Part shown: positions 1 through 64,000 of the stretch, piece after piece
How positions within the stretch are numbered: position 1 is the stretch's first letter
Layout of the letters: the number at the start of each line of letters is the position of its first letter
DNA from: Hyphomicrobium facile
GTDB taxonomy: Bacteria; Pseudomonadota; Alphaproteobacteria; Rhizobiales; Hyphomicrobiaceae
DNA length: 64,000 nt
Assembly (NCBI RefSeq): GCF_900116175.1
Contig: NZ_FPCH01000001.1
Location: 312,501-376,500, forward strand
Direction of reading: 5' to 3'
Position numbers and translations under genes: made by a program
The notes under the pieces: generated by a model
The model's database searches: none
The model's input: only the letters and a program-made list of their open reading frames with translations
What the model was told of the DNA's origin: nothing

Positions 1-2
1 TC

Positions 3-311
3 GCGGGAGGATTTATTCTTCTGGGATTTCTCGTTGCGCTGGTGGTGAAGTTGCGGAAGCGGCCCGGTGGCCCGGCATCCGAAGTTCATGAAGAGCCGGC
101 ATCAGAGGAACCTCAGAGCACCGGCCCTTCTTTTCTAGAAGACGAAAAGGTGATGAGCATCGTTTCGGCTGCCGCACCGATCGTGCTTCCGGCAATGCTA
201 CGAACGGCATCGAAGAACTGGCCGCTCATTCTGGCGGCCGCGGCTGGCCTCTACGTCTTCAGCCGCTCCGAGAGCGCGGGGAGTGCTCAGCAATCCCCGC
301 CGCAAGCTTGA
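3..311 (+). CDS. Hypothetical membrane protein, 5' partial
   Basis: The frame is open from the window edge, so the start lies upstream. The first visible residues (GGFILLGFLVALVV) form a membrane helix followed by basic residues KLRKR. A polar Glu/Pro-rich stretch follows, and then a second hydrophobic segment (NWPLILAAAAGLYVF) near the C-terminus. This is a small inner-membrane protein with two predicted helices and no family I recognise. It ends 13 bases before the next membrane-protein gene, so the two are probably one transcript. A GTG at 42 could be read as a start but would cut the first helix, so I regard it as internal. Confidence 0.6.
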   Translation, partial: AGGFILLGFLVALVVKLRKRPGGPASEVHEEPASEEPQSTGPSFLEDEKVMSIVSAAAPIVLPAMLRTASKNWPLILAAAAGLYVFSRSESAGSAQQSPPQA

Positions 312-324
312 TAAGGAGAACTCA

Positions 325-666
325 ATGGGATCCGCAGATATGAACAGGCCCGACGACGATACGATGGAAACTCAGGAGCACGATGAAAACGGATCGATTC
401 TCAGCGACCCGACAGTCGCGTTGCTGGCAGCAGGGGCTATCGGCTTCGCGGTGGGGGCCGTGATCTGGCGATATCGAAAATCCAACACGTCTTCGTATGG
501 CTCATTTGGGCGGGCCTTTGACGTGGCTCGATCCGGCGCAACTGACACGGTACAAAGACTTAGCAGGAAACTGCAGGAAGAGGGCTATTCCCCTGCCCAG
601 ATCGAAGGCGCGGCAAAGAAGCATTTGGGCCGATTTATCGACGCGGTGCAGAGAAGGGCCTACTAG
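325..666 (+). CDS. Hypothetical single-pass membrane protein
   Basis: A 113-residue protein. The ATG at 325 is chosen because AAGGAGAA lies 6-13 bases upstream; the frame is open further 5' but without a ribosome site. The N-terminus is acidic and polar (many Asp, Glu, Asn), then one helix (PTVALLAAGAIGFAVGAVIW) is followed by a basic RYRKS stop-transfer, and the C-terminal half looks amphipathic and helical. No family is recognised. It lies directly after another small membrane protein and is followed by a strong terminator, so the pair looks like the end of an operon, perhaps for envelope stress given the stress genes next door (inference). Confidence 0.65.
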   Translation: MGSADMNRPDDDTMETQEHDENGSILSDPTVALLAAGAIGFAVGAVIWRYRKSNTSSYGSFGRAFDVARSGATDTVQRLSRKLQEEGYSPAQIEGAAKKHLGRFIDAVQRRAY

Positions 667-696
667 TTTCGCGGCGCGTTTTATGTAATCGAAATC

Positions 697-745
697 CGGA
701 ACAGCATCGTCGCGAGCGCCGCGCCGATGCTGTTCCGATTTTTTT
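697..745 (+). terminator. Intrinsic terminator
   Basis: A perfect 13-bp stem, CGGAACAGCATCG at 697-709 against CGATGCTGTTCCG at 725-737, is followed by a run of seven T. It closes the transcript of the two membrane proteins upstream. Confidence 0.85.
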
Positions 746-813
746 GCGTCGGCCCCAGGAAAGGCCGGGTGCGGGCGAAATTTCACCGAACATGACAGGA
801 GCGAACGCGGGAC

Positions 814-945
814 ATGCAGCCGATCCAAAAGATCATTTTTCATATCGTTCTGATCGCCGGTATCGCAATTATCGTCAGTCACTATGGGCACATGGGCGAA
901 GCGTTTTCACCTGCCGATGCGCAGGATGCGCACTCGGTGAAGTGA
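814..945 (+). CDS. Small membrane protein (43 aa)
   Basis: A 43-residue open frame begins MQPIQKIIFHIVLIAGI and continues through a single hydrophobic helix (about residues 7-21) to a short polar tail rich in Ala, Asp and His. An AGGAG lies 14-18 bases upstream, a little farther than usual. Length and composition resemble the many one-helix stress peptides of bacteria, but I recognise no family. It stands alone between a terminator and the CsbD gene. Support is only the hydrophobic segment and the approximate ribosome site, so it is tentative. Confidence 0.4.
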   Translation: MQPIQKIIFHIVLIAGIAIIVSHYGHMGEAFSPADAQDAHSVK

Positions 946-1004
946 AGAGTTTGAAGTTCAAGCACCTGCGATTTCGAGACACGTCAGCACACGTCCACTG
1001 CTCA

Positions 1005-1030
1005 GGAACTTAGTGGTTGCGCCACGCGTT
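1005..1030 (+). promoter_or_regulatory. EcfG-type (general stress sigma) promoter
   Basis: GGAAC at 1005-1009 and CGTT at 1027-1030 are separated by 17 bases, an exact match to the alphaproteobacterial EcfG consensus GGAAC-N16/17-CGTT. It lies about 30 bases before the CsbD start, and CsbD proteins are classic general-stress products. Confidence 0.75.
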
Positions 1031-1061
1031 TAAAGCCGCATCCACAAAAGGAATTACCGCT

Positions 1062-1277
1062 ATGGGCAGCACAGCTGACAAGGTTTCCGGCTACGCGAAT
1101 GAAGCTGCAGGAAACATTAAGAAGAACGTGGGCAAAGCCGTCGGTTCGGACAAGATGGAGATCGAAGGCGCTCTTCAGGAATTGAAAGGTGAAGCGCAGG
1201 TCGAGGTCGGAAAGGCGAAAGCTACCGTCAAGGACGGCGCCAACAAAGTTGCCGACGAGATCAGTCGCAAGCTCTAG
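1062..1277 (+). CDS. CsbD family general stress protein
   Basis: A 71-residue hydrophilic, Lys/Glu/Ala-rich protein with the CsbD pattern: an N-terminal KVSGYANEAAGNIKKNVGKA, a central GALQELKGEAQ and a C-terminal KATVKDGANKVAD. CsbD-like proteins are small, heat-stable, stress-induced proteins of unknown biochemical role. The ATG at 1062 is preceded by AAAAGGAAT; the longer upstream frame lacks a good start. The gene is monocistronic, with an EcfG promoter just upstream and a hairpin terminator just downstream, so control by the general stress response is well supported. Confidence 0.9.
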   Translation: MGSTADKVSGYANEAAGNIKKNVGKAVGSDKMEIEGALQELKGEAQVEVGKAKATVKDGANKVADEISRKL

Positions 1278-1287
1278 TCGAAAGCAC

Positions 1288-1320
1288 AAAGGCCGGTCGA
1301 CGACCGGCCTTTTCTTTTCT
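1288..1320 (+). terminator. Intrinsic terminator after the CsbD gene
   Basis: AAAGGCCGG at 1288-1296 pairs with CCGGCCTTT at 1304-1312 around the loop TCGACGA, followed by TTTTCTTTTCT. The next gene begins 10 bases later, so its transcription needs read-through or a promoter within this stretch. Confidence 0.85.
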
Positions 1321-1330
1321 GGAGGTTGCA

Positions 1331-3340
1331 ATGCGCGCTGTCGACATCAACAACAACGGTTCGACCTCAATTCGTCGGCTAAGAAAGCGCCAGGCAGCCT
1401 TTGCTGTGGGTGACGCGCCCCGCCGGCTGACGGCGATGAATGCCGCTTGCTACATGGTCATCTTCGCCGGCGCCATACTCATTCTTTACTACGGCAGCAG
1501 CGTATTAATGCCGCTCGCATTGGCGGGCCTTCTGAGTTTCGTATTGACGCCGGCAATTCGTCTGCTGAAGCAGGCCGGCGTTCCGAAAGTGCCCGCAGTG
1601 ATTGCTGTCGTCGTTATCTCAATTGCCGCCATTGGTGGCGTTGGCGTCGTCGTCGGCGGACAGATCTCGGATTTGCTCGAGCGAATCCCGTCCTATGAAT
1701 ACAACCTGCTCAAAAAGGTTTCATCGGTTCGTTCCGCGTCTGTCGAATCCGGTGTGCTGGAACGGGCAAGGAGCACGCTCAATGATCTCCAGGCGGAGCT
1801 TTCGCGATCCGACAGCGGAAAACGTTCGGCCGTCCCCGCTGCTCCGGATGGCACTGCCGCCGTCAAGCCGATCCCGGTGGAAATACACCAGCCGCCGGAG
1901 CCGGTACTCGATAAGACGGTGTCTCTGATCCGCCCGCTGATTTCGCCGCTTGCGACGACGGGGCTAATCGTTCTCTTTCTCTTTTTCATTCTCGCACAGC
2001 GGGAAGATCTGAGAGACCGGTTTCTAAGGCTGGCGGGAAAGGGCGATCTCCAGAGGACGACTGTCGCGCTCGATGATGCAGGCGACCGGCTCAGCAGGTT
2101 TTTCATCATTCAGGGTTTGCTGAACACGAGCTTCGGCGTGTTCATCGGTTTGTGCCTTTGGGCGATGGGTCTGCCAAATCCTGTCCTATGGGGCGTTCTC
2201 GCAGGGCTGATGCGGTTTGTTCCCTTCATCGGCTCGGTAATCGCGAGCGTGTTTCCGATTATTCTTGCGGCCGCAATCGATCCCGGGTGGTCGCTCGTGT
2301 TGTGGACGGCGGCGCTGTTCCTCGTGTCCGAAGTCATGGCGGGGGAAGTCATCGAGCCGATGCTCTACGGACGCAACACGGGACTATCTCCTGTCGCGGT
2401 GGTCGTCGCGACGCTTTTCTGGACGTTGTTGTGGGGGCCGGTCGGATTGATTCTGGCTACGCCTCTGACTGTCTGTCTCATGGTTTTAGGCAAGCACGTT
2501 GAGGCGCTGAGATTCCTTGAGATCCTGTTTGGAGACGAACCGGCTCTCGAACCCCACGAGCGATTATATCAACGCGTTTTGGCGGGTGATGGCGTCGAGG
2601 CGATCGAAGTTGCCGAGCAGAGCATGAAAGAAATGCCTCTGATCCGCTATTACGACGACGTCGCGTTGAAGGCGCTGTCGATGGCTTACGAAGATGCTTC
2701 CGCGGGGCGGCTGAGCGCTGACGAGATCACAGAAGTCAAAGACGCGATCGACGACGTCGTCGATGGCTTGTCGGAACATGCGACCGGCGTTGAGCCCGCA
2801 AAGGCAAGTGATGCGCCAAGCGAGAAGTCCGGGGAGGATGCCGTCAGAAGCGATGTCGTGCTTTGCCTTCCTGTTCGCAGCGAACTCGACGAGGGGCCGC
2901 TTTTGATGCTGGAACAAGTGCTCGAGGCGCAGGGCATCCATGCATCGACGCTTCCCTACAACGCGTCGATACGGCTGCGCGCACTGGATGCCAGGCGCAG
3001 CCCGGCAAAGGTCGTCGTCTTCGGCTATTTGGGATCCAAAAAGGCTCCGGCGTTCATGGGCATTCTCATGCGTCGAGCGCGCAGTGTGATGCCGGATGCA
3101 ATCATCGTTGCAGGCTTTTGGTCGCTAGTGAGTAATAGCGCTCAGGCTGAAGAGTGGCGGGAGGCCGTCGGCGCGGATCGTGTCGTGACCAAAATTTCCG
3201 ACGCTTTGGTGCTGTGCGAGGAATTGCTTGAACGCACGGGCGGACGCTCCGGCGCCATCGCAGATAGCGAGCCGCCTCGCACCGATATCGTCTACGAAAA
3301 TTCGATGCGGTTCGGCGAGGAACTCGGTCCCTCGGCTTAG
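1331..3340 (+). CDS. AI-2E family (PerM/YdiK-type) permease with C-terminal extension
   Basis: A 669-residue polytopic protein. Residues about 40-115 hold the first hydrophobic segments, with GSSVLMPLALAGLLSFVLTP being typical of the AI-2E transporter superfamily. A soluble loop follows, then a second membrane block (about 190-390) with the family's GVLAGLMRFVPFIGSVIA and LYGRNTGLSPVAVV motifs. Family members have about 350 residues; here about 250 extra residues form a soluble tail, including a Rossmann-like stretch from about 500 (VVLCLPVRSELDEGPLLMLE). The ATG at 1331 has GGAGG 7-11 bases upstream. Substrates in this family vary, so the transported compound cannot be named. Confidence 0.85.
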   Translation: MRAVDINNNGSTSIRRLRKRQAAFAVGDAPRRLTAMNAACYMVIFAGAILILYYGSSVLMPLALAGLLSFVLTPAIRLLKQAGVPKVPAVIAVVVISIAAIGGVGVVVGGQISDLLERIPSYEYNLLKKVSSVRSASVESGVLERARSTLNDLQAELSRSDSGKRSAVPAAPDGTAAVKPIPVEIHQPPEPVLDKTVSLIRPLISPLATTGLIVLFLFFILAQREDLRDRFLRLAGKGDLQRTTVALDDAGDRLSRFFIIQGLLNTSFGVFIGLCLWAMGLPNPVLWGVLAGLMRFVPFIGSVIASVFPIILAAAIDPGWSLVLWTAALFLVSEVMAGEVIEPMLYGRNTGLSPVAVVVATLFWTLLWGPVGLILATPLTVCLMVLGKHVEALRFLEILFGDEPALEPHERLYQRVLAGDGVEAIEVAEQSMKEMPLIRYYDDVALKALSMAYEDASAGRLSADEITEVKDAIDDVVDGLSEHATGVEPAKASDAPSEKSGEDAVRSDVVLCLPVRSELDEGPLLMLEQVLEAQGIHASTLPYNASIRLRALDARRSPAKVVVFGYLGSKKAPAFMGILMRRARSVMPDAIIVAGFWSLVSNSAQAEEWREAVGADRVVTKISDALVLCEELLERTGGRSGAIADSEPPRTDIVYENSMRFGEELGPSA

Positions 3341-3511
3341 AACTCCGAGCGTTCTTCTGTTGGGATATGGTCAGGCGACGAGATCGGTTGCTGACCGTAG
3401 CTGATTACGGCGAATAGCATACGGTTTTGTGGTATTTCGCGTACCGTAAGTGGCTGATCTCCATCAAAACAACCGCCTACGGATGAACAGCTGTTCAGGC
3501 AACGGCTCTTC

Positions 3512-3536
3512 GGAACTTCATGGATGTCATACCGTT
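3512..3536 (+). promoter_or_regulatory. EcfG-type promoter
   Basis: GGAAC (3512-3516), 16 bases, CGTT (3533-3536): an exact EcfG match, 63 bases before the start of the small secreted protein at 3600. Its expected transcription start would leave a leader of about 55 bases. The remaining gap 3341-3511 shows no gene. Confidence 0.75.
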
Positions 3537-3599
3537 GAAAGGTCGCGTCCATGAGGCGTGGATCATCACCGCTGATCCAAAAAATAGAGGAGACCGGCT

Positions 3600-3857
3600 A
3601 TGAAGATTATTATCAAGTGCGTGCTTGCTGCCGCCAGCATGATTGCCGTTTCGGCCACCACAGCTTCGGCCGAAATCGTTTGCAACGGCGAGGGTGATTG
3701 CTGGCATGTCCGCGAGCGTCACGCGTATCGTCCGGAATTTGGTGTGCGTGTTTACTCGGACGATTGGAGATGGGCCGATGCTGACGCCAAGAGGTATCGC
3801 TGGCGCGAACACGAGGGACGCGGATATTGGCGCAACGGTATCTGGATCGAGTTCTAA
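3600..3857 (+). CDS. Small secreted protein, stress-induced
   Basis: An 85-residue protein with a clear Sec signal peptide (MKIIIKCVLAAASMIAVSA, probable cleavage after ASA at about residue 24). The mature part is rich in Trp, Arg, Asp and Tyr (CWHVRERHAYRPEFGVRVY, then WREHEGRGYW) with two cysteines, CNGEGDC, that could form a disulfide. Similar Trp/Arg-rich periplasmic proteins are common in Hyphomicrobiales, but no function is known to me. The ribosome site GAGGAG lies 8-13 bases upstream. An EcfG promoter upstream and a stem-loop downstream indicate a single-gene transcript in the general stress regulon. Confidence 0.8.
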   Translation: MKIIIKCVLAAASMIAVSATTASAEIVCNGEGDCWHVRERHAYRPEFGVRVYSDDWRWADADAKRYRWREHEGRGYWRNGIWIEF

Positions 3858-3864
3858 GTTGAAA

Positions 3865-3898
3865 GTGGCGGTCGCTTTTAGGGCATCGCGACCGCCAC
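3865..3898 (+). terminator. Stem-loop, probable terminator
   Basis: A perfect 11-bp inverted repeat, GTGGCGGTCGC and GCGACCGCCAC, with a 12-base loop starts 8 bases after the stop of the secreted protein. There is no T-tract, so it may act with Rho or stabilise the 3' end. Confidence 0.5.
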
Positions 3899-3942
3899 AA
3901 ACGAGGTCGAACGGAACCGTTCGAACTCGCTAAAAAGGAGAA

Positions 3943-3974
3943 CACCCCGACGAGCGAGGGTTGCTGTCGGGGTG
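3943..3974 (-). terminator. Inverted repeat, possible terminator for the minus strand
   Basis: CACCCCGAC (3943-3951) and GTCGGGGTG (3966-3974) form a 9-bp stem. Read on the minus strand it is followed by TTCTCCTTTTT, which suits a terminator for the PHA-system gene at 4138, although it lies some 160 bases beyond that stop codon. Confidence 0.4.
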
Positions 3975-4137
3975 CGGGGTCTCTCCCAGATTTGCCAATG
4001 AGGGCGAGAGATTTTGACCGTTGCGTGAGGCATGATTCGAAGCAAGGGCGAAGCCCGAGTTTTCAACAGCATGCGGAATGACATCGGCAATCGACTGTTG
4101 ACGAACAGTGTAAATCATCGATTGCGCCGCAAACCGC

Positions 4138-4440
4138 CTATTTCTTTTCCAAGAGGAGCTTGGTGCGGGACGCCAGTCCTTTGAGTGCCAACTCTGCGAA
4201 ACGCTGAAGAAGCCACGGCAGAACAAGTTCGAGGCGCACGGAATCGTTCATCACCAAGGCGGAGCCACTCGCCTTGTGGCCCATTCCGGTCAGACTGAAC
4301 TCCAAGAGATCGCCGTTCCAAACTTCACGGTCAATCGTCACGAACGGGAGATGGGCTGACGCCAATCCGCTTTTCATGCGCCGTATAGCTTCGTCTTTGC
4401 CAAGACGATGAGGAATGGTGATGACAACGGGCTCCGACAC
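4138..4440 (-). CDS. Polyhydroxyalkanoic acid system family protein
   Basis: A 100-residue protein matching the PHA-granule-region family (PF09650 type). It opens with VVITIPHRLGKDEAIRRMKSG, has a central WNGDLLEFSLTGMG, and ends with a helical RFAELALKGLASRTKLLLEKK. Members are encoded near polyhydroxyalkanoate genes and are thought to associate with granules; no reaction is established. It is a single gene here, with its neighbours on the other strand. A DUF3141 PHA-synthase-like gene lies 18 kb away in the same window. The start gives the full family length. Confidence 0.75.
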   Translation of the reverse strand: MSEPVVITIPHRLGKDEAIRRMKSGLASAHLPFVTIDREVWNGDLLEFSLTGMGHKASGSALVMNDSVRLELVLPWLLQRFAELALKGLASRTKLLLEKK

Positions 4441-4659
4441 GACCTCATATCCTTGCAGTAAATTGCGGGCGGTCTAATCCGCCGATTGAGCAATATAATA
4501 TTGGCTGCTCCATAACGCCGATCAGCAAGACTTCGATCCAGGCTGCGGAAGTGATCGGATTTGCTCTTATTTTTCGGTCGAAGATTGAGCCTGCTTTAAA
4601 ATCGATCCGTATACCGTGCATTATCTCAGGTTTTGGCGTTTCCGTCCAAGGATGGTTCG

Positions 4660-5967
4660 ATGTCTCAGGTGCTGCGAGGCGGCATCACCCGCCTCGACGT
4701 GATGACGAAGTTCACGCTCGCGACGCTCGCACTTGCCAGCGGCGTTTATACGTACATTGGCGTTCGAAGCCTTCTCGAGGGTTCCCCAATCGAGGTGTTT
4801 CTCGCCGCGATCGTGTATTCGGCGGCGGTCTCCGTCGCTATATTTGCATTTTGGACGTATTTGATGCGATTTCTGCCGCACGTTCGGCAGGCATCGTCGC
4901 GGCGGCTCATGTATGTCGCGATGTTTATCGGCAGCTTGATGATCCTCGCGATGTCGGCTTGGCTCAATGCGGCAGCGCTCGCGGGGGCCGCGGCGCTCCA
5001 GCAGCACATGGCGAATTCGACCGACCAATTTCAGCAGAGCCTGGATAGGGCGCACGGCAATGCCCTCGCGGCGCAAGGCCTTTTGCCTGACATTCAACTG
5101 GCTTCGCGGCGGTTTGCCATTCTTTCCGATCAAGAACGTCAATCGGGCGCGCTTACTGGAACGTCGGGAAGCGGGACGGTGGTTCAGCTGACCGCACAGA
5201 TGTCGGCGCAGCTCAATGCGCTTGCCGGCGAGGTCGACGCGTCGCGCGACCGGATAAAGACGCTTTTCGAATCGGGAAGCAAGACGCTCGAAAGGATGCG
5301 TCAGCTCACTTCCGGGGCGGGACCAATCGATGAGCGGACGAACGAGTTTGCAGCAGAGACCGTGGTCTTGACCGGGATCATCGCCGATCTGCAGCAGACG
5401 TCGATTGCACCCGCGGTCAAGCGGACTGCGGAGGATCTATCGAAGTCCTTTATCGCGCCTGCCGCTGACGGCCGGACCGCCAATTTGGCAGAACGCCAGA
5501 ACCAAGTCGTTGGGAAGGTGGAGCAGTCGATCAAAGCTCAATCACAGGCGTTGGCAATGGCCGCTGACGACATACTATCGCGGCCTGAGGTGAAGCCTGT
5601 ACGGTTCGTTCCTTTGTCGACGGCTGAAGCCGTGATTCAATACGGCACCGACTTTCTGCCAAGCTGGGCAGGCGCCATCTCGCTGGACCTGATGCCGGCG
5701 GTATTGATTTTCATCCACTCGATCGTCTTCGAGGCGATCAGAAGGGATGAGGGCGACGCGCGTGACGAAGATGGAATGTCCGCCGGGGAGGTCATGCGGG
5801 CTCTCAAGATTTATAACAACATGCAGGCGCTCGAAACACGGCCCTTATCATCGCAGCCTCACGTGGTTCTCGAAAAATCTGCGTCCGTGGAAGCGCCCGC
5901 GCCGGGTGTCGAGAAGCCACCTGGAAATGTCGCCTCCATCAATCCGGCCGCGGGATTTAACCGCTAA
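4660..5967 (+). CDS. Hypothetical membrane protein with long periplasmic or cytoplasmic helical region
   Basis: A 435-residue protein. The ATG at 4660 is preferred over the upstream TTG because AAGGA lies 8-12 bases before it. Three hydrophobic segments lie near residues 18-36, 47-68 and 84-113. A long Ala/Gln-rich helical stretch (about 115-310), probably coiled coil (MANSTDQFQQSLDRAHGNAL, AQMSAQLNALAGEVDASRDR), leads to another hydrophobic segment near 335-360 and a Pro-rich tail. I do not recognise a family. The next gene begins 5 bases after the stop, so the two are co-transcribed and likely work together at the membrane. Confidence 0.6.
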   Translation: MSQVLRGGITRLDVMTKFTLATLALASGVYTYIGVRSLLEGSPIEVFLAAIVYSAAVSVAIFAFWTYLMRFLPHVRQASSRRLMYVAMFIGSLMILAMSAWLNAAALAGAAALQQHMANSTDQFQQSLDRAHGNALAAQGLLPDIQLASRRFAILSDQERQSGALTGTSGSGTVVQLTAQMSAQLNALAGEVDASRDRIKTLFESGSKTLERMRQLTSGAGPIDERTNEFAAETVVLTGIIADLQQTSIAPAVKRTAEDLSKSFIAPAADGRTANLAERQNQVVGKVEQSIKAQSQALAMAADDILSRPEVKPVRFVPLSTAEAVIQYGTDFLPSWAGAISLDLMPAVLIFIHSIVFEAIRRDEGDARDEDGMSAGEVMRALKIYNNMQALETRPLSSQPHVVLEKSASVEAPAPGVEKPPGNVASINPAAGFNR

Positions 5968-5972
5968 ATGTC

Positions 5973-6785
5973 ATGGCTGAAAAACGCATCGTGTGGCGGG
6001 AAGAGGGTGTCTTAGAGGGCGCGCTCGTACGATCGATATTTCTCTTCCTGGTGGCGATGAGCGCCGGCATGCTCGCATTGGATCTTCGCGACCAGCTGGA
6101 TCTCACGCTCGACGAAGGAGCGGAGCAGGTGACGCGTGTCGTCATTCAACCCCCGTCCCGAACGGACCAGGAGCGGCCCTACTTCCCGAAGGCGTTGCCC
6201 GTCATCCGTGGAGCAGGAAGCCCGAAAATGCCGGGCGTTCCGGACAAGCCTACGCCCGATATGGTGGCCGGCCGTATGTCGTTTCATGTGGGCGCCAACG
6301 GCGATGTCTCGGCAGTCGGAAGAATTGAAACGGGAAGTTCCGACGATTTCGAGAAGTTTCTCGATCACGATGGAAAAGGCGCAAAGACGATCTGGCTGCT
6401 TTCGCCGGGAGGGTCGGTGCCGGATGCCATCAGCATGGGACGCTCCGTCCGGAAGCGCGGGCTCGATACGATGGTGGCCGACAATGGATATTGCGCGTCG
6501 TCTTGTCCGCTGATGTTTGCAGGTGGTGTTCGCCGCACGGCCGGGAAGCACGCGCTGATAGGAGTTCATCAGGTTTCGGCTGTGGCGAAAGGGGCTGAAA
6601 CTTGGGGCGACGGTATTTCCGCCGCTCAACAGATTTCCGCGCGCTGCGTGGAATATCTAGTCAGCATGGGTGTCGATCCAGATAGCTGGATCAAAGCAAT
6701 GCGGACGCCCAAGGAGCGTCTTTATATTTTCAGGACCGATGAGCTTCACCTCCTCAAGATCACGACGGGAGCGGCGAAGACCTGA
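5973..6785 (+). CDS. Membrane-anchored ClpP/crotonase-fold periplasmic protein (COG3904-like)
   Basis: A 270-residue protein with one N-terminal helix (VRSIFLFLVAMSAGMLAL, about residues 21-38) and a soluble domain from about 95 on. The domain shows the pattern of predicted periplasmic ClpP-like proteins: MSFHVGANGDVSAVGRI, then IWLLSPGGSVPDAISMGR, then YCASSCPLMFAGGVRR and ALIGVHQV. The Ser in CASSC sits where ClpP-fold proteins carry the nucleophile, but I cannot confirm a full triad. It follows the coiled-coil membrane protein by 5 bases, suggesting a two-component membrane complex. Peptidase activity is inference. Confidence 0.65.
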   Translation: MAEKRIVWREEGVLEGALVRSIFLFLVAMSAGMLALDLRDQLDLTLDEGAEQVTRVVIQPPSRTDQERPYFPKALPVIRGAGSPKMPGVPDKPTPDMVAGRMSFHVGANGDVSAVGRIETGSSDDFEKFLDHDGKGAKTIWLLSPGGSVPDAISMGRSVRKRGLDTMVADNGYCASSCPLMFAGGVRRTAGKHALIGVHQVSAVAKGAETWGDGISAAQQISARCVEYLVSMGVDPDSWIKAMRTPKERLYIFRTDELHLLKITTGAAKT

Positions 6786-7032
6786 ATCCTCGCAAGTTGC
6801 CAATCCTTCATGTTTGGCATTCAGCGGTTCCGATTTCAGCGGGCCGGCCTGACGAATGCATCCTCAATTGCCACTTTCGCCTCGCAGCCAGTTCATATGG
6901 GCCGCAGATAAGCGGGACTCAGAGTCAATTCGAATAGTTCTGATGAAACCGATCCGCTCGTTCTGCCGTATGAAGGGGCACGTGGCCCGTGACGCTTGCA
7001 GACGGTGCCGACGAGCTGAAGCAATTCAGCGG

Positions 7033-7073
7033 AGCCCCGGCGGCTTTCTAGCCGGGGCTTTTTCATTTTTTTT
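7033..7073 (+). terminator. Strong intrinsic terminator without an obvious gene
   Basis: AGCCCCGGC (7033-7041) pairs with GCCGGGGCT (7051-7059), followed by TTTTTCATTTTTTTT. No convincing coding frame ends just before it and the upstream gene stops 250 bases earlier, so it may end a small RNA made from about 6900-7032 or be the distant end of the preceding operon. Confidence 0.75.
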
Positions 7074-7117
7074 GCGATGCACCTACTGCAGCGCACGGCT
7101 ACATTGCCGAGAGTCAA

Positions 7118-7142
7118 GGAACACGCGCACAACCCACGCGTA
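7118..7142 (+). promoter_or_regulatory. Near-consensus EcfG promoter
   Basis: GGAAC (7118-7122), 16 bases, CGTA (7139-7142). One base deviates in the -10 element. A transcript from here would run about 150 bases to the terminator at 7267-7297 and contain only a 23-codon frame (7149-7220) without a ribosome site, so a small RNA is possible. Confidence 0.35.
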
Positions 7143-7266
7143 ATCCATATGCACGATGAGAAAAGCAAAACACGCAAAGTCCTCACGCCCGCGAGGACGA
7201 TGAAAGCGGCGAAGCCCTGAAAGGGGTCAGAAGCCGTATCACACCGGAGGAAACCCCGAGTGTGGA

Positions 7267-7297
7267 GAGCCTCGGTTTATTCCGGGGCTCTTATTTT
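7267..7297 (+). terminator. Intrinsic terminator, possibly bidirectional
   Basis: GAGCCTCGG (7267-7275) pairs with CCGGGGCTC (7282-7290) through one G-T wobble, followed by TTATTTT. It lies between a candidate short transcript on the plus strand and the 3' end of the DUF3606 gene on the minus strand. An alternative, weaker stem (AAACC...CTCGGTTT, 7249-7278) overlaps the left arm. Confidence 0.6.
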
Positions 7298-7313
7298 GGG
7301 ATTATTCGCGGAG

Positions 7314-7502
7314 CTATTTCCGCTTCGCCTTCAGATACGCACCAACTTTCTCGACGTTATTGGATCCGACAGCCCGGATCGCGCCCGCGAGGCCTTGTCC
7401 GGTTACGCCGAATTTCTTCTTCCAATATTGAACCTCATAGGGCTCGCTCATCGCTATGCGCGTACGGTCCTGCTTGCCTTTCTTTGTTTTGTCATCGGCC
7501 AT
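7314..7502 (-). CDS. DUF3606 domain-containing protein
   Basis: A 62-residue protein with the whole DUF3606 signature: an N-terminal MADDKTKKGKQDRTRI, a central YEVQYWKKKFGVTGQGLAGA and a C-terminal IRAVGSNNVEKVGAYLKAKR. This family of small basic proteins is widespread in alphaproteobacteria and often stress-induced; its molecular role is unknown. AAAGGA lies 7-12 bases before the ATG. The gene is monocistronic and its 3' end faces a hairpin at 7267-7297. Confidence 0.85.
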   Translation of the reverse strand: MADDKTKKGKQDRTRIAMSEPYEVQYWKKKFGVTGQGLAGAIRAVGSNNVEKVGAYLKAKRK

Positions 7503-7628
7503 TGGAATATCCTTTCCCGACTAGCTTTCGCATTCAAATCGTACCACGGCTTCTCATTGTCCGCACACTGTCGAAATGCGAAGTCGATCGGTTGCGAAAT
7601 CGTCCGCGGGATCGGCGACAACGAGGTG

Positions 7629-7847
7629 TTAGGCTGCTTCCGTCTGAAGGGCATGATCCGGGCGACCAATGATTATGCTCGCCAACTTCATGGGGTCGCG
7701 CTCGCCGCGGTCAGCTGCTTCAAAGAGCCTTTGTACCATTGTCGGAATGGAAATCTGCAGATCGCGCTCGGCCGCTTCACAAACTGCGCGATCGAGCACG
7801 GCATAGAAGCCCGCTAGCTCGGCGGCCGTATAGCCTTGTGTCTTCAT
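7629..7847 (-). CDS. Hypothetical protein (72 aa)
   Basis: A 72-residue soluble protein beginning MKTQGYTAAELAGFYAVLD with an Ala/Glu-rich helical body and a basic patch near GRPDHALQ. I recognise no family. A good ribosome site, GAGGGA, lies 6-11 bases before the ATG, and an EcfG-like promoter is found 42 bases further out on the same strand. These two signals are the main reasons for calling it real. The size and likely stress control fit the surrounding block of small general-stress genes. Confidence 0.6.
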   Translation of the reverse strand: MKTQGYTAAELAGFYAVLDRAVCEAAERDLQISIPTMVQRLFEAADRGERDPMKLASIIIGRPDHALQTEAA

Positions 7848-7888
7848 GTGCGTCCCTCAACGTGGTGTGCAGCCCCGTTCATTTACAG

Positions 7889-7914
7889 AACCGTCAGCCT
7901 GGAATCGAGGTTCC
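7889..7914 (-). promoter_or_regulatory. EcfG-like promoter, minus strand
   Basis: On the minus strand this reads GGAAC (7914-7910), 17 bases, GGTT (7892-7889). The -35 element is exact and the -10 element differs in its first, less conserved base. It drives toward the 72-residue gene ending at 7629. Confidence 0.5.
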
Positions 7915-8128
7915 AAAAGTTCTCCCGACAATATTTTCTTTATGTGCCCCAATATGTTCAGACTTCTTTAACAGCCGGTGTGACCGGCGCGGCGCCCGAC
8001 TCGTTTCAGAAGTGGCGATGTGCCTTCAGATGCGCGCTCAAGGAGGCTTTGTTTCTGCCCGGCTACTGCAATCGCAACGAATGCGCTTTCAGCGGGTTGA
8101 CCGATCAGCTGGCAAAGGGAGCTCAGTC

Positions 8129-8269
8129 ATGACCATTCGCAAGGTGAAGTCCGGTTATCGGTTGTTGTCGAAGAAGGGCAAAAATCTCGGAACCTACAAG
8201 AGCAAGGCGGGTGCTGAGAAACGCGAGCGGCAAGTTTAGTTCTTCAAGAAGAAGGCCGCGCACGGATAG
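8129..8269 (+). pseudogene. Small basic protein gene interrupted by an in-frame TAG
   Basis: From ATG 8129 the frame encodes 36 residues, beginning MTIRKVKSGYRLLSKKGKN and ending EKRERQV before TAG at 8237-8239. Reading continues in frame as FFKKKAAHG to a second TAG at 8267-8269. From memory, related small basic proteins of this type end in a QVQYFK-like motif, so the first TAG stands where Gln (CAG) is expected: a single C-to-T change. AAGGGAG lies 9-15 bases before the ATG. The truncated product keeps most of the domain and may still work. An assembly error at one base is an alternative. Confidence 0.6.
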
Positions 8270-8428
8270 AGGCGTATAGAGATCTTCTCCACATCCAGTC
8301 TGTCGGACAGTCCTCGTTTTCAACATGTCGTCCACCGCAAAGATGGATCGGCAACATGTGCTGCCCTTGTAGCACCTAGTTTTTGGCGGAAGGGATGTTC
8401 GACGGGAAAGTAAGGGGGAGTACGGCTC

Positions 8429-8716
8429 TTGCAGGCACTCCGCAATTTACAGCCGCGCGCGAATTCCGATGACATTTCGTGGCGCATCGGCATCTTTGCC
8501 ATAGAGAGATTGAGGCCGGATCCGAACAATTGGCTGGCGCCAAGTGCGCTTTGGACTGAATATTCTCTCTGGTGCCGCAAGAAGGATGTGCAGCCTCTGC
8601 CTGTCGCCAACTTTCTACAGAAGTTCGACGAAGCGGCGACGATATTGGGCGTTCGAAAGCTTCGTGCGGGCGATGAAGTTGGCTACGCGAGGATTGCCTT
8701 CAAACCTACGGCTTGA
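8429..8716 (+). CDS. Hypothetical protein, primase-tail-like winged helix
   Basis: A 95-residue protein. The core (WLAPSALWTEYSLWCRKK, then PLPVANFLQKFDEAATILGV) resembles the small winged-helix segments found at the C-terminus of P4-type phage/plasmid primases and in free-standing DNA-binding proteins, so nucleic-acid binding is possible (inference). The start is a TTG at 8429 with AAGGGGGAG about 10 bases upstream; no ATG is available in frame, so the exact start is uncertain. It has no obvious partner and no phage genes surround it. Confidence 0.5.
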   Translation: MQALRNLQPRANSDDISWRIGIFAIERLRPDPNNWLAPSALWTEYSLWCRKKDVQPLPVANFLQKFDEAATILGVRKLRAGDEVGYARIAFKPTA

Positions 8717-8738
8717 TGATCGCTCGGCGTGCCAAGGA

Positions 8739-8897
8739 TCAGGGGGTGTAGCCGACGCCTGACGTGCCTGAATCAGGTGTCATGGCAGCGTCCGCGTTCG
8801 AGGCAGCGGGCGTTTCAGAGTCCGCGTTGAGCGAGTAGGCGCTCAACGCCATGAATGAGATGAATAATACCGAAAGCGCGGCCACAAGCGATTTCAT
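8739..8897 (-). CDS. Small secreted protein (52 aa), stress-regulated
   Basis: A 52-residue protein: a signal peptide (MKSLVAALSVLFISFMALSA, cleavage likely near residues 20-25), then a short mature peptide rich in Ala, Asp, Ser and Thr with no cysteine. The ATG at 8897 has GAGGGTGA 6-13 bases upstream, and a perfect EcfG promoter lies a further 30 bases out. No family or function is recognised. The combination of a canonical signal peptide, ribosome site and promoter supports it despite its size. Confidence 0.65.
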   Translation of the reverse strand: MKSLVAALSVLFISFMALSAYSLNADSETPAASNADAAMTPDSGTSGVGYTP

Positions 8898-8924
8898 AAG
8901 TCACCCTCGCTAAACCCGCCTGTA

Positions 8925-8950
8925 AACGTGACTGCCGGGCTTTGGGTTCC
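8925..8950 (-). promoter_or_regulatory. EcfG-type promoter, minus strand
   Basis: On the minus strand this reads GGAAC (8950-8946), 17 bases, CGTT (8928-8925), an exact consensus match. It points at the 52-residue secreted protein whose start is at 8897. Confidence 0.75.
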
Positions 8951-9004
8951 GCGACTTCGGCGGAACCGGTCATTTTCGTTTTTATGGACCGGGTCCGGTC
9001 GTCT

Positions 9005-9355
9005 TCATGCTGCTTTTTGCATGGTTGCGCTCATGGCCTCGCAGCTCTCTGCGCAAACGCTGCAATCATCCACGCAATCCTGCATGTCTCCGATTTTCTG
9101 GCAGCTTTGAGCGCATGCGCGGCAGATTTGTGCGCAGGCGTGACAGACGAAAACGTGCTGGGGAATTCCCGTCAGCAGGACGGCTGCCGCCGCTTGGCAA
9201 ATTTCAGCGCAGGCGATCATCAACTGGAAATGCTCGGGTTCCGTATGCTTGCCGCCAGACTCCAGGCAATGGTTCATGGCCTCGCTGAAACATGTGGTGG
9301 CGCAGGTCTGGCAAAGATCGGCACAGGCCCGCATTTCAGTGCTGAGTTGTTGCAT
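9005..9355 (-). CDS. Four-helix-bundle copper-storage protein (Csp3-like, DUF326)
   Basis: A 116-residue protein with 16 cysteines arranged in helices: CADLCQTCATTC, then CAEIC, then CHACAQICRACAQSC and CVDDCSVCAESC. This is the pattern of the DUF326/Csp family, whose four-helix bundles fill their core with Cu(I)-thiolates. There is no signal peptide, so it is the cytosolic (Csp3) kind that buffers copper inside the cell rather than the exported Csp1 of methanotrophs. GGAGG lies 9-13 bases before the ATG. It stands alone in the transcript. Binding of Cu(I) is established for the family and inferred here. Confidence 0.85.
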   Translation of the reverse strand: MQQLSTEMRACADLCQTCATTCFSEAMNHCLESGGKHTEPEHFQLMIACAEICQAAAAVLLTGIPQHVFVCHACAQICRACAQSCQKIGDMQDCVDDCSVCAESCEAMSATMQKAA

Positions 9356-9497
9356 CGTACGCTACCTCCAGGAGTTCGATACGGGAGGAACTTCGGATAG
9401 GCCCGGGAGTTGCGGGCTTGCGTGGGGGTGTGTGCAATTTCCTTGATCGACTGCGCCATGACTTCCGCGCCACGAGAATGGCGCCCGGGGGGCGACT

Positions 9498-9923
9498 TCA
9501 GCGGTTTCGGACGGCAAGCAAACCGGGGAGCGCCGAGCCTTGCGGGCCGATTTCGGATATCGCCTCCTGACAGCTCTTCTGCATGATTATTCTGCAGGGA
9601 TTGGGATCGTTTTGATGGACACAATTTTTGACGGTAACCCAGGCGCTGTATATTTTCGCAGCTTGGGCGGTGAAGCGATCGAGCTCGGCGCCCGCGAAGG
9701 ACGCCTTTAAATTTTTGGCTTTATCGGTGAGGGCGGTTCTGTCGCAAATTTCTATCGCGCCGAGCGCTTCGCCATATCGGGCGCCGGCCTCTTGCGGGGA
9801 GAGTTGGGATGAAGCGCCGGCGAAAGCGTTGGTTAGTCCGAGGGACAGAACGAGAAGACATCCCAGCCCGGAAACAGGTGTCGACAAAAGGTGTATTGCG
9901 ATCCGGCGCTCGTGCTTTGTCAT
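9498..9923 (-). CDS. Hypothetical secreted protein
   Basis: A 141-residue protein. After a basic start (MTKHERRIAIHLL) comes a hydrophobic segment (GLGCLLVLSLGLTNAFAGA) that looks like a signal peptide with cleavage near residue 36. The mature part is helical, with four cysteines spread as IC, NC, PC and SC, probably two disulfides (CDRTALTDKAKNLKAS; CVHQNDPNPCRIIMQKSC). No family is recognised. It stands between the copper-storage gene and the ECF sigma operon on the same strand, with gaps too long to claim an operon. Confidence 0.55.
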   Translation of the reverse strand: MTKHERRIAIHLLSTPVSGLGCLLVLSLGLTNAFAGASSQLSPQEAGARYGEALGAIEICDRTALTDKAKNLKASFAGAELDRFTAQAAKIYSAWVTVKNCVHQNDPNPCRIIMQKSCQEAISEIGPQGSALPGLLAVRNR

Positions 9924-10020
9924 CGCGACCGTTCAGTTTGTTATAGGCACTCCAGTCAGAATTACGTCGAGCATAACACTGTGGATCACAGGAGGTCCGC
10001 GGCAGGTCCGCAGCGGCGGT

Positions 10021-10653
10021 TCATTCGAAGCCAGTCAACTTCTGCATAGCTCTGCCGAGGATGCTGTTGAAGCGCATCGGCCCCTCGGAGGCGACCAAGC
10101 AGATGCAGTCCTCTCCGGCGCCAGCAACCGGAGCGTGCTCATCACCTTCATTCATATCGGCGACGTCGCCGACGCCGTATGAGCCGGTATTGTCAGTGAA
10201 GGATCCCCGCAAGACGAGGGTCATTTCCGAGCCAATGTGGCCGTGGTCAGGAAGTTTCAATCCCGGCGAAACCCTGATGAGGCGCAGGGACCCTTTAGCT
10301 CGTCCCGAAAGCGGAATCCGATGCTGCCAAACGCCAAAGCCAGCCCATTTCCATGGGATATCCTTGAGCCAAGGGCCGACATACTTTCTGAGAGCCGAGG
10401 GTACGTCGCCCTCGCCTGAAGCAAGCACTTTGGGTTCTTTCGAGTCTCGGAGTATGCCAATTCCCGTAGTGAGTGAGGCCGAAGGAACATCATCAAACAG
10501 CGATGCGCCTATGGTTTCCATGATCGCCAATTCGCGGCGGCAACGTTTGCAAAGCGAGATATGGCTCGCCATAACGGCGGCCAAAGCCTCCGGCATGCTT
10601 CCGGCGGAGCAGCTCACGAGGTTTTCAAGCGCCGGATGACGTTCGATGCTCAT
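10021..10653 (-). CDS. ChrR-like cupin anti-sigma factor
   Basis: A 210-residue protein of the ChrR family, partner of group ECF11 sigma factors. The N-terminal anti-sigma domain carries the zinc ligands His6, His31, Cys35 and Cys38 (HISLCKRC). The C-terminal half is a cupin (about residues 105-200) with LRLIRVSPGLKLPDHGHIGSE and EMTLVLRGSFTDNTG. In Rhodobacter, ChrR holds RpoE until singlet oxygen or organic peroxides trigger its release. The gene overlaps the sigma gene by 4 bases (ATGA), so the two are translated together. Singlet-oxygen sensing is inferred from the family. Confidence 0.88.
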   Translation of the reverse strand: MSIERHPALENLVSCSAGSMPEALAAVMASHISLCKRCRRELAIMETIGASLFDDVPSASLTTGIGILRDSKEPKVLASGEGDVPSALRKYVGPWLKDIPWKWAGFGVWQHRIPLSGRAKGSLRLIRVSPGLKLPDHGHIGSEMTLVLRGSFTDNTGSYGVGDVADMNEGDEHAPVAGAGEDCICLVASEGPMRFNSILGRAMQKLTGFE

Positions 10654-11192
10654 TCGTCTTGTGCCCCAACCGTCGCGCGAAGTTTTAAATATGCCAACCG
10701 AATACGCGATTTTACGGTGCCGACCGGCAAGCCCAGCCGCTCAGCGATTTCACGGTGGGACAGACCATCGATGAACGACAAGACGACAACTTGATACTGA
10801 TCGCGCGGCAAGGCATCCAGCGCGCGGTGCATGTTGAGCCGTCGCTCTTCATCCGAGACGACCTCATCCGGCTGTGCATCCATGCTCGCCTCCTGATCGT
10901 AACCATCGGGAAGCTCAACCCACATTTCCTCCTTACGCAGCCGATCGATCCTTAGATTGCGCGCGATCGTAAAAATCCACGTCGTGACACTTCCGCGTTC
11001 GCTGGAGTAGAGGTTCGCCTTGCGCCAGACCGCCAGAAGGGTTTCCTGCGCGAGTTCTTCCGCGGTGTTCGCGTCCGCGCCGTGCCGCATCATGAAGGAT
11101 TTGACGCGCGGCGCGTATTTCTGGAACAGCTGTTGAAATGCCAGCCGATCCTTCTGGTTTGCGATCTGCAGAAGGTTGTCCGAGTCAGACAT
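10650..11192 (-). CDS. rpoE: ECF sigma factor (RpoE/ECF11 type)
   Basis: A 180-residue ECF sigma factor. Region 2 (AFQQLFQKYAPRVKSFMMR, then AEELAQETLLAVWRKA and VTTWIFTIARNLRIDRLR) and region 4 (LPRDQYQVVVLSFIDGLSHR, then IAERLGLPVGTVKSRIRLA) are complete. It is paired with a ChrR-type anti-sigma factor directly downstream, the arrangement of the photo-oxidative stress regulator of Rhodobacter. The ATG at 11192 (MSDSDNLLQ) is chosen because it gives the family's usual N-terminus; the frame stays open to a GTG at 11264 and an ATG at 11237, and no start has a strong ribosome site. The gap 11265-11544 shows no gene. Confidence 0.88.
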   Translation of the reverse strand: MSDSDNLLQIANQKDRLAFQQLFQKYAPRVKSFMMRHGADANTAEELAQETLLAVWRKANLYSSERGSVTTWIFTIARNLRIDRLRKEEMWVELPDGYDQEASMDAQPDEVVSDEERRLNMHRALDALPRDQYQVVVLSFIDGLSHREIAERLGLPVGTVKSRIRLAYLKLRATVGAQDE

Positions 11193-11544
11193 GCTTGCCG
11201 ATCTTGGTTTTCGGTCACGGCCGAAAGGATATTCCATGCCCGGCTCGTTGACGATAGCGCTCACGATAGATAGCGGCCATTCCGATCCCGTCTATCTCAA
11301 TGTCGCTCTCGTCGTTGCGCTGATATCTTGCGGATCAATCGTTGGATCGTGGCGGCCATGCTTGAAGTGTATGGCGCGGGATCGCGAATCCCTTGGCCTC
11401 TACATCGCCCGCTCACTTTCCTACCAGGGCGTGGCGGTCGATATCTCGAGCACCCGCTCACACCGGCGCAGGTCCGCATCTACAATCAATACCACCGCCT
11501 ACCAGATTATCCACGGTGGGTGCGCGCAACAATCTCAAAAGCAG

Positions 11545-12681
11545 TTAATTCCGTTTTCGCGGGCGGCAGGTGAGCGAGGCGCCTCGACGAAACTGGCTCG
11601 GAGAACAACCGAAGTGTTTACGAAACGCCTTGTTAAACGTGGCGACCTTGGTGAAACCCCATTTTCGCGCCACTGCGGCTATTGCCTGTGGATGTGACGG
11701 AGGCGCGATAAGTTCCTCACGAATGTGGTCGAGCCGCCGTGCCAAGATATAGGAATTGAACGTCGTCCCCGTCACCTCGAAGAGCCTGTGCAGGTATCGT
11801 ACGGAGATGCCGAAACGTTTCGCTGTGCCCGGTGGCGATAGTTCCGGATCGGGAAGGTTGCGGTTGAGATATTGCAGGATCCGCGGAAGAAGGTGGTGGC
11901 GGTCGGCGCCCGTCTCCTCTCCATCAATTCGATCGTAGAGGCCTGCCGTGAGCGGCAAGAGAACAACGCAAGCTCTGTAAAGGGCCAACAGCCTCTCTTT
12001 GGAAGACCCATGCATGCCGTCTGCAATCATCGCGAGACACGAAAAGATCGGGCTCATCGCGTTGCGGCGGCCCACTACAACGTTTCCCAGTTCAGTTTCA
12101 GCGCCATCAACGAGCGCGTACTGCTCCTTGGGAATCATTAGGACAACGAGTTCATGAGATGCTGGGTAGGCTGCGGTCATCATGGGCCGGCGGGCGCCGT
12201 CTATGACCACGAAGTCGCCCTCGCTAACGATATCGATGCGGTCGTTTTGCTTGATGGTTATCTCGCCCGAGCGAACGTAGCAGATAGCGAAGTAGTCGGA
12301 CGACGATGGGGCGATGTCAAAGACGCCCCCCGCACTGGAGGGTGAGGACCTCATTTGACTTATCGTGCCATTATCCAGCGCGATTGTATCGAGAAGGCAT
12401 GCGCGCTCCTTGCCGAGGTCGCCTTCGGATAAAGGGTTCACTCCGGCGAGGCTTGGGAAAGGTGAATCGGGAGCAATGCGATTGCCCAAGTCGGGCCGCA
12501 GATTCAAAGTGCTGGAGAGATCCGAGTGGCAAAAATGGGCGGCAGCGCCGATACCGATGTCATCATTTATGCGCACACAAGACCCCGTTTCATTTTGCAC
12601 GCACCATGGCGCCGTTACCCCCGGCCACAGATGCAAAACTCTCATATATAAAGCAGTCGGGCTGGACACGCATACGCGCAT
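11545..12681 (-). CDS. AraC family transcriptional regulator
   Basis: A 378-residue regulator. The N-terminal sensor half (about 100-230; YFAICYVRSGEITIKQNDR, VSEGDFVVIDGARRPMMTA) is of the cupin-like AraC-binding type. The C-terminal AraC HTH pair (about 268-365) ends in the expected YLHRLFEVTGTTFNSYILAR and WGFTKVATFNKAFRKHFG, CSPSQFRR. The 3' end lies next to the secreted hydrolase gene on the same strand, which starts farther out, so it could regulate that gene (inference). The start is uncertain: an internal ATG at about residue 13 would remove only a short extension. The final residues are basic. Confidence 0.85.
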   Translation of the reverse strand: MRVCVSSPTALYMRVLHLWPGVTAPWCVQNETGSCVRINDDIGIGAAAHFCHSDLSSTLNLRPDLGNRIAPDSPFPSLAGVNPLSEGDLGKERACLLDTIALDNGTISQMRSSPSSAGGVFDIAPSSSDYFAICYVRSGEITIKQNDRIDIVSEGDFVVIDGARRPMMTAAYPASHELVVLMIPKEQYALVDGAETELGNVVVGRRNAMSPIFSCLAMIADGMHGSSKERLLALYRACVVLLPLTAGLYDRIDGEETGADRHHLLPRILQYLNRNLPDPELSPPGTAKRFGISVRYLHRLFEVTGTTFNSYILARRLDHIREELIAPPSHPQAIAAVARKWGFTKVATFNKAFRKHFGCSPSQFRRGASLTCRPRKRN

Positions 12682-12699
12682 CCAGTCCGATCAACCGCA

Positions 12700-14238
12700 T
12701 CACTGAGGAATTTTCGCGCTCCCTGCTTGCTTGAAGAGCGCAGCGCCGTCTTCTTTCAGAAGGTATCCCTTCTTCACGAGATCTGAGGTCGCCTTTCCGT
12801 ATTTTTTTGTATAATCGAGATGGGTCGGATAGAGTGCCTTTAGCTTATCGGCGGACCAAAGTTTGTACTCGCTGCAATTTTCTGAAAGCACGTATCTTCC
12901 GACACCGTACGTGGTCGTAGGAACAGTCAGCATTGGCAGGCGAAGGCCGCCCTTGGCATTCCCATCTGCATCGTAAACGATCGTGTTGGTACCTGGGCTC
13001 AACTCAATCGGCTGTGCAGTCGGCGGTGCTTTTCCTTTTTCTGCCCACTTGATCAAGTGGCGATAAAGCGCCTTCTCGGCCATATAAAGGGGTACTTCGG
13101 GCGTTTCAGCGGGGCATGACCAATTGTACTCCGAGAAACCGATTTTCACGAGATCCGCCGCCGCGGCGTCACTGAAGAGATACTGGAATCTCCAGCCGTG
13201 GTTTGAACCGGCAAGTTCCCAAGTCCGGCTCTTGTCGGTTTTAGTATTGCTATCAGGTTTCCGAGGATTGTTGCGGGCTGGCCAGATATCCCACTGCGAA
13301 TTGATCATCACCAATGGGACGCCACGACCGGGTACAGCCAACTGAGGATCGTTGGCCGGCAAAGCTGTCGCGCACTGATTGATCGGCGCTCCGAGCGGCG
13401 AAATTGAAGCCTCAGCAATGTAGCCGTCAAAAACGGGCTTCCCTTTTACGGTCGCCAAGTTGTGGATGTACTTGTAATAGGTGATCAGGTAGTTCCCGCT
13501 TTGCGATTCACCAGCGAGGTAGGCATATTTAGCGGGCTTTGCTAGCGGGTTTGTCTTGTCCTTCGACTTAACCAAGGCGGCCACCTGCGAAAAAATATCA
13601 TAGGCTAGGCCGTTCTCGTACAGCTTCGAGAGGTTGCTGCTGTATCCGCCCTCACCGGGCAACCTTCCGCACGTCTGCTGGGCAGCTGGCAACGGATTTG
13701 GCATCGAGAGGGTAGAATAGCGATTGGCGTCAAATCTGATCATACCGTCAAATACGTTCGGCTTGCTGGTAATGCCGACATAGACGTCGTTATTGGCGAC
13801 AATGCTTTCCCAAAGCGCTCCCCACATCGCGGTCCAATCGTAGCCCGCGCTCATGTTAATGATCTCGACGACGACGCGACCGCTAAAATGTCTCATGTTC
13901 TTCGGTCGACGGATCATAACTCGCGTCGTGTAGTTGGCGCTGCCTGTAACGTTGACGTTGTAGTTGTTGTTCGGCAGCCAATTGTAAACATTCGCTTTGC
14001 CGGATGCGAGGTACTCCTCCTCCACGAAGCCATACTTGGCCAAGTTTATGGGCGTGTTCTGCCAAGCGGCTCCGTTCCACGGATGCGACACGCTGGTGAC
14101 GGGGATCGGTCCCTTTAGAGTTGGCAGAGGGACATCGGTGCTAGGATTGCCACCTGGTTTAGGTTTGCCCGCTACAGCAGGCGCTGCGCAAACCAGAGCA
14201 CTAAGGAGCACGCCCCCCAGTATCGCCATTAATCGCAT
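12700..14238 (-). CDS. Secreted alpha/beta hydrolase domain protein
   Basis: A 512-residue protein with a signal peptide (MRLMAILGGVLLSALVCAAP, cleavage near AVAG at 22-24). The mature part matches the alpha/beta hydrolase-domain family of PF20091 type. The nucleophile elbow is seen as YLAGESQSGNYL (GESQSG, Ser as nucleophile), with a preceding VVVEIINMSAGYDWTAMWG and a C-terminal HGWRF that may supply the His. Characterised relatives are few, so the ester or lactone substrate is unknown. It lies downstream of a 670-base region without genes and upstream of an AraC regulator on the same strand. Confidence 0.75.
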   Translation of the reverse strand: MRLMAILGGVLLSALVCAAPAVAGKPKPGGNPSTDVPLPTLKGPIPVTSVSHPWNGAAWQNTPINLAKYGFVEEEYLASGKANVYNWLPNNNYNVNVTGSANYTTRVMIRRPKNMRHFSGRVVVEIINMSAGYDWTAMWGALWESIVANNDVYVGITSKPNVFDGMIRFDANRYSTLSMPNPLPAAQQTCGRLPGEGGYSSNLSKLYENGLAYDIFSQVAALVKSKDKTNPLAKPAKYAYLAGESQSGNYLITYYKYIHNLATVKGKPVFDGYIAEASISPLGAPINQCATALPANDPQLAVPGRGVPLVMINSQWDIWPARNNPRKPDSNTKTDKSRTWELAGSNHGWRFQYLFSDAAAADLVKIGFSEYNWSCPAETPEVPLYMAEKALYRHLIKWAEKGKAPPTAQPIELSPGTNTIVYDADGNAKGGLRLPMLTVPTTTYGVGRYVLSENCSEYKLWSADKLKALYPTHLDYTKKYGKATSDLVKKGYLLKEDGAALFKQAGSAKIPQ

Positions 14239-14910
14239 TTTGTTCTCCGTGACCCGTTGCAGTATTCAGTTTTTTAGCCAGCAGAAGGTTGGCTCGAATG
14301 GTTCACGGGATCGAGTGCTTTCGTCGCAAAAAAATAATATTTGGATGGAGGGGGGTGCTGTCGCGGAACTCATGAGAACCCAGCAGAATCCAAGAGGAAT
14401 TGGATGCTCAACAGAATTATGTCGAGCAATTCGCTGGAGGCACGCTTTTTTGATGTAATTGCGAAGTGATAGACGGCATTCAATACTGGCGCGCCTCGGT
14501 ATTCGCCGCAAAATACTCTGCCGCATTCGCGGAAGCGCTTTTCAGCGCGTTACAATTCAAGCCGGTATCTAAGAATCTGCTGAACCGCTGCTACGCTATT
14601 TCTATCGAAATAAAAGACATACGCGAGATCAAACATTAATTGAGTGTCGGATATCCCCCGACCGCGCGATTCCAGCGCCGGATCATGTCACGCCACCAAG
14701 TCGGCTGATGATAGGGATTTAATAGGTATCGTTGGGCAACACTTCTACGTGGAGACGCGGCGTTTATCACACTTAACGCAGTCGCATCCTATGCACAAGC
14801 CTTAGGCACAAAGATCGCTATCAAGCCTATTGCGACGGCTATTAAATAGCGCTTCCAATGGCCATTTCTTTGGAAATTCGTTTTACGGAAAAAAACAGGC
14901 ACAATGCAAA
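14239..14910. other. Intergenic stretch without recognisable genes
   Basis: About 670 bases, visibly richer in A and T than its neighbours, between the hydrolase gene (start at 14238) and the 3' end of the TetR-ALDH fusion. Short frames here have no ribosome site or recognisable product. It probably carries the hydrolase promoter; I see no specific operator. Confidence 0.5.
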
Positions 14911-16917
14911 TTAAGTCGGCGATATTGGGCGCAAACCGTCCCCTGAAGCCAATATCCGTCGCGTTCTGCATAAACGATTAAGAAGCTCCTCGCGGCTATG
15001 TCCCTCCAACCAATCATCCTTGACAGTGGAGATAGTCTTTCGCGCGTCGTTGACCCGGCAAATGGCCGCTTGTGTATTTCGGGCAACCCGCCAAATTCTC
15101 GTCAAATCGCGCCCAAAAATACCCAGCGACAGATTCGGACCGATAGCCCTCAACTTCAACTCCACCTCTTCATCTTCCTTAAAGGGAATAACCAGAAACA
15201 CTGGGCAATAGAGGCTCTCTCGCACGATGCGCATCTCAGTGTTGCAGCAATCAAGTATCGTAGGTTTTAAGATCGCGGCCCTACCCCGATAATTCTCAAG
15301 TTCCCGTCCTCCTAGTCGGAGTTCAGCACCTGCATTTCTTGCCTCTTGAATGCGAGTCAAAGCCTCCGCGAGGTGACGTTTCGAGGGCAGAGAACCAACT
15401 TCCGTTTCGATGTCCAAAGGGTTGCCCACGGCAAGAGTGGCAACTTTTTCCCTTAGCCGCGCGATGAACCCCGTCCGAGCGCGCTCGGAAACAAACAGAA
15501 GGGTCTCGCTGAAGGAACGCGACCTAGCCCAGCTGCGTGGTCCCCGCACGAGGCTCTCCGCTGCAAGATCAAGATCGGCGTCTTCCAATACGATTACCGC
15601 CGATTTCGCGAGCCCGCCTCGGCCGGCCGTCAAAACATCTGGCCTCCGGAGCAAACCTTCCGCGACGTGCCCGCCAACGGACTTTAGAGCGGCATCAGGG
15701 ATACCGACTTCGTGCGCAAAACTGCAAAGGCGGTCGACGGCGCGCGATCGGGCGCCGGGCACGCAAATTATGACGGCATTGGCGAGAGCGAGGGCGGGCG
15801 CCGCAATTTCGCTTCCAGTGAGCAGTGGCGAATTCCAATGAGCGTTCGCAACCACGACACCGACAGGTTCTCGTTCGAGGTAGCCGAAGACGGTCTCTTC
15901 GAATCCATGACGCACCTGCTGCGGACGCGAAGCGAGTTCAGCAGCCCGTTCGAAGCTCGATATAACCTGGGGCATGTCAAAGCGCTCGATTTCGCCGACG
16001 GGACGACCTGTGTCCCGAGCCTGAAGTCGCGCGATCGACCGGATTTCACTACGAAGAAGCAGAGCCAATTTTTGCAGAGACTGCGATCGTCTTTCGCCAT
16101 TGGTCGTCCGCAGTGTCAAAAGTGCGCCGGACGCGTTTGAAATCACCGCGTCGCTGTTCAAGCGCTCCGATGCAGTCATTACTATCGGTGGCGAGGCGGC
16201 ATCGAATTCGACAAACTCCGTTTTCTCCACGAGAAGATTGACCAAATTGGAAACAATCGCCCGCGCTTTGGCTGCATCCGCCCTCCCGGTTGCGTGTGAT
16301 TGCAACCAAAGACCATCTATAGTTGCTGCAATCAGAGTCGCGCACACATCGACGCGCGCCGGAGCAACAAGGCTGCGCAGACCATGCCGCAAATTTGAGC
16401 GCATGCGTCGTTGGTAGATCGACTGAACACGTCGATAAGGCTCCGAATGCGCGATTTTGCCCCAAAATGCTAACCAAACAGCGCTTGTTCTCGGATCGAA
16501 CTGCTCGGCGTCAAGAGCTGCTTCGGGAACGGCAAGCACCCGTTGAAGAGGAGTACGCGCCTCTCGCATGCGAGCCGCGGTGGCAAACGAAAGACGGGCG
16601 GCCATGAATCGGAGAGTGGCCTCGAGCAAACCGTCCTTATCGCCAAAGTAGTGGGCAAAAAGGCTTTGTGAAACGCCAGCTTTGATCGCGATTTCACTTA
16701 GCGATGCGGACTTGAACCCCACCTTTGAAACCGTTTCGATCGTCGCCATAATCAAGTGCCGTCGGCGCTCCGCTTCAAAGCTCCGTAACTGCTCCAACCG
16801 GATATATTCGGATCGCCGTTCGCCCATATCCCCATTCATCAAAGAATTTAATTCCCCCGTAGGCAGTTCTTCGGGAATGCTTCCGCTTCTCGGCTGCCTC
16901 TCTCTCTCTCTAAGCAA
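14911..16917 (-). CDS. TetR (BetI-like) repressor fused to a degenerate aldehyde dehydrogenase
   Basis: One intact 668-codon frame. Residues about 45-225 form a TetR repressor closest to BetI, the choline-pathway repressor: HTH SASLSEIAIKAGVSQSLFAH, then YFGDKDGLLEATLRF and the BetI-like SAVWLAFWGKIAHSEP. Residues about 260-655 follow a BetB-type aldehyde dehydrogenase from end to end. Asn362 (HWNSPLL) of the oxyanion hole and the final GHSREELLNRL are kept. The catalytic Cys position falls on RSRSFSETLL (no Cys), the Glu-Leu-Gly-Gly base is replaced by RGGLAK, the coenzyme Lys is lost (ICVPGA), and about 30 residues with the FTGST-type nucleotide loop are deleted. It is therefore likely a ligand-binding, non-catalytic sensor domain. 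No bet genes are nearby. Confidence 0.8.
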   Translation of the reverse strand: MLRERERQPRSGSIPEELPTGELNSLMNGDMGERRSEYIRLEQLRSFEAERRRHLIMATIETVSKVGFKSASLSEIAIKAGVSQSLFAHYFGDKDGLLEATLRFMAARLSFATAARMREARTPLQRVLAVPEAALDAEQFDPRTSAVWLAFWGKIAHSEPYRRVQSIYQRRMRSNLRHGLRSLVAPARVDVCATLIAATIDGLWLQSHATGRADAAKARAIVSNLVNLLVEKTEFVEFDAASPPIVMTASERLNSDAVISNASGALLTLRTTNGERRSQSLQKLALLLRSEIRSIARLQARDTGRPVGEIERFDMPQVISSFERAAELASRPQQVRHGFEETVFGYLEREPVGVVVANAHWNSPLLTGSEIAAPALALANAVIICVPGARSRAVDRLCSFAHEVGIPDAALKSVGGHVAEGLLRRPDVLTAGRGGLAKSAVIVLEDADLDLAAESLVRGPRSWARSRSFSETLLFVSERARTGFIARLREKVATLAVGNPLDIETEVGSLPSKRHLAEALTRIQEARNAGAELRLGGRELENYRGRAAILKPTILDCCNTEMRIVRESLYCPVFLVIPFKEDEEVELKLRAIGPNLSLGIFGRDLTRIWRVARNTQAAICRVNDARKTISTVKDDWLEGHSREELLNRLCRTRRILASGDGLRPISPT

Positions 16918-17177
16918 TTCTGCAGCGCGGGCAGCGCCGTGAAGTCCGGCGACCCGAAAATCCTAAGACCAAAAGCCTAAGACCTTTGGCCTATCGATAC
17001 ATTGCAAACGCGTCCAGTTTCTGCGCAAATGCGTCATAGTGGCCGATCTGAAGGCAAAAACTTCGCGAACGAGTACGTTCATTTGCTGGTGAACACGCTG
17101 TGGGAGCCCAGGTCATACCGACGGCGGGCCTCAGCTTTGAGCTTTGTGGCGATGAGCCTCGGTACGGCCGCCTCACC

Positions 17178-17588
17178 ATGAATTGGTCAGGCCGGGCTCT
17201 GTTTTTCGCGCTTGCGCTCTTTCTCGATCAATCGCGACTTCGAGCCGAAGGTGTGACCATCGAAAGCGTCAACCCGTCGCAAAGCATCAAGGTGCAAGTC
17301 GACAAAGCAACCATCAGAGACGTGCTTCAGGCATTGCACGACAAATACAGTGTTGAAGTGGCAGCCAACGGCGACGTCGGATCGGATGATCTGATCTCGG
17401 TAACATTTCAGGGCAGTCTGCCGGAAATACTGGGGCGATTACTTCGTAATCAGAACTACATGATCGTCCGATCGAAAAAGAACGTCACGGGCGTGGAGAA
17501 GATTTTGATCGCCTTCTCTGACCCCTCAAAAGGCCAGAAGAGTGTGACGCCGCGGCGAACGCTGCCGGTGCCGCCGGAGATTCCCTGA
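17178..17588 (+). CDS. Secreted STN-domain-like protein
   Basis: A 136-residue protein. The ATG at 17178 is chosen because it gives a signal peptide (NWSGRALFFALALFLDQSRL, cleavage after RAEG). The mature part (VDKATIRDVLQALHDKYSVE, DDLISVTFQGSLPEILGRLL, NYMIV) has the beta-alpha-beta pattern of the secretin/TonB short N-terminal (STN) domain. STN domains normally sit at the front of secretins or FecA-like receptors; here it stands alone with a Pro-rich tail. It is divergent from the TetR-ALDH gene and convergent with the OmpA-family gene. The function is unknown. Confidence 0.65.
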   Translation: MNWSGRALFFALALFLDQSRLRAEGVTIESVNPSQSIKVQVDKATIRDVLQALHDKYSVEVAANGDVGSDDLISVTFQGSLPEILGRLLRNQNYMIVRSKKNVTGVEKILIAFSDPSKGQKSVTPRRTLPVPPEIP

Positions 17589-17782
17589 GCCTTCTCATTC
17601 TTCCAGCCAGACCGCGGTGAGCGCGTTGGGACCCGCGATGTCCTAGCCATGGTGCGCATTCTCCTGCAACCACGATCGAGCTGCGGCCTGCGATCTTTCC
17701 GGGGCGGACTGACAGCGTGGTCCGTAAGGGCGATGACGGCGAGCGCGAGCTTCACCCGTGAGAAAAATCCGCTGAATTTCTG

Positions 17783-18973
17783 TCAATTCGCAACGCGGAG
17801 TTCGACGCGCCTATCGAGCTGATACAGCTCTTCGGCTGTATATTTGCTCCTGTCGACTCCCGTGAAGGGTTCGTTCGCGCCCTTCGGCACCAACTCGAGC
17901 TTGCCTTGATAGCCACCATTGCGAAGCACGCGCTCAATTGCGACGAGCCGCTCGCGGGAGAGTTCCATGTTGTAAGCCGGTAAACCGCGCTCGTCGGCGT
18001 GACCGGAAAGAATGACCGCCGCGAATTTCTTCAACATCAAAAACTCGAGCAGGAGATGAGCGGCGCTGTGCCCTTCCGGCGTCAGCGTTGCTTCATTGTA
18101 GACGAAGGTAATCGGGACGGGCATGGTCGTCGCTGTGATGCGCGAGGCGGGAGCTTGTGATGTCGATTCCGGCGCCGAAGGCGGTGAGGGCGACAGCAGC
18201 GGCTGCGTCGCCGAGGACTGATTTGCCGGCGGTTCCGGCGGACGAGAGGGCTGAACGTTAGCCAAACCGCCCTGTTCACTGACCTTGGCGCTTGGCGCAC
18301 CAGTTGCGTCCTGATGCTTTGCTTCCTCTCGGGCAGCGGCTACGACGCCTTCGAACTTCTTCAGTAGTTGAGTTGCTGGCGGTTCATGGCTTGAGGTCGT
18401 TGGTTGCGGAGACGGCACAGCCTTCAGCGGTTCGGACGCCGAGGCCGTCGCATTCTCGGGGTTAGCTTCGACGCGCAAGCTAATATCGGGTGAGGAATTC
18501 GCGAACCGGTATTCCGTCACGATCGACCAGTCACCCCTATCGTTGGCCGTGGCAGTCCCTATCGGCGTTGAGCCCTCCAGAACGGTCACTCGCGCAAATG
18601 GGGCGGCAGTACCTCCGAACACGGACGGGCCAATTGACGAGATGCGTGCGATCGTCAAAGCCGGGGCGTCTGAATTCTTTTTTGTGGCAGTTTCGCTAGA
18701 CTGTGCTTCGGCTGCTGCGGTTTCGTTTGCTGCCGTGGTCGCCGGTGTTTCTGAATTGAGCGGCGGCCGAGGCGCATTCGCTTCGGCAGAGCGCGGAGCG
18801 GTGGCTTTGGGCGTCGCGGCATCGGCCCCTGCCGCTGGTCTCCATTTCTCTGGCATCCCCACGTGCAGAGTGACGGCGAGCTCAACAGGCCACGTAAGGA
18901 AGCCGACCTGAGCCAGCGCAACAAAGCCGCCGAGCAGAAGAAGGATCAGGACGAACAAAAGTCTGGCGCGCAT
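17783..18973 (-). CDS. OmpA-family peptidoglycan-binding membrane protein
   Basis: A 396-residue protein. The N-terminal helix (LLFVLILLLLGGFVALAQ) anchors it. A long Ala/Pro/Thr-rich linker follows, with a small beta domain near residues 120-200 (VTVLEGSTPIGTATANDRGD, the Ig-like type often found with LysM/OmpA proteins). The C-terminal 115 residues are an OmpA domain (ITFVYNEATLTPEGHSAAHL, then VILSGHADERGLPAYNMELS RERL). The start at 18973 (MRARLLF) is preferred because it places the helix near the N-terminus; upstream in-frame ATGs up to 19027 cannot be excluded. It probably tethers peptidoglycan. Confidence 0.8.
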   Translation of the reverse strand: MRARLLFVLILLLLGGFVALAQVGFLTWPVELAVTLHVGMPEKWRPAAGADAATPKATAPRSAEANAPRPPLNSETPATTAANETAAAEAQSSETATKKNSDAPALTIARISSIGPSVFGGTAAPFARVTVLEGSTPIGTATANDRGDWSIVTEYRFANSSPDISLRVEANPENATASASEPLKAVPSPQPTTSSHEPPATQLLKKFEGVVAAAREEAKHQDATGAPSAKVSEQGGLANVQPSRPPEPPANQSSATQPLLSPSPPSAPESTSQAPASRITATTMPVPITFVYNEATLTPEGHSAAHLLLEFLMLKKFAAVILSGHADERGLPAYNMELSRERLVAIERVLRNGGYQGKLELVPKGANEPFTGVDRSKYTAEELYQLDRRVELRVAN

Positions 18974-19224
18974 ACGAGATGCCTTGCAGGATGCATAAAG
19001 CATCATTCTTACATCAATTTCGTTCAAGATATGGTGGGCCGGCGCGCAAGGCCATCGTGCTCAGCAGGCGACACGTCGGGCGTAAGCGTCCACAAAATAT
19101 TGGCTTCCGGGCCATTAGCAGCATCACGTCATAGTTCCGGCGCGACTTCACCAGGCAGCGGTTGGGCGCGATCATATACGTTGCGGAGGCCTGCTGCCGC
19201 AGCCCGCATCATCGGCGCTCAAAT

Positions 19225-20007
19225 CTAATCGATGATATGGTAGCCGCCATCGATGTATAGCGTCTCGCCGGTAATCAGCTTAGCTCCATCCATGCCGAGA
19301 AACGCGACGGCGACCCCGACGTCATCGATCGAGACCAGACTACGGCTCGGCGCCTTCGATTGTGCTTTTTTTAGGAGCTTATCAAATTCGGTGATGCCAG
19401 AGGCGGCGCGAGTCTTCAGCGGACCGGGAGATATCGCGTGAACTCTTATGCCTTTTGGCCCGAGTTCGGCGGCCATGTAGCGTGTCGCGGATTCCAGAGC
19501 AGCCTTCACCGGTCCCATGATGTTGTAATGCTCGACCACCATTTGCGAGCCGTAGTAGGTCATCGTGAACAGGGCTCCGCCGGATTTCATCAAGGGTTCG
19601 GAGAGTTTCGCCATTCTGATGAATGACCAGCACGAGATTTCCATCGCTCGAAGAAACCCGTCTTTGGAACAATCGACAACGCGCCCCTGCAAGTCTTCCT
19701 TCGGCGCGAACGCGATCGAATGAACACAAAGATCAAGCCTGCCCCATTCCTTCTTTATTTTTTCGAATGCCTGCTCGAGCTGACCCTCCTGTTGAACGTC
19801 AAGCGGGATCAAGATAGGGGCGTCAATCTCCTTGGCGAGAGGCTCGACGTAGGGCTTGGCCCGGTCATTCAGATAGGTGATTGCAACATCGGCGCCGAAG
19901 GCCCGAAAAGCCTTGGCGCATCCCCAAGCAATCGACTGATCGTTCGCGATGCCGGTGACCAGCGCCTTTTTGCCCTTGAGCAGGTTGAGCGATGCAACGT
20001 CGATCAT
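19225..20007 (-). CDS. fabI: Enoyl-ACP reductase, FabI family
   Basis: A 260-residue short-chain dehydrogenase of the FabI type: nucleotide motif GIANDQSIAWGCAKAFR, catalytic Tyr-x6-Lys as YNIMGPVKAALES, and a C-terminal LITGETLYIDGGYHI. FabI reduces the last double bond in each round of fatty-acid elongation. It is the final gene of an operon with phosphotransacetylase and acetate kinase and overlaps the kinase by 4 bases. This suggests a specialised copy for low-oxygen acyl metabolism rather than the housekeeping enzyme (inference); I cannot see whether the genome has another fabI. Confidence 0.88.
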   Translation of the reverse strand: MIDVASLNLLKGKKALVTGIANDQSIAWGCAKAFRAFGADVAITYLNDRAKPYVEPLAKEIDAPILIPLDVQQEGQLEQAFEKIKKEWGRLDLCVHSIAFAPKEDLQGRVVDCSKDGFLRAMEISCWSFIRMAKLSEPLMKSGGALFTMTYYGSQMVVEHYNIMGPVKAALESATRYMAAELGPKGIRVHAISPGPLKTRAASGITEFDKLLKKAQSKAPSRSLVSIDDVGVAVAFLGMDGAKLITGETLYIDGGYHIID

Positions 20008-21218
20008 GCCCGCTTTTCCTCGAGCGACTCTGCGGTATGCGCTCGCAGCGTCCGGAGCGTATGTCGCGCGATCGTCAGTTCCTCATCGGTCGGCAGCACA
20101 TAGCAAGCGACGCGCGATCCCTGCCGGGAGATCCGAAGCTCGTTGTTCGTGTTGGCTTGTTCAGAGAGTTCGATGCCGAGCCACGACAGACGGTCCGCAA
20201 CGGACCGGCGAACCGCCGGCGCATTCTCGCCGATACCTGCAGTGAATACGAAGCCATCGATCCCACGCAGAGCGGCCGCGAGCATGCCGGTGAAGAGCGC
20301 GATACGATATGTGAAGTAATCGATCGCAAACTTGGCCTTCGGCTCGGTGCTCGCGAGCAATTCGCGGACGTCATTGCTCACCCCAGAGAGGCCTTTGAGG
20401 CCGCAATCGTGATAGAGGTAATGCTCGACTTCATTTGGACTCATCCCCTTTTCACGTAAGAGATAGAGCACGATGCCGGGGTCGAGCTGGCCTGGACGTG
20501 TCCCCATGGGTAAGCCGTCGAGCGCTGTGAAGCCCATACTGCTTTCGATGCTTTTTCCCGCCAGTAGCGCGCACATCGAAGCGCCGCTGCCGAGGTGAGC
20601 CACGACGACCCGGCCATCGGCAATTTCGGGCGCGACTTCGCGAAGTGATCTCGCGATGGACTCATACGACAGCCCATGAAAACCATATCGGCGGACGCCT
20701 TCGTCGTAGAGATTTTTCGGGATGGCGTAGCGGTCTGCCAGATCCGGGTGGCCTCGATGAAAGGAGGTATCGAAGCAGGCGACCTGCAAAAGGTGCGGCC
20801 GCCGTTCGAGCACGATCCTTATAGGTGCGAGGTTGTTCGATTGATGCAGCGGCGCAAGCGGAGCGAAACGTTCGAGGCGGTCGACCACCCATGGGCTGAC
20901 GACGGCCGGCTCGGTGAAGTCCGGGCCGCCATGTACGACCCTGTGACCGATCGCGACCGGCACTTCCCCGACATACTCGCGTAGGAACGCCACGAGTTCA
21001 TCGAGCGCGTCCGCCAAATCGCCGACCTCGCCGTCGCTCCATGACTTGTCGACCACAAGTTCGCCCTTGGCGTCTCTTGCCAAAAAGTGTGGTCTTGTCC
21101 CGATGCCCTCGATCTGCCCCTTGAGGCGTCGATTGAGCTCGTCACCACGTCCAACTTCGAACAGCTGGAACTTGATGCTTGAGCTGCCGGCGTTGACCAC
21201 CAAAATCGCTTCCGTCAT
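20004..21218 (-). CDS. ackA: Acetate kinase
   Basis: A 404-residue acetate/propionate kinase with full ASKHA-fold motifs: VVNAGSSSIKFQLFEVG at the N-terminus, HRVVHGG, FDTSFH, YGFHGLSYESIA, HLGSGAS, MGFTALDGLPMGTR and FTAGIGENAP. It converts acetyl phosphate and ADP to acetate and ATP. It overlaps fabI (4 bases) and lies 3 bases after the phosphotransacetylase gene, so the pair makes ATP from acetyl-CoA by substrate-level phosphorylation. With the oxygen-responsive box at the head of the operon, the likely role is energy saving when respiration is limited. Confidence 0.92.
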   Translation of the reverse strand: MTEAILVVNAGSSSIKFQLFEVGRGDELNRRLKGQIEGIGTRPHFLARDAKGELVVDKSWSDGEVGDLADALDELVAFLREYVGEVPVAIGHRVVHGGPDFTEPAVVSPWVVDRLERFAPLAPLHQSNNLAPIRIVLERRPHLLQVACFDTSFHRGHPDLADRYAIPKNLYDEGVRRYGFHGLSYESIARSLREVAPEIADGRVVVAHLGSGASMCALLAGKSIESSMGFTALDGLPMGTRPGQLDPGIVLYLLREKGMSPNEVEHYLYHDCGLKGLSGVSNDVRELLASTEPKAKFAIDYFTYRIALFTGMLAAALRGIDGFVFTAGIGENAPAVRRSVADRLSWLGIELSEQANTNNELRISRQGSRVACYVLPTDEELTIARHTLRTLRAHTAESLEEKRA

Positions 21219-21221
21219 CGC

Positions 21222-22181
21222 TCAAGCTCTGATTGCGGCATCTGCTCGTCGACTATGGCCGAGCAACATCGCCACGGCACAAGAAGCCAGACGCGTGCGA
21301 ATATTGTCCGCGCGTGAAGTCAGGATGATCGGCACTCTGGCACCCAGAACAATGCCAGCGGCATCCGCCTTCGAGATAAACGTAAGATTTTTCGCGAGCA
21401 TGTTGCCCGCTTCGAGATCGGGAACGACCAAAATTTGCGCTTGTCCCGCGACCGGCGATTTAATGCCTTTGATTTGAGCGGCCGCTGGGCTGATGGCATT
21501 ATCGAATGCGAGCGGCCCATCGACTTCGCCGCCGGTGATCTGTCCTCGATCCGCCATCTTGCAGAGCGCGGCCGCATCGATTGTGGAGGGAATGGCAGGC
21601 GATACCGTCTCGACAGCCGAGAGAATTGCGACTTTCGGTGTGCCGAGACCCAAGCTGACATAGAGATCGATCGCATTCTGCACGATGTCGCGCTTCGCCG
21701 AGAGGTCTGGTGCGATGTTCACGGCGGCATCGGTTATAAACAATGTACGCGGATGATCAGGAACGTCCATCACGAACACATGGCTGATGCGCCTGTTGGT
21801 CCTGAGCCCCGTCTCGCGCTTCGTCACGGCCCCCAATAGCTCGTCCGAGTGGAGGCTTCCCTTCATGAGCAACTCGGCCCTTCCGGAGCGAACAAGCTCG
21901 ACGGCCTTCTCGGCAGCCGCCTGACTGTGAGGCACATCGATCAACTCCAAGCCGCTGATATCGAGCCCAGCTGCTTTCGCGACGGCGGTAATGCGATCCT
22001 TGGGTCCGACGAGGATCGGCGTAATCAAGCCCGCTTGCATCGCCTCGAGCGCGCCACGGAGAGAAGTCTCATCGCACGGATGCGCCACCGCCGTCGAAAG
22101 AGCCGAGAGGCGCTGTGCAGCCGCGATCAGGCGCTCATATTTCTCGTGGCGGTGCAATTCTGAGACGGCTGCCTTCGCCAT
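21222..22181 (-). CDS. pta: Phosphate acetyl/butyryltransferase
   Basis: A 319-residue protein of the short phosphate acetyl/butyryl-transferase family (about 320 residues; lacks the DRTGG and N-terminal domains of long Pta). Motifs seen are ITPILVGPKDRI, LMKGSLHSDELLGAV, HVFVMDVPDHPRTLFITDAA, GPLAFDNAISPAAA and a C-terminal VGARVPIILTSRAD. It transfers the acyl group of acetyl-CoA (or another short acyl-CoA) to phosphate for the kinase encoded next. Preceded by the small operon protein, 21 bases away. Whether acetyl or butyryl is preferred cannot be read from sequence. Confidence 0.88.
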   Translation of the reverse strand: MAKAAVSELHRHEKYERLIAAAQRLSALSTAVAHPCDETSLRGALEAMQAGLITPILVGPKDRITAVAKAAGLDISGLELIDVPHSQAAAEKAVELVRSGRAELLMKGSLHSDELLGAVTKRETGLRTNRRISHVFVMDVPDHPRTLFITDAAVNIAPDLSAKRDIVQNAIDLYVSLGLGTPKVAILSAVETVSPAIPSTIDAAALCKMADRGQITGGEVDGPLAFDNAISPAAAQIKGIKSPVAGQAQILVVPDLEAGNMLAKNLTFISKADAAGIVLGARVPIILTSRADNIRTRLASCAVAMLLGHSRRADAAIRA

Positions 22182-22202
22182 AACCTTTCTCCTTCGAAAA
22201 GG

Positions 22203-22631
22203 TTACCACACGAGGGAGAGCGCCACCTCACCCGGCATTCCACCGGGAAAACTTACGATTTCAGCACGAAGCCTGTACCCAAGTGGCCGCAATTGCTCGT
22301 CGTAGAATTCGAACGCATCCTTGGCGAAGCCGGTTAGCGACGTCGGCCATTCGGGATCCGCTATGTTGATGCGTCGACCCCCGTCGCTACAGTAGTTCGA
22401 CGGGAAGGTAATGACCTGTAGGTGATGATGTCCGTTTTGAGCTGCGATGCGCACGGCATTGTTGATGCGCTCGACTGCCTCAGGCGCAACTTTACGCGAC
22501 ATGAAGGCTTCGCGCAGTTCGCGTTGTTGCTGTTTTTGGCTTTGACTGAGCTTTTGCTCGCGTTTCAGCTCTTCCATTTCCGCATCGGAGGCGATCATCT
22601 GCAGATCTTCGGGTCTCAACAGTCCAGGCAT
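22203..22631 (-). CDS. Conserved hypothetical protein of the DUF3141 operon
   Basis: A 142-residue soluble protein. The ATG at 22631 is chosen for its strong ribosome site (AGAAGGAGAAG, ending 6 bases upstream); the frame is open farther 5' into the DUF3141 gene. An N-terminal coiled-coil-like stretch rich in Gln, Lys and Glu (LKREQKLSQSQKQQQRELRE) is followed by a globular part (HHHLQVITFPSNYCSDGGRR). I do not recognise a named family. Its place between the PHA-synthase-like gene and the phosphotransacetylase suggests a helper of that pathway, perhaps granule or complex binding. Confidence 0.65.
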   Translation of the reverse strand: MPGLLRPEDLQMIASDAEMEELKREQKLSQSQKQQQRELREAFMSRKVAPEAVERINNAVRIAAQNGHHHLQVITFPSNYCSDGGRRINIADPEWPTSLTGFAKDAFEFYDEQLRPLGYRLRAEIVSFPGGMPGEVALSLVW

Positions 22632-22674
22632 GCTTTCTTCTCCTTCTGTCTTCGGCCAGCGGAAAGCTGCTTTC

Positions 22675-24927
22675 TCAGTGATGCTTCGAACTTCTGACAG
22701 TCTGCACCGTTGGAGCAGCGGCCGCATGTTGCCGGGTCAAATTCTGCAACTCATCGGATTCGAAAATAGCCTCGATCTCCGCCAGTCGCTCCCGCGCTGG
22801 TTTGCTTCGGACACCGACGAGTTCAATGATCCGGTCGAGCTTTCCCTTCATTCTGAAGGCTAGATCCGGATTGCGTGCGAGCATTGACGGAATGGCATTG
22901 ATAGCTCCGCGCTCGTCCAGCAACAGCATCAGGAACTGCTGGCGCACGATTTGCTTGAATGTCGTGAGAGTGACGCCTTTGCCGGTATCTTCTCGCATGC
23001 GCCGCAGAAGATTGAATCCGCGCTCGTCAATGACGCCATCGGGCATTCGGATATAGAGAAGCGCGCGGATAATGGCCTCCCGCGGACCGCCGTCCGATAT
23101 CCGGCTTTTGAGCTCGTCAATTTTTTGCGCGATCAGCGTACGATAGGCGACGCCGTCATCCAGTCTTCGCCGGGGTTTGTCGTCGCTTGCTTTGAGTCCC
23201 ACGAGTGCTTGCAAAAGCGGCGAACCGTAAAACGCATGAAACCACGCTTCGATCGTATTGTCGCGTAGATCGCGATAGGCATCGAGCCTATCAATGAACC
23301 ACTCGCTGAAGCTTTCCTGCGCCTGCCATAAGACGTTGTCTTTCGAGACAGGCTGGCGGTTTTCCCGGATCCACTCAACATTCGACAGCAGGGGCTGCAG
23401 CAGAGGATTAGAGTCGGAGAAAAATTCATATTGCATGCGAAGAGGATGTAATCGGCGCATCCATTCTGCGGTGGTCTCGTTGGCCCAGGCTCTCATCCAT
23501 GGCTGCATAAACGTCCGATAGAGCCCGAGATTGATTTCGGAGAGGCGCGCGACGGCCGCAAACTCGCGATCGTCCTCCTCGCTGTTGCTGCCGAGTGCGC
23601 GGATGTCATCTAAAGTGCGGGCTTCGAAGCGGACTAGATAGTCACCCCCTATGAATTCGGCCCCGGCTTCGTCACCGTTCTTGGGCGTCATCACGGCTTC
23701 GTAGAGACCGGGCGGTAGCGTATCGATCAGATCGATATTGCTCGCGAATTGATCGTGCTCCTTCTTGGCAACGGAGCCCGAAACAAAGATGCCGAGATGT
23801 CCCACGGACTCGTGCACCGCATAAACGATCGTTTGGCCGTGAGTCCGAATGTCGTCAACGCTGTCGTAGAGATCGAGAATCCAATCCAAGGCCTGCGGCG
23901 GGGGCGTGATGTTGTCTGCCTTCGAGCAGAAGACGACAATCGGCGAGCGAATGTTACGAAGATCGATGCGAGCGCCGTTGGACGATGCGATCTCACCCGT
24001 CGTGAGTTTATTTGCGACGAACAATTCATCGGCAATGAATTGCATCTCACCGGCGTTCAGCAACACATGTCCGCCCCACCACTGTTCGAAATCCAGATAC
24101 CGCGGCGTTTCGGTGTCGACCTTGGAGTAGAGATTGTAGTGCTTGGCCCAAAGAGTATTTGCGGGGTTGAGGTTCTCGAAATTGAAAACGAGCCACGCAC
24201 CATCGAACTTGCCGTTACCGGTATCTCCGAGCAGAGCGGTGAGCCAAGTGCCGCCAAGTAAACCGGCGGTGTAACGCATGGGATTCTGTCTCGGCTCTCC
24301 GGCCCAATACGAGAGGGGAGCCCCCGCGATGATGATTGGGCCGAACAGCTCAGGCCGCTCGGCCGCCACCATCATGACAGCCCAACCCGCTTGGCAATTG
24401 CCGATAACGGCTGGCTTGCCGTCCGCCTCCGGATGCAGGTTAATGACATGCTGAATGAAGACGGCTTCCGCCTGTGCGATGTCTTCAATTGTCTGATCCG
24501 GAACCGGCTCCGGAAGAAAGCCGATGAAATAGCACGGGTGACCGGCCTTCATCGCCACGCCGATCTCACTCTGCGGCTTGAACCCGCCGATGCCGGGTCC
24601 ATGCCCGGCTCGTGGGTCGACGACCACAAATGGCCGCTTACGTTTGTCGGGCTTGTCTTCTTCGGAGGGGACTATGCGTACGAGTGCGTAGTTCACAGGC
24701 TTTGATAATGTGCGGCCATCAATGACAAGCTCGCAGGCGAATTTCAAAACATGCGGCGCGCGCTTGGCTGCGTGCTCATGATACCGCGAGCTTCTTTGCT
24801 CGAGTGCGTCGAGAAAGAGAATGCTGCGTTGCCAAGCATCGATCGAATACGCCCACGCGTCCAAGGCTACGTTGAATGGTTGTGGGTTGCTCGGTTTTTG
24901 GACGGCTGAAATCGTTGGGTCGGGCAT
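22675..24927 (-). CDS. DUF3141 protein, PHA-synthase-like alpha/beta hydrolase
   Basis: A 750-residue protein. The N-terminal half carries an alpha/beta-hydrolase fold with a PhaC-like nucleophile elbow, VIGNCQAGWAV, where Cys rather than Ser is the presumed nucleophile, preceded by PFVVVDPRAGHGPGIGGFKP and followed by IVVFCSKADNITPPPQALDW and HESVGHLGIFVSG (candidate Asp and His). The C-terminal 300 residues are helical and specific to DUF3141. Real PHA synthases have GxCxGG; here it is GNCQAG, so polymerase activity is unproven. It heads the operon with pta, ackA and fabI, 60 bases after a perfect FixK/FNR box. Confidence 0.85.
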   Translation of the reverse strand: MPDPTISAVQKPSNPQPFNVALDAWAYSIDAWQRSILFLDALEQRSSRYHEHAAKRAPHVLKFACELVIDGRTLSKPVNYALVRIVPSEEDKPDKRKRPFVVVDPRAGHGPGIGGFKPQSEIGVAMKAGHPCYFIGFLPEPVPDQTIEDIAQAEAVFIQHVINLHPEADGKPAVIGNCQAGWAVMMVAAERPELFGPIIIAGAPLSYWAGEPRQNPMRYTAGLLGGTWLTALLGDTGNGKFDGAWLVFNFENLNPANTLWAKHYNLYSKVDTETPRYLDFEQWWGGHVLLNAGEMQFIADELFVANKLTTGEIASSNGARIDLRNIRSPIVVFCSKADNITPPPQALDWILDLYDSVDDIRTHGQTIVYAVHESVGHLGIFVSGSVAKKEHDQFASNIDLIDTLPPGLYEAVMTPKNGDEAGAEFIGGDYLVRFEARTLDDIRALGSNSEEDDREFAAVARLSEINLGLYRTFMQPWMRAWANETTAEWMRRLHPLRMQYEFFSDSNPLLQPLLSNVEWIRENRQPVSKDNVLWQAQESFSEWFIDRLDAYRDLRDNTIEAWFHAFYGSPLLQALVGLKASDDKPRRRLDDGVAYRTLIAQKIDELKSRISDGGPREAIIRALLYIRMPDGVIDERGFNLLRRMREDTGKGVTLTTFKQIVRQQFLMLLLDERGAINAIPSMLARNPDLAFRMKGKLDRIIELVGVRSKPARERLAEIEAIFESDELQNLTRQHAAAAPTVQTVRSSKHH

Positions 24928-24986
24928 GAGCGGCTACTCACAAAATTATCAGCCGGCGCACTAATGCGTTGCACCATATGCCGATA

Positions 24987-25000
24987 TTGATCGAAATCAA
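24987..25000 (-). promoter_or_regulatory. FixK/FNR-type operator
   Basis: TTGATCGAAATCAA is a perfect match to TTGAT-N4-ATCAA, the site bound by FixK/FNR-type activators. It lies 60 bases before the start of the DUF3141 gene, suitable for activating the five-gene operon under low oxygen. Confidence 0.8.
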
Positions 25001-25469
25001 GGTTGCGAACTTGTTCATCATCTCGCACGACGACCGCTTATAAATCTCGCGCGTGGAGTCGCGTAGCGCTTCATAATAGGTTATCCAGCGACGCTGATCG
25101 CGGCGAGTTTGCAGTTTAAGTAATCACTCTCTCGTCCCCATTTCAGCGCAATTCAACGCCTTATGAAGTGATTAAATGACGATGCAAATGTGATTTAAAA
25201 AATCGTGAATTGGTCGAGGTTGCCCTCACTCGCGGCAAGCAGCGCAAACTGATTTTGACCCGTCTCAGCGAAAACATGGCCAGCGTTGAAAAGGCCTTGG
25301 GTTATGGATCGCTCGCCAAATTTGACGATCCACAAGAACGGCGGTCGAGCGAACACGTCGTGACGGAAAGCGTACAGCGGTGAAACGCCGACGCAAGTGA
25401 ACCTTCGTCCGGCGGCGCGAGTGTGCGGTAATGCGGCAAGCTCAACCAGATGCACTTAAGTCATCCGTT
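25001..25469. other. Non-coding or decayed stretch
   Basis: Between the FixK box and the ROK remnant. A plus-strand frame from about 25201 to 25383 (contains ILTRLSENMASVEKALGYG) is open but has no start or ribosome site and I cannot assign it. It may be the tail of an older gene. The AT-rich start (25100-25200) suggests loss of a gene or simple spacer. Confidence 0.4.
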
Positions 25470-26075
25470 AAGACCGTGGGCGCTCGTCGGCTCGCTACCG
25501 GACAGTCGGAAAGTCGTTCGTTTCGATCAGGCCCAACGCTCACGCCCCGGCGCATGGTGTCTGGGGTGAAAAAACTTGCCGCTGATTGGACCTATGATGT
25601 GGTGTCCATCGGCTACCCGGGCCCAGTCTTGGGGGGGGCCGGCCTTCAGCGGAACCTGTAAACTTAGCGCGTGGATGGGTCGCGTTCGATTTCGCGCAGG
25701 CGTTTGGTCGTCCCGTCAAAGTGATAAACGATGCCGCCATGCAGGCCTTGGGAAGCTACGAAGGCGGAAAGATGCTGTTTCTCGGTCTAGGAACAGGACT
25801 CGGCACCACCTTGATCGCTAGCAGCCGATGGAACTCGGTCATTTGCCGTACAAGCAAGGAACCTACGAGGATTACGTCGGACGCGCCGGCCTTGAGCGCA
25901 ACGGGAAGAGAAGGTGGCAAGGTCATGTGGCCGATGCATCGAGCGTCTTATGGCGGCCCTGCAGCCAGATGATACGGTGATCGGCGGAGGCAATGTCAGA
26001 AAGCTCCGCACACTGCCGCCGCCTTGTCGCGCAGGCGACAACGCCAATGCCTTTCGGGGCGGTTTTCGGTTGTGG
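25470..26075 (+). pseudogene. ROK-family sugar kinase pseudogene (polyphosphate glucokinase-like)
   Basis: Translated pieces in different frames line up with a ROK kinase: SGPTLTPRRMVSGVKKLAAD and WTYDVVSIGYPGPVLGG, then NLARGWVAFDFAQAFGRPVK, VINDAAMQALGSYEGGKMLF, LGLGTGLGTTLI, then DDTVIGGGNVRKL and a CRAGDNANAFRGGFRLW tail. At least three frameshifts separate the pieces, so no functional enzyme can be made. ROK kinases phosphorylate glucose or related sugars. It belongs to a cluster of broken genes next to the tRNA-Leu. Confidence 0.8.
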
Positions 26076-26406
26076 GTTGAAGCCAGTTTGTCCCGCGGGA
26101 ATTGCCGGCGCGCCACGTTCACTCCAGGTGAGTGATGCGATTCAGGACTTGGCGGATCTCGCCGGGTTGGAGATCGTGGACTGGTTTTACGATGCGACGC
26201 GATTCCCGATGTGAGTGAACCATGATGCCTCCTCGAGTTCTTCAGACTCGCCCGCTCCAAAACAAGCAAACGCGCAGGTATCTTGGCTCTCTGTCTCTGG
26301 CCCATCTCCGGTGCGGATCGATTGGGCGCGCATGACCGCGTCAGGGGCGTCGCCACCGCCTTGCCACTCGGTCGTGGGCCGACTTCCGCAAATGGGATAA
26401 AGCGGT

Positions 26407-26677
26407 CCCGAGCGTGGCAACGCCGCCCTCTTCGCTGAAGCGGTCCGTCGAGACGTGAACGTATGCGATGCCGGCAAACGGCTCAAATGCGAGTGAGCCT
26501 GCGTTCATTGGAAGTCCCATCTCGCCGAAAATCTGGCCGGTGTCGCCGCCGTAATTGGCTTCGATGCTTTCGAGGAAAAACAGGAAATACAACTCTCCGT
26601 TCCGTGTCGATGTCGTGCCATGTCCACGACGCGCCGGTGCGCAGAGCGGAGGCGCCGACCGGTCCGCCCGCGTAGGC
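26407..26677 (-). pseudogene. Autotransporter beta-barrel fragment
   Basis: Two minus-strand frames join to an autotransporter outer-membrane barrel segment: ALRTGASWTWHDIDTERRVV followed, after a frameshift near 26575, by SIEANYGGDTGQIFGEMGLP and SLAFEPFAGIAYVHVSTDRF. Both the passenger domain and the last barrel strands are missing. It is a relic only, lying just before the duplicated tRNA segment. Confidence 0.7.
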
Positions 26678-26799
26678 TGCAAGGAGGACTGCATTCCTCG
26701 GATTGCGAATGTCATTCTGATTGCAGCACGCAGCGCCGCGCGGGCGCACCGAGAAAATTTGAAGTCGCAGCTTGATGCCGAACTCCTGGCGTCCTCGAC

Positions 26800-27085
26800 A
26801 GATTAAAGGAGCTGGACGCGCTTCAGGTCGGCAGCTTCGCCGCGCGCTGCGATCCGAGGACCTATGAAGCCCTGGTGGAGTTGGCCGAGCGTCATCGCAA
26901 GGCGGTTTTGGTCCGCCATTTTCTTCGCTCGTTATCGAGAACGGTTGCCGTGGATCAATCGAAGTCGCAGGCCGTAGTCTTGATGACTGGATGAAATGGG
27001 CCGCCACTAAGACCGATGAACTTGATGCGATGGTTCAGGGCGCCGAGCCCGTGTTCCGGAAACTCGCGAAGTCACGAGCCGCTTG
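26800..27085 (+). pseudogene. Remnant of a hypothetical gene, copy A
   Basis: The plus strand reads RLKELDALQVGSFAARCDPR, then YEALVELAERHRKAVLVRHF and LRSLSRTVA, then shifts frame (one base shorter than copy B near 26955) into RSLDDWMKWAATKTDELDAM. There is no start codon. The family is unknown to me; copy B at 58546 keeps the frame longer. Confidence 0.55.
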
Positions 27086-27160
27086 GAAATCCCGCCAAAT
27101 GCTTGGATATGATATTTTTTCTTGCAAAATCAACTGGTTATAAAAATTATTTGTGTTGAT

Positions 27161-27246
27161 TGGTGCCCAGAAGAGGACTCGAACCTCCACGCCTTGTGAG
27201 CGCTGCTACCTGAAAGCAGTGCGTCTACCAATTCCGCCATCTGGGC
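27161..27246 (-). tRNA. tRNA-Leu (CAG)
   Basis: On the minus strand an 86-base cloverleaf begins GCCCAGATGGCGGAATTGGT and ends CTGGGCACCA with encoded CCA. The anticodon stem CTGCT/AGCAG encloses the loop TTCAGGT, giving anticodon CAG (codon CUG). The long variable arm typical of a class II tRNA is present. It is identical to the gene at 58946-59031. Confidence 0.97.
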
Positions 27247-27256
27247 ATCGACGTGT

Positions 27257-27285
27257 CAGGTAAATTGTGCCGGCCCGGAAGTCAA
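27257..27285 (-). promoter_or_regulatory. Promoter of tRNA-Leu, copy A
   Basis: On the minus strand, TTGACT (27285-27280), 17 bases, TACCTG (27262-27257), ending 11 bases before the tRNA. Both hexamers and the spacing are kept at the second copy although the spacer has changed, which supports function. Confidence 0.6.
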
Positions 27286-27291
27286 TTGCGT

Positions 27292-27864
27292 GACAGCTAT
27301 CCGGTCGAGACAATGTTCAAGGGGACCGACGAGGGGCCCGGCGACTTTGCAGCGTCATTTCGACCCTTAGTGCCAGCGGTTGCACCATGAGATGACGGGC
27401 GCTGCAGGGCTTCACGCTGTGCTCGACGATGCAGAGCGGTCTGCGGCCGATGCCGTGTGGAGCAATAATCAGGACGAGGGTTGGCGGCCGCTTGCTCCAA
27501 ACGTGGCAACATCGAGATCTCGCGCTTGTGGTGCCGCGCCGCGCGAGCGTGGCCGTCGATCTACAGAAGGTCGCTATTCGTCTGCACGCGAAACGGCGAG
27601 TATGTGACGGATCGCAGAATCACCCCAAGGTTTCGAAATAATTACCGCCTACTGATTTTTCTCTTGGAGCCATTCGTTTCTATTTTTCGAGTCGCGCATC
27701 TTCGTGCCCGCTCGATCTGTGCTCGTCGATTGAACAAATCGCCTTTCTCATAAGTGCATTTTGTGGCCGATGTTCTCAATGCTGACAATTGGTCTAGCGG
27801 CGCTTGTTCGGCGTAGACAAATGCTTTTTTTCCAATTCGCACGCTGATCCCAAATTCCGGGAGA
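27292..27864. other. Stretch without recognisable genes
   Basis: About 570 bases between the tRNA segment and the porin gene. Overlapping open frames exist on both strands but none has a ribosome site or a recognisable product. It should hold the porin promoter; I see no clear operator. Confidence 0.5.
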
Positions 27865-29001
27865 ATGATTTTGATCAGTGCTTTGCAGCGGGGATTGGCT
27901 GCCGCCACCTGCACCTTCACTCTTTTCGGCAGTTCGTCCGCTTTCGCGCAAGAGTTCCTGAGGTTCAATCTCTGGGATGACGACTCTTGGATCAGCGTCG
28001 GAGCGGGCCTGCGCGGGCAGTTCATCACGGAGCCCGAGAAGTCAGGACTTAATGATGCGGAACTAGCAAACGCCCGACTTTATATACAGGGCCAGCTCAC
28101 CAAGAAAGTCGGCTTCACTTATAATACCGACATAGATCAAGCTCCGAACGGCGATCCCACTGGTATGCAAACTCTCGACGCGATGGCTCGCTTCGAGTTT
28201 CACGACGAGTTCAACCTCTACGGTGGGCGTATGTTGCCTCCGAGCGATCGCGCAAACCTCGACGGGCCATTCAATCTCGGAACGTGGGAATTTCCGTTCG
28301 TCAGCGCCTATCCCAGTATTTTCGATGGGCGCGACAATGGAGGCGCCGTCTGGGGCGATATCGGCAAGTTCAAATATATGATTGGCGGATACCAGGGTTG
28401 CACCGCAGATAACAACACGTGCTTCAGTCGCGAAGCCAATGGGCCGCTTGTTGCTGGCCGTGTGCAGTATGATTTCTGGGATGCAGAGGACGGCTATTAC
28501 ACCTACTCGAGCGACTATTACGGCAAAAAGAAAATTCTGTCGGTCGGTGTCGTCGGGCAGTTCCAGAGTGGAGCCGCGACCGACGGTGTGCGGTCAGGTG
28601 ATTTCACCGGCTTCAACGTGGACGTGCTGATGCAGCATCACGCGTTTACCGCGCATGACAATTTTACGATCGAAGGTGCGTATTACATCTACGATACCTA
28701 CGGCATCGATACGAGCACCGCGGATGGCGGAAACGGGCTTGCTTCCGGCAATGCCTGGTTCATCCTGACGAGCTACCTGATCGATCACAAGGTTTGCATC
28801 GGCAGGTTTGAGCCGGTCTTCCGCTATCAGGAGTTCGATCACGATTTCGGTCCGGACCAGGTCGAATATTCGGTCGGCAGCAACTTCATCATCGATGGGC
28901 ACGACGCGCTTCTGTCCGCCCTCTATTCGCATGAGAATATCGACAACTTCGGCGACAGGAACGTCGACAGATTTATTCTGGGTATGCAACTTCAGTTTTG
29001 A
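27865..29001 (+). CDS. OprO/OprP-type outer-membrane porin
   Basis: A 378-residue protein with a signal peptide (about residues 1-28, cleavage after FAQ) and a beta-barrel body in which short aromatic-ended strands alternate with Asp/Gly turns (FEFHDEFNLYGGRMLPPSDR, NVDRFILGMQLQF at the C-terminus, ending in Phe as barrels do). LYIQGQLTKKVGFTYNTDID resembles phosphate-selective (OprO/P) porins, a family also used for pyrophosphate, arsenate and short-chain amides. It is the first gene of the tRNA-bracketed region and convergent with the AprA-like operon, so it may admit that pathway's substrate (inference). Confidence 0.75.
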   Translation: MILISALQRGLAAATCTFTLFGSSSAFAQEFLRFNLWDDDSWISVGAGLRGQFITEPEKSGLNDAELANARLYIQGQLTKKVGFTYNTDIDQAPNGDPTGMQTLDAMARFEFHDEFNLYGGRMLPPSDRANLDGPFNLGTWEFPFVSAYPSIFDGRDNGGAVWGDIGKFKYMIGGYQGCTADNNTCFSREANGPLVAGRVQYDFWDAEDGYYTYSSDYYGKKKILSVGVVGQFQSGAATDGVRSGDFTGFNVDVLMQHHAFTAHDNFTIEGAYYIYDTYGIDTSTADGGNGLASGNAWFILTSYLIDHKVCIGRFEPVFRYQEFDHDFGPDQVEYSVGSNFIIDGHDALLSALYSHENIDNFGDRNVDRFILGMQLQF

Positions 29002-29009
29002 TGAAACGG

Positions 29010-29972
29010 CTACGCCGCACCAAGCCGCGACAGGGCCCACCGGGCGTTCTTGCGGACATCGGCGTCGGGATCGGTCGCTGCTTGGTTCAGGATATCGCGC
29101 GTGTCCGGATGCGCGAGATGACCCAAGCCGTTGGCCGCCTCCTTCCGCAAATTTGGCTCTGGATGGTCGAGGTTCCGCGCGATGTGAGGCGCAGCTTCCC
29201 TGACGCCGAGTTGCGCAAGGCTGCGCACGGCCTTGAGACGTACCTGCCAGAAGGCATCATCGAGAGCCGCTACGAGCGGCGCGGGATCAAATCCCTCAAC
29301 CTTGGTGTAGCCAAGGGCTTCCGCCGCCGCTTCCCTCACGCTCCACGCGTTGTCGGCGAGCCCACGCACGAGGGTCGCGACGCCACCGGCAAGGCGCGAA
29401 AATCCAAGGGCGCTGATTGCCGTGCGTCTCACGTGCGGGTCGGGATCTCTCGCGGCGGCCTGCAGCGCGGGAACGGCGTCCTCGCGTTTCAAATAGCCGA
29501 TGACGCCGACCGCTTGAATTCGAACCTCGGTATCTTCGTCCTGCAGGGCCTGCAGCGCTGGCCCCAAAGCGAGAGCCGACCGCAGTTCCTTCAGCCCGCG
29601 CAACAGCGACGCGCGCACGAACGGGGATGCATCGGTCAATCCAGCAACAAGGACAGGTGCCGCGTCGGCATCCTTGATCTCGCAGAGGCCTTCAGCAGCG
29701 GCTTGCGAAACGCCGGGATCGGCATCGCGGAGAAGCGCGACCAGGCCTTCGGCGTCGCCAGGCCCGCCGAAGGTTCCAAGTCCGAGCGCTACTTGCCTCC
29801 GCACGCCCGGATCCGGATCGCGCACGACGCTTAGAAGCAGCTTCGACGCCTCGGGATCGCCGCTGTCGCTCAAGGCCAAGACCGAAACTCTACGCCGCTG
29901 AGGGTCGTCCGACTGCAGGTCCTCTGCCAGCGCCGCGAGGTCGACGTCGTCTTCAAACAGGTCCGCCGTCAC
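29010..29972 (-). CDS. HEAT-repeat protein
   Basis: A 320-residue all-helical solenoid of about nine HEAT/PBS-lyase-type repeats of roughly 31 residues, each with an A-x-x-x-L pattern (RRRVSVLALSDSGDPEASKL, VRRQVALGLGTFGGPGDAEG, VRRTAISALGFSRLAGGVAT and others). There is no signal peptide and no catalytic motif. HEAT proteins of this kind often act as scaffolds or as maturation partners of redox enzymes. The gene overlaps the AprA-like flavoprotein gene by 4 bases, so its job is probably to hold or mature that enzyme. Confidence 0.8.
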   Translation of the reverse strand: MTADLFEDDVDLAALAEDLQSDDPQRRRVSVLALSDSGDPEASKLLLSVVRDPDPGVRRQVALGLGTFGGPGDAEGLVALLRDADPGVSQAAAEGLCEIKDADAAPVLVAGLTDASPFVRASLLRGLKELRSALALGPALQALQDEDTEVRIQAVGVIGYLKREDAVPALQAAARDPDPHVRRTAISALGFSRLAGGVATLVRGLADNAWSVREAAAEALGYTKVEGFDPAPLVAALDDAFWQVRLKAVRSLAQLGVREAAPHIARNLDHPEPNLRKEAANGLGHLAHPDTRDILNQAATDPDADVRKNARWALSRLGAA

Positions 29973-31738
29973 GTGGCAATCCTCGTCGCGGCCACATCGT
30001 CAGCCTGGCGCGTGCGCTGCCTGTAATAAAGATCCTTCTCGTCGTCGGCTATCGGCACGACGTATGGCTGGACTTCACGCTTCTCGACCGTCATCCGGCC
30101 ATCGGTTTTGCCGACAAGCGTATGGCAGAACCAATCGGCGTCATTTCGATCCGTATAGTCCGTGCGTAAGTGATAGAGGCCCCACCGGCTCTCTGTCCGA
30201 AACAGCGAGGCGGCGGCCGCCATATCCGCGCAATCGAGAATGGATGAGGCTTCGAGCGCTCGCAGAAGCTCATGGGCGTTGCGCGCCAGCATGCCCTGCT
30301 CAAGGTCTTCGCGGACCTCGGCGAAGCGCTGCTGTGCCAGCTGGTACTTGCGCGGGACCTTCGGCGGCTGCAGGTAATCGTTCACAAGCCGCCGCGTCTT
30401 GTACTCGATCTGGTTTGGCGGAATGCCGCGCTCGCGCTTCGTCGGTGCTAAAACCCGCTCGCACTCCCGCGTCACTTCCTCCGCATCGATATCCGCAAGT
30501 GAGACGCCGGCGGCGTATTCCACGGCATGCTCACCAGCGATCATACCGTTCGTAAAAGCGCCAAGCATATAGCTGTGCGGTACGCTCGCCATGTCGCCGG
30601 CGGCGTAGAGGCCCTCCACGGTGGTTCGCGCGAACTCGTCGACGAACACTCCCGAGGCGCTATGGCCGGAGCAGAAGCCGATCTCGGAGATGTGCATTTC
30701 GATCATCTCCGCACGGTAATCCGTTCCGCGCTGCTCGTGGAATTTGCCGCGCGATGGTCGTTCTACTTTGTGCAGGATGTCTTCGATCTCCGAGATCGTG
30801 CTGTCGTGGAGGTGGTTCAGCTTAAGGAACACCGGCCCCTTGCCGGACTGTAGCTCGGTGTAGAACTCCAGCATCATCTGCCCCGACCAGTAGTCGCAGT
30901 CGATGAAGCGGTTGCCTTCGTTGTTTGCAGTGTAGGCGCCGAAAGGACCGGCGACGTAGGCACATGCAGGGCCGTTGTAATCCTTGATGAGGGGATTGAT
31001 CTGGAAGCATTCGAGGTTCGCGAGCTTCGCGCCGGCATGATAGGCCATGGCATACCCGTCGCCGGAATTTGCCGCGTTCTCGTACGTGCCAAACAGGTAT
31101 CCGGAGGCAGGCAGACCAAGGCGTCCGGCCGCGCCCATGCAGAGGATGATCGCCTTGGCCCGGATGATCAGGAACTGACCCGTGCGCGTATTGACAGCAA
31201 TCGCGCCGGCGATCCGCCCGTCGCTTCCCTTCAGCAGGCGGGTTGCCATGTATCGGTTCGAGATCAGCAGCTGTGCCCGCTTGAGCTGGCGGTAGAGCGC
31301 CTTCTTCACGGTGTCGCCGTTCGGCATCGGCAACACGTATGCGCCGAGATGATGAACCTTCTTGACCGCAAAGTCCCCGTTCTCGGTCTTCTGAAATTTG
31401 ATGCCGAAGCGATCGAGTTCCTCAATGACGCTGTAGCAGCGTTCCGCATATTTGAGCACCGGCTTCTGATCGACGATGCCATCGTTCGCGATCGTGATCT
31501 CGCGGACGTACTGTTCGGGCGTCGCATGGCCTGGAATGACAGCGTTGTTCAAGCCGTCCATTCCCATCGAGATCGCGCCGGAGCGCTTCACGTTCGCCTT
31601 TTCGAGCAGGATGACTTTCGATTTCGGGTTCTTCTGCTTGGCTTTCAGCGCCGCCATGGGCCCTGCCGTTCCGCCGCCGAGAACAAGAACGTCGCAACTG
31701 ATCTCCGACGTGCCGTCAATGAGTTGGTCGAGTGCCAC
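29969..31738 (-). CDS. AprA-like FAD oxidoreductase (fumarate reductase/APS reductase superfamily)
   Basis: A 589-residue flavoprotein. The FAD-binding motif is CDVLVLGGGTAGPMAALKA (about 15-33), followed by EKANVKRSGAISMGMDGLNN, closely resembling the KRSGAV-x-x-GL motif of adenylylsulfate reductase alpha (AprA). A late YAAGDMASVPHSYMLGAFTN closes the FAD domain and a helical C-terminal domain follows. It is shorter than AprA (about 620-660). There are no sat, aprM or dsr genes around, so APS reduction or sulfite oxidation is doubtful. A two-cluster ferredoxin like AprB is encoded divergently nearby, so a two-subunit oxidoreductase with another substrate is likely. Confidence 0.8.
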   Translation of the reverse strand: MALDQLIDGTSEISCDVLVLGGGTAGPMAALKAKQKNPKSKVILLEKANVKRSGAISMGMDGLNNAVIPGHATPEQYVREITIANDGIVDQKPVLKYAERCYSVIEELDRFGIKFQKTENGDFAVKKVHHLGAYVLPMPNGDTVKKALYRQLKRAQLLISNRYMATRLLKGSDGRIAGAIAVNTRTGQFLIIRAKAIILCMGAAGRLGLPASGYLFGTYENAANSGDGYAMAYHAGAKLANLECFQINPLIKDYNGPACAYVAGPFGAYTANNEGNRFIDCDYWSGQMMLEFYTELQSGKGPVFLKLNHLHDSTISEIEDILHKVERPSRGKFHEQRGTDYRAEMIEMHISEIGFCSGHSASGVFVDEFARTTVEGLYAAGDMASVPHSYMLGAFTNGMIAGEHAVEYAAGVSLADIDAEEVTRECERVLAPTKRERGIPPNQIEYKTRRLVNDYLQPPKVPRKYQLAQQRFAEVREDLEQGMLARNAHELLRALEASSILDCADMAAAASLFRTESRWGLYHLRTDYTDRNDADWFCHTLVGKTDGRMTVEKREVQPYVVPIADDEKDLYYRQRTRQADDVAATRIAT

Positions 31739-31881
31739 GGATACCCTCTCGCCTGGCTTAAGACTTCGGCGAACACACTAGTGCGGATCCGGGACCGAGA
31801 GGCAGCAACTAATTGCTTTTGCAGTGTGCTGCACGATGCCAGTTTTGGGGGGCGATGGCGATACAGGAGTCTGGCTGACGG

Positions 31882-32193
31882 ATGCGCGTTACCGATGTGC
31901 TTTTGACCGAACAGGGTGAGGGATTGATCATTGTCGCCGACAATGGCCGCCGGCATGAACTCGGCGCGGCGTTGTTGTGGGTCGAGTGTCCCTCAGCGCA
32001 AGGTCGCGTGCGCCGCGAGCGCGGTTTGCATCGTGCTGCGCCCGAAGGCCTGACCATCGCGGCCGTAAACCCGATTGGCAACTACGCCGTCAATCTCGTT
32101 TTCTCTGACGGCCACGCACGCGGCATCTACCCATGGCCGTATCTTGCTGCCTTGGCCACGCGACCCCAACTCGAAGATTTCCTGATCGATTGA
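31882..32193 (+). CDS. DUF971 domain-containing protein
   Basis: A 103-residue protein of the DUF971 family, which resembles the N-terminal domain of gamma-butyrobetaine hydroxylase: opening with a basic RRHEL strand, a central EGLTIAAVNPIGNYAVNLVF and ending SDGHARGIYPWPYLAALA. Stand-alone members are linked to Fe-S cluster handling in some bacteria. Here it precedes the ferredoxin gene by 14 bases and diverges from the flavoprotein gene, suggesting a part in assembling the Fe-S partner (inference). Start ATG at 31882; no strong ribosome site. Confidence 0.75.
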   Translation: MRVTDVLLTEQGEGLIIVADNGRRHELGAALLWVECPSAQGRVRRERGLHRAAPEGLTIAAVNPIGNYAVNLVFSDGHARGIYPWPYLAALATRPQLEDFLID

Positions 32194-32207
32194 AAGTTTA
32201 TGACCGC

Positions 32208-32441
32208 ATGCCGCTAGCCACTTCCTACACGATCGTTCCAGTCGAAGTCGACGATGCGAAGTGCATTGCCGACAAGGGCTGTACCGTTTGCGTCGATGTC
32301 TGCCCGCTCGATGTCCTGCGGATCAGCGAGATCACGCAGAAGGCGTACATGGCGTACGATGAATGCTGGTACTGCATGCCGTGCCAGACCGATTGTCCGA
32401 CCGATGCGGTTACCGTCAACATCCCGTATCTGCTGAAATGA
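32208..32441 (+). CDS. AprB-like 2x[4Fe-4S] ferredoxin
   Basis: A 77-residue ferredoxin with two clusters. The first motif is CIADKGCTVCVDVCPLDVL and the second CWYCMPCQTDCPTDAV. The extra residues between the first two Cys and the CWYC spacing resemble AprB (whose second motif reads CWECYSC). It lacks AprB's C-terminal tail. The ATG at 32208 gives the compact form; the frame is open upstream inside DUF971. It is the probable electron carrier of the AprA-like flavoprotein, whose operon runs the other way from a shared 143-base promoter region. Confidence 0.82.
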   Translation: MPLATSYTIVPVEVDDAKCIADKGCTVCVDVCPLDVLRISEITQKAYMAYDECWYCMPCQTDCPTDAVTVNIPYLLK

Positions 32442-32442
32442 C

Positions 32443-33201
32443 TCAGCCGGCGGTGTGGGCTTCGCGCAGACCGCGCCGATTGAGGATTACGATCGAATCC
32501 GGCCGGACCGACACGAGCCCCTCGCGCTCGAAGCGTGCCAACGTCGCCGTGACCCACTGACGTGTCGAGCCGATGATGGCCGCAAGCTGCTCGTGCGTGA
32601 CGTCGCGTGGTATTTCGCTTTCCTGACCAATGGGGGCCGAGCCGGTGCGGTCTGCAAGGGCCAAAAGCAGTTCGGCCAGCCGGTCGCGTGCCGGCTTCGT
32701 CGCCAGAATTTGCGCCAGCGAGGAATAGCATCGCCCCTTCACGATAAGCGCATCGATCAGTCCCATTGCGAGAATAGAATTTTGCGCGGCTAAGGCTCGC
32801 AACGCGCGTCCCGAAACGCTGTAGAGCACACTTGGCGTCGCGGCCTCCGCCGACCAGATATGGGCGCCGCGTCCGAACAGCTCCGGTCCGCCGACGAAAT
32901 GACCCTCGCCCCAGTAAGCGAGTGTAATCTCCTTACCCGAAGGCCCAGAGTAAAACGTGCGCACGGAGCCGCTCTCGATCATGAAGATGCCGTTGTGAGG
33001 CTGGCCTTGTTCGAAAACCGGCTCGCCGGTCTTGAGGCGGAGCACCGAACCGGCACGCCGCAGGCTAGCCCGCAGGCTCTCCGGCAGAGTGCCCATCAGC
33101 TGTAAGCTGTCGTCGACCGTCTCTTGCTCATCGATCAAGAAGAGTGCATGGCCCTGTGGGCTGGACGGCGAAACGTCTTGTGCAGCATCAAAATTCTGCA
33201 T
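32443..33201 (-). CDS. Crp/Fnr-family transcriptional regulator
   Basis: A 252-residue regulator: a cyclic-nucleotide-type sensor domain (about 38-155; LKTGEPVFEQGQPHNGIFMI, VRTFYSGPSGKEITLAYWGE) and a C-terminal Crp HTH (about 185-245; THEQLAAIIGSTRQWVTATL). The N-terminus has no Cys cluster, so it is not an oxygen-sensing FNR. Convergent with the ferredoxin gene, with one base between the stops, and upstream of the first importer in the same direction. It probably controls the flavoprotein/ferredoxin and transporter operons in response to an unknown effector. Confidence 0.85.
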   Translation of the reverse strand: MQNFDAAQDVSPSSPQGHALFLIDEQETVDDSLQLMGTLPESLRASLRRAGSVLRLKTGEPVFEQGQPHNGIFMIESGSVRTFYSGPSGKEITLAYWGEGHFVGGPELFGRGAHIWSAEAATPSVLYSVSGRALRALAAQNSILAMGLIDALIVKGRCYSSLAQILATKPARDRLAELLLALADRTGSAPIGQESEIPRDVTHEQLAAIIGSTRQWVTATLARFEREGLVSVRPDSIVILNRRGLREAHTAG

Positions 33202-33290
33202 GGAGCCTCCAGAGCTGACGGGATTGTATTAGAAGGCTTCCAGGGAAAACGCCTAAGAAGAATTTCTGCATTGCTTGTGACGTGGGTTGC

Positions 33291-34133
33291 TCAGCTTTGA
33301 GGCGGGCTTCCTAGCGGGCTGAGGCGCGGCAGCGGGAACCCGTTCTGACGGCCGCGAAGCAGCTCGAGGCAATGGCGCTTGAGCTCGCCGAATTCAGCTG
33401 TCGCGACGATTTCCGCCGGCCTCGGCCGAACGAACGGCACGCGAATGATCTCCAGTAACCGGCCCGGCCGCGGCGTCATCACGATGATGCGGTCGGCGAG
33501 AAACAACGCTTCGTCGATGTCGTGTGTGACGAACAGCACTGTCGTGCGAACGCGCGCCCATATCTCCAGCAGCAGTTCTTGCATCATCAGGCGTGTCAGC
33601 GCATCCAGGGCGCCGAAAGGTTCATCCATGAGCAGCAGACGCGGCTTGTTGACGAGAACGCGTGCGATCTCGACACGCTGCTGCATACCGCCCGACAGTT
33701 GCTTGGGATATCGATCTGCGAAATCGCCAAGGCCGATCAGGTCGAGGATTTCGATCGCCTGCCGCTTACGCTCCGCCTTGGGAACGCCGCGCATCTTGGG
33801 CCCGAACGCGACGTTGGCAAGCGCACTCTTCCACGGAAATAACGTGTGATGTTGAAAGACAATCCCGCGATCCGGGTGCGGACCGCGCACGGCGAGGCCG
33901 TCGACTTTCAGAGTTCCGCCACTCGGGGTGATGTGGCCAGCGAGCGCACCAAGAAGTGTCGATTTTCCGCAGCCCGAGGGCCCAATCAGGCACACCAGCT
34001 CTCCGGGTTCGACGTCGAAGCTCACGTCCTGTACGGCCTCAAATGCCTGATGGCCGAAGCCTAGGCGTATCGAAACGTGCTCGGCCTCGATGCGGCCCAG
34101 TTCGGGCTTCGTCAGTCTCTCTTCGCCGCTCAT
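33291..34133 (-). CDS. SsuB/TauB-type ABC transporter ATPase (importer 1)
   Basis: A 280-residue ATPase: Walker A GPSGCGKST, Q-loop FQHHTLFPW, signature LSGGMQQRVEIARVL, Walker B LLLMDEPFGALD and the H-loop VTHDIDEALFLADRI. The pattern after the Q-loop and the DPFGALD-x-x-TR stretch put it in the nitrate/sulfonate/taurine group. It is the last gene of the operon SBP-permease-ATPase and overlaps the permease by 4 bases. The substrate is not predictable from the ATPase. Confidence 0.88.
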   Translation of the reverse strand: MSGEERLTKPELGRIEAEHVSIRLGFGHQAFEAVQDVSFDVEPGELVCLIGPSGCGKSTLLGALAGHITPSGGTLKVDGLAVRGPHPDRGIVFQHHTLFPWKSALANVAFGPKMRGVPKAERKRQAIEILDLIGLGDFADRYPKQLSGGMQQRVEIARVLVNKPRLLLMDEPFGALDALTRLMMQELLLEIWARVRTTVLFVTHDIDEALFLADRIIVMTPRPGRLLEIIRVPFVRPRPAEIVATAEFGELKRHCLELLRGRQNGFPLPRLSPLGSPPQS

Positions 34134-34927
34134 CGCCGGGCACCTTCAAGATTGTTCCACGGCGTCAGACGCGCTCCGAGCCAGCGCAGGAGCACGCTCG
34201 ATCCCATGCCAAGTACGCCGATCAGCACCATGCCGACGACGATGTCCGGATAGTTCTGCAAAATGTAGGATTCCCACGTGTAGTAGCCAATGCCGAACTG
34301 GCCGGAGATCATCTCCGCAGTGACGAGACAGAACCAGCTCGTTCCCATCCCGATGGCGAGCCCAGTCACGATGCTGGGAGCGGCTGCGGGAATCACCACC
34401 TCACGCAGGATTGCGCCGCGAGAAGCGCCAAGGCTCTGCGCCGATGCGATCAAACGCGCGTCGACGTTTTCAACGCCGTGCACTGTGTTGAGCAAAATGG
34501 GAAATAATGCGCCGATGAACGTGATGTAGATCATCGAGGCTTCCGACGACGGAAACATCAGAACCGCAAGCGGTATCCAAGCGACCGCCGGAATGGGCCG
34601 CAGCAACTCGAGCGGAGGCAACAACAGATCCGCCGCCCGGCGCGAGCGGCCTACCGCAAGCCCGAGGGCTATACCGAGACACGCGGCGATGACGTAGCCC
34701 ACGCCAACGCGCCTCAGGCTGCTCGACACGTGATCGAACACTTTGGAAGACTGTGCCAGCGCGACTGCCGCTTCCAGGACGTCGGTTGGCGCCGGCACGT
34801 TCGTAAAGGTGACGACGCCAAGATTGATGCGGAACTTCGACGCCGCCTGCCATACGAGGAGGCAGGCGGCGATCGAGGTCAATTTCAACAACCAGCTGGC
34901 AAGGCTGGAGCGAGCGGAGGATGTCAC
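34130..34927 (-). CDS. SsuC/TauC-type ABC transporter permease (importer 1)
   Basis: A 265-residue permease with six predicted helices and the BPD (EAA) loop TVHGVENVDARLIASAQSLG-ASRGAILREV, matching the nitrate/taurine/sulfonate family (PIPAVAWIPLAVLMF is the typical sequence before it). The start is a GTG at 34927. It lies between the substrate-binding protein (11-base gap) and the ATPase (4-base overlap), so it forms the membrane channel of the first importer. Confidence 0.88.
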   Translation of the reverse strand: MTSSARSSLASWLLKLTSIAACLLVWQAASKFRINLGVVTFTNVPAPTDVLEAAVALAQSSKVFDHVSSSLRRVGVGYVIAACLGIALGLAVGRSRRAADLLLPPLELLRPIPAVAWIPLAVLMFPSSEASMIYITFIGALFPILLNTVHGVENVDARLIASAQSLGASRGAILREVVIPAAAPSIVTGLAIGMGTSWFCLVTAEMISGQFGIGYYTWESYILQNYPDIVVGMVLIGVLGMGSSVLLRWLGARLTPWNNLEGARR

Positions 34928-34938
34928 GTGCTGCCCGG

Positions 34939-36354
34939 TCAGTTGCTTGCGAGGACAGCCGCGCGGACGCCGGCGTAGTCGAGAACTTTGCCGCCGTTTG
35001 CCTTGGCCCAGGCCTCAGCCTGTTCCTTGAGAAGGAATGCGCTCACTTCGCCTGCATCGGAGCGGACGAACCAGGCTTGCGCGCCCAGCAACTTGATACC
35101 GGTATTGCGATCCTGCGCGTAAAGCACGCGGATGGCTTTCCCCTCGGTCTCAAGCGTCTTGAGTGCCTTGAGCGCGTTTTCTGCATGAGCGTAGTGACGG
35201 ACCAGCGGCTCGTCCTTGACCCAGATCTGCGCTACGCGCTTGCTATCCTTGATCTCCTCGCCGGTTGCCGCGTCCTTTGCATTTAGCGGCAGCTGCTCGT
35301 AGTTCTTGAGCTGCGCATCGTAGTCCAGGCCGGAGGCCTTGAAGGCGGCCTTGATATAGGTGTCGTTGACGAAGGTATCCAAGTTGAGTCCCTGATCGGT
35401 CTTCTTCAGAAGCTTCAGTGTCTCAATGGCGGTCGCGACGGCTTGGCGATATTCAGGCTTCCAGGTGAGGTCGCGAGTCTGCAGGCCGAGTGGACCGTGG
35501 AAGAGGTAGTTCACTTCCGCCTCGACGCCCGTGACCTTGGCGATGAGTTCGCTGTATTTCTCGGGCTGTTCGGCAATGAGCCTGTTGGCCTCGAGCGCTG
35601 CCTGCAGATAGGCGGTCACGATCTCCGGATATTTCTCCGCATAGGCCTTGTCGACGAGGGCGCCGTGGAACGTCGGACCGTTAGCCTGCGAGCCGTCATA
35701 AATCTTGCGGGCGAATCCGCGCCACGGGAACAGCTCGGCGAATGGTACGAAGTCGGCGTGCGCATCGACCTGGTTGGATTGCAGAGCGGAGCCCGCCACT
35801 TCCGGTGTTTGCGCGATTATCTTCACGTCGGTATCGGGGTTCCAACCCTGAGCTTTGATCGCGCGGAGCAGAAGACCATGCGATGTCGAGGCGAAGGGTA
35901 CGGAGATGGTCTTGCCCTTCAGCTCGGCGAGGGACTGAACCGATGAGGAACTCGGCACCACGATGCCGTTACCCGAGCCCTTTACGCTTCCCTGCAGAAC
36001 CGAGATGAAGATGCTGCTGCGTCCTGCCTTCTCATGCGCAACGCCATTGAGCGAGCCTGGAAAATCAGCCATGACGCCGAAGTCCACCTTGCCCGCGATT
36101 TGATCATTGGTGATGGCCGCGCCCGTGGTGAAGTTACGCCATTGAATGTCGTAAGTTACGTCCTTGTACTTTCCATCCTTCGGCAGGTACTTTTCGAGAA
36201 GCTTCTCTTCGCGAATGATCAGACCGCCGGTGGCCGTATTGATCGTGGTGTCCTGCGTGCCGATGGCAACGCGGATCGTCTCAGCCGAGATCGCTTGGGT
36301 GACGTGACTGCTCAAGGTGAGCAGGATCGCCGGAATAAGTAGCTTGCCGCGCAT
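34939..36354 (-). CDS. Substrate-binding protein (NMT1/SsuA-like) with NosL-like tail (importer 1)
   Basis: A 471-residue periplasmic protein, longer than the usual 320. A signal peptide (about 1-24, ending AISA) precedes a nitrate/sulfonate-type binding domain (TIRVAIGTQDTTINTATGG, VDFGVMADFPGSLNGV, LKGKTISVPFASTSHGLLLR). The last 75 residues (about 395-471: VLYAQDRNTGIKLLGAQAWF, SAFLLKEQAEAWAKANGGK) look like a NosL domain, the copper-binding accessory fold, without an obvious metal motif. The fusion is unusual, and this tail resemblance is my pattern recognition. First gene of the importer operon. Confidence 0.8.
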   Translation of the reverse strand: MRGKLLIPAILLTLSSHVTQAISAETIRVAIGTQDTTINTATGGLIIREEKLLEKYLPKDGKYKDVTYDIQWRNFTTGAAITNDQIAGKVDFGVMADFPGSLNGVAHEKAGRSSIFISVLQGSVKGSGNGIVVPSSSSVQSLAELKGKTISVPFASTSHGLLLRAIKAQGWNPDTDVKIIAQTPEVAGSALQSNQVDAHADFVPFAELFPWRGFARKIYDGSQANGPTFHGALVDKAYAEKYPEIVTAYLQAALEANRLIAEQPEKYSELIAKVTGVEAEVNYLFHGPLGLQTRDLTWKPEYRQAVATAIETLKLLKKTDQGLNLDTFVNDTYIKAAFKASGLDYDAQLKNYEQLPLNAKDAATGEEIKDSKRVAQIWVKDEPLVRHYAHAENALKALKTLETEGKAIRVLYAQDRNTGIKLLGAQAWFVRSDAGEVSAFLLKEQAEAWAKANGGKVLDYAGVRAAVLASN

Positions 36355-36511
36355 GTGTGAACCCCTACGGAATCATGTGTGCCCCGGCCTTCGCTAATGA
36401 CGAGGCCGGTCGATCCCGAGAGGATGCTGATGGCGCGATAAACCCTGAAGCAATTAGTTTGCAGAGCCGTTAGATCGATTTCTTATATCGTTCTTCCTTT
36501 GGGACTGGTGC

Positions 36512-36525
36512 ATTCCATTTGGAAT
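36512..36525. promoter_or_regulatory. Palindrome in a divergent promoter region
   Basis: ATTCCATTTGGAAT is a perfect 6-2-6 palindrome, in the 260-base gap between the importer-1 operon (minus) and the DUF3604-like gene (plus). Its place suits an operator controlling both, perhaps for the Crp-type regulator or an unknown one. It does not match the classical Crp site. Confidence 0.35.
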
Positions 36526-36615
36526 AAGAAAAGCAGGAATTGTTGTTACGGCCCGCTTCGATCGTCTCCTAGATAATCGCGCACTCGTTCAAACGCTTGT
36601 CCGGGACGAAATGAA

Positions 36616-39003
36616 ATGGCTGACGGGACGTATGATCATGAAAGCTTTCAAGAGGAGCGGCGGATATTCCCGCAAGGGAAAGGTCAGCGCAGCTCCGAAC
36701 GGCCGTTCCTTGGTGCGCTGAGCTGCTCGCACGAACGGCTGGTTGCGGGATCGTGGGAGGAGGTCCTGCTGACCTACGTTGTCGGCGAAAGTGGCATCGC
36801 GGATGGAGCGCGGCTCAAGATTGCTTTCAAGTTCTATACGGATTGGGCGCTGTTTCAGACCAGCGACCCGACCGCAGCGAACTACGTGTCTGCCGAATAC
36901 GCTGCCGCGCCCCTCGTTGAGGGTCAAAGTCCACCGACGGTGCAGGCTCTGAAAATCACTTTTGACCAGAAGGGTCACGAGAGACCGTTTCAGAAGGCCC
37001 TCTTAATCGATTTCGTCGACGGCTACCTCAATCCTGGCGACACGATCATCATTCGCCTCGGTGACCGGCGTTCTGGTGGGCCAGGCACGCGGGTTCAGAC
37101 CTTCGAGGAGGCGGCGTTCACATTCCGGGCCTACATTGATCCGCTCGGCACATCCAAATTCGCACCGGTTCCCGGTGACGCCACGATTGAATTCCTGGCG
37201 GGATCGCCGGCGGCACTGTCGATCGTAACGCCACGACTTGTGAAGGCTGGTGAGAAGGCGTCCATCCGGGTCCGTGCGTTTGATGTGTGGGGAAACGTTT
37301 GCCGAGACGTGAAGGAGCCCGTCGAGCTGAAGATCACGGAAACGAACAAGCAGGACGTCAAGACGATCGCGTTTCCCGAGGCCGGATGGGCCGTGGTGCG
37401 GCACGACTTGATGACCGATGGCCTGGATGGTGCGGTAGAAATTCTGGCACACTTTCCGAGCAATTCCCGTATTGCCGCCGCGCGCGCGGTGCTGAGCGTG
37501 GATCCCGGTTTAAGTGTCCCGCAGGCCTGGTTTGCCGATCTTCATGTTCACTCCGACGACACGGTCGGCATCAACAGCACCGACTACAATCTCCGGTACG
37601 GCCGGGATGTGGCGGGTCTCGATGTCCTTGGCTACACGGCGAATGATTTCAACGTCACGGAAAGCGATTGGATCAAATCCGTTGATCTCATTCGTGACTT
37701 GCATCGTGATGGGGCGTTCGTCACGTTTCCAGGGACTGAATGGTGCGGCAACTCTTGTGCCGGAGGGGACCACAACGTCATCTTCCTTCACGACAGGCAG
37801 CCCGAGTTTCCCTTCCATCATTCAGGGCGCCCGGCCCGATCGTTCGAATGGAACGCGGCGATGCAGGGTGGAACGATCGAACCCGGGACGTGGCCGCTCA
37901 ATGATCTGTGGAGCGTCTACGAACATGATCCTGAGGGACATCTGCTCATTCCGCACGTGGGCGGACGGCGAGCAAACCTCGATTGGCATGATCCGGCGCT
38001 CGAACGGCTGATCGAGGTCAGTTCGACCTGGGGTCACTTCGGGTGGTTCTACCAGGAAGCGATTTCTCGAGGATACAAGCTCGGCGCTTCTGCTGCGGGA
38101 GATGAACACCGCGGCCGATGTGGGGGAGGAGCACCGGGTGCACAAGTCTTCGGAGTCCGGGGCGGTCTAACGGGCGTGATCGCGCCGGCACTGACGAGGC
38201 GAGATATAGGGCGAGCGCTTCGGGCACGGCACACCTGGGCGACGACCGGAGAACGCATCGTCGGTTTGCTCTCATCCGGCGCGGCGATCCAAGGAGATGA
38301 GATCAGTGCAGCGGTGGCGACGACGCTGAAGTATCGTCTGTTAGGCAGTGCTGCCTGGGACTACATCGCAGCGTACGATCACAACGGCGTATTCTGGGAG
38401 CGGAACCTTCAGTCAGAGGCGGGGTATAGCTCGCGGCGTTTCCGGCTGCGTTGGGGCGGCGCTCGCATCAAGGACCGTTATCGGGCAGCAAAGTGGTCCG
38501 GCACGATCAAGGTCGCGAACGCGGTGATCCATTCCGTCAAGACTTTCGGATTTGAACACATCGAAGAGGCTGCGTGGCGACACGGCGCCAACGAAGTCTC
38601 GTTCAAATCCGAGACCTACGGTGATGCCGACACGATCGAGTTTGACGTCACCGGTCTGGCGGACGCTACAATAACGGTCGAGGGGACGATCGGGGAATAT
38701 CAAAAGGTCGGTGACACTCTATCACCTGCGCTCTTCGCACATCGGCCAACCTTCGCCTGGCACGTGTCGGGCGCGCAGCTCATCGACGAAGGTGTGTTGC
38801 GTCGTGATTTGGGTGGCGAGGGTTTGTTTCTCGCGCTCGAACGCTTGACCGGCAAGCCGTTGCCTTTGGAGGTCGCCGGTGAACTGGAAGTCGATCCACG
38901 CAATGGCCCACACGGGTTCAGACCCGTCTATGTTTACGGCCGTCAAATTGACGATGAAAAAGTGTGGACGTCGCCGGTCTTCATAACCTTTGCGCAGAGC
39001 TAA
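36616..39003 (+). CDS. DUF3604/PHP-like metal-dependent hydrolase
   Basis: A 795-residue protein without a signal peptide. The first 290 residues are beta-rich (EVLLTYVVGESGIADGARLK, then an Ig-like LVKAGEKASIRVRAFDVWG). From about 305 a PHP-like metal site is seen, ADLHVHSDDTVGINSTDYNL, with later HNVIFLHD, LLIPHVGGRRANLDWHDP and SAAGDEHRGRCGGGAPG, all rich in His and Asp. A beta-sandwich C-terminus follows. This matches DUF3604-type proteins, presumed hydrolases of unknown substrate. It sits alone between the two importers, so it probably acts on the imported compound in the cytoplasm. Confidence 0.72.
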   Translation: MADGTYDHESFQEERRIFPQGKGQRSSERPFLGALSCSHERLVAGSWEEVLLTYVVGESGIADGARLKIAFKFYTDWALFQTSDPTAANYVSAEYAAAPLVEGQSPPTVQALKITFDQKGHERPFQKALLIDFVDGYLNPGDTIIIRLGDRRSGGPGTRVQTFEEAAFTFRAYIDPLGTSKFAPVPGDATIEFLAGSPAALSIVTPRLVKAGEKASIRVRAFDVWGNVCRDVKEPVELKITETNKQDVKTIAFPEAGWAVVRHDLMTDGLDGAVEILAHFPSNSRIAAARAVLSVDPGLSVPQAWFADLHVHSDDTVGINSTDYNLRYGRDVAGLDVLGYTANDFNVTESDWIKSVDLIRDLHRDGAFVTFPGTEWCGNSCAGGDHNVIFLHDRQPEFPFHHSGRPARSFEWNAAMQGGTIEPGTWPLNDLWSVYEHDPEGHLLIPHVGGRRANLDWHDPALERLIEVSSTWGHFGWFYQEAISRGYKLGASAAGDEHRGRCGGGAPGAQVFGVRGGLTGVIAPALTRRDIGRALRARHTWATTGERIVGLLSSGAAIQGDEISAAVATTLKYRLLGSAAWDYIAAYDHNGVFWERNLQSEAGYSSRRFRLRWGGARIKDRYRAAKWSGTIKVANAVIHSVKTFGFEHIEEAAWRHGANEVSFKSETYGDADTIEFDVTGLADATITVEGTIGEYQKVGDTLSPALFAHRPTFAWHVSGAQLIDEGVLRRDLGGEGLFLALERLTGKPLPLEVAGELEVDPRNGPHGFRPVYVYGRQIDDEKVWTSPVFITFAQS

Positions 39004-39009
39004 CAGTGT

Positions 39010-39036
39010 GGGCCGCCGTCTTCGCGACGACGGCCC
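39010..39036. terminator. Stem-loop between convergent genes
   Basis: GGGCCGCCGTC (39010-39020) pairs with GACGACGGCCC (39026-39036), one mismatch, loop TTCGC. It lies exactly between the stops of the DUF3604-like gene and the second importer's binding protein. There is no T-tract on either strand. Confidence 0.45.
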
Positions 39037-39044
39037 CTCTCGTC

Positions 39045-40025
39045 CTACTGGGTGAGTGAGGCGGGATCGATCTTGGACTTGACGAGGCCATTGTCGATCG
39101 CCGCGGCAAGCCGCTCGGCGAGGAGTTTCTTGAACCCGTCGTCAATTTCGATCTTGATGTCATCGCGTGACTTGGCGGCGTATAGCGGATTCTCGCTTTC
39201 CAGCTTTTTGACGACAGCTGCATCGAGGCGCTGGGATTCGGCAAACCACGTTGCTGCCTGATCCGGATTTGTTGCGATATAGAGGACCGCGTCCTTCAAG
39301 GCTTCGACATACCGTTTCACCGCATCAGGATTGCTGTTCAGATATTCGGTGCGCACGATCGACGTGAAGCGGAACGGCCAACTTTGAATTTTCTTGGCGC
39401 CCAGGCTTTCTTCCAAACGAAGAACCTGCGGCTGGCGGATAAGCGCGGCGTCAACCAAGCCCTTCTCGAGGGCGGCCGGAAGCTCGTTGGGTTGCAGATT
39501 GACGAGCTCGACGTCGGTCTTCGCATCGAGTTTTGCATCCTTCAGCGCCAGGATGAGATCGAGGTGGGACTCGGATCCCACGGAGACACCAATTTTTTTG
39601 GACTTCAGGTCGATAAGTGACTTTGCCGAGCTGTCCTTCGGAACAAGCAGCGCATGGCTCGACTGGCCGAGCGTTGCGACAAACTTCACGCTGCCGGGTG
39701 CCTTTGCCGAAAGCGTGAGCGGTGGCAGGAAGCTGGTGACAACGGCGTCGAGCTGGCCGGAAACGAGGCCCTCCATCATCGGAGGACCGTACTGGAAGCC
39801 CGTAAACTCCGCGGTGAGTTGATGCTTCTGAGCGATGCCGGCTTTTTCGAGCACTACCGGTACCTGGCCGTTCATGCCGGACGGGTATCCAATGCGGATC
39901 TTGGCATCTTCCGCCGCCGCCGTGCCGACGGAAAGTGCGCCGGCGAGTATTGCGAGCATCATGCGAAGCGCCGAAGCGCGTAAACGGGACATCTGTGTTT
40001 CCTTCTTTATCGAGGGTAGTTCCAA
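39045..40025 (-). CDS. SsuA/TauA-type substrate-binding protein (importer 2)
   Basis: A 326-residue periplasmic protein with a signal peptide (about 1-38; ASALRMMLAILAGALSVGTA). The binding domain has IRIGYPSGMNGQVPVVLEKA, LVSGQLDAVVTSFLPPLTLS and LIDLKSKKIGVSVGSESHLD, typical of the nitrate/sulfonate group, of ordinary family length and without the extra tail seen in importer 1. It overlaps the permease gene by 19 bases in the same operon. Which organosulfur or other anion it binds is unknown. Confidence 0.85.
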   Translation of the reverse strand: MELPSIKKETQMSRLRASALRMMLAILAGALSVGTAAAEDAKIRIGYPSGMNGQVPVVLEKAGIAQKHQLTAEFTGFQYGPPMMEGLVSGQLDAVVTSFLPPLTLSAKAPGSVKFVATLGQSSHALLVPKDSSAKSLIDLKSKKIGVSVGSESHLDLILALKDAKLDAKTDVELVNLQPNELPAALEKGLVDAALIRQPQVLRLEESLGAKKIQSWPFRFTSIVRTEYLNSNPDAVKRYVEALKDAVLYIATNPDQAATWFAESQRLDAAVVKKLESENPLYAAKSRDDIKIEIDDGFKKLLAERLAAAIDNGLVKSKIDPASLTQ

Positions 40026-40798
40026 GGTACGATGAAGCGGCGTTCGAGCACGCCGAGCGAGCCAATCATCACTGCTCCAAGCAGGCCGATGACCGTCATT
40101 CCGACGAGGACGCGAGAGGTTTCGAGGCTAAGACGGCTGATCTGGATCATGTAGCCGAGCCCCGACTGGGCGGCGATCAGCTCGGCTGTGACAACGGCCA
40201 TCCACGCCTGGCCAAGTCCAATGCGAAGGCCAGTCACGATCATTGGAAGAGCAGATGGCAGCATCACTTTGGTCAACAACGCAAAGGGACCGGCACCCAA
40301 AGAGCGTGCAGCGTTGACGTGCTCCTGCTGGAGGGACGTGCCGCCGGCGAAGGCGTTCAGGAATATCGGGAAGAACGCGGCGATCGACGTGATGAAGTAG
40401 CTTGGAGGATCTCCCAGGCCCATCCACAGGATCGCGAGCGGAATCCAGGCGATAGGCGGAATCGGCCGGATCAGTGCGATGAGCGGCATCACCAAGCCGC
40501 GCAGGATGCGTGAGTATGCGAGCACCAGAGCCAAGGGAACGGCAATGGTGGAGGCGATAGAGAACCCAGCGAAGACCCGGAAGATGGAGGCGCCGATGTC
40601 TTTCGCCAGTGAACCGTCCGCGATGAGTTCAGCGTATGTTGAAAGCACCGATAACGGCGAGGGCAGCAGGACGTCGTTGCCGAGATGGGCGGACGCCCAC
40701 GTCCAGATGCCGGCGAAGAGCGACAGGCCAATTGCGCCGAGCGTGATTGCGACGGCGACGCCTTTGAACTTCCGCAACGATTGGAGGGCGACTGTCAT
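40007..40798 (-). CDS. SsuC/TauC-type permease (importer 2)
   Basis: A 263-residue permease with six helices, family stretch IRPIPPIAWIPLAILWMGLG and BPD loop TSLQQEHVNAARSLGAGPFALLTKV. It overlaps the ATPase gene (4 bases) and the binding-protein gene (19 bases), so the operon order is ATPase-permease-binding protein, the reverse of importer 1. The two permeases are only distantly alike, so the second importer is not a fresh duplicate. Confidence 0.87.
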   Translation of the reverse strand: MTVALQSLRKFKGVAVAITLGAIGLSLFAGIWTWASAHLGNDVLLPSPLSVLSTYAELIADGSLAKDIGASIFRVFAGFSIASTIAVPLALVLAYSRILRGLVMPLIALIRPIPPIAWIPLAILWMGLGDPPSYFITSIAAFFPIFLNAFAGGTSLQQEHVNAARSLGAGPFALLTKVMLPSALPMIVTGLRIGLGQAWMAVVTAELIAAQSGLGYMIQISRLSLETSRVLVGMTVIGLLGAVMIGSLGVLERRFIVPWNYPR

Positions 40799-41670
40799 CG
40801 AAACGTCTTTCGGGCCTCAACGCGAATGACGTCGGTGATTTCGCGCCTACGTTCGATGAAAGCGTGGTCGTTGAGGACCTCCGCGGAGCGCGGCCGCGGA
40901 ATGTCGATTGCAAACTCGCGTGCGATCCGCCCGGGATACGTTTGCATCACCACGACTCGGTCGGCGAGGAAAATGGCTTCCTCGATGTCATGCGTGACGA
41001 AGACGACGGTTGGCCGAAGCTTGTCCCAGATCGAGAGCAGCTCCTCCTGCATCAGAGAGCGTGTCTGTGCATCGAGAGCTCCGAACGGCTCATCCATAAG
41101 CAATACCGGCGGACGTGTCGCAAGTGCGCGAGCTATCCCAACCCGCTGCTGCATGCCGCCTGACAAGCTCGCCGGCCACTCGTTCGCGACATGAGCGAGG
41201 CCGACAATGTCCAATAGATCCTGCGCAATCTGGCGAGCGTTTGTGAGTCCCAGACGCCGAGGCCCGAAGGCGACGTTGTCGAGAGCGGTCATCCAAGGGA
41301 ACAGAGAATGCTTTTGGAAGACGACGCCGCACTTTGCCGACGGTCCGGTCAGCGGCTCACCGTCCAGCAAAACGCGACCCTGTACCGGTGTACAGAAGCC
41401 GGCCATCACGTTGAGAAGAGTGGACTTCCCGCATCCGCTCGGTCCCAGCAGAGCAACGAACTCGCCGGCTCCAATCGTCAGGGACACATCTTGTACTGCT
41501 GAAACGGCGCGTGCGCCGAAGTTGACGGTCACACCATCGAGGCTGAGGCGCGGCTTCTGCTGCGCATGCGACGGTACCGGATCAACAACGTGCAGGTGCG
41601 GAGCCGGGCCAGTGGGCGCCGTCTCGATGTAGTCGGCGCGTTGATGAATTGGCGAAACACCCCGCGCCAC
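40795..41670 (-). CDS. SsuB/TauB-type ATPase (importer 2)
   Basis: A 291-residue ATPase: Walker A GPSGCGKST, signature LSGGMQQRVGIARAL, Walker B VLLMDEPFGALD and HDIEEAIFLADRV. About 35 extra N-terminal residues precede the domain. It is the first gene of the importer-2 operon. The final segment IDIPRPRSAEVLNDHAF matches the nitrate/sulfonate group. The start could be an internal codon because the N-terminal extension looks unstructured. Confidence 0.87.
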   Translation of the reverse strand: MARGVSPIHQRADYIETAPTGPAPHLHVVDPVPSHAQQKPRLSLDGVTVNFGARAVSAVQDVSLTIGAGEFVALLGPSGCGKSTLLNVMAGFCTPVQGRVLLDGEPLTGPSAKCGVVFQKHSLFPWMTALDNVAFGPRRLGLTNARQIAQDLLDIVGLAHVANEWPASLSGGMQQRVGIARALATRPPVLLMDEPFGALDAQTRSLMQEELLSIWDKLRPTVVFVTHDIEEAIFLADRVVVMQTYPGRIAREFAIDIPRPRSAEVLNDHAFIERRREITDVIRVEARKTFR

Positions 41671-41766
41671 TGCCCACCTTTACATATCTGCTGTCCAACA
41701 ACAGAACGACTAGGGCCGCGCGGGATGCGCGTGAACGAAGAAAAGTTGCAAACCTTAGGAAGTTCA

Positions 41767-42954
41767 TCACTGTTCAATTCGTGCGTCGGGCCGAAAAGGT
41801 CTGCTCAGTTCGATAACGCGCTCGGAAGGAGGATACCAACCTTGTGGCGCGTAGCTATCATCGTGAAGATAGCAGCGGACGCGGACCAGCTTTGATCCTG
41901 CCGTGAACGTGAAATGCCGGCTCATCGGTGGGCAAGTCACGAAGGAATGATACTTCGAGAGCTGAGCGCAATTGACGAAGTTGGTGCCCCACTTCCGCTC
42001 TATGTGACTGCGGCCGCTGACGACGTCGTCGGGATACGTATGGGTGTGCCCGCCCAGCCAGATATCGACGCTTCCTTCGTTCGCCGCGAGGTAGCGCTCG
42101 AACCGTTCGGCCTTCGGTACGTCATCGACGAAGTAAAGATAAGATGCGCCTTCAGGCACGCCATCGACACCGTGATATCTGCCGTGCCGGTAACGCCCAT
42201 CGGGATACCGGGACACGCCTTCATAGTCGCCAGATGCGACTGTTGTTTCTCGCAGCATGTGGTGGTGGGCCGTAACGACGATCTCGCCGTTGCTTTGGGC
42301 CTCTTCAACATGCTGCTGCCACCAACTGAAGGTTTCGCCCGTTACCGCACCAGCTGGAGATCCGCCGCCGAACTCCTGCCGACCTACAGGGTAGGGAAGA
42401 TCGTTGCGATCGCTCATCATGAGGAAGCGAAGATTGCCGACTTTGAATGAGTAGCGTTCCCAAGACCCTTCCGTCTGATAGGGGCGGCGGCTCAGATCAA
42501 CGCCGGAGGTCGCCGGGTGCTCGCCCACCGGGTCCACCCATTTGCGAAACCACCAGTTTGCTGGCTTTCCCTGGCTTGAAGGGGCGCTGCCGGGCGAGGC
42601 GTCGTGGTTCCCCGCAACCGGATAGATTTGTTCGCGACGGTGCTGTTTCAGAACGCCGAGCTGGCGGACGACCTCCCGTCCTTGCTCGTCGTCAGGAATA
42701 TCCCAAAGGCCGGCGTTGTCACCGAGGTCGAGTGCGATGTCCCAGGGGAACGAAGGGCCGCCGAGTTCGCCACCCTCTTCAGATTGCTTGAGCGCGTTGG
42801 CCAGGCTCTCCGGATATCCAGCCGGCGGTATAAACCCCATGCCGTTGCGGATGGCCGCGGAGACGGCGCGATCGGTCGCGACGTGTGCATCAGAGAAGAC
42901 CCAAAGATTGAACGTCTCGGCCTCGCCGTTCGCGTCAGCTGCTTGTGTCGTCAT
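41767..42954 (-). CDS. Calcineurin-like metallophosphoesterase
   Basis: A 395-residue protein with all metallophosphoesterase motifs in order: NLWVFSDAH (D-x-H, about 17-25), LDLGDNAGLW, PVAGNHDASPG, VTAHHHM and WLGGHTHTYP. These residues bind two metals that hydrolyse phosphate esters. There is no signal peptide. It lies 96 bases upstream of the importer-2 operon on the same strand and may belong to its transcript. With the DUF3604-like protein, it suggests that the region's substrate carries an ester or phosphate linkage, although signalling or housekeeping roles are possible. Confidence 0.8.
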   Translation of the reverse strand: MTTQAADANGEAETFNLWVFSDAHVATDRAVSAAIRNGMGFIPPAGYPESLANALKQSEEGGELGGPSFPWDIALDLGDNAGLWDIPDDEQGREVVRQLGVLKQHRREQIYPVAGNHDASPGSAPSSQGKPANWWFRKWVDPVGEHPATSGVDLSRRPYQTEGSWERYSFKVGNLRFLMMSDRNDLPYPVGRQEFGGGSPAGAVTGETFSWWQQHVEEAQSNGEIVVTAHHHMLRETTVASGDYEGVSRYPDGRYRHGRYHGVDGVPEGASYLYFVDDVPKAERFERYLAANEGSVDIWLGGHTHTYPDDVVSGRSHIERKWGTNFVNCAQLSKYHSFVTCPPMSRHFTFTAGSKLVRVRCYLHDDSYAPQGWYPPSERVIELSRPFRPDARIEQ

Positions 42955-43299
42955 GGCGTTCCCCCAGTTCAGTGCATCTGGGAGCCGACGATTGATGTGC
43001 GTAGTTCCCGCCGATCAATGCGATGGTGGCCGGGCCGGTATCCAATAAGAATTGCGGGATTGTATTTCGATATTTTTCATTTGCGCGTCTGGGCACCACG
43101 CGTTTGGGAGCCAGCGCAGTTGCGGAAAAACGCAACGACGCATCTCTTGAACAGATCGTCGGACGGCTAAGCCTAGAGCCACACGTGACGGCGGCGAGTT
43201 GGCAAGTCGACCGCACTATTTCGGAAGAATAGAGCGATACGGTGCGCGCCCTGATAAAAATTGGCACGAATGAGAGCAAACTCCAGTGGCGCCCAAGGT

Positions 43300-43325
43300 G
43301 GAACTTCGTAACGAGCCTCCAGGTT
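43300..43325 (+). promoter_or_regulatory. Possible EcfG-like promoter before kup
   Basis: GGAAC (43300-43304), 17 bases, GGTT (43322-43325). The -10 element deviates in its first base, as at 7889-7914. It lies 88 bases before the potassium-transporter start. The rest of 42955-43412 shows no gene. Confidence 0.3.
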
Positions 43326-43412
43326 CGGCCGCTGACCTGCATCGACATGCTGACATCGAACTTTAGAACTACTGCTGCTTCGTCGCGTTTTGCACTAGTC
43401 GATAGATAAGCA

Positions 43413-45335
43413 ATGTGGGCTCGAGACCCGATGCCGATGACGACCGGAAAAGGCGGCTTGGAGGCGATCAATCAGGTGCCGGTGAGACAATCCGGTTTGG
43501 CCGCTCTTGGTCTAGCCGCCCTTGGCGTCGTTTTCGGGGATATTGGAACGAGCCCTTTATACACCTTGAAAACCGTTGTCGCGCTCGCCGGCGGCAAATC
43601 CGATCCGGACGTCGTTCTCGGGTGCCTATCACTCATCATTTGGACCCTCACAATCATTACGACCATCAAGTACGTGATGGTTGCGATGCAAATCGATAAC
43701 GACGGCGAAGGGGGGATCTTAGCGCTGATGTCGCTGATCGGCATTAAACGTCATAGACGGCCGATGATCATTGCTGCAGGTCTTTTCGGCGCGGCGCTCA
43801 TCTATGGTGACGGCGCCATCACTCCCGCAATCTCTGTCTTGTCGGCCGTTGAAGGCCTGGAGCGCGCGGCGCCGGCTGTCGCGCCTTATATCCTGCCGCT
43901 CACGATCGGCATACTCGTCGCATTGTTTCTTATCCAGCCACTGGGGACGGCGCGAATTGGCCGTGCCTTTGGTCCAATCATGCTTTGTTGGTTTGTTGTG
44001 ATCGGGGTGCTCGGCCTTATAGCGATGTTCCGCCATCCTTCCGTTATCGGCGCCATCAACCCAGTGTATGCGATCCATTTCCTGGCAATAAGCGGTGTTA
44101 CCGGTTTTTTGGTGCTTGGCGGTGTGTTCCTATGTGTTACCGGCGCTGAAGCGCTCTACGCTGACATGGGCCATTTCGGTGCGGCCCCCATTCGTCTCTC
44201 GTGGTTCGGGATCGTTTTTCCGGCCCTCTTCTTTTCCTATGCCGGACAGAGCGCCTATATCCTTGATAACGGCGCGAGCGACGACAACATCTTTTTCCGT
44301 CTCTGCCCGGATTCGCTACTTCTTCCTCTCGTCATCTTGGCGACGTTGGCAACAATCATCGCCAGCCAATCAATTATTTCCGGCGCGTTCTCGATGACGC
44401 GGCAAGCGATCCGGCTAGGCTGGATGCCGCGTATGTTCGTTACGCAAACGTCCGAAGAAGGCTATGGCCAGATCTACGTCGGTGTCGTCAACTGGCTTCT
44501 CATGCTGGTAACGATTGGTCTCGTGCTCGCATTTCGCAAATCGGACAACCTGGCGTCGGCGTATGGCATCGCCGTCTCTGCGACCATGCTTATGACGAGT
44601 GTCCTCCTGTTCATCGCCATGCGGGAAGTTCTGCAGTGGAGTCTGATCAAGGCCGCAATTGTGGCGGGCTTCTTTTTGACAGTCGACTCCCTGTTTTTTG
44701 CCGCCAATCTCGTCAAGATCGCTGATGGTGGGTATATTCCACTCATTCTTGCGGCGTCCGTTTATGCCGTCATGTACATCTGGCACCTTGGGCAGACCGC
44801 GATGCGCGATCGTCTGCGGGGGCGAGCAATCCCTCTGGCGCCATTTCTTGCGGGCCTGCCCGCAGCGGGCGTGTCTCGCGTTCGAGGGTCTGCGGTATTC
44901 CTAACTCGCGTGAAGACGGAAACGCCGCCGGTCATCTGTTGGTACGTCGACCATTCCCATGCGCTGCAGGAGCGGGTCATCGCCCTTACGATGGAAACGC
45001 AACTCACGCCTTGGGTCGATGATGCGAACCGCGCAACACTCGCCCTCGAAGGTCCGAACTTCTGGCGTGTGAACGCACGTTATGGATTTCTCGAGCGACC
45101 AGACGTGGTGCAACTGCTCGACGATCTCACGAAGCGCGGCTGCGGCGTGGACCTTACGGATGTGACATATTATGTGGCCGTCGAAACTGTTGTTTCACGA
45201 GAGGACGGAGGCGGCCTGCCGAAATGGCTCGTCGCCGTCTTCGCTCTCTTGCATCGCAACGCCATGCACCTCTCTGATGCGTTCAATTTCCCGCGCGACC
45301 GCCTCATCGAGATCGGGAGGCAGGTCGCAATTTAG
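43413..45335 (+). CDS. kup: Kup family potassium transporter
   Basis: A 640-residue Kup/HAK transporter. About twelve helices occupy residues 20-455, beginning with the signature ALGVVFGDIGTSPLYTLKTV and including GALIYGDGAITPAISVLSAV, VTGAEALYADMGHFGAAPIR and FVTQTSEEGYGQIYVGVVN. The soluble C-terminal domain (about 470-640) ends FPRDRLIEIGRQVAI, the family's usual ending. It brings K+ into the cell with protons. It is a single gene; the start may instead be the ATG at 43431 or 43437, because no strong ribosome site favours 43413. Confidence 0.92.
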   Translation: MWARDPMPMTTGKGGLEAINQVPVRQSGLAALGLAALGVVFGDIGTSPLYTLKTVVALAGGKSDPDVVLGCLSLIIWTLTIITTIKYVMVAMQIDNDGEGGILALMSLIGIKRHRRPMIIAAGLFGAALIYGDGAITPAISVLSAVEGLERAAPAVAPYILPLTIGILVALFLIQPLGTARIGRAFGPIMLCWFVVIGVLGLIAMFRHPSVIGAINPVYAIHFLAISGVTGFLVLGGVFLCVTGAEALYADMGHFGAAPIRLSWFGIVFPALFFSYAGQSAYILDNGASDDNIFFRLCPDSLLLPLVILATLATIIASQSIISGAFSMTRQAIRLGWMPRMFVTQTSEEGYGQIYVGVVNWLLMLVTIGLVLAFRKSDNLASAYGIAVSATMLMTSVLLFIAMREVLQWSLIKAAIVAGFFLTVDSLFFAANLVKIADGGYIPLILAASVYAVMYIWHLGQTAMRDRLRGRAIPLAPFLAGLPAAGVSRVRGSAVFLTRVKTETPPVICWYVDHSHALQERVIALTMETQLTPWVDDANRATLALEGPNFWRVNARYGFLERPDVVQLLDDLTKRGCGVDLTDVTYYVAVETVVSREDGGGLPKWLVAVFALLHRNAMHLSDAFNFPRDRLIEIGRQVAI

Positions 45336-45376
45336 GACGATGTTGCCGCGATTACGTCTGCGTGGCCATCGCGATG

Positions 45377-46831
45377 TCAAGCGGCCCAGGCATCAGCTAT
45401 TTGGAAAGCAGGCGCTGCGTTTGCCACCGCCTGAGCATGGGGTGTCGCGGACGACACATAGCCAGAGGGGCGCGCCAGAAGCGTTATGATGCGCCGACCG
45501 GGGGGCAGATCATCGAGAGGAATTTCGAAGCGCATGGTTTGATGCTTTCCGGCACGGGAGCGCAAACGGCCTCGCAGGCGATGTATGACCCTCTCGCCGG
45601 ACACGACCTCGATGAACACTCGCCTCGATTGGCGGCTCGCCGGAAAACGCAGCGATACTCCGCATACCCTTGTATCCGGGTCGGATTCAATTTCGATGCA
45701 ATGACCTACCGACGCTGCCGTATGACCTTGCGCCAGCGGTATGCGCTTCCACCGGCGCGGGTACCAAACGCCAAGATTGTCGCGTGCGACTCCGATCAAA
45801 TTGTCGGATTTGAACGTCCGATGGTAGATGGCACGCGGCAGGAGCGGCGATGATAATACGTCGGCAATTCTTTGCAGCAGTCGGCGCTTTCGTCTGTTCG
45901 GGCGAATACTTGCGTAATGCTTCAACCAGACGCCAGGCGCGACAGGCGTCTCGGCAAGTCTGCGCAGCACTTCCTGCGGCACACCGAGGCCAAGCGTGTG
46001 CAGATAGTTGAGACCAGCGAGCGCCAATGGAACCAAGGCTCGGCGCTCGACAAGCTCGATCGTGCGGTCCCAATCGACGGCGCCGGCGTTGATGCGCTGA
46101 CCGATGTCGATTGCCCAGTCTCCATCGCGGCCGACCACGCCATGTGCGAGACTGATCACAATGCTGTCCGCAGCAGAGGGAACGCGAACGTCAGTGCCGC
46201 CGAACGAGATTGATCTCGAATCTCGCCATAGTGCGCTTTCGAGTTCTTGGTCGCGACGACAGAAGTGAAACGCCTGAGTGTGCAGGTCGACTTCGCCGTA
46301 AACGCCCCGACGATAATTCGAGGACGCACGCAGCGGCGCGAGTTGCCGCAGCAGGAGGGCAGAATCGCCGTTCGTGGCCTCCCAACCTGCTCCTGTCAAC
46401 ACGCTGGCGGCACGCGGCCCATCCTCTTGTCGAACGAGTATGTCGACATCGCCCATCAAACGACGAACCGTTGGTCCGAATCCTTCTGCGTATCCGGCGG
46501 CGCCCTTGATGAGCATGCATTCGATCCCGGCCTTGCGAAGGGCTTTGATGGCCGGCAGCGTTTCACCCAGCATGACCTGGGTTTGGGTCCAATGGGATTT
46601 GGCGAGTCCATCGATGCGAGGCCGGTAGGTTGAGTTCGGATCGAGCGATCGCAGGCGACCTGAAAGAGGTGCAAGAATACGCATTTCAGGCCAACTCGCA
46701 TCGTCGAGTTCGCGGCTCGCCAGCCAGCGATACCAAGCCGCACGCGCTGAGTCCGGCGAAGCGAGGCAAGCTTGAAGCAGAAGATCTATCTCAGGGGCCG
46801 GCCGCGCCCCTTTCAATACAGGGACCCTCAT
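45377..46831 (-). CDS. Nucleotidyltransferase family protein (NTP_transf_5-like)
   Basis: A 484-residue protein of the PF14907-type nucleotidyltransferase family: AIKALRKAGIECMLIKGAAG, then RLMGDVDILVRQEDGPRAAS (G-D-x-D metal motif) and YGEVDLHTQAFHF. A long helical middle and a beta-rich C-terminus (about 360-470, jelly-roll-like) follow. Such enzymes occur in lasso-peptide tailoring and exopolysaccharide clusters and presumably add a nucleotide or sugar. It is the last gene of the operon, overlapping the glycosyltransferase gene by 4 bases. The C-terminal domain is not part of the basic family. Confidence 0.75.
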   Translation of the reverse strand: MRVPVLKGARPAPEIDLLLQACLASPDSARAAWYRWLASRELDDASWPEMRILAPLSGRLRSLDPNSTYRPRIDGLAKSHWTQTQVMLGETLPAIKALRKAGIECMLIKGAAGYAEGFGPTVRRLMGDVDILVRQEDGPRAASVLTGAGWEATNGDSALLLRQLAPLRASSNYRRGVYGEVDLHTQAFHFCRRDQELESALWRDSRSISFGGTDVRVPSAADSIVISLAHGVVGRDGDWAIDIGQRINAGAVDWDRTIELVERRALVPLALAGLNYLHTLGLGVPQEVLRRLAETPVAPGVWLKHYASIRPNRRKRRLLQRIADVLSSPLLPRAIYHRTFKSDNLIGVARDNLGVWYPRRWKRIPLAQGHTAASVGHCIEIESDPDTRVCGVSLRFPASRQSRRVFIEVVSGERVIHRLRGRLRSRAGKHQTMRFEIPLDDLPPGRRIITLLARPSGYVSSATPHAQAVANAAPAFQIADAWAA

Positions 46832-47508
46832 GTTGATCTCGCTCTCCTCCGCTCGAGCGAGGCACGAACAACGTCGAGATAACCGCGATCTGCCATCGGG
46901 TCATAGCCGTAACTCAAGCTCCCCGGGATGATCCGACGGAGCCCCAACACCTCCGGCAGCGTGTCGAAAATCAATCCGAGTTCGCGGCCTCTTTGGACCC
47001 AATCGATCATCTCGCCACGGCCACGCGCACCCCCTGGATCGTTGACGGGCCCGATCGCCGCAACGGCAGAAGTGCGCAACATCATGGCGGTGCGCGACAG
47101 GCAATCGGAAACCGCGCCGCTCGATCGATCATCGCTGCCATGCTGGAAACGCCGAACGCGACAGAACAGACCGTCGACGTGTGGTCCATGCGCCAATCGC
47201 TCCAATTGCCGTTCGGCTTTCTCGGGCAGCCAAATGTCATCGGCGTCCAAACCGGCAACGAACGGCGCCGATACGTTCCTCAACCCTACGGTCGTCGCTG
47301 CAGCCGCCCCCGCATTGCCTTGCCGGATAACGCGAACGGTGCCGCCGTATCTCGCGGCAATATCCGCCGTATCATCTGTCGAGCCGTCGTCAACCACGAG
47401 GATGTCGCTGGCGGCAACCGTTTGTGCAAGCACCGACCGGATTGCTTCATCCAACGTGCGCGCCGCGTTATATGCGGGGATGACTACTGCATACGCGTTA
47501 TCCGACAT
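46828..47508 (-). CDS. GT2 glycosyltransferase (1 of 3)
   Basis: A 226-residue glycosyltransferase of family 2: VVIPAYNAARTLDEAIRSVL, ASDILVVDDGSTDDTADIAA, AAAATTVGLRNVSAPFVAGL, ending the core with DADDIWLP (the D-x-D metal site). It is small, with no membrane helices, and likely adds one sugar in the cytoplasm. It is four bases from the next glycosyltransferase gene and overlaps the nucleotidyltransferase gene by 4 bases. The three glycosyltransferases look like products of tandem duplication. Confidence 0.85.
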   Translation of the reverse strand: MSDNAYAVVIPAYNAARTLDEAIRSVLAQTVAASDILVVDDGSTDDTADIAARYGGTVRVIRQGNAGAAAATTVGLRNVSAPFVAGLDADDIWLPEKAERQLERLAHGPHVDGLFCRVRRFQHGSDDRSSGAVSDCLSRTAMMLRTSAVAAIGPVNDPGGARGRGEMIDWVQRGRELGLIFDTLPEVLGLRRIIPGSLSYGYDPMADRGYLDVVRASLERRRARST

Positions 47509-47512
47509 CGAC

Positions 47513-48262
47513 TTAGTTCCCAGCCCGAGACATCGCTGCCACCAGCGGATGCATGATGGGTCCCACTCGTCCCGCAGCGCGGCGACGCTTCAATGATTCC
47601 TGGAACACCTTGACCAGTTCGAGCCGCAGGGCCGGGATATTTCCCGACGTGTTTCCGGCGTGACGCCGGTGCAACGTTGCAATTTCGCGTTCGACCGCGA
47701 TCTCATGATCCGTCTCAAGCAGGCGCAGGATCAGATCAAAATCGTCCGCCATAGTGAATGTGCTGTCGAACCCAAGTGGCCGCACAGCGCTGGTCCGGAA
47801 CAGGCCGGCTGAGAGCTGAATACCAAGGATGCGCGCTGTGTTGGTGCCCGGCAAAGGCATCCGGTCCGGCCCGAGGGTCTGGAACATGAGCGTTTCACCC
47901 ATGACGGCCGCTACACCGGGCGTTCCCTGGATCAGCGCGGCTTGACGCGCGAGACGGCCCGGCATGCAAAGATCGTCTTGATCAAGAAACGTAAGAAACT
48001 CGTGTCTAACTTCGGCCAGCCCAGCATTGCGCGATCCGGCGATGCCGCGCTTCTCCCCGGCGAAAACGCGGATATGAGGATCCTGCGCCTCGAGATCGCG
48101 CAGGCGCGCAAGCGTTCCATCAGTCGAGGAATCGTCGACGACGACGATATCCAGATCGACGCCGGCCTCGGCCGTAAGCGACCCTATAGATTGTTCTACG
48201 AATTCGGCCCCGTTATACGTCGTCATGATGACCGAGATCCGAGGGAGAGCTTGAACGGTCAT
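47513..48262 (-). CDS. GT2 glycosyltransferase (2 of 3)
   Basis: A 249-residue GT2 enzyme: VIMTTYNGAEFVEQSIGSLT, LDIVVVDDSSTDGTLARLRD, GIAGSRNAGLAEVRHEFLTF, then the LDQDDLCMPGRLARQ metal site and, near residue 205, LHRRHAGNTSGN. It overlaps the third glycosyltransferase gene by 4 bases. The LHRRHAGN tail reappears as LYRRHDGN in that neighbour, showing that they are close paralogs. The acceptor and donor are unknown. Confidence 0.85.
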   Translation of the reverse strand: MTVQALPRISVIMTTYNGAEFVEQSIGSLTAEAGVDLDIVVVDDSSTDGTLARLRDLEAQDPHIRVFAGEKRGIAGSRNAGLAEVRHEFLTFLDQDDLCMPGRLARQAALIQGTPGVAAVMGETLMFQTLGPDRMPLPGTNTARILGIQLSAGLFRTSAVRPLGFDSTFTMADDFDLILRLLETDHEIAVEREIATLHRRHAGNTSGNIPALRLELVKVFQESLKRRRAAGRVGPIMHPLVAAMSRAGN

Positions 48263-49056
48263 TGCGTTCCTGCCTCTGAGCGGTCACGCGCATCATCGCT
48301 TGGTGGCCTACCGAACAAAGTCTCTGCCTCTTGGTGCTGCACGAAGAACAAGTCCAGCGGCTTACGCCGTCCCATCGCCCTTCGCCGGGCAATCGATTTA
48401 TTGAGAACCTGGAGAGTGGAAGTGCGAATGGCGCGACCGTTGCGTGTCATATTGCCGTCGTGCCGACGGTAGAGCGAGGCAATCTCGGCTTCGACCAGCG
48501 CCTGCTTGTCGTGCTCGGCGAGCCGGAAGAAAAAATCCAGGTCTTCCGAGAAGGCGAGTTCTTCGTCGAACAACCCGAATTGACTGAACACACCTCTTCG
48601 AAACAGCGCACAGTGCAATGTAGGCAGCAACATGCTTACGCTCCGCGAACCGGGCCACGGACACTGCGCATCGTCGAGCTGCTCGAACAGTAGGGTCTGC
48701 CCGACGACATACGCTACCTCAGGATTGGCGAGAAGCTTTCCGAGCTGGCGCGCAATACGGCCGCGCGGGCAAACATCATCGCAATCGAGAAAAGTTACAA
48801 ACTCGCCCTCGGCCGCTTGGACGCCAACATTGCGCGCGGCTGCGACGCCTCGATGTGGCCCGCGAATGATGCGCAGGCGCTGATCGCGGCGACTGATTTC
48901 AGAGACGATATCCAGAGAACGATCCGTCGATCCGTCATCGACAATGACGATGTCGAGCTGAAAGCCAGGCTCTTCTTCCAGCGAAGCCAGCGCTTCCCCA
49001 AGGTGCCGCTCACCGTTGAAAACCGGTATGATGATGCTGACTATGGGAGCGGTCAT
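48259..49056 (-). CDS. GT2 glycosyltransferase (3 of 3)
   Basis: A 265-residue GT2 enzyme: SIIIPVFNGERHLGEALASL, LDIVIVDDGSTDRSLDIVSE, GVAAARNVGVQAAEGEFVTF, LDCDDVCPRGRIARQ and LYRRHDGNMTRNGRA. It overlaps both neighbours by 4 bases (HprK-like upstream, glycosyltransferase 2 downstream). The tight coupling suggests fixed amounts of each protein and probably one assembly line. Confidence 0.85.
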   Translation of the reverse strand: MTAPIVSIIIPVFNGERHLGEALASLEEEPGFQLDIVIVDDGSTDRSLDIVSEISRRDQRLRIIRGPHRGVAAARNVGVQAAEGEFVTFLDCDDVCPRGRIARQLGKLLANPEVAYVVGQTLLFEQLDDAQCPWPGSRSVSMLLPTLHCALFRRGVFSQFGLFDEELAFSEDLDFFFRLAEHDKQALVEAEIASLYRRHDGNMTRNGRAIRTSTLQVLNKSIARRRAMGRRKPLDLFFVQHQEAETLFGRPPSDDARDRSEAGTQ

Positions 49057-50147
49057 GGCGCACCGTTATCGAGAAACTGACGTACCGCTCTGCTGATCTC
49101 GGACGGGTCGTTGGAAAGGTTCATGCGCCACGTCGGAACGCGCCGCGTCAGTGCCGTGGCAAAAACGAAGCCGGATTTCTGCGCGCCCGGAAGCTGCTGC
49201 CACATGGATGCGGCTGCGTGATGGAATAAATCCTGAGGTCGAAGAGGCTCGAATGTCGTCTGATCTGCACGAGCGATCCGGGGAAGCACGAGCGCCACAA
49301 CGACAGCACTCTCGGCCATGCATCCCCTAAAATGTAACTCGGGATCGATTTCGACCTTGCCCTGCCAATTCAGCGCTAAGGGCTTCTCTAACTCGCGTGG
49401 CCCAAGGACACGTTGGATACCGGCCGGGTCCTGTTTCAGCAACTGATGGACACGATGGACGCGAGGCACAGGGTCCGCCGTGACCACTACATAGTCGTCG
49501 CCCACGGTCTGAAGCCCCGAGCTGATGCCCGCGAGCGTCGTACCCGACTTGCCGCTGCCGCCCGCACCGACGAACAGCATAGCCCTGTGCCCCGAGACGA
49601 GAGAGCTGGCGTGCATCATGCGCATTCCGCGCTGCGCAGTGGCCCAGTGAATAAGCAAACGGAAAGGCGAGCCAGCATCCCACGGCGGCAGGTGCGCCAG
49701 CGAGGTCACCCACTGCACGCCGACGCCGGTACGCGGATTGAAAAGCGTGCATGGTTCGGTTGGATTGTTGTACGCGTCTGGCCGGCCGACGATGCCGATT
49801 AGGCCCGCTTCTCCGGCAAGCCGCTCGAAATCAGGTCCGAGGGATTGGTAGAAAGCAAGGCTTGCCGCATCGGGGCTGCCTACCGTCGGTGCCTCGCCGA
49901 GATGGAAGTGCAGATCATCGGTCCCGGTATTCGTTGTGATCGCACCACCGAGCCGACGTGCATAGAGATCGGCCATGGCGGCCGATGGCATGTGGAGACG
50001 GATGGACAGACCCGCTACGCGGACCCGGACCTGATGGGCCCGTTTAGCGTGTCGCGCTGTGAATAAGTCAAGCGCGTCTAAAAGTTGGTCTGCGCGCGGC
50101 CGGTTTGCCTCAGATTGCGCAACACCGGACAGAGCGTCCGCAATCAT
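49053..50147 (-). CDS. HprK-related kinase
   Basis: A 364-residue protein similar to the C-terminal kinase domain of HPr kinase. The P-loop is AMLFVGAGGSGKSGTTLAGI (about 190-209), followed by SGLQTVGDDYVVV and, near 290, PELHFRGCMAESAVVVALVL. No N-terminal HPr-kinase domain is seen, so it is of the HprK-related kind found beside PqqD-like genes (called the HPr-rel-A system), and in lasso-peptide clusters where such a kinase phosphorylates a peptide. It overlaps both flanking genes by 4 bases. The phosphorylated target here is unknown. Confidence 0.8.
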   Translation of the reverse strand: MIADALSGVAQSEANRPRADQLLDALDLFTARHAKRAHQVRVRVAGLSIRLHMPSAAMADLYARRLGGAITTNTGTDDLHFHLGEAPTVGSPDAASLAFYQSLGPDFERLAGEAGLIGIVGRPDAYNNPTEPCTLFNPRTGVGVQWVTSLAHLPPWDAGSPFRLLIHWATAQRGMRMMHASSLVSGHRAMLFVGAGGSGKSGTTLAGISSGLQTVGDDYVVVTADPVPRVHRVHQLLKQDPAGIQRVLGPRELEKPLALNWQGKVEIDPELHFRGCMAESAVVVALVLPRIARADQTTFEPLRPQDLFHHAAASMWQQLPGAQKSGFVFATALTRRVPTWRMNLSNDPSEISRAVRQFLDNGAP

Positions 50148-50599
50148 GCACCGACGCCATTGTCGTTGCGTATGACAGGCCAGCCGAGGTGCTCCTCGGT
50201 ATCATGCACCGGGTCTGCCAGGATCAGGTCCTTCATGTCCTCATAGGACTCGACCGAGAAGGCAATTTCGCCCGCCTCGGCACGTGCCACCGTCTCGCTC
50301 CCCTCGAGCGCAACCGGGCTCGTACCGCACGGGCGCAACAGGCCGGCATTCACGAGATTCGCAATGATGAGATGACTTTCATGAGCGAGGTTTGAATTTA
50401 TCTGAGCTAAGCGGTCGGCGATCGCTACTGGGTTGTGTCCTGACGTAACATCCCGCCACAGTGCGGCCGCGAGATCGCGCAGACTCCAGTAGACACCGCT
50501 CGACAAATTCAGTGCCACGATCTCGCCGTCAAAATCGTTGGCGACGCAGTCGGGAGTTGAGACCTCCAAGATGCCAATATCGGCCGCAGCCACTACCAT
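50144..50599 (-). CDS. PqqD-family protein
   Basis: A 151-residue protein whose first 85 residues fit the PqqD fold: TPDCVANDFDGEIVALNLSS, GVYWSLRDLAAALWRDVTSG, then a helical ADRLAQINSNLAHESHLIIA. PqqD proteins bind the leader of a precursor peptide and present it to modifying enzymes. The rest is a polar, acidic tail. It is the first gene of the operon with the HprK-like kinase (4-base overlap). The ribosome site GGGGAAG supports the ATG at 50599. This is not the PQQ-pathway PqqD: no pqqC or pqqE is adjacent. Confidence 0.8.
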   Translation of the reverse strand: MVVAAADIGILEVSTPDCVANDFDGEIVALNLSSGVYWSLRDLAAALWRDVTSGHNPVAIADRLAQINSNLAHESHLIIANLVNAGLLRPCGTSPVALEGSETVARAEAGEIAFSVESYEDMKDLILADPVHDTEEHLGWPVIRNDNGVGA

Positions 50600-50802
50600 T
50601 TAAAATCTTCCCCGAATCTGGACAGACCAATCGAAGTTGCTGAATCATCCGACGGGCCGATCCCATCTGGCGCGGTTTTGCGCGAAAAGCGAGGTGGCTG
50701 CCCGCAATTGTTCACAATATTCACAACGCGCTGGATTTCGCCGCATGGCGTTGCGGTTCCGCTACTCTTGCCGTTCGTTGCAGCGGGCACGAACGCCGCC
50801 AT
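50593..50802 (-). other. Candidate precursor peptide frame (speculative)
   Basis: A 69-codon frame whose stop overlaps the PqqD-like start (TAG inside ATGGTAGTG). It reads MAAFVPAATNGKSSGTAT and ends SIGLSRFGEDFKW. It has two cysteines (PCGEIQ; NNCGQ). Location and coupling to a PqqD gene fit a modified peptide precursor, but the ribosome site is weak and codon choice is unremarkable. The next 230 bases up to the dinB stop hold nothing clearer. Confidence 0.2.
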
Positions 50803-51032
50803 ACCTGGGACAGTGACAAGTATACGGCGACGCACTTGTCGATAGCCGGCCGCGGCCCGGTCTGGCCGATCCACGGCACAGACGGCAAAGCCGTCTCGCA
50901 GAGGTGAAAGCGACGTGGGTGTGAGCGCTCTATCTTCTGGAAGTCAAGTAGCGCCCCCGCACGGTCAGGCGTCCTTGTGCGGCTTGACGAGCCAACGACA
51001 TTCACGCCGGTCTCAAATTCGAAGAATGTCCG

Positions 51033-52118
51033 CTAGCTGAGCTTCGCATCTAGAGCGAGATCAAGTTGGCAGTCGGTGTCGGATGCAAATTTGGAGACGG
51101 CGACGCCAACCAGACGAATGCCTGTCGTGACCGGATAGACGGATCGCACGAGGGACAAACTTATATCGTGAAGGCGATCGCGCGTTGCCACAGTTCCCGA
51201 TATGGTGCGGCTGCGGGTGACGATCCGGAAATCCGCGTATTTTATTTTCACGGTGACGGTCGCGCCGAAGCTTTGATTTTTCTCGCACCAGGCCCAGACG
51301 TCATCGGCCATTTCGAGTATTCCCGCTTCGATCTCCGCGGGAAGGATACGATCCTCCGCAAACGTTGTCTCGGAACCCGACGACTTCCTTGGCCGATTGG
51401 GCTCGACGGGCCGGTCGTCTTCGCCGCGCGCGATGGCGTAATACCAGGCGCCGGATCTGCCGAAATGCTGCTGAAGAAATTCGATACTCTGCGCTCGAAG
51501 ATCGGCGCCAGTGTGTATGCCGAGCCCGTTGAGTCTATCAGCCGTCACCGGCCCCACGCCGTGAAACTTCTTGACCGGCAGGCTCTCGATGAATTTCGCG
51601 CCAAGCTGGGGCGGAATGACGAATTGCCCATTGGGCTTGCGCATGTCGGAGGCGAGCTTGGCGAGGAATTTGTTATAGGAGATGCCGGCGGATGCAGTTA
51701 GTTGCGTCTCGGCGAGGATGCGAGCGCGAATTTCGGATGCGGTGGCAGAAGCGGTCGGCAACCCGCGCAAGTTCTCCGTGACGTCGAGATAGGCCTCGTC
51801 GAGCGAAAGCGGTTCGATGAGTGGCGTGTACGCGGCGAAGATTTCCCTGATTTGACGCGAGACGGCGCGATAGACCTCGAACCGCGGCGGCACGAAGATG
51901 AGATCGGGGCATTGCCGCAGCGCCGTCGTCGAGGGCATGGCGGAGCGCACGCCGAACGCGCGTGCTTCGTAACTCGCGGCAGCGACGACGCCGCGCTTGG
52001 CGCCATAACCGACGGCAACCGGCTTGCCGTGTAGCTCGGGATTATCTCGCTGCTCAACCGAGGCGTAGAAGGCATCCATGTCGACATGAATGATTTTGCG
52101 AACGGCGATTTCGATCAT
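51033..52118 (-). CDS. dinB: DNA polymerase IV
   Basis: A 361-residue Y-family polymerase. Catalytic motifs are IIHVDMDAFYASVEQRDNPE at the N-terminus and EPLSLDEAYLDVTE near 105. The helix-hairpin-helix VKKFHGVGPVTADRLNGLGI and a little-finger domain end the protein. It copies past DNA lesions at the cost of errors. It ends 430 bases downstream of the PqqD-like operon's head and appears to be a single gene. Start at 52118 (ATG); an internal ATG is possible but would remove only about 12 residues. Confidence 0.93.
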   Translation of the reverse strand: MIEIAVRKIIHVDMDAFYASVEQRDNPELHGKPVAVGYGAKRGVVAAASYEARAFGVRSAMPSTTALRQCPDLIFVPPRFEVYRAVSRQIREIFAAYTPLIEPLSLDEAYLDVTENLRGLPTASATASEIRARILAETQLTASAGISYNKFLAKLASDMRKPNGQFVIPPQLGAKFIESLPVKKFHGVGPVTADRLNGLGIHTGADLRAQSIEFLQQHFGRSGAWYYAIARGEDDRPVEPNRPRKSSGSETTFAEDRILPAEIEAGILEMADDVWAWCEKNQSFGATVTVKIKYADFRIVTRSRTISGTVATRDRLHDISLSLVRSVYPVTTGIRLVGVAVSKFASDTDCQLDLALDAKLS

Positions 52119-52125
52119 GGCGGAA

Positions 52126-52640
52126 GTTTAGCACAATCGTCGGTGCCAGCCGAGGATGACAATGTGGCCGGGCCATTCCGTTATCGAGGGTGCCAAGAGA
52201 AGACCGCGTCATGGTGCGGGATATCTTCACGCGTTCCAGCGCAGGAACCCAGCCCTAGCGTAAGCTCGTCTGTTGCGACGCGCGAAGACGGCACTCCTGA
52301 AAGTAATTCTAATCCCGCTGATAGGCTATTGGATCATTTTCAATGATGGCCTCGTGAACGAGCTCCAACTCTGGAGGCCGATCATTGGCTTCGGCGCAAA
52401 TCTCCTCGTGGCTCGCCGGAGCCGCGTGTTGCTATCAACCACACGGATAAGGCTGAACGCGTTCAGATCTAGATTCATGACGCGCTTGTCGACTTCCCGA
52501 TCGCGCGCGGTGCGCTCAGATTTGGTGTCGACAGGCTCGCCAGTAATCCCGTTTCTGCTTCGTCGTGAGGGCAATGCAGATGAAGTAGGGCCCGTCGCAA
52601 AGCGGGTAGTAGTTCCGTTTTGCTTTATCGGTTCAAGGCG
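52126..52640. other. Stretch without a confident gene
   Basis: Between the dinB start and the ArsR-type gene. A plus-strand frame reads ILIPLIGYWIIFNDGLVNEL and could be a relic of a membrane protein, but the rest of that frame is not protein-like. The dinB promoter must lie here; no LexA-type CTGT-N8-ACAG or GTTC-N7-GTTC site was found by eye. Confidence 0.4.
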
Positions 52641-52647
52641 CGGTCAC

Positions 52648-53058
52648 TTAAATAATCCTCGCAAACGCCGCCGCTCCGGTTGAAGGCTCCACAGCCGGAG
52701 TCTCGGCTTTGACGGCACGTTGGCTCGGCTGAGGCTGTTCTTCTGTCAGCCCGACGATCTCATCACGCCCAAACATCGCTTCCAGCGTACGCACGCAAAG
52801 CATCACGCTGTCGCTCGCAAGGCGATAGTAGACCAGCTTGGCTTCGCGGCGCGTGACGACGAGATCCGCACGGCGAAGCTCGGCAAGTTGCTGACTGAGC
52901 GTTGGCTGACCGATGCCCGTTGCCTTCTCGATCTCCGCTACGCCCCGCTCGCCGCCGAGAAGATAAGAAAGGATCATCAGACGCTGCGGCTGTGCGAAGA
53001 CACGAATTTTTTCGGTCGCGGTATCCGCGAGTTCACGAGACTGAAAAAGCGCGCTCAT
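52648..53058 (-). CDS. ArsR-family repressor of the sulfide operon (BigR/SqrR-like)
   Basis: A 136-residue winged-helix repressor: RLMILSYLLGGERGVAEIEK, then the recognition helix QPTLSQQLAELRRADLVVTR and REAKLVYYRL. This is the BigR/SqrR type, which in relatives senses persulfide with two cysteines that form a polysulfide bridge. Here the position of the first cysteine (RLMILC in relatives) is Ser31 and only Cys88 (VMLCVRT) remains, so sensing must differ. It overlaps the peroxiredoxin gene by 4 bases and diverges from the dioxygenase. A 19-base palindrome lies in the shared promoter. An Ala/Pro-rich tail is extra. Confidence 0.8.
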   Translation of the reverse strand: MSALFQSRELADTATEKIRVFAQPQRLMILSYLLGGERGVAEIEKATGIGQPTLSQQLAELRRADLVVTRREAKLVYYRLASDSVMLCVRTLEAMFGRDEIVGLTEEQPQPSQRAVKAETPAVEPSTGAAAFARII

Positions 53059-53693
53059 CTGTCAGCTTTCAAACGATAGAACCAGTCGTGCGGTAGAGCC
53101 GCCGTCAAGCGGCCCTGCGGAACGACCGGCGGAACAAGAATATCATCGCCGGGCTGCCAATCGGCGGGCGTGAGTGCGTCTCCGTTCTGCGACCGCCGAA
53201 GCGCCGCCACCATGCGCAGCATCTCTTCGACGGATCGTCCGACGCTCATCGGATACCAGTTCATGGCGCGAATGATCCCTTTGGGATCGATGAAATAGAC
53301 CGCGCGAACGGCAGACGAATCCGCCGCTTCTTCATCGAGCATCCCGTAGGCACGCCCGATCGCCATCGACGGATCCTCGACGACAGGAAACGGAACCTCG
53401 ACACCGGATAGCTCCCTGATCGCATTCAACCACGCGACGTGAGAGAACAGGCTGTCGACGGACAATCCAAGCAGGTCGCAGTCCATCTCGGCAAACCGCG
53501 GCGCCGCCTTGGCCAAGGCGACGAATTCGCTGGTGCAGACCGGCGTGAAATCGGCGGGGTGCGAAAAGAACACCACCCATCGCCCGCGAAACTGATCGAG
53601 GGTCACCTCGCCCTGCGTCGTGCGAGCCCGGAAATTGGGCGCCAAATCCCCAATTCGGAGAGGCCGAGCGCCCGTCGTTACTGTGTTTTCCAT
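53055..53693 (-). CDS. 1-Cys peroxiredoxin (Prx6/AhpC type)
   Basis: A 212-residue peroxiredoxin. The ATG at 53693 is preferred to the upstream TTG. The catalytic FFSHPADFTPVCTSEFVALA contains the peroxidatic Cys in the Prx6-type setting, and VVEDPSMAIGRAYGML and IRAMNWYPMSVGRSVEEMLR follow. It lacks the resolving Cys of 2-Cys enzymes. It reduces peroxides, and possibly persulfides, with a thiol partner. It is co-transcribed with the ArsR repressor and divergent from the persulfide dioxygenase, so it is part of the reactive-sulfur defence. Confidence 0.85.
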   Translation of the reverse strand: MENTVTTGARPLRIGDLAPNFRARTTQGEVTLDQFRGRWVVFFSHPADFTPVCTSEFVALAKAAPRFAEMDCDLLGLSVDSLFSHVAWLNAIRELSGVEVPFPVVEDPSMAIGRAYGMLDEEAADSSAVRAVYFIDPKGIIRAMNWYPMSVGRSVEEMLRMVAALRRSQNGDALTPADWQPGDDILVPPVVPQGRLTAALPHDWFYRLKADR

Positions 53694-53741
53694 AGCGCCT
53701 GCTTGCCACAGCACTCCCACTTGACGCAAGAAAAATACACA

Positions 53742-53760
53742 ATTACATAATTTATGAAAT
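53742..53760. promoter_or_regulatory. Probable operator of the ArsR-type repressor
   Basis: ATTACATAATTTATGAAAT is a near-perfect 19-base inverted repeat (ATT-x-CATAA-T-TTATG-x-AAT) in the 84-base gap between the divergent ArsR/peroxiredoxin and dioxygenase operons. AT-rich palindromes of this sort are bound by BigR-type repressors. It would control both operons. Confidence 0.6.
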
Positions 53761-53777
53761 CATAGGAGTTACAGCCC

Positions 53778-54698
53778 ATGGACCCCGTTGTCAGTCAAGC
53801 CGACGCCTTGATCCGCAGATCGCGCGAATCCGCAGTGAAACCCGCGATTCAGGCCTTCTTCGACGAACCGACGAACACGGTGAGTTACGTCGTGCATGAT
53901 CCTGCCACCCGTGCAGCGGCGATCATCGACAGCGTATTGGATTTCGACCAGGCGGCTGGCCGTACCGACACGAAGTCGGCAGATGCGATCATTGCCTATG
54001 TTCGCTCCAACGGGTTGAAGGTCGAGTGGTTGCTGGAAACGCACGCGCACGCCGATCACCTCTCGGCCGCGCCGTATCTGCAGAATGCGCTCGGCGGCAA
54101 ACTGGCGATCGGACGCGAGATCATTCGCGTCCAAAACGTCTTCGGAAAAATCTTCAACGTCGGCACCGAGTTCGAGCGCGACGGATCAGAATTCGATCGG
54201 CTGTTCGCCGATGGCGACCGCTTTCAGATCGGAGAGATCGAGGCGATTACGCTCCACGTGCCGGGACACACGCCAGCCGACATGGCGTATGTCATCGGTG
54301 ACGCCGTCTTCACGGGCGACACGTTGTTCATGCCTGATTACGGCACCGCCCGAGCGGATTTCCCCGGCGGCGATGCGCGTCAGCTTTATCGCTCGATACG
54401 CCGCCTCCTGCAGCTGCCGGAAGAGACGCGTCTTTTCCTCTGCCACGACTACAAAGCTGATGGACGCGATGAATATGCCTGGGAAACGACAGTCGGCGCC
54501 GAGCGCGCCAGCAACATCCACGTCCACGAAGGCGTGAGCGAAGACGAATTCGTCGCCATGCGGACGACCAGGGATGCGACGCTCTCGATGCCCAAGCTCA
54601 TTCTGCCTTCGGTCCAAGTCAACATGCGCGGCGGGCGCCTCCCCGAGTCTGAGGACAATGGAACGCGCTATCTGAAACTACCGCTGAACGTGCTGTGA
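53778..54698 (+). CDS. Persulfide-dioxygenase-like metallo-beta-lactamase-fold protein (Blh type)
   Basis: A 306-residue MBL-fold enzyme. The metal motif is WLLETHAHADHLSAAPYLQN (H-x-H-x-D-H), followed by LHVPGHTPADMAYVIGDAVF, TGDTLFMPDYGTARADFPGG and LFLCHDYK. This matches the ETHE1/Blh group, which oxidises glutathione persulfide to sulfite. AGGAG lies 9-13 bases before the ATG. It opens the operon with two YeeE/YedE proteins, the DUF442-SQR fusion and TauE, in the order known from Agrobacterium and Xylella Blh operons. Confidence 0.88.
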   Translation: MDPVVSQADALIRRSRESAVKPAIQAFFDEPTNTVSYVVHDPATRAAAIIDSVLDFDQAAGRTDTKSADAIIAYVRSNGLKVEWLLETHAHADHLSAAPYLQNALGGKLAIGREIIRVQNVFGKIFNVGTEFERDGSEFDRLFADGDRFQIGEIEAITLHVPGHTPADMAYVIGDAVFTGDTLFMPDYGTARADFPGGDARQLYRSIRRLLQLPEETRLFLCHDYKADGRDEYAWETTVGAERASNIHVHEGVSEDEFVAMRTTRDATLSMPKLILPSVQVNMRGGRLPESEDNGTRYLKLPLNVL

Positions 54699-55132
54699 TG
54701 CCGGGCTTTCCTCAAGCTGCCCCGATAGAGGGCCTCGTCGGCGGACTTCTCATCGGCCTCGCCGCAGCAATCATGTTGCTCGGCAACGGGCGCATCGCCG
54801 GCGTCAGCGGGCTGTTCGCACGGGCGCTAGCCATATCGCCCGGTAAAACGCCGCGACAGCTGGCGTGGGCTTTCATCATCGGCTTGCCCATCGGGGCCGG
54901 GTTGGTCGAGCTCGTCGTCGGCGTGAACGCCAACTTCCCCACTCCCGCCGTGCTGCTCATCGCGGGTGCGGTCGTCGGCTTCGGCACGCAGCTCGGATCG
55001 GGCTGCACGAGTGGGCATGGCATTTGCGGCCTTTCCCGCCTTTCAAAACGCTCCGTCTTCGCGACGCTCACCTTCATGAGCGCAGGCGTGATCACGGTCA
55101 CGATGATGCGACTGCTGGGATTATCTCCATGA
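54698..55132 (+). CDS. YeeE/YedE family membrane protein (first half)
   Basis: A 144-residue protein with four predicted helices of the YeeE/YedE (DUF395) family: EGLVGGLLIGLAAAIMLLGN, ARALAISPGKTPRQLAWAFI and QLGSGCTSGHGICGLSRLSK with the conserved GCTSGHG loop. YeeE proteins take up thiosulfate through conserved cysteines. Here the two halves are separate genes. The start ATG overlaps the dioxygenase stop (TGATG). It overlaps the next gene by 4 bases. Confidence 0.85.
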   Translation: MPGFPQAAPIEGLVGGLLIGLAAAIMLLGNGRIAGVSGLFARALAISPGKTPRQLAWAFIIGLPIGAGLVELVVGVNANFPTPAVLLIAGAVVGFGTQLGSGCTSGHGICGLSRLSKRSVFATLTFMSAGVITVTMMRLLGLSP

Positions 55133-55563
55133 CGAGAGAGAACGTACTCGCCCTGCTCAGCGGCGTACTCTTCGGCGCGGGTCTCGCCATATCCGGAATG
55201 ATCGATCCGGCGAGGGTTCGCGCGTTTCTCGACGTGACTGGCAATTGGGATCCCACCTTGGGCTTCGTCATGGGCGGTGCGCTGCTTCCGATGGCCGTTG
55301 CTTGGCAGGTAGCGAAGCGCCTCCGAAAGCCGCTTGTGTCGAATGACTTTCATCTTCCTTCGACGAGCGACGTCGATTGGCGATTGATCAGCGGCGCGGC
55401 GATTTTCGGAATCGGTTGGGGTCTTGCCGGCATTTGTCCTGGCCCCGGGATAGCAGCCCTCGCGGTCCAGCCAATGTCGGCGCTCCTCTTTGTATTAGCC
55501 ATGGCTGCGGGCATGCGACTGCACAGTTTCATTTTTTCAGCGCGAAGCCTGAGCCGAGCGTAA
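55129..55563 (+). CDS. YeeE/YedE family membrane protein (second half)
   Basis: A 144-residue membrane protein with the YedE pattern VLALLSGVLFGAGLAISGMI and GAAIFGIGWGLAGICPGPGI (conserved GICPGPG loop). Together with the preceding protein it forms a split YeeE/YedE transporter, likely for thiosulfate or another sulfur compound, supplying or removing substrates of the sulfide enzymes. It starts by a 4-base overlap with the first half and is followed by the fusion protein after 17 bases. Confidence 0.83.
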   Translation: MTRENVLALLSGVLFGAGLAISGMIDPARVRAFLDVTGNWDPTLGFVMGGALLPMAVAWQVAKRLRKPLVSNDFHLPSTSDVDWRLISGAAIFGIGWGLAGICPGPGIAALAVQPMSALLFVLAMAAGMRLHSFIFSARSLSRA

Positions 55564-55580
55564 AGCAGGAGATTTTTTTC

Positions 55581-57248
55581 ATGTCCTTCAAGGAACTCAG
55601 CCCGACATTCTCGGTCGCGCCGCAATTGACGGAAGCAGACATTGCCGAAGCTGCAAAAATGGGCTTCCGCTCGATCGTATCCAACCGGCCCGACGGCGAA
55701 GAGCGGGGGCAGCCAACTGCGTCGGACATATCCCACGTTGCCGAAAGCAACGGCATGGCGTTCGCGCATGTACCGGTCGTCGCGGGGAAGATCACGAGCG
55801 ACGATGCCGACGCGATGCGGGATGCACTCGCGCATCTCCCTCGCCCGGTACTGGCATTCTGCCGAAGCGGCACGCGTTCGGCGACGCTGTGGGCGCTAGC
55901 CGATTCCGACCCGAAAGAGCCTGCAATCACGATCGAAACCGCCAGGCGTGCAGGTTACGACCTGAGATCCATCATGCCGTCGCTCGAGCGACGCGCTAAA
56001 GCAGCCCGCCCGATGACCTACGACATTCTCATCGTCGGCGGCGGATCGGCTGGAATTTCTACAGCGGCGAGCCTGCGCAAGCGCAACCGGAAAATTTCGA
56101 TCGCCGTCATCGATCCTGCAGAGACCCATTACTATCAGCCGGGCTGGACGTTGGTCGGTGCCGGCGTGTTCTCGCCCGAGCAGACGCGGCACAGCGAAGC
56201 GAGCGTCATTCCGAAAGGCGTCGAATGGATCAAGGCGGCCGTCACCGGGTTCCTGCCTGAACAGAACCAGGTCCAGCTCGCTGATGGGCGCATCGTGAAA
56301 TATCACGTGCTCGTCGCGGCCCCGGGCATCAAGCTCGCTTGGGACGCCATCCCGGGTCTTGCTGAAGCACTCGGCTCCAACGGCGTGACGTCCAACTATC
56401 GCTACGATCTGGCCCCCTACACGTATCGGCTGGTACGAGAATTCCGTCGCGGCCGCGCGCTCTTCACTCAACCGCCGATGCCGATCAAATGCGCCGGCGC
56501 ACCGCAGAAGGCGATGTACCTGTCGTGCGACATCTGGAGCGACGCCCGCGTGCTTCAGGATATCGACGTCGAATTTCATAACGCCGGCGCAGTGCTTTTC
56601 GGTGTTCCGGCCTATGTGCCTGCGCTCAAAAACTACATCGAACGATACGGCATAGACCTCCGCCTGGAATCAAAGCTGGTGGCAGTCGATGGCCAAAGGA
56701 AAATTGCGACCCTCGAACGCAAGACCGCCGATGGCTCCACAGAACGCATCGAGCGATCATTCGACCTGCTCCATGCCGTGCCGCCCCAAGTGGCGCCCGA
56801 GTTCGTTGCCAGCAGCCCGCTCGCGGGTCCCGGTGGCTTCATCGAAGTCGACCAGGCGACGCTCCAGCACGTGCGCTATCAAAACGTCTTCGCCCTGGGC
56901 GACGTGGCGGGAACGAGCAATGCGAAGACAGCTGCCGCGGCCCGCAAACAAGCGCCGGTGGTTGCGGTCAACGCGCTGGCTGTCCTGGAGGGCAAACAAC
57001 CAGCCGCCGATTACAATGGCTATGGCTCCTGCCCTCTCACCGTCGAACGCGGCAAGATCGTGCTCGCGGAATTTGGATATGGCGGCAAGCTGCTTCCAAG
57101 CTTCCCCACTTGGCTGATCGACGGCACGCGCCCGAGCCGCGCCGCGTGGTTCCTCAAAGAGAGACTGCTGCCGCCGATCTATTGGCGGGGAATGCTCAAG
57201 GGTCGCGAATGGATGGTTCATCCGCACCTCATTGAGGAGCCGGTGTGA
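55581..57248 (+). CDS. Fusion of a DUF442 (rhodanese/PTP-like) domain and sulfide:quinone oxidoreductase
   Basis: A 555-residue protein. Residues 1-140 are the DUF442/TIGR01244 type found in beta-lactamase-hydrolase-like proteins, with active loop VLAFCRSGTRSATL (Cys94), resembling a single-domain rhodanese loop. From about 144 a flavoprotein begins, YDILIVGGGSAGISTAASLR. It is an SQR: THYYQPGWTLVGAG, IKCAGAPQKAMYLSCDIW (Cys304) and NGYGSCPLT (Cys484), which match the two redox cysteines of human-type SQR. It oxidises sulfide and passes electrons to quinone, while domain one could move the persulfide sulfur on. The ATG at 55581 is chosen because the upstream frame runs into the previous gene. 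Confidence 0.87.
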   Translation: MSFKELSPTFSVAPQLTEADIAEAAKMGFRSIVSNRPDGEERGQPTASDISHVAESNGMAFAHVPVVAGKITSDDADAMRDALAHLPRPVLAFCRSGTRSATLWALADSDPKEPAITIETARRAGYDLRSIMPSLERRAKAARPMTYDILIVGGGSAGISTAASLRKRNRKISIAVIDPAETHYYQPGWTLVGAGVFSPEQTRHSEASVIPKGVEWIKAAVTGFLPEQNQVQLADGRIVKYHVLVAAPGIKLAWDAIPGLAEALGSNGVTSNYRYDLAPYTYRLVREFRRGRALFTQPPMPIKCAGAPQKAMYLSCDIWSDARVLQDIDVEFHNAGAVLFGVPAYVPALKNYIERYGIDLRLESKLVAVDGQRKIATLERKTADGSTERIERSFDLLHAVPPQVAPEFVASSPLAGPGGFIEVDQATLQHVRYQNVFALGDVAGTSNAKTAAAARKQAPVVAVNALAVLEGKQPAADYNGYGSCPLTVERGKIVLAEFGYGGKLLPSFPTWLIDGTRPSRAAWFLKERLLPPIYWRGMLKGREWMVHPHLIEEPV

Positions 57249-58033
57249 CGCTCGAGCCTCTGCAATATTTCCTCGGCGCCGCTTCGGGATCGCTGGTCGG
57301 CTTCACACTTGCCCTTGTCGGTGGCGGTGGATCGATACTCGCAGTGCCGCTGATGGTCTACCTCGTGGGCGTTGCCAACCCGCACATCGCCATCGGAACG
57401 AGCGCGTTCGCCGTCGCCGTAAATGCTGCGACGGGACTCATAGGTCATGCCCGCGCGCACACAGTGAAATGGCGCTGCGGCGGAATGTATGCAGCCTCCG
57501 GCATCGTCGGGGCTCTGCTAGGTTCGACCATGGGCAAGGCCATTGATGGCCACAAGCTTCTCATTCTGTTTGCGATGGTCATGGTGCTCATCGGTGTTCT
57601 GATGCTGAAGGGGCGTGGCAATCCCGGCAACCCCGGCGCCGAATGCAATCGCGACAAAGCTCCCAAGGTTCTCAGCTACGGCCTGGGCACCGGACTCTTC
57701 TCCGGGTTCTTCGGGATTGGCGGCGGCTTTCTCATCGTGCCGGGTCTCGTTGGTTCGACGGGGATGCCGATCCTGAACGCGATAGGCACGTCGCTAATTG
57801 CCGTCACAGCGTTCGGGCTCACGACCGCGATGAATTATGCCTATTCCGGCCTCATCGACTGGCCGCTCGCACTCCTATTCATCGCCGGCGGCGTCGCTGG
57901 AGGATGGGCCGGCACCCACGTTGCCCGGCACCTAGCCAAGGAGCGGGGCCTGCTCACGACCGTATTCGCGGTCCTCATCTTCGTCGTCGCCGCATACATG
58001 ATCTGGAAAAGTCTTCCCGCGATCGGATCGTAG
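57245..58033 (+). CDS. TauE/SafE family sulfite/anion exporter
   Basis: A 262-residue membrane protein with eight predicted helices. Family motifs include GFTLALVGGGGSILAVPLMV near the N-terminus and GLFSGFFGIGGGFLIVPGLV in the middle. TauE/SafE proteins export sulfite, sulfoacetate or related anions. It starts with a GTG that overlaps the SQR stop by 4 bases and is the last gene of the operon; the likely export product is sulfite made by the dioxygenase. Confidence 0.88.
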   Translation: MTLEPLQYFLGAASGSLVGFTLALVGGGGSILAVPLMVYLVGVANPHIAIGTSAFAVAVNAATGLIGHARAHTVKWRCGGMYAASGIVGALLGSTMGKAIDGHKLLILFAMVMVLIGVLMLKGRGNPGNPGAECNRDKAPKVLSYGLGTGLFSGFFGIGGGFLIVPGLVGSTGMPILNAIGTSLIAVTAFGLTTAMNYAYSGLIDWPLALLFIAGGVAGGWAGTHVARHLAKERGLLTTVFAVLIFVVAAYMIWKSLPAIGS

Positions 58034-58178
58034 CGAGAGGAAGCATGAGGCGCTCCGCCACCGATTCCGAAGAACCGGTGACGGAGTAAAGCCGCTAGAG
58101 GACGGGGGGGTACCCTAGCGGGCTTCACACAAAGCGTCGGATTGTTGCGTTGGCAGTGGCGGCGCCAGCGCCGGTGTC

Positions 58179-58553
58179 ATGAGCTCTTGCCAGCTTAAGG
58201 CAAGCTTAAGGCCGAGGTCTCTGGGCCTATTGCGACAGCTCGTAACGAAGTGGCTCATCGACGAATTCCAAGCTCTTGCGAAGTTCGATGCCATCTTTTT
58301 TGCCGTCGAGAAGCACAGCGTCGTGCCTGACTCACTTGGCTACCCGGAATTTCATTTCACATATCAGGGGACGATCATCGAGGCGTCGCTTGAGCCGGTT
58401 GATCGGGTCGCCGGCAGATCAGCCGCAAAAGCCTCTACCGCGTACGCGGATTGGACAGACGGAGGCATGCGTCTGGAGGACTGCGAATGTCATTCTGATT
58501 GCAGCACGAAGCGCCGCGCGGGCGCGCCGAGAACATTTATAGTCGCAGCTTGA
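58179..58553 (+). pseudogene. Hypothetical gene remnant at the edge of duplicated copy B
   Basis: A 124-codon frame that reads convincingly in its middle (LVTKWLIDEFQALAKFDAIF, VVPDSLGYPEFHFTYQGTII) and then turns into low-quality sequence at the duplicated segment (SDCSTKRRAGAPRTF). It may once have been continuous with the frame at 58546. No family is recognised. Confidence 0.4.
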
Positions 58554-58944
58554 TGCCGAGCTCCTGCGCGTCCTTGACGGATTAAAGAAGCTGGATGCGC
58601 TTCAGGTCGGCAGTTTCGCCGCGCGCTGCGATCCGAAGATCTATGAAGCCCTGGTGGAGTTGGCCGAGCGCCATCCAAAGGCGGTTTTGGTCCGCCGCTT
58701 TCTGCGCTCGCTGTCCAGAACGATTGCCGACGAATCAATCGAAGTCGCAGGGCGTAGTCTCGATGATTGGATTATGTGGGCTGCCACTAAGACCGACGAA
58801 CTTGATCCGATGGTTCAGAGTGCCGAGCCCGTGTTCAGGAAACTCGCAAGTCATGAGCGGCTTGGAAAATCCCGTCAAATGTTGTGCTTGGCTATGATAT
58901 TTTTTCTTGTAAAATCAATTAGTTATAAAAATTATTTGTGTTGA
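58546..58944 (+). pseudogene. Hypothetical gene remnant, copy B
   Basis: Reading from just after TAG 58540, the frame gives LLRVLDGLKKLDALQVGSFA, then YEALVELAERHPKAVLVRRF, LRSLSRTIADESIEVAGRSL and DDWIMWAATKTDELDPMVQS, but there is no ATG until the middle (58666 or later). It is a better-preserved copy of 26800-27085. The end runs into the tRNA spacer. The protein family is not known to me. Confidence 0.5.
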
Positions 58945-58945
58945 G

Positions 58946-59031
58946 TGGTGCCCAGAAGAGGACTCGAACCTCCACGCCTTGTGAGCGCTGCTACCTGAAA
59001 GCAGTGCGTCTACCAATTCCGCCATCTGGGC
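58946..59031 (-). tRNA. tRNA-Leu (CAG), second copy
   Basis: Identical over 86 bases to 27161-27246: the same acceptor stem, class II variable arm, anticodon loop TTCAGGT and encoded CCA. It is read on the minus strand. Two identical CUG-reading tRNAs 31.8 kb apart in direct repeat bracket the accessory region. Confidence 0.97.
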
Positions 59032-59041
59032 TCCGACGTGT

Positions 59042-59070
59042 CAGGTAGATTGTGCGAGCGCCGCAGTCAA
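59042..59070 (-). promoter_or_regulatory. Promoter of tRNA-Leu, copy B
   Basis: TTGACT (59070-59065), 17 bases, TACCTG (59047-59042), on the minus strand, 11 bases before the tRNA, as at copy A. Confidence 0.6.
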
Positions 59071-59237
59071 TTGCGTTACGAGTTAGCGGGGTGAGACAAT
59101 CCATCAACCTTGGCCATCACCCTCGGCCATCAACTCTCGGCATGAGGCAGTCCGACAGGCTTCACAGCGTCAATTTGGATCGTTAGACCTGCAGCCAGCA
59201 ATTGAGCCCATCGCGGCTGCAGCATCGAGGTTTCGGA

Positions 59238-60212
59238 ATGGCAGAAAACGGCAAGCTGGCGACGGTTTTCGGAGGCTCCGGTTTCGTCGGCCGCTACATC
59301 GTCTGGTCGTTGGCCCGCAAGGGCTACCGGGTGCGTGCCGCCGTTCGCAGGCCCGATCTCGCGGGCTATCTGCAACCCATGGGCGTCGTCGGGCAGATCT
59401 ACGGAGTTCAGGCGAACCTTCGTTTTGCCGATTCGATCGCGCGGGCCGTGGAAGGCGCCGAGGTCGTCATCAACGCCGTCGGAATTTTAGCGCCAAGCGG
59501 CGCACAGACCTTCGAAGCCTTGCACGCCGAGGGCGCGGCGCGTGTTGCGAAAGCCGCCAAGGAAGCGGGGGCGGCACGACTTGTCCATATTTCGGCGATT
59601 GGCGCGGACGCAGCGTCCGCCTCGCGTTATGCGCGAACGAAGGCGGAGGGAGAGCGGGCGACGTTTGCCGAATTCTCCACCGCGCAGATATTGAGGCCGT
59701 CGATCGTGTTCGGTCCGGAGGATGAGTTCTTCAACCGATTTGCATCGATGGCGCGCATGAGCCCGTTTCTTCCGCTGATCGGGGGCGGGGGCACGAAATT
59801 CCAACCGGTCTTCGTGGGAGACGTCGGGCAGGCCGCTGCCAATGCTGCCACGGGTGCCGGAAAGACGGGCACGATCTATGAACTAGGCGGCCCGGAGATT
59901 TTCACTTTCAGGGATCTGCTCGAGGTGACGCTTCGCTATGCGGATCGCCGGCGGCTCCTGTTGCCCATTCCGTTTGGGGTGGCGAAGCTCATGGCGATCT
60001 TGAGTTCGCCGCTCCCGAATTCGCTGCGTCCCATAACGCTCGATCAGGTCCGGCTGCTGCAGTCGGATAACGTTGTTTCGGAAGCTGCGAAAAAAGAAGG
60101 GCGCACAATTGAGGCGCTGGGCGTCGAACGGCCGGCATCAATCGATGGGATCGTTCCCGACTATCTGGAGCGGTTCAAGCCGAAGGGCCAATACGCCCAT
60201 TATCACAACTGA
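59238..60212 (+). CDS. Complex I NDUFA9-family NAD(P)-binding protein
   Basis: A 324-residue atypical short-chain dehydrogenase. The nucleotide-binding motif is ATVFGGSGFVGRYIVWSLAR (G-x-x-G-x-x-G), followed by VINAVGILAPSGAQTFEALH, VHISAIGADAASASRYARTK and ILRPSIVFGPEDEFFNRFAS. This is the NDUFA9 group, which stabilises NADH dehydrogenase or acts in quinone biosynthesis in alphaproteobacteria. The ATG at 59238 is chosen by its ribosome site (GAGG at 59227-59230). Single gene; followed by three short repeats. Confidence 0.88.
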   Translation: MAENGKLATVFGGSGFVGRYIVWSLARKGYRVRAAVRRPDLAGYLQPMGVVGQIYGVQANLRFADSIARAVEGAEVVINAVGILAPSGAQTFEALHAEGAARVAKAAKEAGAARLVHISAIGADAASASRYARTKAEGERATFAEFSTAQILRPSIVFGPEDEFFNRFASMARMSPFLPLIGGGGTKFQPVFVGDVGQAAANAATGAGKTGTIYELGGPEIFTFRDLLEVTLRYADRRRLLLPIPFGVAKLMAILSSPLPNSLRPITLDQVRLLQSDNVVSEAAKKEGRTIEALGVERPASIDGIVPDYLERFKPKGQYAHYHN

Positions 60213-60252
60213 AGCATTCTCGACTGAAGCGTTCTTGACCGAAGCATTCTGG
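60208..60252 (+). repeat. Three tandem 15-base repeats
   Basis: ACTGAAGCATTCTCG, ACTGAAGCGTTCTTG and ACCGAAGCATTCTGG follow one another across and just after the stop of the NDUFA9-like gene. The length is a multiple of three. Slippage or a small duplication explains it; no function is known. Confidence 0.7.
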
Positions 60253-60273
60253 GGCCGCTCGCCGCGGTGTCGT

Positions 60274-60311
60274 GACAAAAAAGTAGAGCCACCCAAGGGA
60301 TTGGGCGGCTC
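60274..60311 (-). terminator. Intrinsic terminator for the DUF1150 gene
   Basis: On the minus strand GAGCCGCCC pairs with GGGTGGCTC (one wobble) around the loop AATCCCTT and is followed by TACTTTTTTG. It ends the DUF1150 transcript about 30 bases after the stop. Confidence 0.7.
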
Positions 60312-60341
60312 TTCGCATTTAGAGGGTCTTCGCGTCGTTTT

Positions 60342-60629
60342 TCAATGCAGCGGTGCGATCGACAACTCGTCTTCCTGAGCATGTCCAATGGCCGCTTGCA
60401 GGGTGTCGGTCAGCGCGATTGGCGTCCCGTCGGCTGCGTGAAGCGAAAAAAGCGGAATGCCCTTCGGGAGGCCTTCGATCTGCGGGAACATCTCGATCGC
60501 TTCGTCCGAGGTCAGCGTCTTGATGTATGCGACCTCGCCGCCGCCAAGCCGTGCGAGCTCCAGCTCGCTCATGACGGGTCCTACAAGATCGTGGACTTCG
60601 GTAGCTTTTGCGGTGGTCTTAGTGTTCAT
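60342..60629 (-). CDS. DUF1150 family protein
   Basis: A 95-residue protein of the DUF1150 family: MSELELARLGGGEVAYIKTL and SDEAIEMFPQIEGLPKGIPL, then LFSLHAADGTPIALTDTL. These small proteins are almost always encoded next to an Hsp20 in alphaproteobacteria, as here (Hsp20 140 bases upstream, same strand). The role is unknown, probably linked to protein quality control. A ribosome site, GAGGAAG, lies 6-12 bases before the ATG. Confidence 0.85.
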   Translation of the reverse strand: MNTKTTAKATEVHDLVGPVMSELELARLGGGEVAYIKTLTSDEAIEMFPQIEGLPKGIPLFSLHAADGTPIALTDTLQAAIGHAQEDELSIAPLH

Positions 60630-60769
60630 GACGCTCTTCCTCCTTGTGTCGAGGCCGGGCTCTCATCGCAGCTCGGAAAGGTGTGGCACTCCTGCTGCCT
60701 TCCCTTCTGCGAGTGTGCTCCGATCCTCCGACGATTCGGCCGCCGGCGCTGTGACGCGAAAGACTCAGC

Positions 60770-61216
60770 TCAGGTCCGGCTTTTGATCTGCTTCGCCGTC
60801 CCTATCTCAATACGCCGGACAAGGCGCTCTGGTTCTAGGCGCTGTAAATCGACGGCCAACAGCCCGTTGGAAAGCTCGGCGCTTTTCACTTCAATGCCAT
60901 CAGCCAGGACGAACGTTCTCGAAAACTGCCGGGAAGCGATGCCCCGGTAGAGATAATCGCGTGCCTTGTCGTCCTGCTGCTTGCCACGAACCGTCAATTG
61001 TTTGTCTTCGAGCGTTATTTCCAGCTCGTCGCGCGTAAATCCGGCCACCGCCAGTGTAATCCGGAGAAGCTCGCCGCCGGCGTCACCATCCCGGGCGATC
61101 CTCTCAATATTGTAAGGTGGATAACCGTCGCCACCCTTGGCGGCCCGGTCGACCAGCCGTTCGATTTCCTCGAAACCCAGAAGCAAGGGGTTCGAAAGTG
61201 CGGTTAGGCGTGTCAT
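60770..61216 (-). CDS. Hsp20 family small heat-shock protein
   Basis: A 148-residue small heat-shock protein: N-terminal SNPLLLGFEEIERLVDRAAK, then the alpha-crystallin core YPPYNIERIA, LRITLAVAGFTRDELEITLE, DKQLTVRGKQ and RGIASRQFSRTFVLADGIEV. The ATG at 61216 (MTRLTALSNP) matches the family start and has GAGGACC before it; the longer upstream frame does not. It keeps unfolded proteins soluble and is likely heat-induced. It forms a pair with DUF1150. Confidence 0.9.
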   Translation of the reverse strand: MTRLTALSNPLLLGFEEIERLVDRAAKGGDGYPPYNIERIARDGDAGGELLRITLAVAGFTRDELEITLEDKQLTVRGKQQDDKARDYLYRGIASRQFSRTFVLADGIEVKSAELSNGLLAVDLQRLEPERLVRRIEIGTAKQIKSRT

Positions 61217-61478
61217 TTGAAGGTCCTCAGCCAAGCGACCATCTATTCCCGCCGGATGCCCTTTCGGGCCACCCGGTACACCGGCATCGTTGCCCGGTGA
61301 TTTACTCAAGATATGGGGGTGTCGAACCGGTCTTCAAGCGTGATCGGGGGTGGGCAGTGTCGCGGGCGCCTCATGCGCCTTCAAAACGCTGTGGAGCCGG
61401 CTTTTTGCCTTCGTCCCGCCTTGGGGCCATGGCCAAGGAGCCGGGGCCAATAGGGTCTTATTCCGGGTAGGTGGATTC

Positions 61479-62183
61479 ATGAAATTCGCGTCCGTGCTGT
61501 TCGCGTCGGCTTTTGCTTTTTCGATCGTTCCCTTCGCATGCTCAATCGCCGCCGCAGAGGAGCCGGCGACGGCACCAGCCGATGCCGCGAAAGCCTCGGA
61601 TTCCGGAAAGGTCCTCGGCGATCCCGACGGGCCGCTTACCCCTGAAGAAAAGGCGGAGAAGGCGTCACGTCAGGCCTGCAAGGTCGATCTGTGCAAAGCC
61701 TTCCACTCGAAAGCTGCCTCGGGAAGCGACATCGCCTGCCATGTGATCAAAAGCTGGCGCAAGGAACAGCTTGTGAAGCTCGTCGGCAAACTGAAGGTGA
61801 CCTGGCCTTACGATGGCGCCCACTGTTCGACAGACTTGAGCGTCAACCGGGGCGATCTGGTGAAGGCGATGACCGAGCCGAAAGCCGAGGTGGTTTTCGT
61901 CAAGCATACGGTCACATGCTCGATTGCAAGTGAGAAGAAGGGCGCGACGGATTTCTCGTTCGATTTGACTCCGAAAGTGACGTTCGAGAACGGGAAGGCG
62001 ATCAAGGCGCAGGCTCAGTGGGGAAAGATCGAAGCGCCTACGCTGATCAAAAGTGCGCTTTGGACCGCGACCGCGGCAGACAACACCGTGAACATCCTAT
62101 CGAGTTCCATCGTCGAGGAAGTCAACGAGTTCATCACGAAGCGATGCGACGAAGTCAAAGATCAATGGGCTGCCAAGCAATAG
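61479..62183 (+). CDS. Hypothetical secreted protein
   Basis: A 234-residue protein. A signal peptide (MKFASVLFASAFAFSIVPFA, cleavage near AAAEE, about residue 28) precedes an Ala-rich stretch and a soluble domain with several cysteines (QACKVDLCKAFHS, SDIACHVIKSW, GAHCSTDLSVNRG, TVTCSIASEKKG), probably paired as disulfides in the periplasm. No named family is recognised. The ATG at 61479 is chosen for its signal peptide and the GGGTAGG just upstream. Single gene. Confidence 0.7.
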   Translation: MKFASVLFASAFAFSIVPFACSIAAAEEPATAPADAAKASDSGKVLGDPDGPLTPEEKAEKASRQACKVDLCKAFHSKAASGSDIACHVIKSWRKEQLVKLVGKLKVTWPYDGAHCSTDLSVNRGDLVKAMTEPKAEVVFVKHTVTCSIASEKKGATDFSFDLTPKVTFENGKAIKAQAQWGKIEAPTLIKSALWTATAADNTVNILSSSIVEEVNEFITKRCDEVKDQWAAKQ

Positions 62184-62331
62184 CCAGCTTATAACCTTTC
62201 GCATTTGCGAAGTGTTATATTGTTATTAGGCTGGCTTATGAGTGGTCATTGTAAATACGATTGGCACTTATTACCCAGCAAGCATAGGTACATGCCCGTT
62301 AAGCGTGGACAACCCACTCTTGGAGGAAACC

Positions 62332-62421
62332 ATGAAGACGTGGTCGAAGCCTGAAGTTCGTGAGCAGGAAGTTGGTCTCGAAGTGACCAGCTATCTGCCG
62401 GCTGAGATCGATCTCATCTAA
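62332..62421 (+). CDS. pqqA: PQQ precursor peptide PqqA
   Basis: A 29-residue peptide beginning MKTWSKPEVREQEVGLEVTS and ending YLPAEIDLI. It contains the Glu-x3-Tyr pair (Glu17, Tyr21; EVTSY) that the PqqE radical enzyme cross-links to make pyrroloquinoline quinone, and the AEID tail typical of methylotroph PqqA. The ribosome site GGAGG lies 6-10 bases before the ATG and a terminator follows. No pqqB, C, D or E is near, so this is an extra, free-standing copy. PQQ is the cofactor of methanol dehydrogenase. Confidence 0.88.
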   Translation: MKTWSKPEVREQEVGLEVTSYLPAEIDLI

Positions 62422-62456
62422 TTCGGATGGGGTCGGCCTTAGGGTCGAACTGTTAA

Positions 62457-62491
62457 GCGGCGGCCGAGTCTCTCGGTCGTCGCTTTTTTTT
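62457..62491 (+). terminator. Terminator after pqqA
   Basis: GCGGCGGCCGAG (62457-62468) pairs with CTCGGTCGTCGC (62472-62483) through two G-T pairs, loop TCT, followed by eight T. It closes the pqqA message and separates it from the convergent ABC-F gene. Confidence 0.9.
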
Positions 62492-62497
62492 ATTGCG

Positions 62498-64000
62498 TCA
62501 CCCGAGGCTTTCGATCGCCTCACGCTTTTCCTCAAGTTCCAGCCAACGCGTTTCAGCCGTTTCGAGCTGAAGCTGCGCCTGCGCCAACCGTTCGCTCGCT
62601 TTATCGAACGCCGGGCGGTCACGCGTGAAGAGATCTGCGTCGGCGAGCTTTGCGGCGATCAGCTGGATCTCTTCTTCGAGTTTCGCCATCTCCTGGGGAA
62701 GCGTCGTAAGCGCGTGCTTATCCTTGAAGGAAAGTTTCTGTTTCGCGGGAGCTGCCGCTGCATTCGAGTCTGCCGTGGCTTTGCGGGATGCTCCGGCGGA
62801 ATTCAATTGCGATTTCTTTTTCAGACCCTCGCCTTTGCGCTGGGCGAGCATATCGGAATATCCGCCGGCATATTCGGTCCAATGGCCGTCGCCGTCGGGT
62901 GCCAATACGCTTGTTACGATGCGATCGAGGAAATCGCGGTCGTGGCTGACGAGCAGAATAGTGCCTGCGTAATCCGAAAGAAGCTCCTGCAAGAGATCAA
63001 GCGTTTCGAGATCGAGATCGTTCGTCGGCTCGTCGAGAATGAGCACGTTCGATGGCTTGGCCAGCGCTCGCGCGAGCATCAAGCGCGCCCGTTCTCCACC
63101 TGACAGAACACGGATCGGCGACAGCCGCTGTTCGGGAAGAAAGAGGAAGTCCTGCATGTAACTCGCGACATGCCGCGCCTTGCCATTGATGATGACCTGA
63201 TCGCCGCGTCCGCCTGTCAGGGCGTCGGAAACCGTCCAATTGGGATTGAGCTCGTCGCGCTTCTGGTCGAGCGCCACGATTTCGAGATTGGCGCCGTGAC
63301 GGATGTTGCCGCTGTCGGGGGCTATTTCTCCCGTCATCAACTTGATCAGCGTCGTCTTGCCGGCGCCGTTCGGGCCGACGATGCCGAGCCGGTCGTGCCG
63401 CATGATGCGGAGATCGAGGTTCGAGACGATATCGGTTTCGCCATAGGCTTTGGAGATGCCGGTGGCTTCGACGACGAGCTTGCCGGAGAGACTGCCTTCC
63501 GAAGCATCCAGGCGGACCGTGCCGACGGTATGGCGCTGCTCGCGCACCTCTTGGCGCATGGCCCTCAGCTCGCGCACGCGGCGGACGTTTCGCTTCCGCC
63601 GGCCTGTGACGCCGCCATGCATCCACTGATTTTCGCGGACGATCTTGCGGTCGAGTTTATGGCGCTCGATTTCTTCCTCTTCGAGGACCTTGTCGCGCCA
63701 ATCCTCGAATGCCGCAAAGCTCTGTTCGAGGCGCCGCGTCCTGCCCCGGTCGAGCCATACGGTCGAGCGCGACAGCGTTTCGAGGAACCGCCTGTCGTGA
63801 CTGATGAGGAGGAGCGCCGAGCGTGACGCCTGGAGCGTCGATTCCAGCCATTCGATCGCGGTGAGATCGAGATGGTTTGTCGGCTCGTCGAGCAGAAGGA
63901 CGTCGGGCTTCGATACGATGGCCTGCGCGAGGCCCGCGCGCCGCGCTTCACCGCCCGAGAGATGCTGGGGGTCGCTGTCGCCGGAGAGCCCGAGTTCGCT
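62498..64000 (-). CDS. ABC-F family ATPase (Uup-like), 5' end beyond the window
   Basis: About 500 residues visible. Two ATPase domains are seen: the end of the first at the window edge (HLSGGEARRAGLAQAIVSKP, DVLLLDEPTNHLDLTAIEWL), a linker (HKLDRKIVRENQW, GVTGRRKRNVRRVRELRAMR) and the second domain (GIVGPNGAGKTTLIKLMTGE, VLSGGERARLMLARALAKPS, VLILDEPTNDLDLETLDLLQ, VSHDRDFLDRIV). No membrane part exists. ABC-F proteins act on ribosomes or, as in Uup, on DNA/recombination. A coiled-coil C-terminus ends the protein, as in Uup. The start lies upstream of position 64000 on the minus strand. Confidence 0.92.
   Translation of the reverse strand, partial: SELGLSGDSDPQHLSGGEARRAGLAQAIVSKPDVLLLDEPTNHLDLTAIEWLESTLQASRSALLLISHDRRFLETLSRSTVWLDRGRTRRLEQSFAAFEDWRDKVLEEEEIERHKLDRKIVRENQWMHGGVTGRRKRNVRRVRELRAMRQEVREQRHTVGTVRLDASEGSLSGKLVVEATGISKAYGETDIVSNLDLRIMRHDRLGIVGPNGAGKTTLIKLMTGEIAPDSGNIRHGANLEIVALDQKRDELNPNWTVSDALTGGRGDQVIINGKARHVASYMQDFLFLPEQRLSPIRVLSGGERARLMLARALAKPSNVLILDEPTNDLDLETLDLLQELLSDYAGTILLVSHDRDFLDRIVTSVLAPDGDGHWTEYAGGYSDMLAQRKGEGLKKKSQLNSAGASRKATADSNAAAAPAKQKLSFKDKHALTTLPQEMAKLEEEIQLIAAKLADADLFTRDRPAFDKASERLAQAQLQLETAETRWLELEEKREAIESLG

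Follow-up and report, generated by a model that had tools for sequence, protein, structure and literature searches.

The window (the whole stretch of 64,000 nucleotides analysed here, from Hyphomicrobium facile) carries on its minus strand an unbroken frame of 668 codons that opens with TTG. Close relatives of the encoded protein align only from residue 24-42 of this frame, which makes an internal ATG at 16839, giving a protein of 642 residues, the likely true start rather than the TTG. The features of the locus are as follows.

14911..16917, minus strand: whole open frame, TTG start, 668 codons (ORF reading)
14911..16839, minus strand: likeliest gene, 642 amino acids, with the in-frame ATG directly before the conserved part (alignment of relatives)
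16618..16752, minus strand: TetR_N DNA-binding domain, residues 56-100 of 668 (Pfam, 1.4e-9)
16234..16551, minus strand: TetR_C_6, the BetI-type sensor/dimer domain, residues 123-228, VWLAFW motif intact (Pfam, 3.3e-23)
15040..16152, minus strand: aldehyde dehydrogenase (ALDH) domain of BetB type, residues ~256-626 of 668, catalytic residues gone (Pfam, NCBIfam and predicted fold)
15763..15765, minus strand: position of the coenzyme Lys, now Cys (motif comparison)
15607..15624, minus strand: deletion junction, ~25 residues gone, comprising the nucleotide loop and ELGG with the general-base Glu (alignment)
15502..15528, minus strand: loop that formerly held the catalytic Cys, now A-R-S-R-S-F-S-E-T (motif comparison)
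16840..17099, no strand: upstream region in which no BetI-type operator was found (matrix scan)

The original prediction described a BetI-like TetR repressor and a BetB-like ALDH in one 668-codon frame, and Pfam and NCBIfam bear this out. BetI and betaine-aldehyde dehydrogenase (BADH) are the top NCBIfam families for the protein, the Pfam Aldedh match (1.3e-60) is split in two stretches, and the best PDB sequence matches of the ALDH part are BetB; together these matches rule out chance homology of that part. The protein scores above the cut-off of the BetI model PRK00767 (157.9 vs 118), below that of the BetI model TIGR03384 (174.5 vs 201.3) and far below both BADH equivalog cut-offs (173.6 vs 593 and 163.6 vs 668.6). 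Pfam found no proline dehydrogenase domain in it.

A first structure prediction was poor (pLDDT 43.6). The second, made with 16 ALDH rows and no TetR rows in the alignment, was good only for the ALDH part, moderate for the helix-turn-helix and, for want of TetR rows, poor for the rest of the TetR half. Between residues 231 and 600 of the 642-residue protein, 31 of 37 ten-residue blocks had pLDDT >70; the former active-site loop (431-450) is among the weak ones. Foldseek matched the predicted ALDH part best to ALDH9 and BetB structures (6qak_A, E 3.5e-31, target TM 0.75; Pseudomonas aeruginosa BetB 6bjp_D, target TM 0.76). The ALDH half is thus predicted to keep the ALDH fold, in agreement with what had been claimed for it.

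Within this fold the catalytic Cys, the general-base Glu, the coenzyme Lys and the nucleotide loop are all missing, as had been noticed from the sequence alone, with a deletion somewhat shorter than the 30 or so residues first given. Two motifs had been thought to survive. The oxyanion Asn does so in the window protein (HWNSPLL), but its six nearest dead relatives read HWSAPLL, HWSAALL or RRTAPLL at this site; the C-terminal ALDH motif LPFGG..SG is absent. The WNYP...CWK of BADHs reads WNSP...SEI in the window, so that its Tyr and Trp, which we take to be the choline-cage residues of BADHs, are replaced. Judged by these residues, the ALDH half of the window protein is dead as an enzyme. Its fold and a conserved Cys at the old coenzyme-Lys site might be taken to hint at some other chemistry, but with the loop, Lys, Glu and Cys all absent from the window protein we consider retained enzyme activity very improbable.

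To place this protein we searched 397 genomes of the same order and read all 30 of the loci fetched from this first sample. (Below, f10, f15, f28, f30, f34, f35, f45 and f50 are family codes, and G and L numbers denote genomes and loci.) These loci held 23 fusions including the window's: seven dead ones in the window/f34 group, three dead ones in f15, and 13 intact ones in f10, f15, f28, f30, f35 and f45. The remaining seven loci comprised two with a TetR-only gene and five with a separate betI-like gene. Wider searches, from which 20 loci were picked for reading, and plasmid records added nine further fusions, which belong to Methylobacterium nodulans, M. aquaticum, Komagataeibacter saccharivorans and six other genomes. 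The M. nodulans fusion on pMNOD01 (WP_015934072.1, L198:8992-11025) is annotated as BetI, the M. aquaticum fusion sits on plasmid pMaq22A_1p, and the K. saccharivorans fusion (WP_254058047.1, L201:8031-10061) is annotated as BetB. In these two annotated records each public name hides the other half of the protein, a warning for annotators. Since the two or three best candidates per genome were scored and part of the fetched loci read, fusion frequencies given here are lower bounds.

Across the 32 BetI-BetB fusions compared, all from Alphaproteobacteria, the catalytic Cys is kept in 20 and lost in 12 (motif table); it had been asked whether proteins with these two domains always lack it, and they do not. 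In the 20 intact fusions the motif set is complete (oxyanion Asn, coenzyme Lys, nucleotide loop, general-base Glu, catalytic Cys, E-x-F-G-P), and the ALDH half of the one tested, L065, scores above the two BADH equivalog cut-offs (818.5 vs 593 and 699.3 vs 668.6). The 12 dead fusions have lost most other catalytic motifs along with the Cys; in one of them, L063 of f15, Lys and Glu persist. With a BetI-type TetR followed by a BetB-type ALDH in one frame, and both halves grouping with those of other fusions, the window protein belongs to this family. The idea of an assembly artefact or a chance join of two genes is refuted by the same fusion in 31 further proteins from other assemblies, the two annotated records among them, and we give it practically no weight.

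Some searches around this census returned nothing. No dead fusion was matched in 20 f10 genomes at E 1e-85, a search that also missed the known intact fusions of f10; none of the long frames in six additional rows of the order sample was a BetI-BetB fusion; and the viral contigs searched held no BetI-like relative. Locus L264 (G105:C9:51000-56000) has a 674-residue frame with a C-terminal TetR match and no ALDH match, which is different from the BetI-BetB fusion.

As far as these sequences tell, the fusion is not in itself the invention of a dead enzyme; it is a repressor joined to an enzyme, with the enzyme dying in some lineages. That 20 of 32 fusions carry the full catalytic set suggests that the starting state was probably an active enzyme joined to a repressor, with catalysis lost later. 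The ancestral form was likely intact in both halves, a repressor that would also have been an enzyme of the pathway it controls.

The genes around the fusions fit this order of events. We located TetR, ALDH, betA, choX, choW and choV by tblastn in the stretches around 14 of the 20 intact and all 12 dead fusions. At all 14 intact loci betA lies downstream and the stretch has no second ALDH; 13 of them have a divergent choXWV, Komagataeibacter being the one without. Two intact-fusion genomes searched for another BetB had ALDHs of 41-43%. At one intact locus (L070:10144-11768, G358) the betA behind the fusion is in two abutting pieces (10671/10674), perhaps through a frameshift or a sequencing error. 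Dead f34 fusions at cho loci all face choXWV-betB-betA (5/5), and the same gene set accompanies the dead fusions on both Methylobacterium plasmids; all seven of these separate BetBs have WNYP, FKPSE, ELGGK, the Cys motif and (D/E)EIFGP. The dead f15 fusions have choXWV in three of three stretches and betA in none. Genome-wide, BetA was not found at E 1e-120 in two of the three f15 dead-fusion genomes, the other having only 46-47% matches; at E 1e-110 a second BetB-like ALDH was absent from two of the three and present in one, at 41%. Two dead fusions, that of G235 (f34) and that of the window, are orphans with no choline genes nearby; G235 has two other ALDHs (38-39%) near its fusion, and its genome yielded no BetA at E 1e-120 and no BetB at E 1e-110. 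The pattern that fits the 26 loci is, it seems, loss of catalysis from the fused ALDH wherever another BetB took over or the pathway is gone.

The published BetI box is ATTGACG*CGTCAAT, with choline as effector (PMC12442346). We built a palindrome matrix from 12 sites, taken from nine fusion loci (seven intact ones and two dead ones of f15), two separate-gene loci and Komagataeibacter, and the resulting palindrome is close to that box. Predicted sites lie between the fusion and choX at all dead cho-linked loci (f34 5/5, Methylobacterium 2/2 and f15 3/3, where two of the three f15 sites are themselves training sites of the matrix), with 0-9 of 1000 composition shuffles scoring as well. The TetR-only loci also have a predicted site (5 and 17 of 1000 shuffles as good). 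Intact loci do not all score well: the best site of L065 reaches 4.6, short of the 5.9 that marks the 95% level for random stretches of 400 bases.

The window copy differs. The original prediction had proposed testing DNA binding at its own promoter. Control of that promoter is unsupported for this copy: no BetI-type operator was found at 16785-17200, and for the upstream region 745 of 1000 shuffles scored as well as the best site. The orphan fusion of G235 likewise has no operator upstream (394 of 1000 shuffles as good), none of BetI type was found at the window genome's own bet/cho locus, and over the whole window genome a related pattern matched 11 times, as did its reversed control (11). 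With no operator near the gene and no genome-wide excess, the window copy has probably lost or changed its DNA target, so far as such scans can tell. On the plus strand a 162-residue frame without a Pfam match (17100-17588) starts near the fusion's upstream region.

How did the window genome come by this gene? First, in the window's own family a match covering both halves was found in one of 103 genomes, the window's own, at E 1e-40, the other listed matches covering the ALDH part only; the full-length close relatives in the order sample are all f34. Second, the search of the window genome gave no second BetI-like protein, the next TetR match after the fusion being 33% over 51 residues, and its betA, betB and choXWV are on another contig (C4, L079) beside a different regulator gene, presumably GlxA-like. 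Third, GC3 of the fusion gene is 0.57 against 0.63-0.77 for the 19 other window genes measured; three f34 fusions have 0.81-0.90. Probably, then, the window copy was gained by horizontal transfer, with loss in all other genomes of the family as a possibility on the same sequence evidence. Its orphan position, absent operator and odd GC3 would also fit slow decay of this copy. Empty-site synteny in three genus members found no conserved neighbours except an OmpA-like gene, which leaves the transfer undated. Elsewhere in the window (10021-11264) an ECF sigma factor lies next to a ChrR-cupin-like protein on one strand (Pfam), which resembles a sigma/anti-sigma pair. A same-strand gene run at 19225-24927 includes a DUF3141 protein and, we presume, an enoyl-ACP reductase, an acetate kinase and a phosphate acetyltransferase.

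The TetR tree places the separate BetIs on one side (97/91) and fits a single origin of the fusion. In it the dead f34 and Methylobacterium proteins, the window protein and the two TetR-only proteins form one clade (11 rows, 100/100), within which the window groups with six f34 fusions (98/97). The ALDH tree is less simple. The separate BetBs of f50 adjoin a fused one there (99/95), and a later split of the fusion, or several fusion events, is therefore possible from the sequences. All dead ALDHs nest in this tree as one group among fused BetBs, where long branches meet, and the separate BetBs included from f34 and M. nodulans make up a clade of their own (5 rows, 100/100). Capture of the dead ALDH from a separate BetB or some other ALDH is unsupported by this nesting, subject to the same long-branch caveat.

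Whether catalysis was lost once or several times depends on f15. In the TetR tree its three dead proteins group with the intact f15 fusions, so catalysis was probably lost more than once. The tree speaks for independent loss in f15 and in the clade of f34, Methylobacterium and the window; parsimony counts 4 changes. Repeated loss is thus the probable course on these trees, with the AU test not rejecting a single clade of all dead fusions (p 0.081); for the three dead f15 rows as one clade it gave p 0.227. In two of 18 f34 genomes (G269 and G111) a BetI of the dead-fusion clade stands without any ALDH (L058 7866-8606 and L059 7890-8603). No ALDH remnant was found behind these two genes, and their operon retains a separate betB; by their tree position, a renewed loss of the ALDH tail seems to have occurred inside the dead-fusion clade, and the domain is dispensable there.

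If the domain can be dropped, it might be a functionless tail decaying behind a working repressor. That catalysis was probably lost repeatedly, that the tail vanished entirely in two genomes, and that the window copy is orphaned with no operator would all suit such a relic, as would the faster evolution of the ALDH part. NG86 dN/dS for the dead ALDH in seven pairs was 0.32, 0.21, 0.25, 0.22, 0.48, 0.39 and 0.55 (about 0.20-0.55), against 0.11, 0.02, 0.06, 0.05, 0.19, 0.14 and 0.16 for the TetR part of the same pairs, which exclude the window. For the window the synonymous distance is saturated. Among intact fusions (four pairs) the ALDH values were 0.04, 0.22, 0.23 and 0.16 vs 0.06, 0.27, 0.23 and 0.22 for TetR. 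The ratio of the dead ALDH thus exceeds the TetR value by a factor of 2.6-8.5 but stays <1 in seven of seven pairs, and YN00 gave 0.09-0.23 for the ALDH part of five dead pairs. Neutral simulations of six pairs, matched to fourfold-site divergence, argue against the relic too: the ALDH amino-acid identities seen were 89, 86, 78, 55, 58 and 42%, where neutral drift gave 58, 38, 26, 20, 20 and 10%, a 1.5-4.2-fold excess. The open frame as such was rejected as proof of function for the relatives, since drift would leave few stops anyway (a mean of 0.6-1.8 in five pairs), stops being rare in GC-rich genomes; for the pair of the window and L052, by contrast, none of 200 neutral runs was stop-free.

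The pattern of conserved residues points the same way. In the ALDH part 91 of 418 window residues are invariant across the seven f34/window proteins (about four lineages), and 42 of these are derived, differing from the commonest residue in the 20 intact fusions. The derived invariants include R-x-R-x-x-S-E in the old Cys loop, where the window protein and all six of its nearest relatives read A-R-x-R-x-x-S-E-T; the Cys for the coenzyme Lys, present in 7/7 f34 and window proteins and in one of the two Methylobacterium proteins; and a D-W near the C terminus. Of the columns invariant in intact fusions the window keeps 72/190. Derived residues held invariant across deep divergence are not what a relic should display. 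By these sequence measures, constraint on the dead ALDH is relaxed yet present, and some of it in the distant pairs may be older than the loss of catalysis. We regard the relic as rather unlikely. Purifying selection together with the derived invariant residues speaks for a remodelled pocket and a role other than catalysis, and a role of this kind (oligomer support, allostery or ligand sensing) is likely on that evidence.

Which role this would be is where the original prediction went furthest, proposing that the enzyme had been captured as a new metabolite-sensing domain, with an aldehyde or betaine-like ligand controlling DNA binding. The predicted fold and the constraint on the domain in relatives agree with this, and the new loop and the Cys at the coenzyme-Lys site look as if the pocket had been rebuilt. 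The usual ALDH ligands are unlikely to fit a domain that has lost the Lys, the nucleotide loop, the catalytic residues and the WNYP...CWK aromatics; the window protein still has BetI's own choline-sensing domain, with VWLAFW intact; and two close relatives manage without the ALDH part. Non-catalytic capture thus accords with the purifying selection seen in relatives, while sensing of such a ligand by the ALDH pocket is unsupported and has become less likely. We hold such a sensor to be possible but unlikely. The loop and the Lys-to-Cys change would suggest an anionic or thiol-reactive ligand instead of betaine aldehyde. A bolder version, is a shade more doubtful still: an enzyme would have been swallowed by the repressor of its operon, at first giving a bifunctional protein, and once it had been replaced its dead pocket would have been remade into a further allosteric input for such a ligand, a switch from enzyme to regulator domain that would have taken place more than once in Alphaproteobacteria.

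The reading we prefer, with a probability of about two in three, is that the window gene belongs to a BetI-BetB fusion family in whose window clade the ALDH lost catalysis after BetB replacement and was retained as a folded, non-catalytic module. It starts from what the sequences give: the fusion, the loss of the active site, the relatives and their loci, the operator-like sites of relatives and the purifying selection in them. From these we infer an order of events and, with it, the transfer, repressor activity, choline sensing and a role for the dead domain. In the ancestor BetI would have been fused to BetB, the repressor doubling as pathway enzyme. In the window clade another BetB would have taken over the reaction, the fused ALDH would have lost catalysis, and the repressor would have retained the dead domain as a folded module. 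The TetR-type dimer would bind the BetI-like palindrome and sense choline through the TetR_C_6 domain of the fusion itself; the ALDH, non-catalytic, would most likely stabilise the oligomer or a conformational switch, possibly with a new ligand. The window copy, probably gained horizontally, would have lost its link to the bet/cho locus. Taken together, these comparisons indicate that the fusion is real, wider than first thought and not always dead, with sensing possible and the ligand class first proposed unlikely.

Enzymes turned regulators are usually known only as end points. The choline locus displays each step in living species, with betI and betB apart, fused and intact, fused and dead, and BetI alone once the tail had apparently gone, and so offers a natural series for testing if a transcription factor gains from a dead enzyme domain, and in what way.

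Set beside BetI, the window protein has TetR_N and TetR_C_6 and passes PRK00767, and its relatives have BetI-like palindromes beside choX; described BetIs, by contrast, are ~200 residues long with no enzyme domain (model lengths 189 and 197), and the window gene has no operator found, is not beside bet/cho genes and falls below the TIGR03384 cut-off. The ALDH half matches BetB best among both NCBIfam families and PDB sequences, and the dead ALDHs nest among fused BetBs, but the window ALDH is without catalytic residues and far below the BADH cut-offs. The original prediction knew of no such fusion; the open-licence full-text literature searched, including PMC12442346, PMC4744692, PMC9132996 and PMC12398946, showed no BetI-BetB or TetR-ALDH fusion, but the window protein is not unique, with 31 further fusion proteins now found. 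PutA joins a DNA-binding repressor domain, proline dehydrogenase and ALDH in one chain, so that a repressor is likewise attached to an ALDH of its own pathway (PMC9132996); the intact BetI-BetB fusions are the nearest analogue of this design. The ALDH of PutA is active, and the window protein has no proline dehydrogenase. The DNA-binding fold of PutA is ribbon-helix-helix, unlike the TetR half here. PutA also has an ALDH-superfamily domain of unknown function, named in a title that PMC12398946 cites. It may be a non-catalytic ALDH-fold domain kept in the protein, and it is not known to be attached to a TetR repressor. Of the printed designs we found, PutA comes nearest to the fusion described here (PMC9132996).
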